Assembly: GCA_028284365.1 (NCBI GenBank)
Contig: JANQRW010000045.1
Span: forward strand, 1-54,376
DNA: 54,376 nucleotides
Reading direction: 5' to 3'
From: Marinicella sp.
GTDB taxonomy: Bacteria > Pseudomonadota > Gammaproteobacteria > Xanthomonadales > Marinicellaceae
Part shown: positions 1 through 54,376 of the stretch, one piece after another
How the letters are laid out: every line of letters starts with the position of its first letter
How positions within the stretch are numbered: the first letter of the stretch is position 1
Notes under the pieces: model-generated
Told to the model about the DNA's origin: nothing
Databases searched by the model: none
What the model saw: the letters and a program-made list of their open reading frames with translations, nothing else
Translations under genes and position numbers: made by a program

Positions 1-95
1 TCGAGTCTGGAACAGAGACCGACGCCTATAGGGATATAGGTGTTAGAGTCGAGTCTGGAACAGAGACCGAAGACCTAAGAGTATTCCTTTTTCAA
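1..95 (+). repeat. 3' part of dispersed structured repeat (copy A)
   Basis: The first bases hold two copies of a 22-base unit, at 1-22 and 49-70, each with a small GTCT/AGAC hairpin. A second hairpin lies between them (CCTATA-ggga-TATAGG, 25-40). The block ends in AGACCTAAGAGTATTCCTTT at 71-90, nearly identical to the ends of the elements at 15936-15957 and 34557-34578. The 5' part of this copy would lie outside the window. No coding potential was seen. Confidence 0.7.
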
Positions 96-150
96 TACAT
101 GTTCTAGACTGGTTAAGTTAAGCGTTTGGCTAATTAAGATCGCGCAACAC

Positions 151-1578
151 TCAGTCAGACCCTAAGTTTTTCGAGTTTCTGGCTCCCAGTTGCTTTAGTT
201 TGTCAGCTTGGGTGATTAAATTGCCGCGACCCGTTTTGAGCTTGTTCTCGGCAGCATACCAGGCACTATCAGCTTGGTCTAAGCGGGTTTTTATTTCATT
301 CAGGTTATCTACAAACCCCACCAACTTGTCATACATTTTGCCAGCTTTATCGGCGATTAGCCGGGCATTTTTGTTCTGATTTTCATTTTGCCACAACACC
401 ATCACAGTACGTAATGTAGCCAGTAAATTACTGGCAGAGACCACAAGCACATTTTTCTTATAAGCCTCTTCTAATAAATTGGGTTGGAAATTAATCGCTT
501 CCAGATAAGCTGACTCTATTGGTACAAACATCAAAACAAAATCCAATGAATCAATCTGCTCAATGTTTTGATAGGATTTTTTGGTCAGTCCATCAATGTG
601 ATTTTTCATGCTTTGTACATGTTGTTTCAGCTCATTTTGACGTTCATCATCATGCGCCGCATTGATGTATTTTTCAAACGCGGTCAACGACACTTTGGCA
701 TCAACTATGATCGATTTATCTTGCGGCAGGTGAATCAAAACATCCGGACGATATCGCTTACTGTCTTCATTGGTAAAAGAAACCTCGGTTTCATATTCAC
801 GACCTTTTTCCAAACCCGCCACCTCCAGCAGGCGGTGTAAAACCAATTCGCCCCAATTACCTTGGGTTTTGCTTTCTGAGGTCAATGCCTTGGTCAAATC
901 TTCGGCTTTTTTGTTGAGTTCCTGGTTCAACTGATAGATTCGCTCTATTTCAGACTTCATTGATTTTTGTTGTGCCAAACCTTCAGTGGTATTGCGGTTA
1001 ATCAAAGCCTGAAACTCTTGTAGTTGTTTTTGTAAGGGTGTGACCACTTGGTTCATTTGTTCTTTATTGCGGTCGGTAAATTTAGCGGTTTTTTCTTCCA
1101 GAATTTTTTGACCCAAAGTACTGAAATGATCTGATAAGGTCGTTTGAGCGTTTTTAATGAACTCGGTTTGTTCAATAAAACGCTGTTGTTGGTGTTCAAC
1201 TTCAGACTTAAGCTCAGTCAATTGTCGCTCTGCTTGCATCAATGCTTGTTGATGTTGATCTGCTAAATGAGCTTTTTTCTGGCTGTATTTGTACTGTTCA
1301 GCTAATTTAACGGTCAACTTATTCAAACGCAACACTTCACGCTCTTGTTGTTGGTTTTCCTGTTCAATTTTTTCCAATTCGTGCTGAACTTGGGACAATT
1401 GTTGGTCATGTATTTGTTCTGTTGCAAGCCGTTTCTCAGTAATCAAATCATCAAGTTGCTGACGCGCCCTACGCCAGAATAACCAACACAGCAGAACAGT
1501 AACCAGAACACCTAAAAATAAACTAATTAACAGGCTTTCCAGTAAATAATTTTCTGCATAACTCAAAAGGTTTTTCAT
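151..1578 (-). CDS. rmuC: DNA recombination protein RmuC
   Basis: 475 residues, the usual RmuC size. Residues about 15-35 form one membrane helix. A long Gln/Glu/Lys-rich coiled coil follows to about 230, and then the RmuC nuclease-like domain, with RPDVLIHL and IIVDAKVSL around 277-298 (D279, D293, K295) in a PD-(D/E)xK-like arrangement. RmuC proteins limit inversions at short inverted repeats and are thought to act as membrane-tethered nucleases. The ATG at 1576-1578 is the natural start. The gene stands alone, divergent from the SRPBCC gene with 47 bases between them. It points toward the repeat element at the window edge, and no clear terminator was seen. Confidence 0.93.
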   Translation of the reverse strand: MKNLLSYAENYLLESLLISLFLGVLVTVLLCWLFWRRARQQLDDLITEKRLATEQIHDQQLSQVQHELEKIEQENQQQEREVLRLNKLTVKLAEQYKYSQKKAHLADQHQQALMQAERQLTELKSEVEHQQQRFIEQTEFIKNAQTTLSDHFSTLGQKILEEKTAKFTDRNKEQMNQVVTPLQKQLQEFQALINRNTTEGLAQQKSMKSEIERIYQLNQELNKKAEDLTKALTSESKTQGNWGELVLHRLLEVAGLEKGREYETEVSFTNEDSKRYRPDVLIHLPQDKSIIVDAKVSLTAFEKYINAAHDDERQNELKQHVQSMKNHIDGLTKKSYQNIEQIDSLDFVLMFVPIESAYLEAINFQPNLLEEAYKKNVLVVSASNLLATLRTVMVLWQNENQNKNARLIADKAGKMYDKLVGFVDNLNEIKTRLDQADSAWYAAENKLKTGRGNLITQADKLKQLGARNSKNLGSD

Positions 1579-1625
1579 AAGTTATATGCTATCATTTAGT
1601 TCATTCAAAACATAGGGTATTTAGA

Positions 1626-2639
1626 GTGAGCGTTTTTAAATATTTATTTTTCGCACTGTTGTTTCTGGTCATTGCGTTTTTTGCATATGGTTTCTTTTTC
1701 TTGGAAGATAAAGTTCAAGTTTCAAGATCCATCACCATAGACCGCCCTGCTAACAAAGTTTTCAAAGCGGTTAACTCAATGCATCATTTCAACAAATGGT
1801 CACCCTGGGCACAATTTGACCCCAAAGCCAATTATGAATTCAAAGGCCCCGAATACGGCGTCGGCTCTTTTATGTCCTGGGCAGGCAACGAAGAAGTTGG
1901 CAGTGGCAAACAGACCATCATAGAATCCAAGCCCAATGAAATGGTCAAGGCAGAGTTGTATTTTGACGGCCGGGGTGATGATCCATCTTGGGCAACTTAT
2001 CAACTCAAAGACATGGGTGACAAAACTGAACTGTCTTGGATTTTTGATGTCGATTTTAATGGTGACATCTTGGGTCGTTATTTCGGTATGATGATGGATG
2101 GCAAGCTGGGACCACAATATGAAACTGGCTTGAAAAATTTAAAAACTTTGGTTGAATCTCAACCTGTGTATGATTTTTCAGGCTTCAACATGGAAAATGC
2201 TGAATCACAAAACATTCTGTATGTCAGTGCATCAGGCAACACCAATGAAGACATGTCTCCGATTTTACGTGATGCTTATGCCAAAATAACAGAATTCATG
2301 ATGGCAAACAACATCCAGTTCGGTGGTATGCCACTGGCCATCACTCGCAGTTGGGAGAACAGTATATGGGAATTTGATGCAGCTATTCCTGTTGATTTAA
2401 CCAGTATCGAAGGTGATACAGGGGAAGTTCAACTCGGACAAACTTACGCCGGTAAAGTGGTTAAATACATACAGAAAGGTTCCTACGATCAAGGCGAAGC
2501 ATCCTATGCTTTATTAGATGCTTATATTGAGGAAAATGAGTTGCAACGAAATGGCAACCCTTGGGAGGTCTACGCCAATGACCCTGCTTCAGTCCCTGAA
2601 GCAGAAATATTAACTTACATATACCAACCGATTAAATAA
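1626..2639 (+). CDS. SRPBCC / GyrI-like two-domain membrane-anchored protein
   Basis: 337 residues from a GTG start; no in-frame ATG lies nearby. One N-terminal helix (about 5-26) anchors the protein. Residues about 33-180 look like an SRPBCC (polyketide cyclase/START-like) domain, with the pattern R-S-I-x-I-x-R-P-A-x-x-V-F and a W-S-P-W segment. Residues about 190-337 resemble the GyrI-like small-molecule-binding domain, ending in the typical EAEILTYIYQPIK strand. Proteins of this build probably bind a small hydrophobic ligand, but the ligand is unknown. It converges on gpsA across a 7-bp hairpin. Confidence 0.8.
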   Translation: MSVFKYLFFALLFLVIAFFAYGFFFLEDKVQVSRSITIDRPANKVFKAVNSMHHFNKWSPWAQFDPKANYEFKGPEYGVGSFMSWAGNEEVGSGKQTIIESKPNEMVKAELYFDGRGDDPSWATYQLKDMGDKTELSWIFDVDFNGDILGRYFGMMMDGKLGPQYETGLKNLKTLVESQPVYDFSGFNMENAESQNILYVSASGNTNEDMSPILRDAYAKITEFMMANNIQFGGMPLAITRSWENSIWEFDAAIPVDLTSIEGDTGEVQLGQTYAGKVVKYIQKGSYDQGEASYALLDAYIEENELQRNGNPWEVYANDPASVPEAEILTYIYQPIK

Positions 2640-2652
2640 TTTCCTTAATATA

Positions 2653-2672
2653 GCTGAACAAGGATGTTCAGC
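2653..2672. terminator. Hairpin between convergent genes
   Basis: GCTGAAC-aaggat-GTTCAGC is a perfect 7-bp stem between the stop codons of the SRPBCC gene and gpsA. No strong T-run follows on either strand, so it is at best a weak bidirectional terminator. Confidence 0.4.
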
Positions 2673-2692
2673 AAGCAAGGCAAAAAGTCATT

Positions 2693-3682
2693 TCAAGAAA
2701 ATTCAGGCCTTACTTCGCGATCCATCAAAGCCGATAAAGCTTCAGTTGTGGACATTTTACCATGCACTACTTTCCATACTTGCTCAGTTATTGGCATATC
2801 CACGCCATGTTTGCGCGCCAAACGCATCACTTCATCTGTGGTTCCAATGCCCTCGACGACTTGACCAATGGTACTTTTGGCTTGTGCTATCGATTCACCA
2901 CGCCCTAAGGCCAGGCCCATACGACGATTTCTCGACAAATCACCGGTTGAAGTCAGTACCAAATCACCCAAACCTGACAAACCCATTAAAGTCTCTGGGC
3001 GGCAACCCAATGCTTCTCCTAAGCGCATCATTTCCGCCATGCCACGAGTTATCAATGCCGCACGGGTGTTATCACCCAGCTCCATACCATCAGCTATCCC
3101 TGTGGCCAAGGCCAACACATTTTTAACCGCGCCACCAAGTTCAGCTCCTATCACATCGGTTGAAATATAGGCTCGGAAATTGTTGGTTTGCAGTGCTTTG
3201 CTGACTTGCATCGCAAAACCTTCATGTTGTGATGCCACCGCCACCAACGTTGGTTTGTTCATGGCCACGTCTTTGGCGAAAGAAGGCCCGGTGACCAAAG
3301 CCATAGGTACAGTATCACCAATGATTTCTTCAGCCACTTGATGTAAAAAACGACCCGTTCCAGGCTCAAAACCTTTACTGGCCCATGCCAGTGGTCTGTC
3401 ACCCAAAAATGGTTTAATTTGTTGCAAAATGTCACCAAAAGCGTGTGACGGACAAACCACCAAAACAGCTTCGCTCTGCTCAATTGCTACAACTAAATCT
3501 GTTTCAATAATAAGCTGCTCAGGAAACTGAATACCAGGTAAGTATTGCTCATTGCTTCTGGTTTGTTGCATGGCTTCCATACCTGCATGGTTACGCCCCC
3601 AGAGAACGGTCGCATGGTTGCGCGAAAGTTGCATTGCCAACGCCGTTCCCCAGGAACCTGCACCAAGTACAGAAAATTTCAT
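2693..3682 (-). CDS. gpsA: Glycerol-3-phosphate dehydrogenase [NAD(P)+]
   Basis: 329 residues, typical for GpsA. It reduces dihydroxyacetone phosphate to sn-glycerol-3-phosphate, the backbone for phospholipids, in the cytoplasm. The N-terminal Rossmann motif is GAGSWGTALA. The catalytic Lys lies in GAVKNVLALATGIADG, followed by the conserved GDNTRAALITRG segment. The start ATG overlaps the secB stop by one base (TAATG), so the two are translationally coupled. The order rhodanese-secB-gpsA is the gammaproteobacterial arrangement, here without grxC. Confidence 0.97.
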   Translation of the reverse strand: MKFSVLGAGSWGTALAMQLSRNHATVLWGRNHAGMEAMQQTRSNEQYLPGIQFPEQLIIETDLVVAIEQSEAVLVVCPSHAFGDILQQIKPFLGDRPLAWASKGFEPGTGRFLHQVAEEIIGDTVPMALVTGPSFAKDVAMNKPTLVAVASQHEGFAMQVSKALQTNNFRAYISTDVIGAELGGAVKNVLALATGIADGMELGDNTRAALITRGMAEMMRLGEALGCRPETLMGLSGLGDLVLTSTGDLSRNRRMGLALGRGESIAQAKSTIGQVVEGIGTTDEVMRLARKHGVDMPITEQVWKVVHGKMSTTEALSALMDREVRPEFS

Positions 3683-4167
3683 TATTGTTTAGTACTTGAA
3701 GCGGCTTGTTCTTGTGCTTGACGCATTTGTTGTGCGTACATTTGTTCGAAATTCACTGGTTGTAACAACAGCGGTTGAAAACCACCAGCTATGACCATGT
3801 CGCTTATTTGTTGTCTAACATATGGGAACAACACATTAGGGCAGTAAACACCCAAAGTTTGATGTAAAGCTTGGTCCTCAAAATTTTGCATGCCAAAAAT
3901 ACCTGAATTACAAACTTCAACCAAATAAGCAGTTTTCTCATTAACTGTACATGTAACTGTAGCAGTCAAAGCCACCTCGTAGGTATTTTCATCTAACTTG
4001 TTCACTTTTTGGTTCAGGTTTAACTTAATATCTGGCTGACCTTGTTCATTGAAAACGTGGGGTGCATTTGGGGCTTCGAATGAAACATCTTTGGTGTAAA
4101 TTTTTTGCAAAGACATGGTTGGTCCTTGGTGTCCAGCTTGTGCTGCTGCTTGATTCTCTTCTGTCAT
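3682..4167 (-). CDS. secB: Protein-export chaperone SecB
   Basis: 161 residues. SecB is a tetrameric cytoplasmic chaperone that keeps preproteins unfolded and hands them to SecA. The core pattern is clear: KIYTKDVSFEAPNAP, the NLNQKV strand, VALTATVTC, then the LGVYCPNVLFPYVRQQISD helix and the GGFQPLLLQPVNF segment. The C-terminus is Gln/Ala-rich and disordered. It sits 60 bases behind the rhodanese gene and overlaps gpsA by one base. Confidence 0.97.
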   Translation of the reverse strand: MTEENQAAAQAGHQGPTMSLQKIYTKDVSFEAPNAPHVFNEQGQPDIKLNLNQKVNKLDENTYEVALTATVTCTVNEKTAYLVEVCNSGIFGMQNFEDQALHQTLGVYCPNVLFPYVRQQISDMVIAGGFQPLLLQPVNFEQMYAQQMRQAQEQAASSTKQ

Positions 4168-4227
4168 AATTTCTTCCTAAGTTTTGGGAGGATAATGATC
4201 CCGGTTGTCATTAAATGGTTTGTTTTT

Positions 4228-4653
4228 TTATGCTTTGCTTAGAGGTAGTTTTTCTGTGATCCAACTGTTGATTCCACCTTGTAAATTGAACACCGATTCG
4301 ACACCAGCTTCCGTTAAGTTTTTACTCGCTTGGGCTGAACTCTTGCCCATTTGGCAATAAACCACCACAGGTTTCTTTTTTAGCTTATCCAGTTTGGCTT
4401 TACCTGCAATAATATCTGCCAACGGCATATTGATGGCGTTGACGATGTGGCCTTCTGCATAAGCTTCCTTTGGGCGCACATCAACGACCTGTGCATTTTG
4501 TTGATTCACTAAACGTGTCATTTGGTCAATGTTAACATTTTGGAAAGCTTTACTCTGTTCTTTGTAAAGTGTATGTAAGAACAAGAATAACACCACCAAA
4601 AACAATGACACCAAAAAAGGATGGTTGCCAATAAACTCGACCAACTGTGACAT
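4228..4653 (-). CDS. yibN: Membrane-anchored rhodanese-like protein (YibN-like)
   Basis: 141 residues. One N-terminal membrane helix (about 10-28) is followed by a single rhodanese domain with the active-site Cys in VVYCQMGKSS and the strand VVDVRPKEAYAEGHI. YibN in Enterobacteria occupies the same place upstream of secB. Sulfur transfer is the family activity; the physiological substrate is not established. It is the first gene of the operon and is divergent from envC, so a promoter should lie in 4654-4802. Confidence 0.9.
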   Translation of the reverse strand: MSQLVEFIGNHPFLVSLFLVVLFLFLHTLYKEQSKAFQNVNIDQMTRLVNQQNAQVVDVRPKEAYAEGHIVNAINMPLADIIAGKAKLDKLKKKPVVVYCQMGKSSAQASKNLTEAGVESVFNLQGGINSWITEKLPLSKA

Positions 4654-4802
4654 GTTTTGTTACCTAAAAATCAAAAGGGACAATATAAGGTAAAAGCACA
4701 AAAAATCAAGTTAAAAAGCCCTAAAACCAAGGATATGAGAGACTTTGCCCTGGTTTACTCTGCAAAACTGTTTTTTCTGCGCGGCGAGTTTGATATTATG
4801 AG

Positions 4803-5978
4803 TTGCTATTGAAACCTCAAAGATATTTCCTCTTGATCATTCGCCGTTGTTTATTTGTTCTTATTTGCACCCTCTTGAGTCCTGTTTTATGTGCTCAAGA
4901 TGAGATGAATGAAGATGAAATCAATGTGAAATTGGTTCAAATTCGCGAACGCTTGTCTGCTTTGAAAAACGAACTTAATCAAGCACAAGGTGAAGAGGCC
5001 AAATTATTGAAAGAGCTTGAGGCACAAGACCAAAAAATCAATCAACAAGGTCAAATGATCCGCACCATCAAAGAGAAAGTAGGTACAGCAACACAACAAA
5101 TAGACCTTCTGAACAAACAAATACAGGAAAAAAGCAGCAGCATCAGTAAACAAAAGGCACAAATGGCCGAATTACTGCGCTTACATATTTTCATCAATCA
5201 CGACCGCATCTTGAAAATGATGCTGCTTAATTCAAGCACCCAAAGTGCGGAACTTACTCAGCACCAAATTAAATATTTACAATTTAAGTTATATGATTTG
5301 ATCAAAAGCATCGCCCAACAAATCAAACAACTGGAAGGCTACCAAACCCAAATCAGTCAACAAAAACAGACTCTTGAACTGGAAGAAAAGAACTTACTTG
5401 CCGAACAAGAAAACATGTTGGAACAAAAACGACAACGTGCCGTTGTTTTGAGCAACCTTCGCCAGACCATCAAGGCATTCCACAATGAAAATGAATCACT
5501 GAATAAAGACAACCAGAGACTCAATGAACTGCTTTTACAGCTCAATCAATTCCTAGATGATTTACCCGAAGACTTAGGCAATAACATTGCCTTTGCAAAA
5601 CTCAAAGGACAATTAACCAAGCCTTTAAGTGGGAATGTGATTCGTTCATACCGTTCTTTGCGTGCTGGATACAGTCGCTGGGACGGTGTGGTGATTGGTA
5701 ATCAAGCGGGTGAAAATGTGGTTGCATCGGCATACGGCCGTGTCGCCTTTGCTGATTGGCTGCGTGGTTATGGCCTACTGATTGTGATTGACCATGGCGA
5801 TGATTACATGACCCTCTATGGACACAACGAAAGCCTCCTGATTGAAGTCGGCGACTGGGTTCAAGCTGATCAAGTGATTGCCACCGCTGGCAATTCGGGC
5901 AACATCGACCCAACTGGTGTTTATTTCGAAATCCGGAAAGCCGCAGATCCCACCAACCCAATTCCCTGGTTTAAGTAA
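4803..5978 (+). CDS. envC: Murein hydrolase activator EnvC
   Basis: 391 residues: a signal peptide ending near V-L-C-A, a long coiled coil (about 30-260) and a C-terminal LytM/M23-like domain (about 285-385). The peptidase metal site is degenerate: the usual HxxxD is replaced by SRWDG, and the usual HxH by VYFEIR. This is the hallmark of EnvC, which activates the amidases AmiA/AmiB at the septum rather than cutting peptidoglycan itself. No in-frame ATG is available. TTG at 4803 or 4809 must start it; an ATG at 4798 is out of frame and stops at once. gpmM, its usual upstream neighbour, is absent. Confidence 0.9.
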   Translation: MLLKPQRYFLLIIRRCLFVLICTLLSPVLCAQDEMNEDEINVKLVQIRERLSALKNELNQAQGEEAKLLKELEAQDQKINQQGQMIRTIKEKVGTATQQIDLLNKQIQEKSSSISKQKAQMAELLRLHIFINHDRILKMMLLNSSTQSAELTQHQIKYLQFKLYDLIKSIAQQIKQLEGYQTQISQQKQTLELEEKNLLAEQENMLEQKRQRAVVLSNLRQTIKAFHNENESLNKDNQRLNELLLQLNQFLDDLPEDLGNNIAFAKLKGQLTKPLSGNVIRSYRSLRAGYSRWDGVVIGNQAGENVVASAYGRVAFADWLRGYGLLIVIDHGDDYMTLYGHNESLLIEVGDWVQADQVIATAGNSGNIDPTGVYFEIRKAADPTNPIPWFK

Positions 5979-6136
5979 TTAAGCCGTTTGACTTTGCTGA
6001 GTTATGCCAACGTCAATAAGTGCTGCTACTCAGTTAACAACACCCCATTTTTCAACATAATTCACACTGTGTTCAGCTTATAAGGTGTATTATCTGCTGT
6101 ATTTAAATCCTCTGCTTAAAAATTGGAGCTTATATT

Positions 6137-6526
6137 ATGAAAAACTTCATCTTTATATTGACGATGTTGCTGACATCACAGGCTTATGCGTATGAATTTG
6201 CTTCACCGAATGAGGCATCTGGTCAAATTATTATGAGTACCAAAAATCCAGCTAAACAACTGTTCCCTGTTTTCCTACAACAAGTTAACGGAGAAAACAC
6301 AGACGTTCGCTCAGACAGTGTATGGCTCACTCCAGGGTCTTACGAGCTGGTTCTCGGTGCGCAGGTTGATAGGCAGTATACCAGGGCTATCAACACCATG
6401 AAAAAAACCAACAGCAAACACAAGCTAAATATCGATATCGAACAAGGCAAAACTTATTATGTAGCCTTTGATGCATCCAGTCAGTCGATAAAAAAGTGGA
6501 AACCAGTCATCTATCGAGTTGAATAA
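6137..6526 (+). CDS. Small exported protein of unknown function
   Basis: 129 residues. A clear signal peptide (MKNFIFILTMLLTSQAYA) is followed by a probable beta-sandwich domain with W-L-T-P-G-S-Y-E and G-K-T-Y-Y-V-A-F, a pattern common in small periplasmic proteins that resemble DUF2057 or PEGA domains. A GGAGC ribosome site precedes the ATG. Similarity to a named family is only an impression. It converges on the isoaspartyl peptidase gene across a strong hairpin. Confidence 0.7.
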   Translation: MKNFIFILTMLLTSQAYAYEFASPNEASGQIIMSTKNPAKQLFPVFLQQVNGENTDVRSDSVWLTPGSYELVLGAQVDRQYTRAINTMKKTNSKHKLNIDIEQGKTYYVAFDASSQSIKKWKPVIYRVE

Positions 6527-6536
6527 AGCTGATAAT

Positions 6537-6568
6537 CAATAGGCTTAAACTTAATTTTAAGCCTATTG
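6537..6568. terminator. 13-bp hairpin between convergent genes
   Basis: Arms 6537-6549 and 6556-6568 are perfect complements (CAATAGGCTTAAA) with a 6-base loop. The stem ends are A/T-rich on both strands, which fits a bidirectional terminator between the two convergent genes. Confidence 0.65.
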
Positions 6569-6582
6569 ACCATCTTGATCAT

Positions 6583-7608
6583 TCACTCATCACCATAGAT
6601 TGCGACTTTGGCCTGGTTAGGTATTTTAAGCCCTCGATACATACCTGGTGTATTGAACACCATCACCGGATTACCTTCTGGGTCCATACCAATAATACCA
6701 CCAGATCCACCCATACTTTTCAGCTCTTGCATGATCACTTCTTCAGCAGCTTGTTGTAGCGGTTTATTTTGGTAACGGACACGGGCGCAGATGTCATGTG
6801 CAACGGCATAACGTATGAAATACTCACCGTGACCAGTGGCAGAAATGCCACAACTGCGATTATCAGCATATGTACCCGCACCAATGACAGGTGAATCACC
6901 AATGCGACCCCAGGCTTTATAAGTCATGCCACCGGTTGAAGTGCCAGCAGCCAGATTACCATTGGTATCTACAGCCACAGCGCCCACAGTTCCGAACTTG
7001 AATTCAGCAGCCAACACATCTTGCTGAGAGGCTTGATCTGCTTCTTTGGCTTTGGTTTTGGCATCTACTTCTTGCCAGGCTTTGTAGCGAGCCTGAGTGT
7101 CAAAATAGCTGTTTTCAACTTGCTCAAGGCCTTTGAGTTTGGAGAAAGTATCGGCACCACTACCTCCCAACATCACATGAGGTGAATTCAGCATAACTTG
7201 TTCTGCTGCCAAGATGGGATTTTTGGTAAAAGACACACCGGCTACAGCTCCGGCTTCCAGGTCACTGCCACGCATGATGGAGGCGTCCAACTCATGCTTG
7301 CCTGGTTTGGTATAGACCGCACCTTTTCCTGCATTGAAGTGGACAGAGTTTTCCAGTACTTTAATTGCTGCAATAACGCCTTGAGTGGCGTCGCCACCTT
7401 GCTCCAACACTGCGTAACCAGCATCTAAAGCCGCCTGTAAATCATGTTTGATGGACTGTTCTTGTTCATCACTCAGGTTCTCACGCATGATGGTTCCAGC
7501 ACCACCATGAATAACAATCCCAATGTTTTGTTTTTTCTTGGCTTGTTGCTGTTCTTCAGCCATTGCAATTCCTCCCAATAAACACACCAGTAATACCAAT
7601 TTTTTCAT
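6583..7608 (-). CDS. Isoaspartyl peptidase / L-asparaginase (Ntn hydrolase)
   Basis: About 341 residues from the ATG at 7606-7608. A longer reading begins with TTG at 7620, but the ATG has a GAGAG ribosome site and gives a clean signal peptide (MKKLVLLVCLLGGIAMA). The family matures by self-cleavage before a Thr, here in KFGTVGAVAVD (Thr about 207 from the ATG). GTSTGGMTYK and GAGTYADN belong to the substrate pocket. The proenzyme should split into two chains and cleave beta-aspartyl peptides or asparagine. The signal peptide points to the periplasm. It is divergent from the kinase-aminotransferase fusion gene. Confidence 0.92.
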   Translation of the reverse strand: MKKLVLLVCLLGGIAMAEEQQQAKKKQNIGIVIHGGAGTIMRENLSDEQEQSIKHDLQAALDAGYAVLEQGGDATQGVIAAIKVLENSVHFNAGKGAVYTKPGKHELDASIMRGSDLEAGAVAGVSFTKNPILAAEQVMLNSPHVMLGGSGADTFSKLKGLEQVENSYFDTQARYKAWQEVDAKTKAKEADQASQQDVLAAEFKFGTVGAVAVDTNGNLAAGTSTGGMTYKAWGRIGDSPVIGAGTYADNRSCGISATGHGEYFIRYAVAHDICARVRYQNKPLQQAAEEVIMQELKSMGGSGGIIGMDPEGNPVMVFNTPGMYRGLKIPNQAKVAIYGDE

Positions 7609-7680
7609 TTTTACTCTCAATTAACTTTAACATTCTCATACAATACCAAAAAACAACCGCTTTATGGTCATAAAGATGTC

Positions 7681-10600
7681 ATGAAAAACAACATCAATAC
7701 CACACAAATCACTCAATGGTTAAACCAACATTACGGTATCACAGGTCAACTAACCCCATTGGTAGGTGATGTAGACCTGAATTTCAAATGCCAAAATAAT
7801 GCCACAACTTTTACCGTCAAGATAAATTGTTTACCTGATCTCAACAGTTTTAAATTTGAAACTGAGTTATTGGCTCACCTTGCAACCAATAAAAAAAATG
7901 GCCTAGAACTGCCTACCCCTGTTAAAAACCAAAGTGGCAACTGGATATCAACTGTTGATACCAATAAGCATGGTGTGGTCGTTATGAGGGTGTTTACATG
8001 GGTTGATGGTATTTTATGGTCCACATACCGACCTCACACCAACAGCATGCTAAACCAGCTGGGTAAACAAACTGCCTTATTGGACACTTCACTAAAGGCC
8101 TTCACCCATGCCGACGCCAATTATGACTTTGAATGGGATTTGGCACAATCTTTGTGGATCAAGAACCACCTGAAATTATTTCAAAAAGATCAGCGCAATC
8201 TGTTACAACGGTTTGTCACTTTATATGAAACACACGAGGCCGAATACCAACACCTGCGCCGACAAGTGATTCACAACGACCTCAATGACAACAACATTGT
8301 GGTTACCAACCAACAAGTAACCGGGTTCATAGATTTTGGCGATGCCATTCACACCCAACTCATCAACGAAGTGGCGATTGTTTGTGCCTATGCCTTAATG
8401 GGCCAAACTGATCCATTGCAAGCAGCTATTGATGTGATCGATGGCTATAACCAAGTTGTGAACTTAACCGAGAATGAGCTGAAGCAACTGTATCATTTAA
8501 TTGGCATGCGATTAGCTGTCAGTGTGACCAAAGCCGCCATCGCTCGTCAACAAAACCCAGACAATGCCTATAAAACCATCTCTGAACAACCCGCTTGGGA
8601 CTTATTAAACCTTTGGTCAAAAATACCTGCAAATTTAGCTCATTATGCGTTTCGTAAAACCTGTGGATATACAGCTCACCCCCATTCTAAAAGCTTAAAA
8701 TCGCACCTTAAATGTCATGCCATTCAACTGACAGACATGTTTCCAGGTCACAGCCAAAAGAGCCAAATCCAAACCATCAACCTCAGCGTAAGCAGCACTT
8801 TATTAGGCGCCGCTGCTGATTACCAAAACCACCCTGAACAACAATTTAAAATAGCACAAATGCAGACCAAATATCCGAACCATTTTTTGGCTGGAGGTTA
8901 CGGTGAAGCACGTTCATTCTACGCTGATGACGCTTTTAGCTTTGAGGGAAATTCTGGCAAAGAATACCGGACTATACACTTGGGACTGGATGTTTGGTTA
9001 TCTGCTCAAAGCGCCATACATACCCCTTTGTCCGGACGCATTGTTGGTTTTCAGGATAACAACCACCCGCGTGACTATGGCCCAACCATTATTCTGGAAC
9101 ATGAATATGAAGCGGGTCACTTTTACAGTTTGTTCGGCCACCTCTCACGCCAAAGTCTGACATTACACCAATTGGGTGACGAAGTACAAAAGGGACAGTT
9201 ATTGGCTTGGGTAGGTGAATCAGATGAAAACGGCGGCTGGGCACCACATTTGCACTTTCAGTTGATGCACGACTTATTGGACCACTGCCATGATTTTCCA
9301 GGTGCCTGCCGTCCCAAACAATGGCCCATGTATCAAGATTTATGCCCAGATCCCGGTTGCTTAATCTCTGCTTCAGTTGAACAACAATCAACACAAATGG
9401 GAAATCAAGAAATCATGGCCTTTCGTCAACAGCACTTAGGTAAATCTTTGTCTGTCGCTTATTCTGAACCCATTCAAATGCTGCGTGGTGATGATGTGTA
9501 TTTGATCGATCAATTCGGTCAAAAGTATTTAGACACCTGCAACAATGTGGCACATGTGGGCCATGAGAATTCAGTGGTGGTTAAGGCTGGTCAAAAACAA
9601 ATGGCAGTACTCAACACCAACAGTCGCTACTTACACCCTGCCATCGTTGGTTTCTCTGAAGCACTTCTAGCAACTTTACCAGATGAGTTATCTGTGGTGC
9701 ATATGGTCAATTCTGGTTCAGAAGCCAATGAGTTGGCCTTACGTATGGCGAAAGCTTTCAGTGGTGGTGACGATGTGATCGCATTAGAATCAGGTTATCA
9801 TGGCAACAGCAATGCCACCATAGCCATCAGCTCTTATAAATTTGATGGTCGTGGTGGCCAAGGCGCCCCGAATAACACCCACATCGCACCCTTGCCTGAT
9901 GCCTTTCGTGGCAGACACCGAGGCACGGATACCGCACCCGAATACTCAAGTTATGTCCAAGCCCACTTAGAAAAATTAGCTCACCATGATAAACAAGTTT
10001 CTGCCTTTATCGCTGAAAGCATCATCTCCTGTGGTGGCCAAATTGAATTACCCACAGACTACCTCAAGCAGGTTTATCAAATGGTCCGGGCCGCTGGTGG
10101 TGTCTGTATTGCTGATGAAGTACAGGTTGGTTGTGGACGCATTGGCAGTCACTTTTGGGCCTTCGAGCCACATGGTGTGGTTCCAGACATCCTCACCATT
10201 GGCAAACCCATCGGTAATGGACACCCATTAGCAGTAGTGGTCTGCACCCAAGAAGTTGCCAAGGCCTTTGCCAATGGTATGGAATATTTCAATACCTTCG
10301 GTGGCAACCCGGTATCTGCCACCATCGGGCATGCGGTGTTGAATGAAATCAAAAACAAAAAATTACAACAAAACGCTTTTGAAACTGGTAATTACCTCAA
10401 AACCAAACTGGCAGAATTGCAACAACAGCATAAAATTATCAAAGATGTGCGCGGCCAAGGTTTGTTCTTGGGTTTTGAGTTATGTGATGACGATTTACAA
10501 CCATTACCCAAACAAACCCAGTACTTAGCTGATCGAATGCGAGACATGGGTATTCTGATCAGTACTGATGGCCCTGATTACAATGTGATTAAAATCAAAC

Positions 10601-10698
10601 CACCCATCACCTTCAAGCAGAATCATGCTGATGAGTTAACCCAAAGGTTGGCTACAGTTTTGGCTGAAACCCCCATGCAATATAGAGGTTTTACTTAG
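7681..10698 (+). CDS. Kinase / M23 peptidase / class III aminotransferase fusion
   Basis: 1005 residues with three domains. Residues 1-330 are an APH/hydroxylysine-kinase-like fold with the catalytic loop HNDLNDNN (H198, D200) and the GFIDFGD metal motif. Residues about 405-545 are an M23 (LytM) domain with an intact metal site, HLGLD (H433, D437) and HLH (H523, H525). Residues about 575-1000 are a class III PLP aminotransferase fold with ADEVQVGCGR and the Schiff-base Lys in IGKPIGNG (K842). The outer domains match the pairing of hydroxylysine kinase with the phospholyases that eliminate phosphate from phosphohydroxylysine or phosphoethanolamine. It may phosphorylate and then deaminate such amino-alcohols. 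No signal peptide was seen, so the role of the peptidase fold is unclear. Confidence 0.9.
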   Translation: MKNNINTTQITQWLNQHYGITGQLTPLVGDVDLNFKCQNNATTFTVKINCLPDLNSFKFETELLAHLATNKKNGLELPTPVKNQSGNWISTVDTNKHGVVVMRVFTWVDGILWSTYRPHTNSMLNQLGKQTALLDTSLKAFTHADANYDFEWDLAQSLWIKNHLKLFQKDQRNLLQRFVTLYETHEAEYQHLRRQVIHNDLNDNNIVVTNQQVTGFIDFGDAIHTQLINEVAIVCAYALMGQTDPLQAAIDVIDGYNQVVNLTENELKQLYHLIGMRLAVSVTKAAIARQQNPDNAYKTISEQPAWDLLNLWSKIPANLAHYAFRKTCGYTAHPHSKSLKSHLKCHAIQLTDMFPGHSQKSQIQTINLSVSSTLLGAAADYQNHPEQQFKIAQMQTKYPNHFLAGGYGEARSFYADDAFSFEGNSGKEYRTIHLGLDVWLSAQSAIHTPLSGRIVGFQDNNHPRDYGPTIILEHEYEAGHFYSLFGHLSRQSLTLHQLGDEVQKGQLLAWVGESDENGGWAPHLHFQLMHDLLDHCHDFPGACRPKQWPMYQDLCPDPGCLISASVEQQSTQMGNQEIMAFRQQHLGKSLSVAYSEPIQMLRGDDVYLIDQFGQKYLDTCNNVAHVGHENSVVVKAGQKQMAVLNTNSRYLHPAIVGFSEALLATLPDELSVVHMVNSGSEANELALRMAKAFSGGDDVIALESGYHGNSNATIAISSYKFDGRGGQGAPNNTHIAPLPDAFRGRHRGTDTAPEYSSYVQAHLEKLAHHDKQVSAFIAESIISCGGQIELPTDYLKQVYQMVRAAGGVCIADEVQVGCGRIGSHFWAFEPHGVVPDILTIGKPIGNGHPLAVVVCTQEVAKAFANGMEYFNTFGGNPVSATIGHAVLNEIKNKKLQQNAFETGNYLKTKLAELQQQHKIIKDVRGQGLFLGFELCDDDLQPLPKQTQYLADRMRDMGILISTDGPDYNVIKIKPPITFKQNHADELTQRLATVLAETPMQYRGFT

Positions 10699-10749
10699 CA
10701 CTGAACGTATTGTGGTAGAATGCCCCGCTACAATAAATCAGGACAAAAC

Positions 10750-11211
10750 ATGCAAATAAAAGACAACTGTGTGGTCGCTATGCACTACACACTCACCAAT
10801 GACGAAGGTCAGGTACTCGATTCATCTGAAGGTCGAGATCCTTTGAAATTTTTACAAGGTGCACACAACATCATCATTGGTTTAGAAAAAGCCATGGCAG
10901 GCAAACAAGTCGGTGATGCTTTTGATGTGACCGTTGAACCAGAAGAAGCTTACGGTGTACGTCATGAACAAATGATTCAAAAGGTACCAAAATCTGCGTT
11001 CCAAGGTGTCGAAGAAATCAAAGTGGGTATGTCATTTCAAGCCCAAACTGAGCAAGGCCCAGTTCCAGTTAAAATCACTGAAGTGGTTGACGATGTGGTC
11101 ACTGTTGATGGCAACCACGAATTAGCCGGCCAACGCCTACATTTTAAAGTCAGTGTTGAAGAAGTGCGTGAAGCCACTCAAGAAGAGATGGAGCATAAGC
11201 ACGCCCATTAA
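10750..11211 (+). CDS. slyD: FKBP-type peptidyl-prolyl isomerase, SlyD-like
   Basis: About 153 residues from the ATG at 10750, which has CAGGA at 10739-10743 and matches SlyD starts (MQIKDNCVVAMHYTLT). An ATG at 10720 would add ten unlikely residues and overlaps a -10-like TAGAAT. The FKBP core is LKFLQGAHNIIIGLEKAM, with an IF chaperone insert near EEAYGVRHEQMIQ. The C-terminus is short and His-containing (HKHAH), a reduced form of SlyD's metal-binding tail. The family catalyses prolyl isomerisation and helps nickel-enzyme maturation. A strong terminator follows. Confidence 0.92.
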   Translation: MQIKDNCVVAMHYTLTNDEGQVLDSSEGRDPLKFLQGAHNIIIGLEKAMAGKQVGDAFDVTVEPEEAYGVRHEQMIQKVPKSAFQGVEEIKVGMSFQAQTEQGPVPVKITEVVDDVVTVDGNHELAGQRLHFKVSVEEVREATQEEMEHKHAH

Positions 11212-11283
11212 GAAGTTTGTTCCGAGGCCACTTCTTTCGCTTTGCGAAAACCGTAACCTCTACTCAGACTTTAATTGAGTTGC

Positions 11284-11312
11284 AAACAGGCAAGATTAAC
11301 TTGCCTGTTTTT
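11284..11312 (+). terminator. Rho-independent terminator after slyD
   Basis: AAACAGGCAAG-attaa-CTTGCCTGTTT is an 11-bp perfect stem followed by Ts, 72 bases after the slyD stop. Confidence 0.9.
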
Positions 11313-11433
11313 ACATCGGATGGTTGTAACTAAACACTCTTAATCTGAAAAACCCCTGAAGTTTGTTCCAAGGTGGGTGGGTTAAACTAAGATGTCAAGC
11401 AAGCCACAAGACTTCAAACCTTTCACATCATCT

Positions 11434-11464
11434 TTGAATGATTTGAATTAAAATTCGTTATACT
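11434..11464 (+). promoter_or_regulatory. Possible sigma70 promoter for the 68-residue ORF
   Basis: TATACT at 11459-11464 is a good -10. The best -35 is TTGAAT at 11434-11439, with a long 19-base spacer. It lies 22 bases before the ATG at 11487. Confidence 0.4.
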
Positions 11465-11486
11465 CTAGAAGTACTAAACTCAAACC

Positions 11487-11693
11487 ATGCAACACCAAAG
11501 TAACCCAATTCATCCTCAAAACATCGGCGGCATCCACAAAAAAGGCATAAGCATGGGTGAAGAAGCCATGATCAGAATCACCGCTGGCTTGTGTGCCAAC
11601 CCAGAATCATGGCAAAAAACACCCCAAGAAATTGTGCAGCGAGTCCAAGACATCCATGATGAATTGTTCAGGTATAAGTCTAACGATGGTTAA
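11487..11693 (+). CDS. Small hypothetical protein
   Basis: 68 residues, hydrophilic, with a helical C-terminal half (PQEIVQRVQDIHDELFRY). No signal or membrane segment. I do not recognise the family. Support comes from a plausible promoter and the position between a terminator and the DUF1304 gene. The ribosome site is poor; an internal ATG at 11553 (MGEEAMIRI) is an alternative start. Confidence 0.5.
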   Translation: MQHQSNPIHPQNIGGIHKKGISMGEEAMIRITAGLCANPESWQKTPQEIVQRVQDIHDELFRYKSNDG

Positions 11694-11730
11694 CTATTTG
11701 GTTACCTACAAATGAGGCCATAATAAAAAA

Positions 11731-12096
11731 ATGAAAATACTCGCTGATATATTCACTTTTCTGGTCGCCAGCATGCATGTTGGTATCATGGTTTTGGAAA
11801 TCTTTTTCTGGAGTCACCCCATTGGACAAAAGATATTTGCCATGACACCAGAAGTTGCTGAACTTTCGGAAGTGCTGGCGATGAATCAGGGACTGTATAA
11901 TGGTTTTTTGGCAGCGGGTTTGTTCTGGGGTTTAATCAGTAACAGAACCGACATCAAAGTGTTCTTTTTGGCTTGTGTGTTGGTCGCAGGTATTTTCGGT
12001 GGCATCACCGCTAAAACCAGCATCGTATTCACCCAAGGTTTACCGGCACTGATTGCTTTGGTCTTGGTGCTCTCTGGCGCAAAGAATAAATCATAA
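11731..12096 (+). CDS. DUF1304 family membrane protein
   Basis: 121 residues, about four membrane helices. The family signature is clear in ASMHVGIMVLEIFFW followed by NQGLYNGFLAAGLFWGL. The function of this family is unknown. It ends 11 bases before the metallo-hydrolase gene, so the two may be co-transcribed. Confidence 0.88.
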   Translation: MKILADIFTFLVASMHVGIMVLEIFFWSHPIGQKIFAMTPEVAELSEVLAMNQGLYNGFLAAGLFWGLISNRTDIKVFFLACVLVAGIFGGITAKTSIVFTQGLPALIALVLVLSGAKNKS

Positions 12097-12113
12097 GCTA
12101 AGGAAAAATGACG

Positions 12114-13358
12114 ATGTATAAAATCTTGATTACACTGTTACTTATGCCAACACTTTCCTGGTCACAAGCCTGTCAGGAAAACAATGTAAAATTACAAGTC
12201 CTGGGTTCTGGCGGTCCTGAGTTATTCGATGGCAGGGTGTCATCTTCTCATTTAATTTGGGTCAATGGTGAAGCAAAAATTCTGGTGGACTTAGGTAGCG
12301 GCAGTGCCCACCAGTTTGAAAAAACTGATGGCAAATTAAATGATTTGGATGCAATTTTATTCACACATTTACACGTTGACCACAGTGCTGACCTCCCTGC
12401 ATTCATCAAAGGCTTTTACTTTTCTGAACGCCACAGTGACTTAATCATTTCTGGCCCAGCAGGTAATGAAAAAATGCCCGGCACCACAAAACACGTGGAA
12501 CAACTGTTTGGTGAAGATGGTGCATATCAATACCTCAACAGTTACCTCAACCCCAACAAAAACAGTTACTACAAAATTAACCCATCAGATGCGCCCCTTG
12601 ATAAGCGCGACATCCACAGCCTCAAAATCAACGATGAAATAACTGCCAAAAGCATCGCCGTCAACCACGGCCCCATTGCTGCTGTGGCCTGGCGGGTTGA
12701 AATTGGCCACTGCTCCATTACCTTTTCTGGTGACATGAGTAACCAATACCGCTCTTTAGCCATACTGGCAGAAGATACAGATTTATTGGTGGCTAACAAC
12801 GTCATCACAGAAGACACCAGTGGGATCGGCCGTTGGTTACACATGCCGCCCTCTGAAATCGGTTACATCGCCAAACACTCAAATCCCCAAAAGCTTCTTT
12901 TGGCCCACTTCATGACCCGCAGCGATCCGGTCAAAGAACAAGCCGTGGAAATTATCCGAAAAAGTTATTCTGGTGAGGTAATGCTGGCAGAGGATTTGAT
13001 GGTGGTGGCATTGAAAAGCCCACCTAAGCACAACCATGGTATGGCAACCAATATGAATCAGCCCGTTCTGAATCATGGTGAAAAATGGCAAATGGACAAG
13101 CACACAAGAAGAATGTTTAAGCTCATGAGTCAACGGGTAGAAACTGAAGGTGAACCCAAAGAACTGGGCAGTAAACTGAATAAAGACCTACAACAATTGA
13201 TTAAAGGTTGCACCATGACAGGCGCAGCCCATGACCAACTGCATGTGTTTTTGATGCCCTATATGAGTGCTGTGAAGGAGTTAGCCAAATCCGGTTCTAA
13301 AACAGCTTTAGAAGAGGTTAAACATGCCTTGCACGAATACCGGATTTATTTTGAATGA
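12114..13358 (+). CDS. Exported MBL-fold metallo-hydrolase
   Basis: About 414 residues. Two ATGs are close together: AGGA at 12101-12104 is only 3 bases from the ATG at 12108 but 9 from 12114, which I prefer. A signal peptide (cleavage near TLSWSQA) leads into a metallo-beta-lactamase fold with HLHVDHSAD (H, H, D, H near residues 85-90), a GDMS metal ligand and a late AHF motif. It resembles arylsulfatase or RNase Z-like branches of the fold, acting outside the cytoplasm on an unknown substrate. The last 100 residues form an extra helical region that I do not recognise. Confidence 0.85.
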   Translation: MYKILITLLLMPTLSWSQACQENNVKLQVLGSGGPELFDGRVSSSHLIWVNGEAKILVDLGSGSAHQFEKTDGKLNDLDAILFTHLHVDHSADLPAFIKGFYFSERHSDLIISGPAGNEKMPGTTKHVEQLFGEDGAYQYLNSYLNPNKNSYYKINPSDAPLDKRDIHSLKINDEITAKSIAVNHGPIAAVAWRVEIGHCSITFSGDMSNQYRSLAILAEDTDLLVANNVITEDTSGIGRWLHMPPSEIGYIAKHSNPQKLLLAHFMTRSDPVKEQAVEIIRKSYSGEVMLAEDLMVVALKSPPKHNHGMATNMNQPVLNHGEKWQMDKHTRRMFKLMSQRVETEGEPKELGSKLNKDLQQLIKGCTMTGAAHDQLHVFLMPYMSAVKELAKSGSKTALEEVKHALHEYRIYFE

Positions 13359-13444
13359 TGTTAATTTGTCGACCATGAGAAAATTATAAAGATCATTTTT
13401 TAAAAGAAAATGGATCAATTAACCCCTGAATAAACTTACTGACC

Positions 13445-13474
13445 GTCATCTTCGGGCTTGACCCGGAGATCCAT
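13445..13474 (-). repeat. 30-bp palindromic intergenic repeat, copy 1
   Basis: On the minus strand it begins ATGGATCTCCGGGTC and ends AGATGAC. It differs from copy 2 (14151-14180) at two of 30 positions and is inverted relative to it. The sequence belongs to a repeat type (GGGTCAAGCCCG core) common between genes in many proteobacteria. Confidence 0.85.
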
Positions 13475-13535
13475 TTTTAAACGAAGCTATTGAATTGCAA
13501 AACAGAAACTTCTCTCCAAACGACTGATTCTATTT

Positions 13536-13919
13536 TTAATCAACATTGTTAACCTGCCCATTAATCAAAAAAACCTTTAATGAATAGTTACCAAACCTAG
13601 GTGATGAACCATTGATTTGAAACACACCATCTATCCATCGATATGTCACATTTGACCAATTAGCATCAAACTCGATGTGGACGTTATCAGTATCGAAGTC
13701 ATCTTGAGGTTGTTCATCAAAACGAATTTTTCCAAACTCTTGTGTTGTTCTTGAAAACCACATATCTGTTATTGTATTTTCGACCTTGGTTGTTGACTGA
13801 AAAGTTACATCTACATCACGAAAAACAGCATCACCATTCCCCAACTCATCAAAATCATGGCTACTAATTAGATGTCGAAGTGCTTCAGATGATAAGGCAT
13901 CTAAATTTTCATAACTCAT
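13536..13919 (-). CDS. Orphan hypothetical protein
   Basis: 127 residues, acidic, no signal peptide. The body has a beta-rich pattern (VDVTFQSTTKVENTI, ISDM-like turn, VHIEFDANWSNVTYRW) that could be a small NTF2/SnoaL-like cup, but that is only an impression. An AAGGA ribosome site precedes the ATG. The gene is alone between two inverted 30-bp repeats, which suggests it was acquired. Confidence 0.65.
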   Translation of the reverse strand: MSYENLDALSSEALRHLISSHDFDELGNGDAVFRDVDVTFQSTTKVENTITDMWFSRTTQEFGKIRFDEQPQDDFDTDNVHIEFDANWSNVTYRWIDGVFQINGSSPRFGNYSLKVFLINGQVNNVD

Positions 13920-14352
13920 TGATATATCCTTGCTATTTGAATTTGGATTAACGTGCGGTTTAATGGATATAATTCAAGTGTGTCATCACTGAAATGCTTT
14001 TTAACCAAGCGTTTAACACAACGCTCAAGCACTGTTATTTTCAATTCAAGGTTGAGCTGGATTTATGTTTTAAGCGATTCATAGAAGATAATTCTTTGAT
14101 TGTAAAAACACAGCTTCTAACTGATTTGTAATACCCAGCATCTAGTTATAATGGATCCCCGGGTCAAGCCCGAGGATGACAACTGGTTGGTTTAAATCAC
14201 ACAACCGTTAAAGTACGTTATTACTATTAAATAACTAGATAAAAATAGATGGTTTCATTTTTATCTCGAATATATCGAACAATGATACGGAAATAGCCAT
14301 CAACGATAACCTAAACGAAAATGCATGGTATTCCTTAGCATAATCAAAAATA
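13920..14352. other. 433-base non-coding stretch
   Basis: It holds the promoter side of the orphan gene and repeat copy 2 at 14151-14180. No other open frame with a ribosome site was seen. Base composition is AT-rich. Confidence 0.6.
14151..14180 (+). repeat. 30-bp palindromic intergenic repeat, copy 2
   Basis: ATGGATCCCCGGGTC through AGGATGAC. It is the inverted partner of 13445-13474, with 676 bases between them that contain one orphan gene. Confidence 0.85.
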
Positions 14353-15006
14353 TTAGATTGGTTTTAATTCTTTGGGGTTTGTGAACCTAAAATGCGCCAA
14401 CCACTCATCTGGCTTGTCCTCTGGTGCTAAATAGCCCCACATGGCAATGGCAGATTGCATCCCAGCTGCATGGGCGGCGTCGACGTCAGATTTGGCATCA
14501 CCCAGATACAAGGTTTGAGCAGGATTAATTTGCATCACTTCCGCTGCGTGTAACAAGGGTTTGGGGTCGGGTTTGGCAACACCCATTTCATCAGCACAGA
14601 CCAGCGCTTTTGATGAATTGAGCTCAGTGGTGTTCTCTACAATGGGTTTGGCCAGCCAGGAAGGTTTGTTGGTGACGATGCCCCAGGGGATGCTGTTGTT
14701 ATCCAAATTCGCTAACAGTTCTGAGATGCCATCAAATAACTGGCTGTGGGTGTTGAGTTGTTGCTGGTAGATTTCCAGATATTCTAAGCGCAATTGTTCC
14801 AGTAACTCAGGTGATGGATTATCAAACACTGATTTGACCAAAGCCACTGCACCTTTGGAGATGTATTGGCGATATTCGATCACATTCAATTGGTGATCTA
14901 TGCCATGATTCTCAGCCAATTGCATCAGGGCGTGAATCATGTCCACTGCTGTATCCATCAAAGTGCCATCCAAGTCAAACAGCACACTCCTGATGTCAGG
15001 TGACAT
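14353..15006 (-). CDS. mupP: HAD phosphatase, MupP-like
   Basis: About 217 residues from the ATG at 15004-15006; a longer reading starts at 15021. HAD motifs: VLFDLDGTLMDTA (nucleophile Asp), a GIVTNKP segment, KPDPKPLL and LGDAKSDVDAAHAAG. The gene sits directly behind ubiG with an 11-base overlap, as mupP does in Pseudomonas, and the late WGYLAPEDKPDEW segment resembles MupP. MupP dephosphorylates N-acetylmuramate 6-phosphate in peptidoglycan recycling. Phosphoglycolate phosphatase (Gph) is the alternative. Either way it is a small-molecule phosphatase. Confidence 0.8.
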   Translation of the reverse strand: MSPDIRSVLFDLDGTLMDTAVDMIHALMQLAENHGIDHQLNVIEYRQYISKGAVALVKSVFDNPSPELLEQLRLEYLEIYQQQLNTHSQLFDGISELLANLDNNSIPWGIVTNKPSWLAKPIVENTTELNSSKALVCADEMGVAKPDPKPLLHAAEVMQINPAQTLYLGDAKSDVDAAHAAGMQSAIAMWGYLAPEDKPDEWLAHFRFTNPKELKPI

Positions 15007-15730
15007 CTTGCTTCTTGGCATGTTTTTTAGCAGTCACAAAATAGTTGATGTCTAAATCATGCGAATCAATGCTGCTGGTTTCAGTGATGGGGTTGTAGCG
15101 CATACCAGATAGATCCAGAATATCCAAAGTCTTGTCCTGGATCGCTTTAACCAACTCAGATGGTTTAATGAATTGATCAAAATGGTGCGTGCCTTTCGGC
15201 ACAATTCTTAGTACATGTTCAGCAGCGAAGATACCCAGCATCATTGCTTTGGGTGTGCGGTTTAAAGTTGACAAAAAGAGCCAACCTCCTGGCTTCAAAG
15301 CTTCTAAGCAGGCATCAATGACACTTTCAGGATCAGGCACATGTTCCAACATTTCCAAACAACAAACCACATCTTGAGAACCTGGATTAGCCGCCGCAAA
15401 ATCTTCAATACTTCGTAGCTGGTAATCTACTTTGTGTCCAGACTCGTGCAGGTGTAACTTGGCGGTTTGTAACGATGATTTTGATAAATCCAAACCCGTG
15501 ACATCAGCACCAGTGGCGGCCAATGCTTCACTGAAGATCCCACCGCCACAACCAACATCCAGCACCTTAAGACCAGCCAATTGAACCTGGTCAGTGATGT
15601 ATTTCAGGCGGGTTGGGTTGATTTGGTGCAGGGTTTTAAAAGGGCCTTTCAAGTCCCACCAAAATGCAGCCTGGCCATCGAACTGATCGATTTCATGATC
15701 ATAGTGATTGCTTGTTTGGGTCTCGCTCAT
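14996..15730 (-). CDS. ubiG: Ubiquinone biosynthesis O-methyltransferase
   Basis: About 244 residues from the ATG at 15728-15730; a TTG at 15748 would add six residues. UbiG methylates both hydroxyls in ubiquinone synthesis using SAM. The N-terminus carries F-D-x-x-A-x-x-W-W-D-L-x-G-P-F-K-x-L-H; the SAM site is VLDVGCGGGIFSEALA, then CLEMLEHVPDP and the membrane-interacting GTHHFDQFIKPSEL segment. It overlaps the downstream phosphatase, so they form one unit. Confidence 0.96.
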   Translation of the reverse strand: MSETQTSNHYDHEIDQFDGQAAFWWDLKGPFKTLHQINPTRLKYITDQVQLAGLKVLDVGCGGGIFSEALAATGADVTGLDLSKSSLQTAKLHLHESGHKVDYQLRSIEDFAAANPGSQDVVCCLEMLEHVPDPESVIDACLEALKPGGWLFLSTLNRTPKAMMLGIFAAEHVLRIVPKGTHHFDQFIKPSELVKAIQDKTLDILDLSGMRYNPITETSSIDSHDLDINYFVTAKKHAKKQDVT

Positions 15731-15804
15731 TGCAGCTATATGGGTCAAAAATCGTATTGTACACTGCCATCCAGCTGAATGATGTGCTTAAAAGCCAAAT
15801 CTTT

Positions 15805-15957
15805 GGAAAGCTGCTGAGCAGCTTGACCGGCGCACTTGGTTGGTGAGCGATAGCGAATCAGAAAGTGTAAGCCCGAGGTAGTAAGACATGCTCGCTGTGG
15901 TCACTTTCACTTTTGTCAGGAACAAAAGTGAATAAAGACCCAAGAGTATTCCTTTTG
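15805..15957 (+). repeat. Dispersed structured repeat (copy B)
   Basis: It starts with the hairpin AAGCTGC-TGA-GCAGCTT (15808-15824), then GACCGGCGC and GGTTGGTGAGCG. Next come a GAAAGTG/CACTTTC pair, an 11-bp perfect hairpin TTCACTTTTGT-cagga-ACAAAAGTGAA, and the 3' box AGACCCAAGAGTATTCCTTT. It fills most of the gap between ubiG and the merC-like gene. No open frame fits it. Confidence 0.8.
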
Positions 15958-16100
15958 AAAATTCATCAAAAAATGACAACGCAGCGACTGTCTCAATACC
16001 ATGTTTTTAGCATGATTTTTACTTGCATCACTTGTTAGCTCACAAAATAAACCCATATCTGTTATCATCCAAAATTTGAGTCAATCAATCCTCATATCTC

Positions 16101-16490
16101 ATGCGATCAACTGCTGATAAAATAGGTATTTTCTTGTCTGGTCTGTGCGCCATACAATGCGCCATGCTGCCCATTTTACTCAGTGTCTCGGCTGTGGTAC
16201 CCAGTTGGGCGCATTTTGGACATGGCTGGATTTGGCTAACAGTCATTGGGGGGATTGCGGCATGGTCATTCAGTCGCGGTTGGCAAAAACATCATGATAA
16301 GCGCGTGATAATTTTATTTGTTGTGGGTTTTGGTTTTTTGATTACTGGTACTTTATTGGAAGACAAAGTTCACATCATTGTGGAATCAACGATGTTCGTG
16401 ATCGGCGGGGTACTGATGGTGATGGCGCACTGGCGCAATTACCATCAGATAAAATGTATCAAACCAGTCATCAGCGGGCAGAAACAGTAA
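16101..16490 (+). CDS. MerC-domain membrane protein
   Basis: 129 residues with four predicted membrane helices. The MerC pattern is present: a Cys pair early in the first helix (SGLCAIQCAMLPIL), then HFGHGWIW and a late Cys (QIKC). MerC proteins carry mercury across the membrane in mer operons, but chromosomal single-gene versions like this are common, lack other mer genes and have no settled function. It converges on the rubredoxin gene. Confidence 0.85.
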   Translation: MRSTADKIGIFLSGLCAIQCAMLPILLSVSAVVPSWAHFGHGWIWLTVIGGIAAWSFSRGWQKHHDKRVIILFVVGFGFLITGTLLEDKVHIIVESTMFVIGGVLMVMAHWRNYHQIKCIKPVISGQKQ

Positions 16491-16509
16491 GATTTAAAGG
16501 GCGCTGTAT

Positions 16510-16680
16510 TTACAGCTCTTCAAAGTCTTCCTTGGTGACACCACAATCGGGACACATCCAGGTTTCTGGGACGTCTTCCCAACGGGTGCCAGGTTCGATG
16601 TTATCATCGGGCCAACCCTCGGCTTCATCATAAATGAGGCCACAAACAACACAGATATATTTTTTGAATTCAGTTTCCAT
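16510..16680 (-). CDS. Rubredoxin
   Basis: 56 residues. The iron site is two CxxC pairs, [15 protein letters not shown] and [15 protein letters not shown], with the conserved [12 protein letters not shown] between them. Rubredoxins are one-iron electron carriers, often serving alkane hydroxylases, rubrerythrin or flavodiiron proteins. No partner lies next to it. The ATG is at 16678-16680 and the stop at 16510-16512; it converges on the merC-like gene with 19 bases between. Confidence 0.95.
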
Positions 16681-16763
16681 TGGGAACGATTAAAATTTAA
16701 GATGCTGCCAATATACGGTCAAACCACCAAAAGTCAACCAGGCAGCAATCAACAGAGCGATTT

Positions 16764-17726
16764 ATGGAACATACCAAAGAACATAACAATCTGGCCATAG
16801 ACATCAAAAACTTGGTCAAAACTTACAAAGATGGTACCAAGGCGTTAAAAGGTGTCAATCTACAAGTAGAAGCTGGGGAAATCTTTGCCTTATTGGGGCC
16901 AAACGGTGCCGGCAAATCAACTTTGATAGGCATCATCTCATCACTGGTTAACATGACTTCAGGTGAAGTGAAGGCTTTTGGCCGAGATCTGGTTAAACAC
17001 CGCACCGATGTCAAAGCCATGATCGGCCTGGTGCCACAAGAATTTAACTTCAATATGTTTGAAAAACCCATCGACATAGTCGCTAATCAGGCAGGTTTTT
17101 ATGGGGTGCCACGAAAAGTGGCTTTGGAGCGCACTGAAAAATACCTTAAACAATTACAACTGTGGGAAAAGAAAGACTCGATTTCACGTGGCTTGTCAGG
17201 TGGCATGAAACGGCGCTTGATGATTGCCCGTGCGATGGTCAACGAACCCCGCATTTTGATACTTGATGAACCAACAGCAGGTGTTGATATTGAAATTCGC
17301 CGCTCGATGTGGTCCTTTGTCGAAGAAATTGCGGCACAAGGCACCACCATCATTTTGACCACGCACTATTTAGAAGAAGCAGAACAGCTATGTAAAAACA
17401 TTGCCATCATTGACCACGGCGAGATTGTCAGAAACACCACCATCAAGGACTTACTGAAAACCTTGGATATCGAAACCTTTATTTTCGATTTGGATAAAAC
17501 ACCCGATGAGGCTTTGCTGAAGTCACTGGATGCACGTGTGCGTGATGATAACAGCATTGAGTTGGATGTACCGAAATCTAAAAACCTCAACAGTGTATTC
17601 AAACAAATTGATGATGCTGGTTATTGCGTCTCATCGATGCGTAACAAAGCCAATCGTTTAGAAGAGTTGTTCGTAAAAATGATTGAAAACAACACAGACC
17701 AACCTGTTAAAGGAGGTGCAGCATGA
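16764..17726 (+). CDS. ABC transporter ATP-binding protein, YadG-like
   Basis: 320 residues. Walker A is GPNGAGKST, the signature LSGGMKRRL, Walker B ILILDEP, and the switch His lies in TTHYLEEAEQL. The N-terminal segment (LLGPNGAGKSTLIGIISSLVN) is very close to E. coli YadG. About 75 C-terminal residues after the nucleotide domain are variable. It overlaps the permease start by four bases (ATGA). The pair exports an unknown substrate. Confidence 0.93.
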   Translation: MEHTKEHNNLAIDIKNLVKTYKDGTKALKGVNLQVEAGEIFALLGPNGAGKSTLIGIISSLVNMTSGEVKAFGRDLVKHRTDVKAMIGLVPQEFNFNMFEKPIDIVANQAGFYGVPRKVALERTEKYLKQLQLWEKKDSISRGLSGGMKRRLMIARAMVNEPRILILDEPTAGVDIEIRRSMWSFVEEIAAQGTTIILTTHYLEEAEQLCKNIAIIDHGEIVRNTTIKDLLKTLDIETFIFDLDKTPDEALLKSLDARVRDDNSIELDVPKSKNLNSVFKQIDDAGYCVSSMRNKANRLEELFVKMIENNTDQPVKGGAA

Positions 17727-18493
17727 GTTCAGTGACTCTCACCGGCATCAAAACATTGATGCGTAAAGAAGTGACCCGCATCGTTCGCATATGGTCACAA
17801 ACCTTACTACCACCTGCGATCACCATGACTTTGTATTTTGTCATTTTCGGCAATTTGATTGGCTCTCGAATTGGTCAGATGGGTGGTTTTGATTACATGT
17901 CATTCATTGTCCCAGGCTTGGTTATGATGGCAGTGATCACCAGTTCTTATGGCAACATGGTCTCATCGTTCTTTGGGGCTAAATTTGCCAAACACGTTGA
18001 AGAGTTACTGGTATCACCCATGCCGAGCTGGGCGATTTTAACCGGCTATGTCAGTGGCAGCTTATTCCGAGGCCTGGCTGTGGGTCTGATTGTGACCCTG
18101 ATTTCGTTGTTTTTTACTGAAATCAAAGTACACAATGTATGGATCATCATCTCGACTGTGGTACTGACTTCGATTGTGTTTTCATTGGGTGGTTTTATCA
18201 ATGCAGCTTTTGCCAAAAAGTTTGATGACATTGCCATCATTCCTACTTTTGTGTTGACACCCTTAACCTATCTGGGCGGTGTGTTTTATTCCATTTCACT
18301 GTTACCAGAGTTTTGGCAAAAAGTGTCTTTGATCAATCCCGTTTTATACATGGTCAACACTTTCAGGTATGGTTTCTTAGGCGTGACCGATATCAATCTG
18401 GCTGTGGCCTATAGTATCATCATTGCTTTTGTTTTAATCCTTGGGTTTATTTCTTGGTATATCTTGCATAAGGGAATTGGATTGCGCTCGTAG
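17723..18493 (+). CDS. ABC-2 type permease, YadH-like
   Basis: 256 residues, six predicted membrane helices. It has the ABC-2 pattern: an N-terminal KEVTRIVRIWSQTLLPP, the loop AKHVEELLVSPMPSW, and LTPLTYLGGVFYSISLLP before the last helices. An AGGAGG ribosome site lies inside the upstream gene (17711-17716). The NDH gene follows after 9 bases, so the three may be one transcript. Confidence 0.93.
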   Translation: MSSVTLTGIKTLMRKEVTRIVRIWSQTLLPPAITMTLYFVIFGNLIGSRIGQMGGFDYMSFIVPGLVMMAVITSSYGNMVSSFFGAKFAKHVEELLVSPMPSWAILTGYVSGSLFRGLAVGLIVTLISLFFTEIKVHNVWIIISTVVLTSIVFSLGGFINAAFAKKFDDIAIIPTFVLTPLTYLGGVFYSISLLPEFWQKVSLINPVLYMVNTFRYGFLGVTDINLAVAYSIIIAFVLILGFISWYILHKGIGLRS

Positions 18494-18502
18494 CTAATAA
18501 GT

Positions 18503-19759
18503 ATGTCAGAACAACAACATCAACATGTGGTTATCATCGGTTGCGGTTTTGGTGGGCTGGCCGTGGCCAAAAAATTAATTAACTCAAACTGTTCTGTCAC
18601 CATAATTGACAAATCCAATCACCACCTCTTTCAGCCACTCTTATATCAGGTAGCCACCGCAGACTTATCTCCATCTGACATCGCCTGGCCAATCAGAAAC
18701 GTTTTTGCTCAAGCCAAAAACATCAAAGTCATACAAGACGAAGTCACCTATATTGATAAAAATCGAAGACAAGTTAAAACGATAAACGGTCAGTATCAAT
18801 ATGATCAATTGGTAGTAGCAGTTGGTGCCGAAAACACCTATTTTGGACATGAGGAGTGGCAAGCCAATGCTCCGGGCCTCAAAGACTTATCTGATGCGCT
18901 AATGATTCGGGAGCGCATATTATCCGCCTTTGAGAAAGCTGAACAATGTGAGGATTTGAAGTTAAGAGAAGCTTATATGACTTTTGTTGTTATTGGTGGT
19001 GGCCCTACGGGAGTTGAAATGGCCGGAGCCATTGCTGAAATAGCCAAATCCACGTTGGCCAGGGATTTTCGTCAAATCAAAACGACTGAAGCACGTATCA
19101 TGTTGATTGAAGGAGGTTCAAACGTACTAAATGGATTTGACCCCAAGTTATGTCAATATACAGAAAGCGCATTGAGAGAACTTGGTGTTGAATTGGTATT
19201 TGAGCGTTTTGTAGAAAACATTAAACCCAACCAAGTTATCCTCAAAGATCAGTGTGTTTCAGCAAATACCATCATTTGGGGTGCTGGTGTTAAATCTAAA
19301 GTTGCAAATCTTTTAGACATCAAAGCAGAAGCCAACGGAAGCGTTAAAGTCGATCCATATTTGCGTTTACCTGACTTCACTGATGTTTTCATCATCGGTG
19401 ATGCAGCTTGGGTAGAATGGAAAGGAAACAAAACCGTTCCTGGCATTGCTCCCGCAGCTAAACAACAAGGAAGGTATGTCGGTCAATTGATCAGAAAACC
19501 TTCCAACAAACCGTCGCCGTTCAAGTACAATCACTCTGGTAATCTGGCCACCATTGGCAGGCATAAAGCAGTCGTTGACCTCGGAAAAATGAAATTCAAA
19601 GGCTGGCTCGCCTGGTATTTTTGGGGTTTTATACACATCTATTTCTTGATTGGTGTGCGTTCTGCAACTGTGGTCCTATTACAGTGGTTTTGGTCTTATC
19701 TAACCAATAAAAAGCCTGCCAGAATCATCATAGGCAAACTTTTTAATAAACGCGATTAA
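18503..19759 (+). CDS. ndh: Type II NADH:quinone oxidoreductase (NDH-2)
   Basis: 418 residues. Two dinucleotide folds are visible: the FAD site IIGCGFGGLAVAKKL near residue 12 and the NADH site VIGGGPTGVEMAGAI near 165. FIIGDAA binds FAD, and GIAPAAKQQGRYV is the quinone-side segment. A C-terminal amphipathic/membrane region (WYFWGFIHIYFLIGVRSA) ties it to the inner face of the membrane. NDH-2 passes electrons from NADH to quinone without proton pumping. Close paralogues of unknown acceptor exist. Confidence 0.9.
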   Translation: MSEQQHQHVVIIGCGFGGLAVAKKLINSNCSVTIIDKSNHHLFQPLLYQVATADLSPSDIAWPIRNVFAQAKNIKVIQDEVTYIDKNRRQVKTINGQYQYDQLVVAVGAENTYFGHEEWQANAPGLKDLSDALMIRERILSAFEKAEQCEDLKLREAYMTFVVIGGGPTGVEMAGAIAEIAKSTLARDFRQIKTTEARIMLIEGGSNVLNGFDPKLCQYTESALRELGVELVFERFVENIKPNQVILKDQCVSANTIIWGAGVKSKVANLLDIKAEANGSVKVDPYLRLPDFTDVFIIGDAAWVEWKGNKTVPGIAPAAKQQGRYVGQLIRKPSNKPSPFKYNHSGNLATIGRHKAVVDLGKMKFKGWLAWYFWGFIHIYFLIGVRSATVVLLQWFWSYLTNKKPARIIIGKLFNKRD

Positions 19760-19903
19760 CTACTTCAGCTCACCTCTGTGCTCTTAATTGGTTGAAAGGA
19801 GTGATGATATATTGATATCTAAACTAATTTCTACTGTAATGCCGCCATCCATTATGTTTTCCTTGGGCGTCCTTATCAATGCCGCTTAAGCCAAGAAATT
19901 TGA

Positions 19904-20476
19904 TTAAAGATTGGCTTCAAGTGTGATGGATAAATCATCCAACTTAATCACAGCAGATTGGTTATGCTTGGTCATGATGGCAGGCTCGGCCACCAAATTC
20001 AATGCCTGTCCTTGACGCTCAAAAATTTTAACTGAAGTCAGTATCAATCCAGTTTCAGTGACTTGGCTTAGAAAAGTAATTTTAAGGTCTTCACCAATCT
20101 TAATCTCACTTTCTTTATTTTGATCATTAAGCATTTGAACATCAGCCAGTTGCTCACCTTGTTCGCTCAACAAGACATTGAGCATAATTTTTTCAGCAGC
20201 TGCAGGCAGCATAAAAATAAAACCAGATAGCAATGCAAAAACCACTGGTAGAGGCCAAAATTTAGGTAGCTTGCTTTGGTGTGTTTGTAGTGCAGTCACT
20301 GGCATCTCAAGCACAGCAGCCAGCGCTTTGGCTGATTCCATCGAAGCCTGTCCATGTTTCTCAATTCTTTGAATAGTACGCAAACTTAAATCCGAAACTT
20401 CAGCCAGATGCGACTGGCTCCAGGTTCGTTCTAGTCGTTTGTCTTTGATGATTTTTCGGTTGAGTTGCATGTCCAT
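19904..20476 (-). CDS. Membrane-tethered XRE-family regulator
   Basis: About 190 residues from the ATG at 20474-20476, which has AGAAGG upstream; a TTG at 20506 is the longer alternative. Residues about 5-60 are a helix-turn-helix of XRE type (TWSQSHLAEVSDLSLRTIQRIEKHG). A membrane helix (WPLPVVFALLSGFIFMLPAAA) follows, then about 85 residues likely on the periplasmic side. Signal-dependent control across the membrane is an inference from the layout. It is divergent from groESL, with a shared gap of 311 bases. Confidence 0.8.
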   Translation of the reverse strand: MDMQLNRKIIKDKRLERTWSQSHLAEVSDLSLRTIQRIEKHGQASMESAKALAAVLEMPVTALQTHQSKLPKFWPLPVVFALLSGFIFMLPAAAEKIMLNVLLSEQGEQLADVQMLNDQNKESEIKIGEDLKITFLSQVTETGLILTSVKIFERQGQALNLVAEPAIMTKHNQSAVIKLDDLSITLEANL

Positions 20477-20669
20477 AATTGTACCTTCTGATTTAAAAGT
20501 AAACAATTTAACAGAAACACATATTCATCGATATGACAACAATAAGACACTTATGCGTCAATGATGAGACAAGAGCACAGTTTTCTTATGCTAAGCCCTG
20601 AAAAACGTGATTTTTAATAAAAAACCAAGAATCAAGCCCAAATTTATCAATAAAAATATTTTATATTGA

Positions 20670-20697
20670 CTTGAATTCATTGATGCCAGCCCCACAT
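20670..20697 (+). promoter_or_regulatory. Putative sigma32 (heat shock) promoter of groESL
   Basis: CTTGAAT at 20670-20676 and CCCCACAT at 20690-20697 are separated by 13 bases, close to the sigma32 pattern CTTGAAA-N11-16-CCCCATnT. It lies about 90 bases before the groES start. An inferred call from consensus only. Confidence 0.6.
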
Positions 20698-20709
20698 GTG
20701 ACACCAACC

Positions 20710-20743
20710 GAAGCGTTGTTGAATAAAAAGCCAACAACGCTTC
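20710..20743 (+). promoter_or_regulatory. 12-bp inverted repeat in the groESL leader
   Basis: GAAGCGTTGTTG (20710-20721) and CAACAACGCTTC (20732-20743) are perfect complements around a 10-base spacer. It begins about 13 bases after the -10 box and 45 bases before the ATG. The size is like the HrcA operator CIRCE (9-N9-9) but the sequence is different. It could be an operator or a 5' RNA stem. Confidence 0.6.
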
Positions 20744-20787
20744 TTCACTTTAAATTTATTTTAATACGTATTTAGGGAGTTCGATTA

Positions 20788-22727
<1,940 letters not shown>

Positions 22728-22752
22728 TCAGTCCCTGAACGTCGGTTCATAC

Positions 22753-22780
22753 AAAAGCCCTGATTTTTCAGGGCTTTTTT
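22753..22780 (+). terminator. Rho-independent terminator after groEL
   Basis: AAAAGCCCTGA-tttt-TCAGGGCTTTTTT: a GC-rich stem followed by a T-run. Confidence 0.95.
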
Positions 22781-22845
22781 GTGCCTGATTGTGAACTTAC
22801 TTAGTATTCATCGGTTACAATCTTTGCATTCAATATTTACCTCAG

Positions 22846-23988
22846 ATGATGACCAAACCAACCCACTTTGAAACCCGTGCCATCCAAGCCACTGAACCCA
22901 AAGGAGATGAAACGGGCTCGGTTGCCAATGCCATCTACCCATCCACAACTTTCAAGCGCGAAGCTGACGGCACATTTAAAAGTGGTTATATTTATTCCAG
23001 AAAAAACAATCCAAACCGCAGCTTATTAGAAACTGCTTTAGCTGAAATTGAGGGTGGCGAACTGGCTTTGGCCTTTGCCTCGGGTATGGCAGCAATCAAC
23101 ACCGTCTTTCAGGCACTTAAACCAGGTGACCATGTGATCGTGCCTGATGATGCATACTATGAGTTAAGACGTACTTTAAGCGAGTTATTCAGTGCTTGGC
23201 AACTGCAACACACACCGGTTGATATGACCAACCACAGCGCCATAACAGCAGCCGTTAAGCCCAATACCAAATTGATATGGGTTGAGTCTCCTTCAAACCC
23301 CTTGCTCAAAGTTTCAGACATCCAACGTATCTCACAGCTGGCTCACGCACATGATGCTTTGTGTGTGGTTGATAACACTTGGTGTACGCCTGTATTACAG
23401 CGTCCGTTAGCGCTGGGTGCTGATGCCGTTATGTATTCGACGACCAAATATTTTGGTGGGCATTCAGATTCCTTAAGCGGTGCTTTGGTGCTTAATCAGT
23501 CGGCTCCAAAAGCATTCAAGGATAAATTGAAAAATATCCAAAACCTCAGTGGAGCGGTGCCATCGGCCTTTGATGCTTGGCTGATCACTCGTGGTATCAA
23601 GACATTGAAATTACGCGTCATACAACAAGTGAAAAATGCGCAAACATTGGCCCAATTCTTTTCAGAGCATCAGGCCATCAAAGCCGTTCACTTTCCAGAT
23701 TTAACCACCCACCCACAGCACGATCTGGCACAACAACAAATGCCCAATGGCTGTGGGGCCATGATATCCATTCAGGTCGGCAAAGGCCGAGACGTCGCCA
23801 TGGGCGTTATTGCCAAACTGAAACTGTTCACCCCAGCCACATCGTTAGGGGGTGTTGAAAGTTTGGTGGAACACCGCAAGTCAGTTGAAGATATCAACAG
23901 CCAAACACCTGAAAACCTGATCCGAGTATCAGTTGGTATTGAACACATCGATGATTTAATTGCTGATTGGGGGCAAGCACTGGCCTGA
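22846..23988 (+). CDS. Cys/Met metabolism PLP enzyme (cystathionine synthase/lyase type)
   Basis: 380 residues. PLP Lys is K201 in YSTTKYFGGHSD; YSRKNNPNRSLLE carries the phosphate-binding Tyr/Arg from the neighbouring subunit; LALAFASGMAAI and SLGGVESLVEHR are family motifs. Members carry out gamma-synthase, gamma-lyase or beta-lyase reactions on cystathionine or homoserine esters, which the sequence alone does not separate. Two adjacent ATGs open it. No met or cys genes are next to it. Confidence 0.88.
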   Translation: MMTKPTHFETRAIQATEPKGDETGSVANAIYPSTTFKREADGTFKSGYIYSRKNNPNRSLLETALAEIEGGELALAFASGMAAINTVFQALKPGDHVIVPDDAYYELRRTLSELFSAWQLQHTPVDMTNHSAITAAVKPNTKLIWVESPSNPLLKVSDIQRISQLAHAHDALCVVDNTWCTPVLQRPLALGADAVMYSTTKYFGGHSDSLSGALVLNQSAPKAFKDKLKNIQNLSGAVPSAFDAWLITRGIKTLKLRVIQQVKNAQTLAQFFSEHQAIKAVHFPDLTTHPQHDLAQQQMPNGCGAMISIQVGKGRDVAMGVIAKLKLFTPATSLGGVESLVEHRKSVEDINSQTPENLIRVSVGIEHIDDLIADWGQALA

Positions 23989-24066
23989 GTTAGTTAAGAA
24001 ATGATCTCTGAACCACAATTTTTCAACGGAAAACTGGTGATCAGTTCTCCTGAGTATCAAACTGTA

Positions 24067-24279
24067 TTAATCTCCTCTAGGCACTTTAACAGCCTCTCTT
24101 ATTTCATAGAGAAAATTTCCACATTCATCATAGACTTTTTGGATTCTGACTTCATTCTCTATTGTTATAACAACAGAACCACTCCCTTCACAGCCATTAG
24201 CGCTTGAATCCTTCGAAAAAGCCATAAAACCAGTTCCAATCACAAAACAACCCAATAATAATTTTTCTTTTATATTCGT
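24067..24279 (-). pseudogene. Small exported protein with an ACG where the start should be
   Basis: In frame from 24279 the reading is Thr/Met-NIKEKLLLGCFVIGTGFMAFS, a textbook signal peptide, then a 45-residue Cys-containing domain ending KVPRGD. A GAGG site (24287-24290) stands exactly 7 bases before an ACG at 24277-24279, where ATG would be expected. The only other in-frame start is a TTG at 24255 without a ribosome site, inside the signal peptide. It is either an ACG-started gene or one whose start has just been lost. The family is not recognised. Confidence 0.5.
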
Positions 24280-24419
24280 AAATAAACCTCATTAACTAAA
24301 AATGTCAAAACTGACAAGGTCAAGTGTAACTATTTAACTAAATATCTTTTTTAAATTCAGGTCAAATATTTAAAATATTGAGACTTGTTAATAAAGGTGC
24401 AAACTTAAATGGTTTTAAT

Positions 24420-24977
24420 CTAGAATCGATAGTGCCCTTGGATAGGATGTAAAAATAAAATGTCTTCGCTCTTGGGCCCCCAGCCAATGTTGTGAATTAT
24501 TTCTGGGTTTCCTGAAGTGGCTATCACATCGCTGACGATACCAATATGCGGCCTGTTTGAGCCGTGAAGTCGCCAGCTCACTATGTCTCCAGCTTGATAA
24601 TCTCTTGGATTATTTGTGACAGGTAAAGATTGACCATATCGTTTGAAAAAAACTTCCAGGTTAGGAACTCGTCGGTGGTCAATATTAGAATCTGGTTTGC
24701 TCAAACCCCAAAGCTTTGGGTATTCATCAAAATGTTTTTGCATGTCTTCATGCACCAGTTGTTGTAAGTCTATACCTATGGTGCGATAGGATCGAATGAC
24801 GACATCTGTACACACACCTTTGTTAGAAGCCACATCACCCATGGGATAGTTTATGGCTTGGTAAGAGCCGTCATAAATGACAAAATGCTGAAGCCGTTCT
24901 TGTGCTGCCTTAACCAAAGGGTTGGCCTTTAGCATGAAACTCAAGATCATAAAAGACAATAAAATCAGTATGCGCAT
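24420..24977 (-). CDS. DUF1287 family exported protein
   Basis: 185 residues with a signal peptide (MRILILLSFMILSFMLKA). The family pattern is clear: NKGVCTDVVIRSYR with a Cys, DSNIDHRRVPNLEVFF, YQAGDIVSWRL, HIGIVSD and IHNIGWGP. The Cys/His layout resembles the NlpC/P60 peptidase fold, so a cell-wall or amidase role is possible, but none is established. It starts 22 bases after the end of the frameshifted fragment upstream. Confidence 0.88.
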   Translation of the reverse strand: MRILILLSFMILSFMLKANPLVKAAQERLQHFVIYDGSYQAINYPMGDVASNKGVCTDVVIRSYRTIGIDLQQLVHEDMQKHFDEYPKLWGLSKPDSNIDHRRVPNLEVFFKRYGQSLPVTNNPRDYQAGDIVSWRLHGSNRPHIGIVSDVIATSGNPEIIHNIGWGPKSEDILFLHPIQGHYRF

Positions 24978-24999
24978 GTGATTTTTGACAACCCAGAAC

Positions 25000-25207
25000 T
25001 CAATTGATTCGATTCTTAGTTAAGGCCTGTTTCGGATAAAATAACTCATAAAACCAGGCATATTTGGTTTTGATTTCATGACCAGCCCCATCATCATTAG
25101 ATTCAGTCACATTGAAAGTGACTGCTTGTGGTGTTGGTCACAGCCGCGCAGTTGTTATAGATAGCAAGTGAAATTTTGGACACCAATATTTGATTGGGTT
25201 TAATCAT
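25000..25207 (-). pseudogene. Frameshifted small gene
   Basis: An ATG at 25205-25207 has a strong AAGGA site 7 bases upstream and opens a frame reading MIKPNQILVSKISLAIYNNC, which stops after 34 residues at 25104. About where CAAVTNT is read, a shift of one base joins a second open frame (QAVTFNVTESNDDG, then KTKYAWFYELFYP) that runs to the stop at 25000-25002. The two halves make one sensible product of about 68 residues. It is a frameshift or sequencing error. The family is unknown. DUF1287 follows on the same strand. Confidence 0.5.
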
Positions 25208-25276
25208 GTGGGTTCCTTGTGATTTTTACTTTGAGTTTTGGTGCCAAATATTATTCGATTGATTTACATCCATGCA

Positions 25277-25304
25277 CAAAAAAGCCAGCACAAATGGCTG
25301 GCTT
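25277..25304 (-). terminator. Terminator after dodecin
   Basis: On the minus strand AAGCCAGC-catttgt-GCTGGCTT followed by a T-run, 23 bases after the dodecin stop. Confidence 0.9.
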
Positions 25305-25326
25305 GAATGGTTTTATTTTGAATGGT

Positions 25327-25530
25327 TCAGTCTTTCAAAATAAAAGTGACTTTCATCGCCACACGGTACTCAGTGACTTTACCGTCTTCTACCACTACTT
25401 TTTGGCTTTCAACCCAAGCACCAGTGACATTTTTCAATGTTTTAGAGGCTCTTTCCACTCCGTTTTCTACAGCATCATCAAAACTTTTTTTAGAACTTGC
25501 GATGATTTCGGTTACTTTTGCTACGCTCAT
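25327..25530 (-). CDS. Dodecin
   Basis: 67 residues, the normal size. Dodecins assemble into hollow dodecamers that store or buffer flavin. The pattern SVAKVTEIIASSKKSFDDAVENGVERASKTLKN then GAWVESQ contains the Trp that stacks on flavin, and the final strand is YRVAMKVTFILK. AGGAG precedes the ATG. It is a single-gene unit with its own terminator. Confidence 0.95.
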   Translation of the reverse strand: MSVAKVTEIIASSKKSFDDAVENGVERASKTLKNVTGAWVESQKVVVEDGKVTEYRVAMKVTFILKD

Positions 25531-25635
25531 ATGAATACTCCTTTGATAATTAAATGAGCAGGTAGGGTATCAAAATTAATATTATATTTCCATTAAACAA
25601 GCTGGGATTTGACGTTTGTTTATATTTCTTGAGCA

Positions 25636-25661
25636 CAAAAAAAGCCGATCAATGACCGGCT
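25636..25661 (-). terminator. Terminator downstream of the M2 peptidase gene
   Basis: On the minus strand AGCCG-gtcattgat-CGGCT followed by TTTTTTT. It lies about 180 bases beyond the peptidase stop, after the structured region 25683-25850. Confidence 0.75.
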
Positions 25662-25682
25662 CTTCAAGTTTAACTCAGACAA

Positions 25683-25850
25683 GTGTATCTAACTACTTCG
25701 AACGGGCTACGGTATTCAAGCAAGACTTCGATCCTTGATCCGTTGAGGATTCTACCTCCCCCATCCATGGGGTCGCCTTGGTATACCACCAAATCGCCTT
25801 ACTTTCATTACCTGCCCTCACCTTCTCTGATTAGCTGTCGCTCACCAACC
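25683..25850 (-). repeat. Structured intergenic element, divergent relative of the dispersed repeat (copy E)
   Basis: On the minus strand it opens with GGTTGGTGAGCG, an AATCAGA box and an AGGTAATGAAAG box. These match copy B (GGTTGGTGAGCG, AATCAGA, AGGTAGTAA) and in part copy C (CAGGTGATGAA). A CCCCA-tgga-TGGGG hairpin and an AATCCTC...GGATCGAAG region follow. It lacks the AAGAGTATTCC end box. Its first bases overlap the last codons of the peptidase gene. Confidence 0.55.
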
Positions 25851-27647
25851 ACATTGACGCCCTTGGTTTTGTTCATCTAACCAAGATTTCAATGGTGCAA
25901 AATAGTCAACCACTGCAGTGGCATCCATTTCACGTGAATTAGCAATCACTTCCATTGCATCTTGCCATGGTTTTTCAGCACCCATTTCCAACACTTTGAT
26001 TAATTTTTCACCCGCAGCCTTATTGTTGTAGATAGAACAACGGTGCAAATCGCCTTCAAAACCAGCAGCTTTACACAGTTCACGATGAAATTGGAACTGT
26101 AAAATATGCGCTAAGAAATACCGTGTGTAAGGTGTGTTACCCGGGATGTGGTATTTCGCACCTGGATCAAAGTGCTTTTCGCTGCGTTCATTCGGTGCTT
26201 TGATGCCTTGGTATTTATTACGTAAAGCCCACCAACCGGCATTGTATTCTTCAGGTGTGATTTCACCATTGAATACTTTCCAACGCCATTGATCGACCAA
26301 TAAACCAAATGGAACAAAAGCAATTTTTTCCAAGGCTTTTTTCATCAACATACCCAGATCATTTGAAGAAGCTGGAATTTCATCAATCAGACCTATTTCC
26401 TTAAAGTAAGAGGGTGTAATTGACAAGGCCACGGTATCGCCAATGGCTTCATGGAAACCGTCATTGGCACCGGTGCGATACAGGATGCTCTTGTCATTGT
26501 ATGCACGCTGGTAGAAGTTATGCCCCAACTCGTGGTGAATGGTTACAAAGTCTTCGTAATCCTCTTTGATGCACATTTTCATGCGAATGTCATCAACATT
26601 ATCAATGTTCCAAGCACTCGCGTGACAGACCACATCACGGTCTTGTGGTTTAGTAAATAATGACCGTTTCCAGAAAGTTTCTGGCAGTGGTGGCAGCCCC
26701 AAAGAGGTGAAAAAACCTTCTGCAGTTTTGGTCATTTTCTTGGCATCATAATCGTGTTCAGCCAACAGCGCTGTAACATCAATGGTTGAGCCAGCATCTT
26801 CAGGTTTAACCAAGTCGTAAACGCCAGTCCAGTCCTGTGCCCACATATTACCCATTAAATGAGCAGGAATCATGCCATCATCGCCCATGATTTCTTCGCC
26901 ATAATGTTCGGTTAACTTGGTACGAACATGACATTGTAGCGAATCATACAGGGGTTTAACTTGTGCCCATAAGCGGTCTAACTCTTGAGGAAATTCACTG
27001 GCAGGCATGTCATACCCTGCGCGCCACATGGCACCGGTATCGTCATAACCCAAAGCTTGTGCACCTTCATTGGCCAACTCAACCATTCGTTCGTATTTGT
27101 CACGCATATCCGGTGAAACTGTGCGCCAGCCTTGCCATGCTTCTAACAGCTCTTTGTGGTCGCGAGATTCGGCTATGGTTTTAGACAACTGACCTAAAGT
27201 TTGACACTGATCATCAAGACAGTATTTTCCTGCACCATACATGGCTTCCAGCTTGGCCATTATTTGGGCCAGCTCAGCATTTTTTTCAGCATCATCGGGG
27301 GCCGCCAATGTTAAACTGCCTTTGATGATGTTCAACCGTCGGCGCATGTCATCAGACAGTTTTAAACCATTAAATTTCTTGGCTTCGTTAGCAAACTTGA
27401 CTGATAAAGCACCCATTTTCTCTATGCTCTTAGCACCCAACCAAATGGTGTCATCTGTGATGAAGTTGGCTTGTACCCATGCCACTCTGGCAGCATATTC
27501 ACCTTCTTCAATATAGGTTTTCTCAACTTTATCCAAAAACGCCTGGGCATCGGCCACAGTCACACCAGCAGGTGCCTTCTTATTCATGGTGTTGTGCTGG
27601 CATGCCATCAATGACATCGCCAAACACAAAGCTATTACATTCTTCAT
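25842..27647 (-). CDS. M2 family peptidyl-dipeptidase (ACE-like) lipoprotein
   Basis: About 601 residues from the ATG at 27645-27647; a TTG at 27665 would add six. The lipobox LMAC in the signal peptide predicts an outer- or inner-membrane lipoprotein. The zinc motif is HHELGH (H372, E373, H376), with the third ligand in GFHEAIGD about 25 residues later. M2 enzymes release C-terminal dipeptides. A single catalytic domain is present, as in bacterial ACE homologues. The last codons (CGW) coincide with the start of a repeat element. It probably feeds on peptides in the periplasm. Confidence 0.95.
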   Translation of the reverse strand: MKNVIALCLAMSLMACQHNTMNKKAPAGVTVADAQAFLDKVEKTYIEEGEYAARVAWVQANFITDDTIWLGAKSIEKMGALSVKFANEAKKFNGLKLSDDMRRRLNIIKGSLTLAAPDDAEKNAELAQIMAKLEAMYGAGKYCLDDQCQTLGQLSKTIAESRDHKELLEAWQGWRTVSPDMRDKYERMVELANEGAQALGYDDTGAMWRAGYDMPASEFPQELDRLWAQVKPLYDSLQCHVRTKLTEHYGEEIMGDDGMIPAHLMGNMWAQDWTGVYDLVKPEDAGSTIDVTALLAEHDYDAKKMTKTAEGFFTSLGLPPLPETFWKRSLFTKPQDRDVVCHASAWNIDNVDDIRMKMCIKEDYEDFVTIHHELGHNFYQRAYNDKSILYRTGANDGFHEAIGDTVALSITPSYFKEIGLIDEIPASSNDLGMLMKKALEKIAFVPFGLLVDQWRWKVFNGEITPEEYNAGWWALRNKYQGIKAPNERSEKHFDPGAKYHIPGNTPYTRYFLAHILQFQFHRELCKAAGFEGDLHRCSIYNNKAAGEKLIKVLEMGAEKPWQDAMEVIANSREMDATAVVDYFAPLKSWLDEQNQGRQCGW

Positions 27648-27722
27648 GGTTTTTATTTGTCCCAATAATAAAACGCCGCTATTCTACAACAAACCCAGCC
27701 ACATTGCCTGAATCAGAAAACA

Positions 27723-27747
27723 AAATACCCAGCTGAGCTGGGTATTT
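27723..27747 (-). terminator. Terminator after the Tyr/Arg-rich lipoprotein gene
   Basis: AAATACCCAGC and GCTGGGTATTT form an 11-bp perfect stem with a 3-base loop; minus-strand Ts follow. It is 29 bases beyond the stop at 27777. Confidence 0.85.
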
Positions 27748-27776
27748 GAAATGAAACCATCAAGATCTGATTAGAA

Positions 27777-29144
27777 TTATTTACGCCGATTGCGATCCAC
27801 TGTTCTGCTTGATGAACGACTTCGGTTGTTGTTCTTGCTGTTGCGTGAGTTACTCGATTTGTTTGAACTACTTGGTTTACTGCGAGTTACCCGAGCCGGT
27901 TTAGAGGCCTGCCGCGGTGCAGAACGAACCACTGGTTGGCTGCGTTGTGGTTGAGCCACTGATCGATGGGAACGGTTTTGTGTTTGCACCTGGCGTTGTG
28001 GTGTATTTGAACCAACTGCACTGGATCTTGTGTGTCGCTGCACCACATTAGCTGGGCGCTGAGTAGTTACGCGCCTTTGTTGCACAGCGGGTTTGCTGTT
28101 GGTGTGATAAACCGGTGATTGGCTATTCATCGGTTTGACCCGAACATTGCGACTTCTTAGCTGTGAAGCCACTTGTGCTGGTTTTTGTTGGCGAACAACT
28201 GCAGGTTTTTGATTCCTGTTGTTTCGTTGTTGTAAGTTGCGCTCAGCGTATTGCCTTTGTGCATTTTGGCGTTGAATTCGTTGTTGAAGCACCACATCAG
28301 AAGCCCGGCTGTTAACCGGTGAGCGTGTTGTTGAGCTTCTGTTAACTTGTCTGTAGCCATCACGACTTTGGTTCAAAGCAGAACTTTGCTGCCTGCTACT
28401 GTGTGCCCCTCGAACGGACCGGTTACCAGATGATCTATTGATGGTGCGGTTGCTCGAACGTGTTGCTGGCCTGGTGTTGATAGACCGATTACTGCTACTG
28501 CGTCCGCGATTAACAGCATGGGGACTGTTGCGACGATATGTAGAATTTCTTGGTGCATTATTTTTATGCCTTTGGTAATAACGACCATTGGATAATCTTC
28601 TCGCTTCATTACGTGCTGAGTAATAACCTCGTTGGGTAGGGCGGTAGTGGTTGTAAGTCCGGTTACGCCAATGGTTATACCACCAATAGTTATCATAGTA
28701 ATAACTGCTGTAACCTAACCCATATCCCAGACCAAAGCTCCAAGATGGCCACCAACCGGATGCATAAAACCCTGGACGATGATAAAACCCAATACCATAG
28801 TTTGGCCCACACCATGATGACCAGTAAGAGAAACCACAACGATTAGATGAGTAATAAAAACCCACCCTTGGGTATCTATATGGGCTGTAATTAATATTGC
28901 TGTAGGTAATGCCCCAGCGGTCTGGGTAGTAATTGTAGTTGTTGTAATAGACACCATCCCCTGCAGTTGAGTACTCCGATGAACCATAACCATAATAAGG
29001 ATCATAATCCCCATAAGCATAGTAGTCATCTTGGTAATAGGTCTCATCTTCAGTACTGTAACGGTGGTTGTGTACACCACAGGAAGCCAAAAATAGTGTT
29101 AAAAATGGTATTAATAGTTTCATTGGTAAAACATGGTTTTTCAT
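27777..29144 (-). CDS. Low-complexity Tyr-rich then Arg/Ser/Gln-rich lipoprotein
   Basis: 455 residues. The lipobox LASC follows a short signal; an internal ATG at 29123 is another start. Residues about 30-165 are Tyr/Gly/Asn/Ser/Trp-rich (YYGYGSSEY, YYNNYNYYP, LGYGLGYSSYYYDNYW) with little regular pattern. From about 170 to the end the sequence is Arg, Ser, Asn, Gln and Thr rich with almost no acidic residues. No known domain is seen. The two-part tyrosine/arginine layout is like disordered proteins that phase-separate or adhere. The strong positive tail could bind DNA, LPS or polysaccharide. The product's role is unknown. Confidence 0.8.
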   Translation of the reverse strand: MKNHVLPMKLLIPFLTLFLASCGVHNHRYSTEDETYYQDDYYAYGDYDPYYGYGSSEYSTAGDGVYYNNYNYYPDRWGITYSNINYSPYRYPRVGFYYSSNRCGFSYWSSWCGPNYGIGFYHRPGFYASGWWPSWSFGLGYGLGYSSYYYDNYWWYNHWRNRTYNHYRPTQRGYYSARNEARRLSNGRYYQRHKNNAPRNSTYRRNSPHAVNRGRSSSNRSINTRPATRSSNRTINRSSGNRSVRGAHSSRQQSSALNQSRDGYRQVNRSSTTRSPVNSRASDVVLQQRIQRQNAQRQYAERNLQQRNNRNQKPAVVRQQKPAQVASQLRSRNVRVKPMNSQSPVYHTNSKPAVQQRRVTTQRPANVVQRHTRSSAVGSNTPQRQVQTQNRSHRSVAQPQRSQPVVRSAPRQASKPARVTRSKPSSSNKSSNSRNSKNNNRSRSSSRTVDRNRRK

Positions 29145-29290
29145 TGGTTTACCATACTACAGCCGAGACACTGAATCAAACATGAATAAGACATGCTTTT
29201 TTCACAGTACCAGGAGAGACAAAACTATCATTCTAAGTCTAAATCAAGTTAAATACGGCTTTTGATGTAGCCACTGAACTGGGGTATTTT

Positions 29291-30202
29291 ATGAATCAAA
29301 TGACAACAACTGAAAACTGGAAAAAAGGACTGCTTTTTTCGCTGATCACAGTGCTGTTTTGGAGCACTTTACCTGTGGCTCTAAAAATCAGCATGTCAGC
29401 AACCGATGCAATGACTTTAACCTGGTTCAGATTTTTGGTGGCGGCTGTATTTACCCTAATCTTGTTATTCAGTCGCAATAAACTCAAAGAATTCAAAAAC
29501 TTAACAGGTACTGAATGGCTGTGGCTGGGTCTGGCTGCCTTGATGTTGATTGGTAATTATGTGTTGTTTTTAATTGGTTTGGAAATGACTTCTCCAGCTA
29601 ATGCTCAAGTATTTATTCAAATGGCCCCTTTATTAATGACACTGGGCGGCGTTTTGATTTTCAAAGAGGCGTTCAATCGCATGCAAATGCTTGGCGTACT
29701 CTCTATCATCATTGGTCTTAGCTTGTTTTTTAGCGACCAAATCAAACAAATTCTCAGCAGTGATTACACCTTGGGCATTTGGGTGATGTTCGCTGCTGCC
29801 CTGACTTGGGCCATTTACGCATTGATTCAAAAGAAATTGGCAGGCACCTTATCCTCTCAAAGCATTTTGGGTTTTATTTATGTGTTTGCCAGTGTGGTGC
29901 TGTTCTTTTGGAGTGACCTGGATAGCTACCAAAACATCAACTCAAGCCAATGGATCGCGATTGCTTATGCTTGTATCAACACTGTAGTTGCCTATGGTGC
30001 TTTTGGTGAAGCCTTGAGCCACTGGAATGCATCCAGGGTTGGTATGGTTTTGGCCTTAACACCTGTCACCACCCTGTTGTTCATCAATACTTTTGCTCAT
30101 ATTTTTCCACACTTATTAACTGCTGAAACCATTCGTACGATTGGCTATGTTGGTATGGCTTTCATAGTTTCAGGTTCGATGTTAGCTTCTCTGAAAAAGT
30201 AA
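29291..30202 (+). CDS. EamA/DMT family transporter
   Basis: 303 residues, ten predicted membrane helices in two EamA halves (first half ending near QIKQIL, second from YTLGIWVMFAAAL). LFWSTLPVALKI and SPANAQVFIQMAPLLMTLGGVLIFKE are typical. DMT proteins export metabolites or amino acids; the substrate cannot be read. A single gene facing right, divergent from the low-complexity lipoprotein. Confidence 0.92.
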   Translation: MNQMTTTENWKKGLLFSLITVLFWSTLPVALKISMSATDAMTLTWFRFLVAAVFTLILLFSRNKLKEFKNLTGTEWLWLGLAALMLIGNYVLFLIGLEMTSPANAQVFIQMAPLLMTLGGVLIFKEAFNRMQMLGVLSIIIGLSLFFSDQIKQILSSDYTLGIWVMFAAALTWAIYALIQKKLAGTLSSQSILGFIYVFASVVLFFWSDLDSYQNINSSQWIAIAYACINTVVAYGAFGEALSHWNASRVGMVLALTPVTTLLFINTFAHIFPHLLTAETIRTIGYVGMAFIVSGSMLASLKK

Positions 30203-30312
30203 GGTACAACCGAGGGCTGATGACCAAAGCCCAAAAGCTGTGACCTCTGGCACTGTCGATTTGTGCACCTTATCTGTATAGTTATTAAGAAACGAACCAA
30301 TGGAGCAAAAAT

Positions 30313-30738
30313 ATGTCCGACCAAAATAAAAATGATGATGTGGTTGAACCGACAACCGAATCGAAGACCAAAGCTGAAACTGTCATAGAAGCTGAAGCAG
30401 AAGAAATCAACAGTAACAAAGAAGCCTCCGATAGCGAGACAAAAGGAACGAAGCTTAACAACGATGTTTTAACCAGGATTTTGGTTACCTTACTATTTGC
30501 TTTAATCGGCTGGGTGTCACTGTGGGTATTTGGGGTGGTGGTTTTGGTACAGTTTGGTTTCTTGTTGATAACTGGCCATGCCAACAAAAACCTCAAAGCC
30601 TTTAGTGGGGAACTGGGTCAGTACCTATCTGACATCATTAAATATGTTGGTTTTCAAAGTGATGAAAAGCCTTTCCCATTCCAAGGCTGGCATTACGATG
30701 ATGACCAAAAATCTGAAAACGGAGAACCCGCAAAATAA
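30313..30738 (+). CDS. DUF4389 family membrane protein
   Basis: 141 residues. An acidic disordered N-terminus (about 50 residues, many Glu/Ser/Thr) precedes a two-helix membrane hairpin (ILVTLLFALIGWVSLWVFGVVVLVQFGFLL) and the conserved NLKAFSGELGQYLSDIIKYVGF. Function unknown. A terminator follows the stop. Confidence 0.85.
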   Translation: MSDQNKNDDVVEPTTESKTKAETVIEAEAEEINSNKEASDSETKGTKLNNDVLTRILVTLLFALIGWVSLWVFGVVVLVQFGFLLITGHANKNLKAFSGELGQYLSDIIKYVGFQSDEKPFPFQGWHYDDDQKSENGEPAK

Positions 30739-30761
30739 TTTTTTTTCATTTTTCATTGTCT

Positions 30762-30789
30762 ACGCCAAGTTAATCTTGGCGTTTTTTTT
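30762..30789 (+). terminator. Terminator after the DUF4389 gene
   Basis: ACGCCAAG-ttaat-CTTGGCGT followed by eight Ts. Confidence 0.92.
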
Positions 30790-30848
30790 GCTGGTGAATT
30801 ATCAACAATGTTTGTAATATGTCATATCAATACAGGTCTTTAACAAGC

Positions 30849-31049
30849 ATGAAAACATACGACTTAAAAGGATACACTCTGGTCTTGGACAAAGTGGTTT
30901 TTGTCAGCGCAGTATTTACTGCTGACCACGAAGAAGGTAAACAATTTAATGTGCGGTTGGTGGGCGACTTACTGAAGTTTAAATTCCCAACCCATGCTGA
31001 TGCAGTGATGGCCCGCGAATTATTAATCAAAGCAGTTAAGGAGCTGTGA
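30849..31049 (+). CDS. Small hypothetical protein upstream of the SDR gene
   Basis: 66 residues from the ATG at 30849; an ATG at 30819 is possible but lies close to the terminator. The product is small, with a beta pattern (KGYTLVLDKVVFVSAVF, then FNVRLVGDLLKFKF) and a C-terminal helix. Its stop is one base before the GTG of the SDR gene, so it may be the first gene of a three-gene unit with the SDR and the aldehyde dehydrogenase. Family not recognised. Confidence 0.55.
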   Translation: MKTYDLKGYTLVLDKVVFVSAVFTADHEEGKQFNVRLVGDLLKFKFPTHADAVMARELLIKAVKEL

Positions 31050-31050
31050 C

Positions 31051-31842
31051 GTGATGGATTTAAATCTTGCTGGAAAAACAGCTGTGGTTTGTGGCTCAAC
31101 TCAAGGCATGGGACTGGCCATTGCTCAACAATTAGCCAAACAAGGGGCGACCATTGTGATGTTTGCACGCAACCCCGAAGCACTGGCCAAAGAGGTACAA
31201 ACCTTAACCACTGAACAACAACAAACTCACCACACATTGGTTGCTGACTTCAGTCACCCTGAACAAGTCAAGGACGCCATTGAAACCCACCTTCAAGCAC
31301 ATCCTAAAGCACATGTGTTGGTCAATAATACTGGAGGACCACCACCTGGTTTGGCCAAAGATGCTGACCCTTCCGCTTTTCAATTAGCATTTAATCAGCA
31401 TTTGATTTGTAACCAGGTTTTGGCACAAGCTTTGGTACCAGCCATGCAACAAGCTAAATATGGCCGCATCATCAATGTGATTTCAACCTCAGTAAAACAA
31501 CCTTTGCCTAACCTGGGTGTATCAAACACCATTCGTGGCGCTGTTGCCAGTTGGGCTAAAACCCTTGCTAATGAGTTGGGACAATACAACATCACTGTCA
31601 ATAATGTATTACCGGGGGCTACTGAAACTGGACGTTTATCTGGTATTTTTGAGAACAAAGCAAACAAAACAGGCCTGTCGATTGAGCAAGTAATACAGAA
31701 CGAAAAAGCCATCATTCCAATGCGACGTTTTGGTACACCAGAGGAATTTGCCAATGTGGTCGGGTTTTTAGCATCCAATGCAGGAGCTTATGTAAATGGG
31801 GTTAATATCCCGGTAGACGGTGGACGCACCGCATGTCTGTAA
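31051..31842 (+). CDS. SDR-family oxidoreductase with atypical active site
   Basis: 263 residues from GTG at 31051; ATG at 31054 is nearly as good (AAGGAG at 31038-31043 serves either). The Rossmann start is VVCGSTQGMGLAIA rather than the usual TGxxxGxG. At the catalytic site the Tyr-x-x-x-Lys pair is not present: the segment reads SVKQPLPNLGVSNTIRGAV. A branch of SDRs known to lack the tetrad has this look (FabG-like, unknown reaction). The gene overlaps the aldehyde dehydrogenase by 10 bases, so they work together. Confidence 0.9.
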   Translation: MMDLNLAGKTAVVCGSTQGMGLAIAQQLAKQGATIVMFARNPEALAKEVQTLTTEQQQTHHTLVADFSHPEQVKDAIETHLQAHPKAHVLVNNTGGPPPGLAKDADPSAFQLAFNQHLICNQVLAQALVPAMQQAKYGRIINVISTSVKQPLPNLGVSNTIRGAVASWAKTLANELGQYNITVNNVLPGATETGRLSGIFENKANKTGLSIEQVIQNEKAIIPMRRFGTPEEFANVVGFLASNAGAYVNGVNIPVDGGRTACL

Positions 31843-33305
31843 ACCATTCAAACCTGCCACAAATCCAAAACTTAATTGATGGCCGGTTGACTGCGCCAAC
31901 TTCAGGCCTCTATATTGAAAATACTGAACCAGCCACAGGTACAGTCTATGGCCTGACCCCTGATTCTTCGACAAAAGATTTAGATCTGGCTATTGAAGCT
32001 GCTCAAAAAGCATTTCCAATATGGGCTAACACGCCCGTTGAGTACAGAGCCAGGATCCTCAATAAACTGGCTGACTTGATTGAGGAACATCAAGATGAAC
32101 TGGCTCAAGCCGAAGCCATTGATAATGGTAAACCCATTAACTTAGCCAAAAATGTTGATGTCTACCGCGCGGCTACAAACATTCGCTTTTTTGCTCAAGC
32201 TTGTACCCAATTCAGCAGCGAATCACACGCGATGGAAGATGTGGCTATTAATTACACTTTACGTGATCCATTGGGCGTTGTGGCTTGTATTTCACCATGG
32301 AACCTCCCGCTGTATTTATTTACTTGGAAAATTGCCCCAGCCTTGGCAACCGGCAACTGCGTGATAGCCAAACCATCAGAAGTAACGCCAATGACAGCTT
32401 ATTTATTTTCCAAACTTTGTATTAAAGCTGGATTACCAGCTGGAACATTAAATGTCGTCCATGGAACTGGTTTAAACATTGGTGCTGCTTTGGTCAAACA
32501 CCCAGCAATCAAAGCCATAAGCTTTACTGGAGGTTCAAGCACAGGTCTCGCCATCAAGCAAGCCACCGCGAACCATCACAAGAAGCTGTCTCTGGAATTG
32601 GGCGGAAAAAATCCAACACTGGTGTTTGCCGACTGTGATTTTAATAACACCGTAAATGAAGTGGCACGAGCTGCCTTTACTAACCAAGGACAAATATGCT
32701 TATGCGGTTCACGGATTTACATCGAAGCCAGTATTTATGAAAAATTCACTGCAGCATTGATCAAAAGGGTCAAACAGTTGGTGATAGGTGACCCATTAGA
32801 TGAAACCACACAATTCGGCGCCTTGGTTTCCAAAATGCACATGCAAAAGGTACTGGACTATATCGCACTGGCAGAAGAAGAGGGGGGGGAGATACTGACT
32901 GGCGGCCAGGCCATCAGCCCTAAAGGTCGTTGTGCCAGTGGTTATTTTGTCGAACCTACTATCATTGCTGATCTAGATAATAAGTGTCGCACCAATCAAG
33001 AAGAAATTTTTGGCCCTGTGTGCACAGTCCAAAGTTTCGAAACCGACCAACAAGCACTGAAAATGGCTAACGATTCTGAATATGGCTTAGCAGCCAGTAT
33101 TTGGAGCAAAGACATTAATCGCTGTCATCGCTTAGCGAAACTATTAAACACAGGCATTGTTTGGGTGAACTGCTGGCTACTGCGTGACTTACGCACACCG
33201 TTTGGTGGTATGAAAGCCTCTGGCTCTGGTCGTGAAGGCGGTTTAGAAGCCTTGCGTTTTTTTACCGAACCGAAAAATGTTTGTATTCAATACCAACAAG
33301 ATTGA
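31833..33305 (+). CDS. Aldehyde dehydrogenase, ALDH8A1-like
   Basis: 490 residues. Catalytic Glu in LELGGKNPTLVF and Cys in NQGQICLCGSRIY; the NAD-binding SFTGGSSTG is present. The ICLCGSRIYIE and FGALVSKMHMQKV segments resemble human ALDH8A1 (2-aminomuconate semialdehyde dehydrogenase of the kynurenine route) and hydroxymuconic semialdehyde dehydrogenases. No other kynurenine gene is in the window. A role in an aromatic-ring catabolic step together with the SDR is likely, but the substrate is not settled. Confidence 0.9.
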   Translation: MSVNHSNLPQIQNLIDGRLTAPTSGLYIENTEPATGTVYGLTPDSSTKDLDLAIEAAQKAFPIWANTPVEYRARILNKLADLIEEHQDELAQAEAIDNGKPINLAKNVDVYRAATNIRFFAQACTQFSSESHAMEDVAINYTLRDPLGVVACISPWNLPLYLFTWKIAPALATGNCVIAKPSEVTPMTAYLFSKLCIKAGLPAGTLNVVHGTGLNIGAALVKHPAIKAISFTGGSSTGLAIKQATANHHKKLSLELGGKNPTLVFADCDFNNTVNEVARAAFTNQGQICLCGSRIYIEASIYEKFTAALIKRVKQLVIGDPLDETTQFGALVSKMHMQKVLDYIALAEEEGGEILTGGQAISPKGRCASGYFVEPTIIADLDNKCRTNQEEIFGPVCTVQSFETDQQALKMANDSEYGLAASIWSKDINRCHRLAKLLNTGIVWVNCWLLRDLRTPFGGMKASGSGREGGLEALRFFTEPKNVCIQYQQD

Positions 33306-33826
33306 CCCTCAAAAATAGTTTTTTGTAAGCATTTCGTTAATATCAGGTCTTACTATTAACATTCAATGAAAACATCAGGACTTCTGGCACATTAATTGAT
33401 TGGCTTGAAAGACTAATATAAATATACGTGCTGAGACATCCGTTGAAGAAGTTGACGTACGTAAGACTTAGTAGTATAGTGATTGCACAAAATCGTTCAT
33501 ACAAACAGATAGATTTATAGGAATTTGTATCAACGAAGCAAGCTTGGAGTTACAGAAATTTCCTCCCCTAACGCTTTTTAACTCTCTGATTTCTGTAACT
33601 CCACCCTTTTAGATATAAGGGTTAGTGACCTTGTGGGCTAAGGCTCACATGCTTGTGTGACTCATGGTATTCAATGTCTTGGGTTATTAGAAGTTATAAC
33701 TTGAGGCTCCTCTTTATTATTTTCCACGCTCAATAAAACCATTAATAACCGTCCTTGCGCTTTTTATTATAAACCGAAAACGGCATAATACCTCAACCTG
33801 TTTTTTAACTTTTTTTTACATTCGGC
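33306..33826. other. 521-base non-coding stretch
   Basis: Between the aldehyde dehydrogenase stop and the next ATG. It holds the 15-bp inverted repeat at 33545-33603 and a small GTGGGCTAAGGCTCAC hairpin at about 33636-33651. No credible open frame was found. Confidence 0.65.
33545..33603 (+). repeat. 15-bp perfect inverted repeat with 29-base loop
   Basis: TGGAGTTACAGAAAT (33545-33559) and ATTTCTGTAACTCCA (33589-33603) pair perfectly. The loop is pyrimidine-rich and includes TCCTCCCC, complementary to the Shine-Dalgarno core. It could be a small RNA stem-loop, a terminator or the ends of a lost element. Confidence 0.7.
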
Positions 33827-34327
33827 ATGCCAAACCTCTCTGAAAACATTCGTACAAAACTGATTGAAGTTGAAGATGCTGAACCATTGGCTGGTGCTTT
33901 ATTTCAAAAGTCTTTTCACAATGAAATTCCTGATTTTCCAAAACATTTTGTGCTCGTCAGTGAAGGAAAACAAAAAGAGGTTACCACTTTAGGCTATGTA
34001 CACTTCACACAACATGAAAACATTTACCTCGGTGGTGGCATGTGTGTAAACACCCAAGCATTAAGAAAAATACCTAAAAACTTAAGGGCTCAGTTAAATC
34101 ACCGAGGTGGGGTGGCATACACCATGCTTTCTGAAGCCGTTAAGCAACTGAATGATTGTGATGCTGTCTTTGGCTATGTTGGACACAAAGGCGCATACAA
34201 AATTGACCTTGCGGTGGGCTTTGAACAAACCCAACACCAACATTTAATTGTCTACTGGAAAAAACAATTAAGTGAACAACAACAACAAACCATCATTCAA
34301 AAAGCACATGAGTTTGGGCCTTTTTAG
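33827..34327 (+). CDS. Hypothetical protein
   Basis: 166 residues, soluble. The pattern of alternating strands with GYVHFTQHENIYLGGGMCVN and a helix KNLRAQLNHRGGVAYTMLSEAVK reminds one of a GNAT-type fold, but no clear acetyl-CoA motif is present. I do not recognise the family. The start is the ATG at 33827; a T-rich tract precedes it and no strong ribosome site is visible. Confidence 0.7.
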   Translation: MPNLSENIRTKLIEVEDAEPLAGALFQKSFHNEIPDFPKHFVLVSEGKQKEVTTLGYVHFTQHENIYLGGGMCVNTQALRKIPKNLRAQLNHRGGVAYTMLSEAVKQLNDCDAVFGYVGHKGAYKIDLAVGFEQTQHQHLIVYWKKQLSEQQQQTIIQKAHEFGPF

Positions 34328-34360
34328 CAAAGAATTCTTGTCGATAAGGTCTATTCGCCT

Positions 34361-34578
34361 AAGGAGAGCCGATGATCGGCTCGACCGGCGCTCTTGGTTA
34401 GGCAGAGAGTGGAATTAAAGCGGTTTTGCAAAGCAAAGAAGCTTTAATGTAATGAACAATCAGCCGTGAGCGAAGGCCAGGTGATGAACGATTGCTGATT
34501 TTTGCCAAGCAAAATAAAGCATGAGGGAATGCCGTAGGCCGTGAATCAGAAAGAGCAAGCCCCAAGAGCATTCCTTTA
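34361..34578 (+). repeat. Dispersed structured repeat (copy C), the only full-looking one
   Basis: Order: hairpin GAGCCGA-TGA-TCGGCTC (34366-34382), GACCGGCGC and GGTTAGGC, then the nested hairpin ATTAAAGC ... TTTGC-aaa-GCAAA ... GCTTTAAT (34414-34448). Next come TGTAATGAAC, an AGGTGATGAA box, a TTTTGC-caa-GCAAAA hairpin, an AATCAGAAAG box and the 3' box CAAGAGCATTCCTTTA. It lies between two hypothetical genes. No open frame fits. Confidence 0.85.
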
Positions 34579-34620
34579 TTTGATTATCATCTAATTATCT
34601 ATTTGTCAATATGAAGTACA

Positions 34621-34944
34621 ATGTATGTGATTTCAAGCATTGAACCAAATATGGACACCCTGTCTTTCCACAGTGAATACCTAAGTCTGTTTATCTCTTT
34701 AATAATTGCTGGTACAGGGCTTAATTTAGCGTTACAAGAACATTCAAACAAAACTTACCGCATCGGCAACAAAGAAATCAATCAACAAAAAGCACACACT
34801 GCCGCCATGTTGGCGGTATTGGGCATCGTCATTCAAGTGGTCTCAAATGCAATGCAGTCGTTAGACGGAAGAACTCTACTCCTTGATGAAAAAATCCTGG
34901 GAGCGTATGCGTTTGTCTTAGCTGTCATGATTATAAAAAAGTAA
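34621..34944 (+). CDS. Small hypothetical membrane protein
   Basis: 107 residues, or 97 if the ATG at 34651 is used. Three hydrophobic segments (LSLFISLIIAGTGLNLAL, AAMLAVLGIVIQVVSNAM and ILGAYAFVLAVMIIKK) surround a short charged loop. No family was recognised. It stands 43 bases after repeat copy C. Confidence 0.6.
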   Translation: MYVISSIEPNMDTLSFHSEYLSLFISLIIAGTGLNLALQEHSNKTYRIGNKEINQQKAHTAAMLAVLGIVIQVVSNAMQSLDGRTLLLDEKILGAYAFVLAVMIIKK

Positions 34945-35118
34945 ACATTCCTCTCATGCACCATTGACAGCATTGATAACACCACACCCACAGTAACCAT
35001 GTGCTGCGAATACATTGTTAACATAACTATTTTCATCACCTTAATAAGTATACACATCGACAGTTTGAGCTAAACCCTTTAAAATAAATAGAAACCAAAG
35101 TCACCAAAGAGGCGTATT

Positions 35119-35526
35119 GTGGATAAAGATTTAAAAATAGCGATGGTGGTTATCAGCATTATTTTACTGATTGCCCTGTTCGAGGACTCTAAGCCCATGC
35201 TAAACAGCAGCTCGATGACCCCCTCAAAAACAACTGGCAAAACCAAAGAAACCAGCCAAGCCAGTAAGCATTCGAGTGAAAAATCCTGTTACCACAATGG
35301 CATAGAACTGAAAGGCAAGGTGCAGTTCGTGGACTCGTTTCCTGATTTAAAAATCAAGTACGTCAGCTCTTTTGCTGATATCCATGTGGAGTTCGTATCG
35401 TCTTTTCCAGATGATTGTGGCCAATGGCAGGAAGTCTCATCATTCCCTGATTTCAAAGTGCAAGTGGTTGATTCTTTTCCTGATATAGAAGTAAAGAAAG
35501 TCAATTCATTTCCAGGTATGCAATAA
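35119..35526 (+). CDS. Membrane-anchored SFPD-repeat protein (possible septoil-knot fold)
   Basis: 135 residues from a GTG start, with AGAGG 6 bases upstream. An N-terminal membrane helix ([12 protein letters not shown]) and a Ser/Thr/Lys-rich linker lead into about 70 residues made of six SF[PA][DG] units spaced 11-14 residues apart ([20 protein letters not shown] and so on), with one Cys before the array and one inside it. The short repeats alternate beta strands. This type of unit has been linked to the deeply knotted 7(1) septoil domain; that link here is an inference. Function unknown. Confidence 0.8.
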
Positions 35527-35581
35527 AAACAGCACCTCTAAAACCAACAAACCTCAAAGTAAGCTTTTAGGAACAAACACC

Positions 35582-37534
35582 ATGAATTCACCCATAAAAA
35601 AAGTATATCCGGTAAACCCTGATTTCGCAGCTGACGCAATTTGCGACAATGACAAATACCTACAAATGTACCAACAGAGTATCAGTGACAATGAAGCATT
35701 CTGGGCCGAACACGGGCAACGTTTAGACTGGTATAAACCTTACACCCAAGTCAAAAACGTGTCATTCAGCAAAGATGACCTACACATCAAATGGTTTGCT
35801 GATGGTGAATTAAACGTCTCTTACAATTGTATCGACCGGCATTTGCCAGAAAAAGCCAATCAAACTGCCATCATTTGGGAAGGAGATAATCCAGACCAAT
35901 CGAAGCACATTTCATATGCTGAATTGCATCAACACGTTTGTATATTTGCCAATACCTTAAAAAAATTAGGCGTGGTCAAAGGAGATCGGATTACACTGTA
36001 TATGCCTATGATTCCCGAAGCAGCCTACGCCATGCTTGCCTGCGCCCGCATCGGCGCCATTCATTCAGTGGTTTTTGGCGGTTTTTCTCCTGATGCTTTG
36101 GGTGAACGAATCATTAACTGTAAATCAAAACTGGTTATTACAGCAGATCGCGGTGTGCGTGGGGGTAAATCTATTCCCTTAAAAGCCAACGTCGATAAAG
36201 CCACTGAAAAACCTGGTGTTAAAGACTACCTCGAATCGGTACTGGTGATTAAAACATCTGACCACGATGTCACTTGGCAAGAACACGACCATTGGTATCA
36301 CGAAGCCAGTGACGGTATTGATGCAGTTTGTGAGCCTGAAGTGATGAATGCTGAAGACCCTTTGTTTATTCTTTATACATCAGGCTCAACTGGTCAACCC
36401 AAAGGAGTTTTACACACCTCAGGTGGTTACTTGGTTTACGCCTCAATGACACATGAGTACGTGTTTAACATTCATTCTGGTGATACTTATTGGTGTACCG
36501 CTGATGTTGGCTGGATTACAGGCCACAGTTATGTGGTTTATGGACCTCTGGCCAATGGTACCACCACCTTGATGTTTGAGGGTGTGCCTAATTACCCTGA
36601 TTTCAGCCGCTTCTGGCAAATCTGTGACAAACACGAAGTCAATGTGTGTTACACCGCCCCCACCGCGATTCGCGCTCTGATGAAAGAAGGCGATGAACCA
36701 GTCCAAGCGACATCTCGAAAATCACTGCGCGTTTTAGGCACTGTCGGCGAGCCAATAAATCCAGAAGCATGGAAATGGTACTACGAAGTGGTTGGTGATG
36801 AACGCTGTCCCATTGTTGATACCTGGTGGCAAACTGAAACAGGAGGCATCATGATCACCCCCTTACCTGGTGCCACAGATCTAAAACCCGGTTCAGCCAC
36901 TCGACCATTTTTTGGCATCAAACCAGCATTACTCGATGATGATGGCAATGAACTATATGGAGAAACAAGTGGCAACTTGGTCATCACAGGCTCATGGCCT
37001 GGACAAATGCGTACTGTTTTCGGTGATCATGAGCGTTTTTACACAACTTATTTTGCCACTTTTGATAATGTATATACCACAGGCGATGGTGCCAAGCGTG
37101 ATGCTGATGGCTTTTACTGGATCACTGGGCGCACCGATGACGTATTGAATGTATCTGGGCACCGCATGGGCACCGCAGAAATTGAGAGTGCTTTGGTAGC
37201 ACATGATGCAGTGGCTGAGGCTGCTGTGGTTGGCTACCCGCATGACATCAAAGGTCAAGGCATCTACGCCTATGTGACTTTGAACAGTGGGGTCAATGAT
37301 TCAGATGATTTACGCACCGAATTAGTGAAATGGGTACGCAAAGAAATTGGGCCCATTGCGACTCCAGATAAAATCCAATGGGCACCTGGTTTACCGAAAA
37401 CCCGTTCTGGCAAGATCATGCGGCGAATTTTGCGCAAAGTTGCTGCCAATGAACATACCAACCTGGGTGACACATCCACCCTGGCGGAACCTGAAGTCGT
37501 GACCAACCTGATCAATAACCGTTTAAACAGATAG
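35582..37534 (+). CDS. acs: Acetyl-CoA synthetase
   Basis: 650 residues, full length. It makes acetyl-CoA from acetate, ATP and CoA. The AMP-binding P-loop is [11 protein letters not shown], the adenine-contact segment [10 protein letters not shown], and the C-terminal catalytic Lys lies in TRSGKIMRR, the site of regulatory acetylation in homologues. It is a single gene, 55 bases after the SFPD-repeat gene. Confidence 0.98.
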
Positions 37535-37700
37535 CAGTTCCCTGCTCCACAATTCATTGATTAACTTAAGCACTCACCTGCAATGCTTGAATCAATAGCC
37601 ACAGACTGACAAAGCTCGTCATGACTACATCTGCCCTTTTACTTTAGAGGATGGGTTCAAATTCACTCTTCTGTTCTTGAAATCAAGTTGGTATGAAATT

Positions 37701-38663
37701 TCACTTGGTTCTTAGCCAGACTAAAATTAACATCAACAAACCCAGTAAGGTCATTGAAAACAAATCGCCTACAGGAACCTGCCTTACTGGCTCAGAACCG
37801 CCACCCAAACTTATATCAATGCGCCCAAATGGACTGGTGGCTAAGGCATTGTTATTCATCAATTGCGTGCCTCCGAACACATCAGATATTTCTCTGGCCA
37901 GTGGTTTTAAAGTAAATGGCAAAGGAGAGTTATCTGGAACCGGTTCAACAGATATGACCGCCCTGTGTGAATCAGTCAAATCACGAAGCGGGTTGATAAA
38001 GTCCTGACCTGGAAATGGTGGGGTTGGGCCTAAACCAGCCGCAGGTCCTCCAGCATCACTGTCGGGACCATTTTCATCTAAAAAAGTACCTGTTGAAATG
38101 GGTGTATTGCTGTTAACATCAACAACCCACCCTTCATAAGTCCAACCAACAGGCAGTGTAGGCAAACCTAAACCAGCATCAGGGGTTGGTGGAACCATAT
38201 ACCAAATGCCATTTTCAAAAGAGCCACCTTTTCCAGCTGAAGGTGCTGCCAGTACAAACCTGCCCGTAGCTGCTGTTAAATCATCACCAATGGCAGCAGC
38301 ATGCCCAATGGTTACATCAGCAGAACCACCATTGATGTCTCCAGCCAATAAATGCGAATCTGCTGGTGCCACATCCGTATCAGGAAAAGGTTCAATGGTG
38401 AGGACAAAACTGCCGGCTCCACTGACAACCGTATCATCCACAGTAAATACAGTTTGGCTCAAAACACCTGAGTCATTTACTGTGAAAACACCCGTCGATA
38501 CCGGTGCACCACCCACAATCAGCCAACCTTCATACCTCGCCATAGGCCCCAAATCTTCCAAGCCATTCAGGTTAAACGTCAACGTTGCTGAAAAGGCTGG
38601 AATGGCACTCAAAAAAGCAAAGACAACTACAGCTATTTTTAAAGATATTTTTTGTACATTCAT
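37701..38663 (-). CDS. Exported protein with a duplicated RskA-like domain and C-terminal anchor
   Basis: About 320 residues from the ATG at 38661-38663, which has GGAG seven bases upstream; two ATGs further out are the longer reading. A signal peptide (AIPAFSA) is followed by two related units. The first is YEGWLIVGGAPVSTGVFTVN with FVLTIEPFPDTD; the second is YEGWVVDVNSNTPISTGTF with AVISVEPVPD. Both recall the extracytoplasmic domain of RskA-type anti-sigma factors. The C-terminus is P-V-G-D-L then a membrane helix and RTK, a CTERM-like anchor near the IPTL type. It stands alone, with no sortase or sigma factor nearby. Confidence 0.8.
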   Translation of the reverse strand: MNVQKISLKIAVVVFAFLSAIPAFSATLTFNLNGLEDLGPMARYEGWLIVGGAPVSTGVFTVNDSGVLSQTVFTVDDTVVSGAGSFVLTIEPFPDTDVAPADSHLLAGDINGGSADVTIGHAAAIGDDLTAATGRFVLAAPSAGKGGSFENGIWYMVPPTPDAGLGLPTLPVGWTYEGWVVDVNSNTPISTGTFLDENGPDSDAGGPAAGLGPTPPFPGQDFINPLRDLTDSHRAVISVEPVPDNSPLPFTLKPLAREISDVFGGTQLMNNNALATSPFGRIDISLGGGSEPVRQVPVGDLFSMTLLGLLMLILVWLRTK

Positions 38664-38734
38664 AGTTAACTCCATCATGTAAAGTTTTGTATTAATTAGA
38701 ATTTCGGATTTATCAGGTTGATAAAATCAAGGCA

Positions 38735-40111
38735 TCAATCAATGAACTCAAAGCCATTGGCAAAAATCACATCTGTCACCTCATAAGAACCAATGTCACA
38801 ACGAACCTCAAACCCACCATACTGTGGCCTCGACACATCCCTCATATCAACTCTTAAACAAGCCCCCGCATGCCATCCATTCATTAATGGATTAAGCGCA
38901 CTGCCCTGATCAATCAATGGACTGTCATCCATCGGAGCTTGAGAGACAAAAAACTGAAAATTGTTCACTGGAGAAAAACCTTTTAATGGGTTAAGTTTTG
39001 CATCAGCATTTTCAACGTTATTAGCTGATGGTGGTAAATGGCAGCTCTCATCACTGCTGAAAATATGTGCAGGGTTATCCACATCACCAAGCAACAATTC
39101 CCCTTCCAGATCACCACAATTATCAGAGAAGTTATCTGCCAACACAGTGTTACTGATAAATAACCGCTCATTACCCACACCACCCTTGAAATCAATGCCT
39201 AAATGCCGGTTTCCTGTGATGTTGGAATTCACAACAAACATGGTCTCAACATCACGGCTTCTGATGCCAAATAACAACGATTCGATGCCATTAAACTGGG
39301 CACCGTTATCAGCTATCAAAGAATTAAAAATTGTTACAGAATCAAGATTGATAAAGTGTAAACCTTCACTTAAAAAACCCATTGAAACTGCTTGATTGTT
39401 ATGAATGGAACTTGAATCCATAAAAAATGTGCCACTGGTTTTGTACACTCCTGCACCACCAGCTTCCAACAAGGGAGCGCCCATAAAATCTGTGATGTTG
39501 TAACTGATATCTGAATCGATGATGGCTAGACCATTACCACCGAATTTACCTTCACTATAAATGCCGGCACCTAAATGAGCCTGATTGAGGGCGACATACG
39601 ATTTATTCAATTCAAAAAAACCCACCTGATCTGACACATAAATACCGCCACCTTTTCTTTCATTAACTAAACTGCCTAGTGCATTCCCATGAATAATTCC
39701 AATTCCCAAAAAACGAATTTGTTGACCGCTTGAGAGCTCAAAAACACGATCATTTATTAACTGAGCACTGATAATAGGCCGCTCTTCGAAAGTTCTGATA
39801 GGAACGTCAGGGTTTTCAATGCTCAAAGTTAACCTGCCAGTAATATCCAGGTCATTGAACCTTTGGTCATCAAAACCACTGTTTGTTTGGGTCAAAACAT
39901 AAGATGTGTATCTGGGTAAATAAATGGTGTCATTCGTTGCAAAAGCATTGGTTTGCATGATGGCAGCCCGAAGTGAACAATTACCATTAATATCAAGACA
40001 CAAACCATCTAACTGATCTACATCCAAAGTGTCTTCTGTGGTGTTCACGGTAAATTCAAGCCCTTGACAAGAGATTGAAACCAATAACAAAATAAGTGCT
40101 GTCTTTTTCAT
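38735..40111 (-). CDS. CSLREA-type beta-helix exported protein
   Basis: 458 residues. A signal peptide (MKKTALILLLVSISCQG) leads into the CSLREA-like opening FTVNTTEDTLDV with C-S-L-R-A-A-I-M-Q-T-N, then a long repetitive right-handed beta-helix (short strands with Asn turns). The last residues are DVIFANGFEFID, with the tail D-V-I-F-x-N-x-F-E shared with the FG-GAP protein 211 bases away. Such proteins are surface or secreted. AAGGA precedes the ATG. Confidence 0.87.
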   Translation of the reverse strand: MKKTALILLLVSISCQGLEFTVNTTEDTLDVDQLDGLCLDINGNCSLRAAIMQTNAFATNDTIYLPRYTSYVLTQTNSGFDDQRFNDLDITGRLTLSIENPDVPIRTFEERPIISAQLINDRVFELSSGQQIRFLGIGIIHGNALGSLVNERKGGGIYVSDQVGFFELNKSYVALNQAHLGAGIYSEGKFGGNGLAIIDSDISYNITDFMGAPLLEAGGAGVYKTSGTFFMDSSSIHNNQAVSMGFLSEGLHFINLDSVTIFNSLIADNGAQFNGIESLLFGIRSRDVETMFVVNSNITGNRHLGIDFKGGVGNERLFISNTVLADNFSDNCGDLEGELLLGDVDNPAHIFSSDESCHLPPSANNVENADAKLNPLKGFSPVNNFQFFVSQAPMDDSPLIDQGSALNPLMNGWHAGACLRVDMRDVSRPQYGGFEVRCDIGSYEVTDVIFANGFEFID

Positions 40112-40325
40112 CTTTACTTTCCTTCAATAATCATTTTTCAATCAAAAACAAATGGTAAGTAGGGTTTTTACTGAGTGTGGCAAAACCACCAGTGACTTTA
40201 ACTATCCAAATGTTGGCTCGGCCTGTTGACTCAATTGGAGAGGTGTAACCAAAGGTAAATCAAAAGGCCGAACACAAACCTGTATGTCATTAAAATTAAA
40301 ATGACTTTTTATGCATGCTTTATTA

Positions 40326-42011
40326 TCAAGATTCAAAATCGTTTTCAAAAATAACATCTGGATTTTCAAACTCGTAAACAATAACTGACCCAGCATCATT
40401 ATCTCCACCAGAGGAATCATCACCTGGTAGACTGACTGCCAGCTCTCTTCCATTACCAAAATCAGCAACTGTCATCGCATATGCCATTTCATCGAGGACT
40501 TCCCCTGAAGCCAGAAAATTGGGTTCATACAAACTATCAGTGGTGGTTATTCCATCAGGTCCGCCAAGTAAAACCAGGAAGGCTCCTCTTGAGTCATTTC
40601 TTCTTGGAATCCCCACCACTAAATCAGGATAAAAATCATAATTCAGATCTCCGCCGCTGGCTAAACTGTCACCAAACCGATCTGAATTTTCAGCATCACC
40701 GAATATTCCTGCGGTGTTTTGATGAAATATTTGATTTCCACCGGTATTCAAACCACCAAAACCACCATAAATCACGTGTACCACACCTGCATCATTAACC
40801 CCAGCTGCATTTAAGTCCTCTCTGGGTGCCGTAACCACTAAATCAGCAAATTGATCAGCATTAAAATCACCTGATATCAAGTTTTCACCAAACCGGTCAT
40901 GCGCTTCTACAACTCCGGCAACAGCGCCAGATTGAGACCAAATTTGACTGGTGCCATTTTCATCCAAACCAACTGATGCACCATTAAATACTTGAACGGC
41001 TCCTGCATTGGTTTCGCCATCTATGTCTTCCCCAGGGATACCGACTGCCAGATCTGAGAAAGAAGGCCCAAGCAGAGAAACACCTCGAAAACGGCCTGCC
41101 GCTAAACTCAAACCAAACTGATCATTACTTTCTACTGCAGACTCCGGTATGTCATCTGACTGTTGCGACAGAGAGTCTCGGCTATCAAAATCACCTGATA
41201 TACCAGAACTTTTGCCATAGAAGACTTCTACCTGTCCACCATCACTTATTTGATCCATGTTGCCAAAATCTTCAAATGGGGCTGATACAGCTAAATCATG
41301 ACAAAAATTCCCATTCTCCACATCACCATTAAAATTCCCAACCGCCATACTCCAGCCAAACCGATCCCCCGCAGATACTATCGCATCCAAAAAAATACCT
41401 GTACCAGTGCCTTGTAACAAAAATGTAGAACCTGCACCTAAATCAGCAAAACCATCAACTGAACCATAAAAGATATTGATTGCACCCACATCATTTCTTG
41501 GCACCCCACCATCTCCTGCCAACGTTACACTTTCATTGGGAGTACCAACAGCTAAATCCGTGATCCCATCACAATTAAAATCTCCACTGGCCAGTGACTT
41601 TCCAAACTGGTCATTCGCCTCGACACCATTTGAGTTCTCCAGATTGGGTGGATCGGTTACAAATGTTTGAAACAATAACTGGCTGTCATTACTGGTCAAT
41701 CCATTTGGGCTGCCATAAATAATTAACACTGTTCCAACATTATTAATGGTGCCGAAAAACTCAAAATCATAATTTGGAATTCCAATGGCCAAATCTTGAT
41801 AACCATCATCATTGTAATCACCGTGAGACACAGCTTCTCCAAGCCTATCTATGGCATCGGGTTCTTGCACAATCCCAGCAGTATCTAAATTCCACACTTT
41901 ACTGTTAATGATGTTGTTGAACAGTCGCTCAACAACAGTTTTCTCATCTGCAGCATTAGCAACATAAGAACTACTTACAGCTAAAGATAATAATGGTATT
42001 AATTTTTTCAT
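40326..42011 (-). CDS. FG-GAP repeat (integrin-like propeller) exported protein
   Basis: About 561 residues from the ATG at 42009-42011, with AGGAG 7 bases upstream; a longer reading starts outside the signal peptide. Seven FG-GAP units are visible, each with a Ca-loop and DLAVGIP core (YNDDGYQDLAIGIP, FNCDGITDLAVGTP, HDLAVSAP, SDLAVGIPGED, FNADQFADLVVTAP, FYPDLVVGIP, RELAVSLPGDD). That is a seven-bladed propeller. It ends PDVIFENDFES. It is probably secreted, with a binding role. Confidence 0.92.
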   Translation of the reverse strand: MKKLIPLLSLAVSSSYVANAADEKTVVERLFNNIINSKVWNLDTAGIVQEPDAIDRLGEAVSHGDYNDDGYQDLAIGIPNYDFEFFGTINNVGTVLIIYGSPNGLTSNDSQLLFQTFVTDPPNLENSNGVEANDQFGKSLASGDFNCDGITDLAVGTPNESVTLAGDGGVPRNDVGAINIFYGSVDGFADLGAGSTFLLQGTGTGIFLDAIVSAGDRFGWSMAVGNFNGDVENGNFCHDLAVSAPFEDFGNMDQISDGGQVEVFYGKSSGISGDFDSRDSLSQQSDDIPESAVESNDQFGLSLAAGRFRGVSLLGPSFSDLAVGIPGEDIDGETNAGAVQVFNGASVGLDENGTSQIWSQSGAVAGVVEAHDRFGENLISGDFNADQFADLVVTAPREDLNAAGVNDAGVVHVIYGGFGGLNTGGNQIFHQNTAGIFGDAENSDRFGDSLASGGDLNYDFYPDLVVGIPRRNDSRGAFLVLLGGPDGITTTDSLYEPNFLASGEVLDEMAYAMTVADFGNGRELAVSLPGDDSSGGDNDAGSVIVYEFENPDVIFENDFES

Positions 42012-42417
42012 GTCTATTCTCCTGATTTTTATAGGGCAGTTGATTCCAATTGAAGCTGTTACTTCACCACTGAATGACGAATTCATAAGCCACTCTTTTA
42101 CTTATATGATTCTGATCAACCGGATAAGAGGTTGAACAATAAACATAAAATCATGGTATTTGAGACAATCGTTTTTTTTATGATGGATGGTTGATGATTG
42201 TGTGATGATTTGCTTTATTTATGGGGTTTAATAAATGCTTAACATTTATTTCCAAACCATCATCGCTTCTGCTTTTTAAGATCAGTTCTCCCTCTGAGAT
42301 CACACGCACCAATGAATCTGCTCATGCGCAAAAACATGCTTTTTGAATGGGGTTGCTACTAAAGCCGGCTTTGTATCCAACCAGCAATCTGGTACTAGTT
42401 GCAGTGAAGCCTATGTG
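42012..42417. other. 406-base non-coding stretch
   Basis: Upstream of the FG-GAP gene and downstream of the regulator gene, both on the minus strand. Its promoters should be here. No specific motif was identified and no open frame with a ribosome site was found. Confidence 0.5.
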
Positions 42418-44379
42418 TCATAGGTTGTTTGTTTCAGGTTTTAAATTGAAGCGTTTTGCAAACAACTCATGCCGTTGAATCGCCTGCTCAACAATTTTTT
42501 GAAACTCTGGCATTGAATGCAGCGTTTTCATCGCTGGATCAGATAAAAAGTAGTTGGCAGGAAAAAAACCTTGATCAACTGCTAATTGCAAATTGTGCAA
42601 TGCCCGTACAGTGTCACCAGCCATTGCGAACAATTGAGCTTGTTTATAAGTCAGTTCACCATCTGTATGATTTTTATCAAGCCTTTGTTGCACAATCTTC
42701 GCAGCAATTTTCAATGCTGCTTCATTATCATTGTTCAACACATGCAACAATGCCAGTGAAAACCGTCCAAATAAATCATCAGGGGTTTTATCAAGTACAG
42801 ATTGAAGTATTATTTTCGCCTTATCAGTTTTTCCTGAAACCAATAAATTAAATCCCCGGTAATAATCATGATACGCATTCCCAGGCTCTGCCAACAAGCT
42901 CAAATGCTCATCAAATCGATTCAGATACAACATGGTATTGGGTGCTTGGCGGATGGGTTTTTCATTGAAATAGAATGGATCCAACTGCAGCATCCTATAA
43001 ACGTGTTCACTGGCCAGATTTAAAAAACCAGCATACCGTAAAGCATATACTTTACGATACAGTGCCTCTGGGTCATCCCAATCTGCCTCTTTATCATACT
43101 CAAATGCTTCTTCAACCCGATTGGATTCAATCAATATACCATTTCTGGCTATGGCCACCGTTCGGTATTTACCAGGAGCTAATTGTTCAACAATTTCAGC
43201 AACTTCGAGTGCTTTTTGATAGTTTTCTGTAGATTGACCGCAGACCCAAACACGTTTGAAATAATTAAAAAACAACTGGTTCCATGCATAGGCAAACTGT
43301 GGATCACGCGCTGTGGCTTGTTTGAGTAGTTCTTCGGCCCGATAAATTTCGCTACATGAATCTGTTCGCATGATGTGGTGAGCAGCTATCACCATGCGAT
43401 ATGCTTCTGGATCATTTGTTTCGGTTTCACCATCATCACTGATTACAACACCTGGTTTAATCAAACCAATAATTTCTCTGACCGTAACCCGGCGTTGTTT
43501 ATATAAATCATTCAAATCTTTAACTGTATGGGGGTAAGTGAATTGAAAACCACCCAATGCATAAGGCGTCAAAGCTGTATCACTTGTTTTTTTATACAAT
43601 GTTAAATGTATTTTAATGTTGGTTTCAGATACCAATTCTACAAAGCCTTCAATAATGAATTGTGCGCGTGTGGCTTTCTGAATCGACCAGATATCATCGA
43701 ACTGTTTCTTCATGATAGCCATGTTATCCGGATGTATCACTTTCATTTGGAGATTCAGCGCCAGTTGAGTGGTTAAATAATCAACCATTGATTGGGTCAA
43801 GGTTGATAATTCTTCGGTGCCGCCCTCAACATCAATCGGTAATACCGCAACAATCGGATAATTCATATTGGCTAACTTAGTATGGGTTTTGCCGTTACTT
43901 TGTGGTTGGTTTTTATATTGTTGATACCAAAACATAAAAACCAAAAAAAATATTAAAACCAACAACAAAGCTTTCGTTGTGCCCCGTCTGGAGTTGTTAG
44001 ACTCAATGGTTAAATTATTAGTTTGGACATCATCAATGTGTGTTTTTTTATGAACAGCAGTAACGAATTGATACCCTTTACCTCTAACGGTTCTGATGCA
44101 TGACTGTTTATTTTCAGGTCCATCTATTATTTTCCTGATTTCATAAATGGTCCTGGTGATCACATTTTCAGTCACCAATCGCCCACCCCACACTTCCTGA
44201 AGTAACTCATCTTTGGTGACAACGCGATTGCTGTGCTCAAGCAACAGCAACAAAGTTTCATAAACCTGAGGTTCTATTTCTATGGTTCGATTGTTTTTCA
44301 ATAATCGAACTGTATGTGGGTCAAGGCTGAATGAGCCAAATTCAAAAACCATCATCTGGGTAATTAATTTCGTATTCAT
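42418..44379 (-). CDS. ToxR/CadC-like membrane regulator with TPR domain
   Basis: 653 residues. Residues about 10-106 are a winged helix DNA-binding domain of the OmpR C-terminal type (IEPQVYETLLLLLEHSNRVVTKDELLQEVW and IRTVRGKGYQFV). A membrane helix lies at 137-152. The periplasmic part has a mixed domain and then TPR-like helical repeats from about 330 to the end. In CadC and ToxR relatives, the periplasmic side senses a signal and the winged helix acts on promoters from the membrane. Placed between surface-protein genes and divergent from the BNR gene, it is a likely regulator of one of them. Confidence 0.88.
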   Translation of the reverse strand: MNTKLITQMMVFEFGSFSLDPHTVRLLKNNRTIEIEPQVYETLLLLLEHSNRVVTKDELLQEVWGGRLVTENVITRTIYEIRKIIDGPENKQSCIRTVRGKGYQFVTAVHKKTHIDDVQTNNLTIESNNSRRGTTKALLLVLIFFLVFMFWYQQYKNQPQSNGKTHTKLANMNYPIVAVLPIDVEGGTEELSTLTQSMVDYLTTQLALNLQMKVIHPDNMAIMKKQFDDIWSIQKATRAQFIIEGFVELVSETNIKIHLTLYKKTSDTALTPYALGGFQFTYPHTVKDLNDLYKQRRVTVREIIGLIKPGVVISDDGETETNDPEAYRMVIAAHHIMRTDSCSEIYRAEELLKQATARDPQFAYAWNQLFFNYFKRVWVCGQSTENYQKALEVAEIVEQLAPGKYRTVAIARNGILIESNRVEEAFEYDKEADWDDPEALYRKVYALRYAGFLNLASEHVYRMLQLDPFYFNEKPIRQAPNTMLYLNRFDEHLSLLAEPGNAYHDYYRGFNLLVSGKTDKAKIILQSVLDKTPDDLFGRFSLALLHVLNNDNEAALKIAAKIVQQRLDKNHTDGELTYKQAQLFAMAGDTVRALHNLQLAVDQGFFPANYFLSDPAMKTLHSMPEFQKIVEQAIQRHELFAKRFNLKPETNNL

Positions 44380-44575
44380 TGGATTACATTTATCATCTTA
44401 TTATATCGACATTCATCATTTATTTTTAAAACCAATTCGCATTTTTCACTATGCATAATTCAGTAATTAGTGTTTCACTTTTATCAACTCATTTGAGAAC
44501 CAATTATCAGTTTGATTAAACACCCGTTAATTTGATGCTTTTAAGAGTCTGTTTTCCTACCGGCGAATATGACTT

Positions 44576-44606
44576 TTGACAGATCGAAAAGCATTTAATG
44601 TATGAT
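44576..44606 (+). promoter_or_regulatory. Possible sigma70 promoter of the BNR gene
   Basis: TTGACA (44576-44581) and TATGAT (44601-44606) with a 19-base spacer, 33 bases before the ATG at 44640. The elements are good, the spacing long. Confidence 0.5.
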
Positions 44607-44639
44607 AGATTCATCGCACAATAAAAAAGAGGAACTGAC

Positions 44640-47600
44640 ATGTACAAACTCATCAAATTCATGACTATCTGCACCATCCTGGTACTTATTGGTGGCTTAA
44701 GCCATGAGGTGGATGCCAAAACTAAAAACAATGACAAACCACACCCACTCTCTACCCTGCCTCTGCGAAATATCGGTCCAGCCATGATATCAGGCAGGAT
44801 ATCTGACTTTGCTTTTCATCCAGAAAAGAAACATGAATTCTATGTAGCCACATCTTCAGGTAATTTATGGAAAACTTCGAATAACACCATCACCTGGGAG
44901 CCTATATTTGAACATCAAGGTTCATATTCTTTGGGAGTGATTGAAATAGACCACAGCAATCCATTGATTATTTGGGCCGGCTCAGGTGAAAACAATTCAC
45001 AACGAAGCGTCGCCTATGGCGATGGCATCTATAAAACCACCGATGGAGGTAAGACCTGGAAAAATATGGGTTTGAAAAATTCAAACCACATCTCACAAAT
45101 TTGGATTCATCCCAAAGACAGTGACACTGTATTGGTCGCAGCCCAAGGCCCATTATGGAGTGATGGCGGTGATCGTGGCTTATACAAAACAACCGACGGT
45201 GGAGCAACCTGGAAGCGCATCTTAAACATCGACAAATATACTGGTGTTAATGAATTTGTGATAGATCCAGATAACTTTGATAACATCATAGCCAGTTCCT
45301 ACCAACGCCGACGTCATGTTTGGACTTTAATTAACGGCGGCCCTGGGAGTGGCATTCATAAAACCACCGATGGGGGCAAGACCTGGAGGAATATCAAAGC
45401 AGGTTTACCCAAAGACAGCATGGGTCGCATCGGTCTAGCAGCAGCACCATCTCAACCAAAAACCGTGTACGCCATCATTGAAGCCAACAACAAAGAAAAA
45501 GGTGTTTACCGCTCATTGGATTTTGGTCAGAATTGGCACAAACAATCCAATTACATGACCAACTCTCCCCAGTATTACAATGAACTTGTGGTAGATCCAC
45601 ATAACCCTGACCGCCTGTATTCCCTGAACACTTTCACTAACATCTCTGAGGATGCTGGTAAAACCTGGAAGCCTTTGTCACTTAAATTCCGTCATGTTGA
45701 TGATCACGCGTTGTGGATTGATCCAGATAACACAGAACATCTGTACATCGGCGGTGATGGTGGTATCTATGAATCCTGGGATCGAGGTCAAACCTGGCGC
45801 CACATCCAAAACCTTCCAATTGCCCAGTTTTACCGCATTGAACCTGATAACGCTGAGCCCTTTTACAACATTTGTGGTGGCACCCAAGACAATAACTCCT
45901 TGTGTGGACCTTCCAGAACCAATGACATTCACGGCATCACAAATGCTGATTGGCACATCATCCTTGGTGGTGATGGTTATGAACCACAATTCGACCCAAA
46001 CGACCCTAACATCATTTATGCACAATACCAATACGGTGGACTGGCGCGTTATGACCGTCGCACCATGGAACGGGTATTTATTGCGCCACATCCAGGCCCA
46101 GGTGAACCAGCTTATAAATGGAATTGGAACACACCTTTGTTACTCAGTCCGCATAAAAGCACTCGCTTGTATTATGGTGCTGAAAAACTATTCAGGTCAG
46201 ACGACCGTGGTGATTCCTGGCAAGTCATCAGCCCAGATTTAACTCAGCAAATTGACCGCAATAAACTTGAGGTTATGGACCGTGTTTGGAGCGTAGATAC
46301 CATCGCGAAGAACGTATCAACATCCAAATATGGTAGTCTCATTGGCATCACTGAAAGCCCTGTACAAGCTGATTTACTTATGACTGGTAGCGATGATGGT
46401 GTTATCAGCATAACCAATGACGGGGGTGATAGTTGGCACTCAGTAAAAAGGTTTAAGGGTGTGCCTGATATGTCTTATGTTTCAGATGTACTTTTTTCTA
46501 ACCATGATGCCAATGTTGCTTATGCCACCATTGATAACCACAAACGCGGTGACTACAAACCATATGTGCTGAAATCTACAGATCAAGGAGGCTCTTGGAA
46601 GTTGATCAGTAATAATTTACCAAAGCGTGGCTCAGCCCACACCATCGTAGAAGATCATATGAATCCAAACTTATTATTTGTTGGTACTGAATTTGGCGTG
46701 TTTTTCACGCAAAATGGCGGTACCAAATGGATTGAGTTAAAACAGTTACCCACCATTGCTGTTCGCGATCTGGCAATCCAAAAACGTGAAAATGACTTGG
46801 TTATTGGCACTTTTGGCCGTGGGGTTTATATTTTAGATGATTACACGCCATTAAGAACGTCACCAGAGGATCTTAAAAAAATAGCCACCGTTTTTCCAGT
46901 GAAAGATGCTTGGTTGTATATAGAAGGCGATCAATTTGATGACCGTGAAAAAGGTTCCTCAGGCAGTGACTTTTTCACCGCCTCCAACCCTCCAGGTGGT
47001 GCCACCATCTCATACCACTTGAAAGATGCCTTTAAATCATTAAAAGACCAACGACGGGCAGCTGAAATTAAAAAAGAAAAAACTGGTGAAAACACCCCTT
47101 ATCCCTCTTGGGATGCTTTGCGTAGCGAAGACAATGAAGAGGCCCCCAGTGTGTTTGTGTTAATTGAAGATGACAAAGGTAATGTGATCAATCGTGTGCC
47201 AGCGAAAAACAGCAAAGGGTTTCATCGAGTTCAGTGGGATATGCGATTTCCCGCTCCAGACGCCATCACTTTGAAAAAACCAGGATTTGTCCCTTATTGG
47301 GTCTCACCACCTATGGGGCCATTGGCAATTCCTGGTGAATACAAAGCCACATTGATGAAACGACAAGGCGGTGAGCTGACCACTTTAAGTGAAGCCAAAC
47401 CATTTCGACTTAAATCGATGGCTAACAGCCCTGAGATTTCAGATAATCCGGCTGCTGTCTTGGCATTCAAAAAGCAACTGGCTGACCTACAGAGTAAAAC
47501 CGATGGTGCCAGCGGTAAGCTCAGAGAAATGGACAATCGATTGAAACATCTGTTTAAAGCAATTAACCTAACTACAGCAGCAACTGAAGAACATGCGCAA

Positions 47601-47918
47601 ACAGCCAGAGGTTTGGCACGTCGTGTGAGCGATTTGAAAGTCAACATGTGGGGAGACACAACCATCGCTTCAAGACAAGAAGCAGTACCATGGTCAATCT
47701 CGCAACGTGTTGGTAGTTTGTATGGCGGGTTAATCGAATCGCAAGCTGACATCCCTGGAAATTATCGTGATTCGATGAAGATCGCATCAAGCCAGTTATC
47801 CACTGCACTGAAAACCATGCACATGTTAGAAACTGATTTGCGCATGTTTGAAGATGAACTGGGAGAACATGGCGCACCATGGACACCAGGACGTTTACCT
47901 GTTTTAAACAACAAGTAA
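44640..47918 (+). CDS. Large BNR/Asp-box propeller exported protein (VPS10/sortilin-like)
   Basis: 1092 residues. A signal peptide ends near V-D-A-K. At least ten Asp-box motifs (S/T-x-D-x-G-x-x-W) are seen, for instance TTDGGKTWKNM, TTDGGATWKRI, SWDRGQTWRHI, SDDRGDSWQVI, STDQGGSWKLI. They span about residues 55-730 and make one or two propellers. About 300 residues with a helical coiled part follow. Similar proteins are annotated as glycosyl hydrolases or sortilin-like, but no sialidase catalytic set was identified. AGAGGA precedes the ATG. A terminator follows. No activity is claimed. Confidence 0.88.
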   Translation: MYKLIKFMTICTILVLIGGLSHEVDAKTKNNDKPHPLSTLPLRNIGPAMISGRISDFAFHPEKKHEFYVATSSGNLWKTSNNTITWEPIFEHQGSYSLGVIEIDHSNPLIIWAGSGENNSQRSVAYGDGIYKTTDGGKTWKNMGLKNSNHISQIWIHPKDSDTVLVAAQGPLWSDGGDRGLYKTTDGGATWKRILNIDKYTGVNEFVIDPDNFDNIIASSYQRRRHVWTLINGGPGSGIHKTTDGGKTWRNIKAGLPKDSMGRIGLAAAPSQPKTVYAIIEANNKEKGVYRSLDFGQNWHKQSNYMTNSPQYYNELVVDPHNPDRLYSLNTFTNISEDAGKTWKPLSLKFRHVDDHALWIDPDNTEHLYIGGDGGIYESWDRGQTWRHIQNLPIAQFYRIEPDNAEPFYNICGGTQDNNSLCGPSRTNDIHGITNADWHIILGGDGYEPQFDPNDPNIIYAQYQYGGLARYDRRTMERVFIAPHPGPGEPAYKWNWNTPLLLSPHKSTRLYYGAEKLFRSDDRGDSWQVISPDLTQQIDRNKLEVMDRVWSVDTIAKNVSTSKYGSLIGITESPVQADLLMTGSDDGVISITNDGGDSWHSVKRFKGVPDMSYVSDVLFSNHDANVAYATIDNHKRGDYKPYVLKSTDQGGSWKLISNNLPKRGSAHTIVEDHMNPNLLFVGTEFGVFFTQNGGTKWIELKQLPTIAVRDLAIQKRENDLVIGTFGRGVYILDDYTPLRTSPEDLKKIATVFPVKDAWLYIEGDQFDDREKGSSGSDFFTASNPPGGATISYHLKDAFKSLKDQRRAAEIKKEKTGENTPYPSWDALRSEDNEEAPSVFVLIEDDKGNVINRVPAKNSKGFHRVQWDMRFPAPDAITLKKPGFVPYWVSPPMGPLAIPGEYKATLMKRQGGELTTLSEAKPFRLKSMANSPEISDNPAAVLAFKKQLADLQSKTDGASGKLREMDNRLKHLFKAINLTTAATEEHAQTARGLARRVSDLKVNMWGDTTIASRQEAVPWSISQRVGSLYGGLIESQADIPGNYRDSMKIASSQLSTALKTMHMLETDLRMFEDELGEHGAPWTPGRLPVLNNK

Positions 47919-47931
47919 AAAATCATAACCA

Positions 47932-47974
47932 CAGCAGCAAAATGAGTTTAAGGTGTTTTGCTGCTGGCTTTTTC
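47932..47974 (+). terminator. Terminator after the BNR gene
   Basis: CAGCAGCAAAA (47932-47942) pairs with TTTTGCTGCTG (47956-47966), then GCTTTTTCT. It lies just before the lipase start. Confidence 0.75.
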
Positions 47975-47985
47975 TCCGCAAAACC

Positions 47986-49377
47986 ATGATGAAATCACCA
48001 ACCATCACTGCCAGATATTTATCCTTGCTATGGATACTGGTGACTTTGTTAACTGGATGTCAAGCCAATAAGCCTGATTTAGCCAGGCTCTACCAATCCA
48101 CTGAAAGAGGCAATTCAGAGCAACCCCCAGTCATACTAATCCATGGCATCATGGGCAGCAAACTCAGGGACATCAACAGTTTGGAAGAAGTTTGGTTTGG
48201 TAACATAGCCAAGTTAATTTTTTCAAATTTTAAATCAGTAAAATTAAACTTTGATCCACATACCTTAGAACCAGTTACCAATCAATTAGAAGCTTATGAG
48301 ATTGCAGATCAGGCAGCCGGAACAGATTTCTATGCTGCCATCATTGACACCCTTCAAAACTATGCCGGTTACAAGATCAACGTCCCAGGTCAACCCAAGA
48401 ACAATAACAAAAGAAAACTTTATCTTTTTAATTATGACTGGCGACAAGACAACCAAAAAACTGCAATCCAATTATCAAAATTCATTGACCAAATTAAACT
48501 AGACCACCAAAACCCTGATTTAAGGGTTGACATCATCGCACATTCAATGGGTGGGCTCATTACTCGGTATTACCTGCGTTATGGTACCACCGATGTCTTG
48601 AACAACAATGATTTCCCAATGAACCAGGCAGGTTCGAAAAACGTTCGTAAAGTGGTTTTATTGGGCACCCCTAATTTAGGCTCAGTTGGTTCAGTAAAAT
48701 CATTTATAAAAGGCCTAAAAGTGGGTTTGAGAACCATTCCAACCGAAGTGCTGGTGACCATGCCCAGTGTTTATCAACTGTTTCCGCACAGCATCAATGA
48801 ATGGCTCATTGATGTTAATGGTCAAGCTTTGGACTGGGATGTGTTCGATATAGCAACCTGGCGGCATTTTAAATGGTCTATCTTTGATCAGGAAGTGCGT
48901 CAGCGAATTCTTAAGTCACATGAGTCCATACAACAAGGCGAAGCATATTTAACGACACTTGAAGCTTATTTTCACAAACACCTTGAGCGTGCCAGACGCT
49001 TTGTCTGGTCACTGACTATTCCTGTCGACAATCCCAGTTATCGTCTGGTGGTTATGGGTGGTGATTGTGAATTGACACCAGCCAGACTGGTCTTGGAAAA
49101 TGATAAAAATAACCACCCTATTCTGAGAATGCGCCCAGATCACGTTAAAAACGCTCAAATCGGCATTGATTATGGCGCACTGATGCTAGAACCAGGCGAT
49201 GGTACTGTAACCAAAGCTTCACTCTTGGCTCGTGATGCCCTGGACCCAACCATCCCACGACATAAGTACAGTTTTTTCCCAATAGATTACTCTTATTTTC
49301 TCTGTGAACCCCATTCAACGCTTACTTCTAACATCAACTTTCAAGATAACCTATTGAACATACTGTTGAGCCGTTAA
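47986..49377 (+). CDS. LCAT-like lipase/acyltransferase lipoprotein
   Basis: About 463 residues from the ATG at 47986 (the frame is open from 47953, inside the upstream hairpin). The lipobox L-L-T-G-C follows a signal peptide. The alpha/beta hydrolase has the oxyanion strand PPVILIHGIMGSKL and the Ser elbow AHSMGGLITRYY (S187). DPTIPRHKYSFFP with a late GDGTV and HSTL are consistent with the Asp/His. Members act as acyltransferases or phospholipases. The stop is one base from the end of the convergent acyl-CoA dehydrogenase gene. Confidence 0.88.
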   Translation: MMKSPTITARYLSLLWILVTLLTGCQANKPDLARLYQSTERGNSEQPPVILIHGIMGSKLRDINSLEEVWFGNIAKLIFSNFKSVKLNFDPHTLEPVTNQLEAYEIADQAAGTDFYAAIIDTLQNYAGYKINVPGQPKNNNKRKLYLFNYDWRQDNQKTAIQLSKFIDQIKLDHQNPDLRVDIIAHSMGGLITRYYLRYGTTDVLNNNDFPMNQAGSKNVRKVVLLGTPNLGSVGSVKSFIKGLKVGLRTIPTEVLVTMPSVYQLFPHSINEWLIDVNGQALDWDVFDIATWRHFKWSIFDQEVRQRILKSHESIQQGEAYLTTLEAYFHKHLERARRFVWSLTIPVDNPSYRLVVMGGDCELTPARLVLENDKNNHPILRMRPDHVKNAQIGIDYGALMLEPGDGTVTKASLLARDALDPTIPRHKYSFFPIDYSYFLCEPHSTLTSNINFQDNLLNILLSR

Positions 49378-49378
49378 A

Positions 49379-51187
49379 TCAGAACTCACTTCTCTCAAAC
49401 TGAACACACTGAGTGTCCAGCTGAGACAACAAATCTAACTTAGGTTTAATCTCTGGCAATTCATAACTCATAAAATATTGACAAGTTTTGATTTTTCCGC
49501 GAAAGAAAGCTTGCTCTACTTCGCTACAAGTATGCTGTAATTTTTGGCTGGCTGCCTGAGCTTGTCGCAGCCATTGCCATGCCACAACTACATGGCCCAA
49601 CGCATCAAGGTATAAAGTGGCATTTGCCAAATAAGCCTCAACACCTTTATCCGATAACTGTTGTTGCATTTTTTGGGTGGTAGCTATCATCTGTTGTAGA
49701 AATTTCTTTAATACATCAGCCATTGGTTTCAGTGAATCATCAGAGACCTCAGCAATGGTGGACCCTATGGCCTGAATCAATAATTGTGTCGATTGACCAT
49801 CGTGCTGGGCCACTTTACGCCCCAATAAATCCAACCCTTGAATACCTTTGGTGCCTTCATGAATGTGGTTCAGGCGGTTATCACGATAAAAGCGTTCAAC
49901 TGGGTAATCGCGGGTGTAACCATAACCGCCATGTACTTGTATGGCTAATTCATTGGCCTTCAAGCCAAACTCAGAAGGCCATGACTTGGCTATGGGTGTG
50001 AGTATATCTAAAAGCAAAGTATGTTTTCTCAAAGCATCCTCATCACCAGCATCCTGAGCAATGCGTTGTAAATCAACCAGTTTGGCGCAGTATAGGCCCA
50101 AAGCTAAGCCACCTTCGGCATAACTCTTCTGCTGTAACAGCATGCGCTTAACATCACTGTGCTCAATGATCGGAACCATTGGACTGGAGGGATCTTTTTG
50201 TTGTAACAACCTGCCCTGCTTACGATCTGTGGCGTAATTTAGCGCATGTAAATAACCAGTGTATGCCAGTGCAGTGGCACCCAAACCAACACCAATGCGT
50301 GCCTCATTCATCATTTGGAACATGTAGGTTAACCCTTTACCAGCCCCACCAACCAAATAAGCCACAGCACCACCATTTTCACCAAAATTAAGAACAGTGT
50401 TAACTGTACCTCGATATCCCATCTTATGGTTTAAACCAGCCAATACCACATCATTTCTGACACCTGAGTTACCATCCTCATTAATCATTAACTTGGGTAC
50501 AATAAATAAAGAGATGCCTTTGACTCCAGCTTTACCGCCAGGGATTTTAGCCAAAACCATGTGCACAATGTTTTCGCTTAAATCATGTTCCCCGCCGGAA
50601 ATCCACATCTTGCTGCCAGTGAGTAAATAAGAACCATCATCTTGTGGAACAGCCTGAGTTTTAATGTCTGCCAATGATGAACCTGCTTGTGTTTCTGACA
50701 AACACATGGTGCCAAAAAACCTGCCTTCGATTATTGGTTTTAGGAACTTTTCTTTTTGCTCATCAGAACCCTGAGTACTGAGTAAATTCGCCACACCGAC
50801 TGACAACATGGGATATGCTGCGGTTGATACATTAGCAGCAGCAAAAATAAAAGCCATGGCCTGAGTGATGGTGTATGGCAGCTGCATCCCACCATCAGAG
50901 TGGTTAAAGCTGGCTGCTTGTAAGCCTGACTCAAAGTAGGCATCCAATGCTCGTTTAACTTCAGCAATCATTTCAACTTTACCTTCTATGAACTGAGGCT
51001 CATTGGCATCAATTTTAGCTGCATGGGGCTGAAACAACTCCTCTGCCATGCGCTCAACCAAGTCAATCAATTGCTCAAAATCATCGATGCTGTGTTCTTG
51101 GTATAGTTTGTGATGACATAATCGCTCTAAATCTAGAACATCATAAAGCTGAAAAGCCAGATCTCGACGGTTAAAAATATTGGGCAT
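49379..51187 (-). CDS. Acyl-CoA dehydrogenase (long form)
   Basis: 602 residues. The dehydrogenase fold is clear: CLSETQAGSSLADIKT for FAD, GSKMWISGGEHD, and QVHGGYGYTRDYPVERFYRD then HEGTKGIQGLDLLGR with the catalytic Glu. A C-terminal helical extension of about 120 residues (DVLKKFLQQM onward) is typical of the FadE long members of 600 residues in gammaproteobacteria. It starts fatty-acid beta-oxidation. Alone in orientation; no ETF or thiolase is nearby. Confidence 0.95.
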   Translation of the reverse strand: MPNIFNRRDLAFQLYDVLDLERLCHHKLYQEHSIDDFEQLIDLVERMAEELFQPHAAKIDANEPQFIEGKVEMIAEVKRALDAYFESGLQAASFNHSDGGMQLPYTITQAMAFIFAAANVSTAAYPMLSVGVANLLSTQGSDEQKEKFLKPIIEGRFFGTMCLSETQAGSSLADIKTQAVPQDDGSYLLTGSKMWISGGEHDLSENIVHMVLAKIPGGKAGVKGISLFIVPKLMINEDGNSGVRNDVVLAGLNHKMGYRGTVNTVLNFGENGGAVAYLVGGAGKGLTYMFQMMNEARIGVGLGATALAYTGYLHALNYATDRKQGRLLQQKDPSSPMVPIIEHSDVKRMLLQQKSYAEGGLALGLYCAKLVDLQRIAQDAGDEDALRKHTLLLDILTPIAKSWPSEFGLKANELAIQVHGGYGYTRDYPVERFYRDNRLNHIHEGTKGIQGLDLLGRKVAQHDGQSTQLLIQAIGSTIAEVSDDSLKPMADVLKKFLQQMIATTQKMQQQLSDKGVEAYLANATLYLDALGHVVVAWQWLRQAQAASQKLQHTCSEVEQAFFRGKIKTCQYFMSYELPEIKPKLDLLSQLDTQCVQFERSEF

Positions 51188-51277
51188 ATGGACACATTAA
51201 AGTCAAAAGAACATTGTAATAAATCTACATGAAAGCGAGGTAATTATTTAGGGCTTGTTAACAAAGCCTGGTCAGTA

Positions 51278-53140
51278 TTACCAACCGCCACCACCGCCGC
51301 CGCCGCCACCGCCGCCAGAAAAACCACCACCTGATGAACCACCACTGGATGATGGTGGAACTGATGCTGCTGAAACAGTTGAGGCCATTCCTGAGCTTAA
51401 AGCGCTGAAGCCATTGGATGAACTGGATAAGTCAAAACGCCCACCAGAATACCAGTCAGGACTGTAATTGTGTTGATCGTAATCTTTACCTGACAATTTA
51501 AGGGATTGGGCAAATTTATCAGACCACTTGTTTTCAACCCCCAAAGCGATGGCATAAGGCAGGTATTTTTCAAATATCTGTGGTGTCATTTCAGGTGGGT
51601 GCATGATGTCCAAACGGTGTTTTTCAGCGGTTGAAAGATACAGTTTAAAGCCTTCAATCTTATCCATTAACTCACGGCCAAATGGTGTTGGTGCTTTGAG
51701 CAAGTAAATAAAAAGTCCGTTCAGAACCAGTAAAAAACCAGCCAATATCAAAACATCCGCACTCAGTTTCAAACCACTGCCACTGAACACGATATAAATC
51801 ATATAACCCACAAATCCCAAATTAGCCAAATTAAACTCACTTTTAAATGAGTGATAAATTTGGTACAAGCCATAACCCAATACACCAACCGCTATACCTA
51901 ATCCCCAAAACACATGATGTCCAAAGATATTCATATGCATCAAGTAAAAAATTAATATAACCACACTGATCATAATGCCAAAAAAACCCAACATGGTATT
52001 GTCCTTAAAACATTTTGCTTTGAACTCTTTTTTTAGATGTTGCTTTAACTCATTATTGGTTTTATTGATCTTTTTATCATAGGATTTGTTAATGGTGATG
52101 CTGTCTCGGCCAGCAAGTAATTTACGCATGATTATTTTCTCACCTGATGACATGGGCGCTAATCTTGATGATTCTTTGTGCTGTTTTTCTACTAAATAAC
52201 CAGAACCTATTTTTTTAAGTTTTACATACCCTTTCACAGCCAGATTAATCAATGCCGCAGTCAGGTTTTTGTGGTTGCTTTGTTCCTCCATGACAAAGCG
52301 CATGGCAGCTGGTGATAAATCCTTCGGTGGATAAAACAAAGGTATAATAACTCCAGACTCAGGATCTCGACCATGCTCTCGCCAGGCTATGGTATAAAAC
52401 ATAAGTAAAGACAAAAATGCGGCCACCATCAACACCCACATCATGTTGTCATGCAGGAAGTCCATTAACCAACTTCTGTCATCAATGATGAAACCCTTGG
52501 GTACTTCCAGGCTTATTGTCATACCTTGGTATGGCTCTAGAGATTTGGTACTGTTAATACTGATCACATTGTCATGAACCTCACTGTTGTAATCAGCACT
52601 GACCTCACCAGCAAAACCAGTCCAAACCTCACTGTTTACCATCGCCATTGAAACACCATCTGGTAAATGAATCTCAGCCGATGCATGAGCAATGCGAAAA
52701 CGCCAATCGTTGCCAGTCACATTCCAATAAAATCGATCATGGTCATCCATAAAGGCAATTTGTCGATTGGTACGATATTCAATGCGATAAACCTGCTCCC
52801 CACGTTCAACCATACGGCTTCGCGTACCAACATAGACCCGCACACCATTATTTAATTGTTCAGTATGATGTGGTTCAGACTCACCATTCCTTTTGACTGA
52901 TATAACTTCAAAATCGACAGTGGACTTGGTCAACAGTGCTGTTTTATAGATGGTAGGAAAGTCACGATAAATACCACGCTTGATGTTGTTGTGCTCTACT
53001 TTCACTGTGATTGTTTCGGTAACAAATACATGACCATCTTCCTGCACAACAATATCACTGTGAAAATGCTTGATGTATTCCTCAGCACCCAAAACACTGC
53101 TGAATACAAAGAGCAGTATTGAAAATAGCAATCGATACAT
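51278..53140 (-). CDS. DUF2207 family membrane protein
   Basis: 620 residues. A signal peptide (cleaved after VLGAEE region) leads into the DUF2207 extracytoplasmic domain (FHSDIVVQEDGHVFVTETITVKVE, GIYRDFPT). A helix at about 230-250, a cytoplasmic loop with AAMRFVMEEQSNHKNLTAALINLAVKGYVKL, and two more hydrophobic regions follow. The C-terminus is Ser/Gly-rich and ends in a run of eleven Gly and Trp. DUF2207 and LemA are neighbours in many bacteria; function unknown. The gap to lemA is 4 bases. Confidence 0.93.
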   Translation of the reverse strand: MYRLLFSILLFVFSSVLGAEEYIKHFHSDIVVQEDGHVFVTETITVKVEHNNIKRGIYRDFPTIYKTALLTKSTVDFEVISVKRNGESEPHHTEQLNNGVRVYVGTRSRMVERGEQVYRIEYRTNRQIAFMDDHDRFYWNVTGNDWRFRIAHASAEIHLPDGVSMAMVNSEVWTGFAGEVSADYNSEVHDNVISINSTKSLEPYQGMTISLEVPKGFIIDDRSWLMDFLHDNMMWVLMVAAFLSLLMFYTIAWREHGRDPESGVIIPLFYPPKDLSPAAMRFVMEEQSNHKNLTAALINLAVKGYVKLKKIGSGYLVEKQHKESSRLAPMSSGEKIIMRKLLAGRDSITINKSYDKKINKTNNELKQHLKKEFKAKCFKDNTMLGFFGIMISVVILIFYLMHMNIFGHHVFWGLGIAVGVLGYGLYQIYHSFKSEFNLANLGFVGYMIYIVFSGSGLKLSADVLILAGFLLVLNGLFIYLLKAPTPFGRELMDKIEGFKLYLSTAEKHRLDIMHPPEMTPQIFEKYLPYAIALGVENKWSDKFAQSLKLSGKDYDQHNYSPDWYSGGRFDLSSSSNGFSALSSGMASTVSAASVPPSSSGGSSGGGFSGGGGGGGGGGGW

Positions 53141-53144
53141 TAAA

Positions 53145-53708
53145 TCAAAACTTCACTTCAGGATTTTCTGCATCTTTCGGATTTTCCAATTCGAAGAATT
53201 CAGCTTCTAAAAAATCATATCGACTGGCCACCAGGTTAGAAGGAAATGATTGCACGGCGGTATTGTATTCCCGCACTGCACCGTTGTAATAACGACGCGC
53301 ATATTGAATATCATCTTCAATTTTTTGTAACTGTTGTTGTAAGTCAATAAAGTTGGTATTGGCCTTTAAATCTGGATAAGCCTCAACTTGTACCATAAGA
53401 CCAGATAATGCATGAGAAAGCTTTTGTTCATCTTTGCTTTGTTCACCTGGTGTATGCGAGCCTCTTGCTGCATTACGCAAGTTAATGACTTTTTCTAATG
53501 TATCTTGTTCATGTTCAGCGTATTTTTTAACCACATTTACAATGTTTGGAATCAAATCATGACGGCGTTTTAACTGTACATCGATGCCACTCCAACCATC
53601 TTCTACATGATTACGTTTTTTAACCAGTCGGTTATATAGAGCAATCCCCCAAAAGGCCAAAGCGCCAATGATGAGTAATAAAAACAACAATAAATTTGGT
53701 CCACGCAT
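53145..53708 (-). CDS. lemA: LemA family protein
   Basis: About 187 residues from the ATG at 53706-53708, which follows a GAGAGAGG site; a TTG at 53735 is the longer form. One N-terminal helix (LLLFLLLIIGALAFWGIALYNRLV) is followed by the four-helix LemA body: RNHVEDGWSGIDVQLKRRHDLIPNIV, YAEHEQDTLEKV, and YYNGAVREYNTAVQSFPSNLVA. The role is unknown, but LemA-DUF2207 pairs are common and their products probably act together at the membrane. Confidence 0.95.
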   Translation of the reverse strand: MRGPNLLLFLLLIIGALAFWGIALYNRLVKKRNHVEDGWSGIDVQLKRRHDLIPNIVNVVKKYAEHEQDTLEKVINLRNAARGSHTPGEQSKDEQKLSHALSGLMVQVEAYPDLKANTNFIDLQQQLQKIEDDIQYARRYYNGAVREYNTAVQSFPSNLVASRYDFLEAEFFELENPKDAENPEVKF

Positions 53709-53813
53709 GACCTCTCTCCGATGAATCTTAATCAATGATTATAGCTTAAAAAGTGCTGAAACCGATAGTGCCAGAAGTGATAGGCACCCAAGCGTTCTGA
53801 TATAATTCATGGC

Positions 53814-54254
53814 ATGAATAAAAATTGGACAAAAGGTCGAGGAAAACTGGGTATATTCAAACCACTGCTGGGTATATGGCGCTGTGAAACCGATAGTGAG
53901 GTGGGGCCGCTTGTCTGTACCAGAACCTTTGAAAAGACATTGAATAACAAGTATATACAGCTGATTGCTGACTGGAAATTTAACAATAAAAGCTATGTCG
54001 AACATTGTTATTTTGGAATTAATAAGCACAAGCAAGTGGCTTTCTGGTCATTCACCAACGATGGCAAACAATCTCAAGGCATAATCACTGATGTCAATGA
54101 TGTGCATGAAGCTGCGATTGGTTTTGAAGCACAGATGGGTGCTGGTTTAGCGCGACAGTTTTATTGGCCCGCTGAGGATGGTGACTTTCATTTTGTGGTC
54201 GAAGCAAAAAATAAAAAAGGCTGGAAACGTTTTTTAATGCACCATTATACCTAA
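53814..54254 (+). CDS. Small conserved hypothetical protein
   Basis: 146 residues, soluble, beta-rich. The pattern LGIWRCETDSEVGPLVCTRTFEKTLNNKYIQLIADWKFNNKSYVEHCYFG suggests a small antiparallel barrel, as in lipocalin-like or DUF1579-like proteins, but no family is claimed. Start ATG at 53814. It is divergent from lemA and is followed by repeat copy D. Confidence 0.7.
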   Translation: MNKNWTKGRGKLGIFKPLLGIWRCETDSEVGPLVCTRTFEKTLNNKYIQLIADWKFNNKSYVEHCYFGINKHKQVAFWSFTNDGKQSQGIITDVNDVHEAAIGFEAQMGAGLARQFYWPAEDGDFHFVVEAKNKKGWKRFLMHHYT

Positions 54255-54278
54255 CCATTCATATTCATAGTGCCCATA

Positions 54279-54376
54279 GGAGAGCTGCTGAGCAGCTCGA
54301 CCCGCCGAGCCGGTTAGGCAGAGTATGAAATCATGGCGGTTTGCCGCAGGCAAGAAGCCTTGATGTAATGCTCGAT
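54279..54376 (+). repeat. Dispersed structured repeat (copy D, cut by the window end)
   Basis: Hairpin GAGCTGC-TGA-GCAGCTC (54282-54298), GACCCGCC and GGTTAGGC, then nested hairpin ATCATGGC ... TTGCC-gca-GGCAA ... GCCTTGAT (54330-54364) and TGTAATG. It aligns base by base with copy C without gaps over this length. Differences are mostly compensatory in paired positions. Confidence 0.85.

Follow-up and report, generated by a model that had tools for sequence, protein, structure and literature searches.

Our study revealed a family of mobile repeats in the genome of a Marinicella sp. that is real, covarying, strand-biased and modular, with clean insertion at three junctions. The copies are probably best explained as a family of non-autonomous, fold-dependent mobile elements that are moved by an enzyme acting in trans. 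The window analysed is a stretch of 54,376 nt, contig C3 of the host genome (G000), which comprises 3.11 Mb in 91 contigs and is 99.84 % complete. Other G numbers denote genomes of the order sample, and L numbers denote loci.

A preliminary description of the window had drawn attention to a 7-bp stem with a TGA loop that opens three dispersed copies, B, C and D. These hairpins are present as described (AAGCTGC-TGA-GCAGCTT in B, GAGCCGA-TGA-TCGGCTC in C and GAGCTGC-TGA-GCAGCTC in D), the changes on both arms at positions 1, 5 and 7 of their stems can be read directly from the sequence, and a repeat finder grouped the hairpin copies independently into families D3 and D5. The hairpin forms the left end of an element with three arms, which spans GGA to CCTT, and the interval 34361–34578, which had been singled out, frames copy C within two bases of its true ends. 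Scanning the window with a covariance model, R1, gave four matches (Table 1). The claim that the family lies only between genes held for copies A to D when judged against ORFs of at least 100 aa (short overlapping mechanical ORFs aside), but not for copy E, which overlaps an ORF. No Rfam family matched the window, in line with the earlier remark that no repeat, ribozyme or riboswitch was recognized in it, and a low-threshold Rfam search of three loci gave 17 hits at E<5, all under their gathering scores. Comparison with integron attC sites by eye placed GTTAGGC in copy C where copy B has GTTGGTG.

Table 1. Positions in the window of the repeat copies, their parts and the overlapped ORF
Feature	Position	Strand	Description
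Copy A	1–89	+	Right part, cut by contig start; repeated units with 48-nt spacing, then AAGAGTATTCCTT
Copy B	15805–15954	+	Complete minimal element, 150 nt; R1 162.7 bits, E 2e-45, a score partly by construction as B (L037) was among the 40 sequences that built R1, and C and D were not
Copy B, left hairpin	15805–15828	+	
Copy B, second arm	15829–15873	+	
Copy B, third arm	15888–15949	+	3′ tail thereafter
Copy E	25767–25885	-	Decayed; R1 E 0.0023
ORF overlapped by copy E	25842–27665		Last 44 nt (3′ end) overlapped; stop codon falls in element-like sequence GGTTGGTGA of copy E
Copy C	34363–34576	+	Complete, 214 nt; scaffold plus inserted hairpin module(s); GGAGAGC...GCATTCCTT, flanked by CTAA and TATT
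Copy C, left-end hairpin	34363–34386	+	GG-A-GAGCCGA-TGA-TCGGCTC-GA-CC
Copy C, R1 match	34363–34445	+	Left part, E 5e-7
Copy C, right end	34561–34576		Exact pattern match
Copy D	54279–54376	+	Left part only, cut by contig end
Copy D, R1 match	54279–54361	+	E 8e-8

Dozens of copies had been named as support for a dispersed family, and the host genome contained 63 exact matches to the left-end pattern compared to none for the reversed control, so that these left ends are not due to chance. The right-end pattern gave 89 exact matches, at least one of which (L318) lacks element context and is a chance match, and 140 matches when up to one mismatch was allowed, against five for the control. Element sequence was found in the first 60 nt of 49 of the 80 host contig starts examined, which identifies the element as a main cause of assembly breaks. 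An exact right end followed within 600 nt for 19 of the 63 exact left ends, 33 were cut by a contig end and 11 had no exact right end within 8 kb. None had its next exact right end at 0.6–8 kb, where a long gene-bearing copy would place it, though 33 run off their contigs; the sequence scans for copies reached up to 520–700 nt. Because these 33 copies are truncated, an assembly gap may conceal a long one.

Comparison of 24 minimal copies defined a common scaffold of 149–151 nt, running from GGARAGC to CCTT or similar. The consensus of an alignment (A1) of 40 minimal copies, drawn from ten genomes within the genus, contains 42 pairs in six helices, forming three structured arms. The left-end hairpin begins at the first base of the element, where GG is paired with CC, the stem of the second arm bears a tandem G.A mismatch (GGTTGGTGAGC...GCGAATCAG) and the third arm is long. 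The preliminary description had proposed that the fold is kept by covariation, and in A1 98.6 % of 1676 pair cells were paired compared to 89.1 % in shuffled alignments and 35–41 % with slid partners, where the shuffles ignore relatedness, the slid partners preserve it and the structure was derived from the same sequences. Two-sided change was seen at 18 of the 42 pairs (13.8 shuffled, 3–6 slid) and in 154 cells (40.4 shuffled); the count of further pair types was no higher than in the shuffles, 281 of 500 of which reached it. In helix 1, the left-end hairpin, 97.5 % of cells were paired and five of nine pairs had changed on both sides.

The strand kept foldable appears to be the plus strand. 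This is favoured because the non-Watson–Crick cells of A1 comprise 31 G.T against 10 A.C (with 12 other mismatches), and because two pairs are fixed as wobbles, which would read A.C on the opposite strand. Folding energy alone does not choose the strand, as both strands of copies B and C fold better than shuffled sequences (z of -4.6 on the plus and -2.8 on the minus strand for B; -3.0 and -3.2, respectively, for C). Tandem G.A mismatches are found repeatedly in the arms and modules, as are C-GAA-G loops (GCGAAGC). GCGAAGC forms an unusually stable DNA mini-hairpin, a stability that would fit a single-stranded DNA form.

Mobility was examined by joining the flanks of 11 copies, one of them truncated, and searching for these in seven sister genomes, after which seven loci were compared. 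The element proved to be present in one species and absent in another at orthologous sites, with empty sites in sister genomes. Three of the five comparable loci gave clean junctions without duplication or loss: L182, filled in G002 and empty in G018 (TCTATTCTCAAT^ACCTAA); L191, filled in G018 compared to G006, G009 and G002, the last two with one extra T in a T run; and L189, filled in G002 compared to G009, where the ends are unambiguous and GGA...CCTT was inserted after CCTC. The junctions at L178 (indels) and L180 (off by a base) are approximate, and L183 and L193 do not span. The L182 site is occupied in both G002 and G006. Copy B is absent from the orthologous place in G004, where the flanks are too diverged to place the junction.

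The insertions lie 3′ of C-N-N-N, with C at position -4 in 56 of 69 complete copies. Across 119 left flanks this base was C in 90, A in 15, T in 14 and G in none, and neighbouring positions were merely A/T-rich; in G041, which belongs to a different family of the order, it was C in all nine copies (of 12 rows) whose left end is intact. Testing 200 offset–length combinations in 69 flank pairs revealed no convincing target duplication, the lowest p values resting on two or three copies, and there was a weak excess of single- and double-base flank repeats (35 vs 27.6 and 13 vs 7.9, respectively). Insertion after terminators was considered and rejected as a general rule, with several cases in 43 left flanks and a mean z of -1.3.

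These data bear upon two further readings. A classical MITE, derived by internal deletion from a DDE insertion sequence, with target duplications and weakly repeated ends (GGARAGC / GGAATGC), would account for the short terminal inverted similarity, the A/T-rich intergenic sites and the insertion-sequence-like ends at some contig starts. However, there is no duplication at the three clean empty sites and none convincing in the 69 copies, only the left flank has a fixed base and the fold is kept across the whole scaffold, beyond the ends, so that we regard this origin as quite improbable. A multi-copy RNA gene or regulatory element, spread by ordinary recombination and selected for RNA function, would agree with the strong covariation and with the conserved tandem G.A loops and GGA-containing apical loop of the scaffold. 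It is very improbable given exact insertion at unrelated sites, the lack of an Rfam family, the lack of clear orientation bias to neighbouring genes among 60 complete copies (36 left tails, 28 right tails) and the absence of the scaffold from the places of B and C in other species, where no R1 match at E≤0.1 was found in 27 loci around B and C matches, some of which hold one flank only.

The earlier suggestion that a RAYT-like transposase drives the repeat is not supported in the host, where a genome this complete gave no Y1_Tnp (PF01797) match. Y1 was also unmatched in eight further element-bearing genomes of 18 (G003, G010, G012, G013, G014, G041, G104 and G108), and was present in the other nine, including the copy-rich G008, G006 and G018 and also G002; across the order, 112 of 151 genomes matched at E≤0.01. 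We therefore rejected RAYT/Y1 as the driver in the host genome, whereas it is possible in carriers with Y1. Reverse transcriptase was rejected as well, RVT_1 (PF00078) being absent from 16 of the 18 carriers (including G000, G012, G006, G018 and G002) and present only in G008 and G013. Neither domain was matched in G000 or in any of the other Y1-negative genomes except G013. No transposase was recognized by eye in the 25 largest clusters of flanking ORFs, and overall the Y1 and RVT_1 Pfam searches, the exact ends and the by-eye inspection of flanking ORFs revealed neither a mobilizing enzyme nor an autonomous copy.

A REP/BIME-type repeat mobilized by RAYT (a Y1 HUH tyrosine transposase) is a reading to which the high-copy intergenic hairpin with its tetranucleotide-like foot sequence GGAR, the duplication-free insertion and the frequency of Y1 in the order and in half of the carriers lend some weight. 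We consider it unlikely, as the Y1-negative carriers include G000 and G012, the two richest in exact left ends, the scaffold has three arms and ~150 nt, unlike the 20–40 nt of REP, the tag is GGAR rather than GTAG and the fixed base of the target is 4 nt beyond the element. An RNA-mediated element, SINE-like or intron-like, whose folded transcript enters DNA by reverse transcription or reverse splicing, is rather unlikely too: the one-strand fold with G.U-type wobbles, the precise ends and the exact, duplication-free insertion are in its favour, and the distribution of RVT_1 and the failure of any Rfam intron family to match the window are against it.

For a fold-dependent element moved in trans, the folded plus strand, as single-stranded DNA (or RNA), would be recognized by the supplied enzyme, which may cut both ends and join the element to A/T-rich target DNA, 3 nt downstream of a C. 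Such an enzyme would be neither a Y1 nor an RVT_1 protein detectable by Pfam models in the host, and may be highly divergent, of another kind or lost after a burst. Orientation showed no clear bias relative to local GC skew (34 of 80 positive, a weak test with short flanks) or to neighbouring genes, which would count against a single-stranded DNA intermediate; a replication-strand bias is often seen in IS200/IS605-like elements.

The Marinicella repeat works like REP, HEARO and MITE repeats, yet departs from each in at least one tested defining feature. REP/BIME sequences with RAYT (TnpA_REP) are described in parts of two papers as high-copy, intergenic, foot-tagged hairpins in mosaic arrays with one-strand recognition (PMC8266576, PMC3733652), and the Marinicella element is also high-copy, intergenic and mosaic, with a hairpin bearing a short foot tag. 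However, a section of the latter paper defines REP as a 20–40 nt palindrome tagged GTAG (PMC3733652), whereas the Marinicella scaffold has three arms and a tag that is neither GTAG nor CGTC, and the element inserts after CNNN in a host without a Y1 match. The same section names CGTC-tagged palindromes as a repeat class for which its authors found no dedicated transposase (PMC3733652). The Marinicella repeat is likewise without a transposase found, although those palindromes are short, carry another tag and lack a three-arm scaffold. Bacterial MITEs (QMITE2, CIR, ERIC and others) are characterized in part of a further source as short, non-autonomous, intergenic and foldable, as is the Marinicella element, with 7–9 bp direct repeats and 23–29 bp terminal inverted repeats in a model MITE (PMC10969869). 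In contrast, the Marinicella element has no duplication and its end bases match weakly. With IS200/IS605-derived elements it has duplication-free insertion and a left-end hairpin in common, and it differs in its single fixed target base and in the lack of a Y1 match in G000. HEARO or omega-RNA elements without an ORF (IscB, IS200/IS605 superfamily) are structured, non-coding and inserted in many copies free of duplication, all of which applies to the Marinicella element. However, it folds differently, and no HEARO appeared in the Rfam scan of the window or among the 17 hits at E<5 from three loci, so that membership of this group is not supported. An account of the IscB nuclease and its RNA is given in part of PMC9755519.

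We tentatively raise the possibility that the repeat represents a new class of bacterial mobile DNA, with a multi-arm folded strand, no target duplication, insertion 3 nt after C, an enzyme outside the Y1 and reverse transcriptase routes and interchangeable hairpin modules common to other element families. It has exactly defined ends, known empty sites and a fold that is strong and strand-specific, and the two genomes richest in exact left ends lack the enzymes usually blamed. With so defined a repeat in genomes without the usual enzymes, how structured bacterial repeats are mobilized becomes a directly testable question.

Named carriers of the left end are Marinicella sediminis F2, M. gelatinilytica S6413, an uncultured Marinicella and the gammaproteobacterial MAG 3_bin.26. 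These four supplied 40 of 55 stretches found in relatives, and the scaffold was present in all 40; among the remaining 15 it was present in only one, from another MAG apparently of the same sample as the carrier MAG. Over the order, at least 18 of 151 genomes, in at least four of 64 genera, matched R1 at E≤0.001, counts that are lower bounds as up to 20 candidates per genome were scored. Fifteen of these genomes belong to the genus of the host (G007, G013 and G015 with weak matches) and the others to families f10 (G041) and f8 (G104 and G108); G005, G019 and G024 of the order sample gave no match. Exact left ends were most numerous in G000 (63) and G012 (28), and seven G041 copies align at full length. 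G104 (L218, L222 and L223) displays tandem arrays with 113–117 nt units of related arms and the same kind of module. Among the 369 genomes of the class sample, G000 alone matched a second model, R2, at E≤1e-5, a weak negative with eight candidates scored per genome. Phages and plasmids gave no match to one 150-nt query each, and viral contigs gave none to two exact patterns. A literature search by title and abstract opening found no paper describing this repeat family, an absence that is not proof.

Complete copies are between 149 and about 490 nt long, the longer ones bearing extra hairpins at recurring places, namely inside the GAGC-loop-GCGA arm, between GGTT and GTGAGC, and in the apical loop of the last hairpin; units repeated with 48-nt spacing are a further kind of module. 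At one orthologous site (L182) that is empty in G018, the same scaffold is bare in G002 and carries a 48-nt module in G006, and this module difference shows how mosaic repeats change. The mosaic interiors would most likely result from exchange, by recombination or gene conversion, between copies that draw on a limited set of common hairpin modules.

Several other arrangements were seen among the modules. A 24-nt palindrome, CTTCGACTGAGCTCAGTGCAACGC, occupies the apical loop of the last hairpin at the host right-end loci L295, L303, L308 and L311; it also resembles a separate dispersed repeat, and a similar stretch occurs in L315. At L188 1795–1830 (G006:C2:421355-421503 and beyond), the right end CACACCTT is followed directly by AAGGTGTG, as if by a second copy tail to tail. 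G009 (L264 437–754, contig C311) contains a different element of ~320 nt with perfect 11-bp inverted ends (GGAGACCTTAG...CTAAGGTCTCC), which lies near the same insertion site (L182) and, by eye, contains one hairpin module of the Marinicella element.

Further repeats were also observed in the host. In the window, positions 13445–13488 and 14137–14180 form a 44-nt inverted repeat pair (82 %), 648 nt apart, with CGGGCTTGACCCGG, apparently of another repeat family. The starts of host contigs C34, C53 and C71, and of C52, C75 and C81, share two kinds of insertion-sequence-like ends (GGGGGAAAGGTCA and GGGGGGAAGGTCA), which are perhaps of IS3 type.
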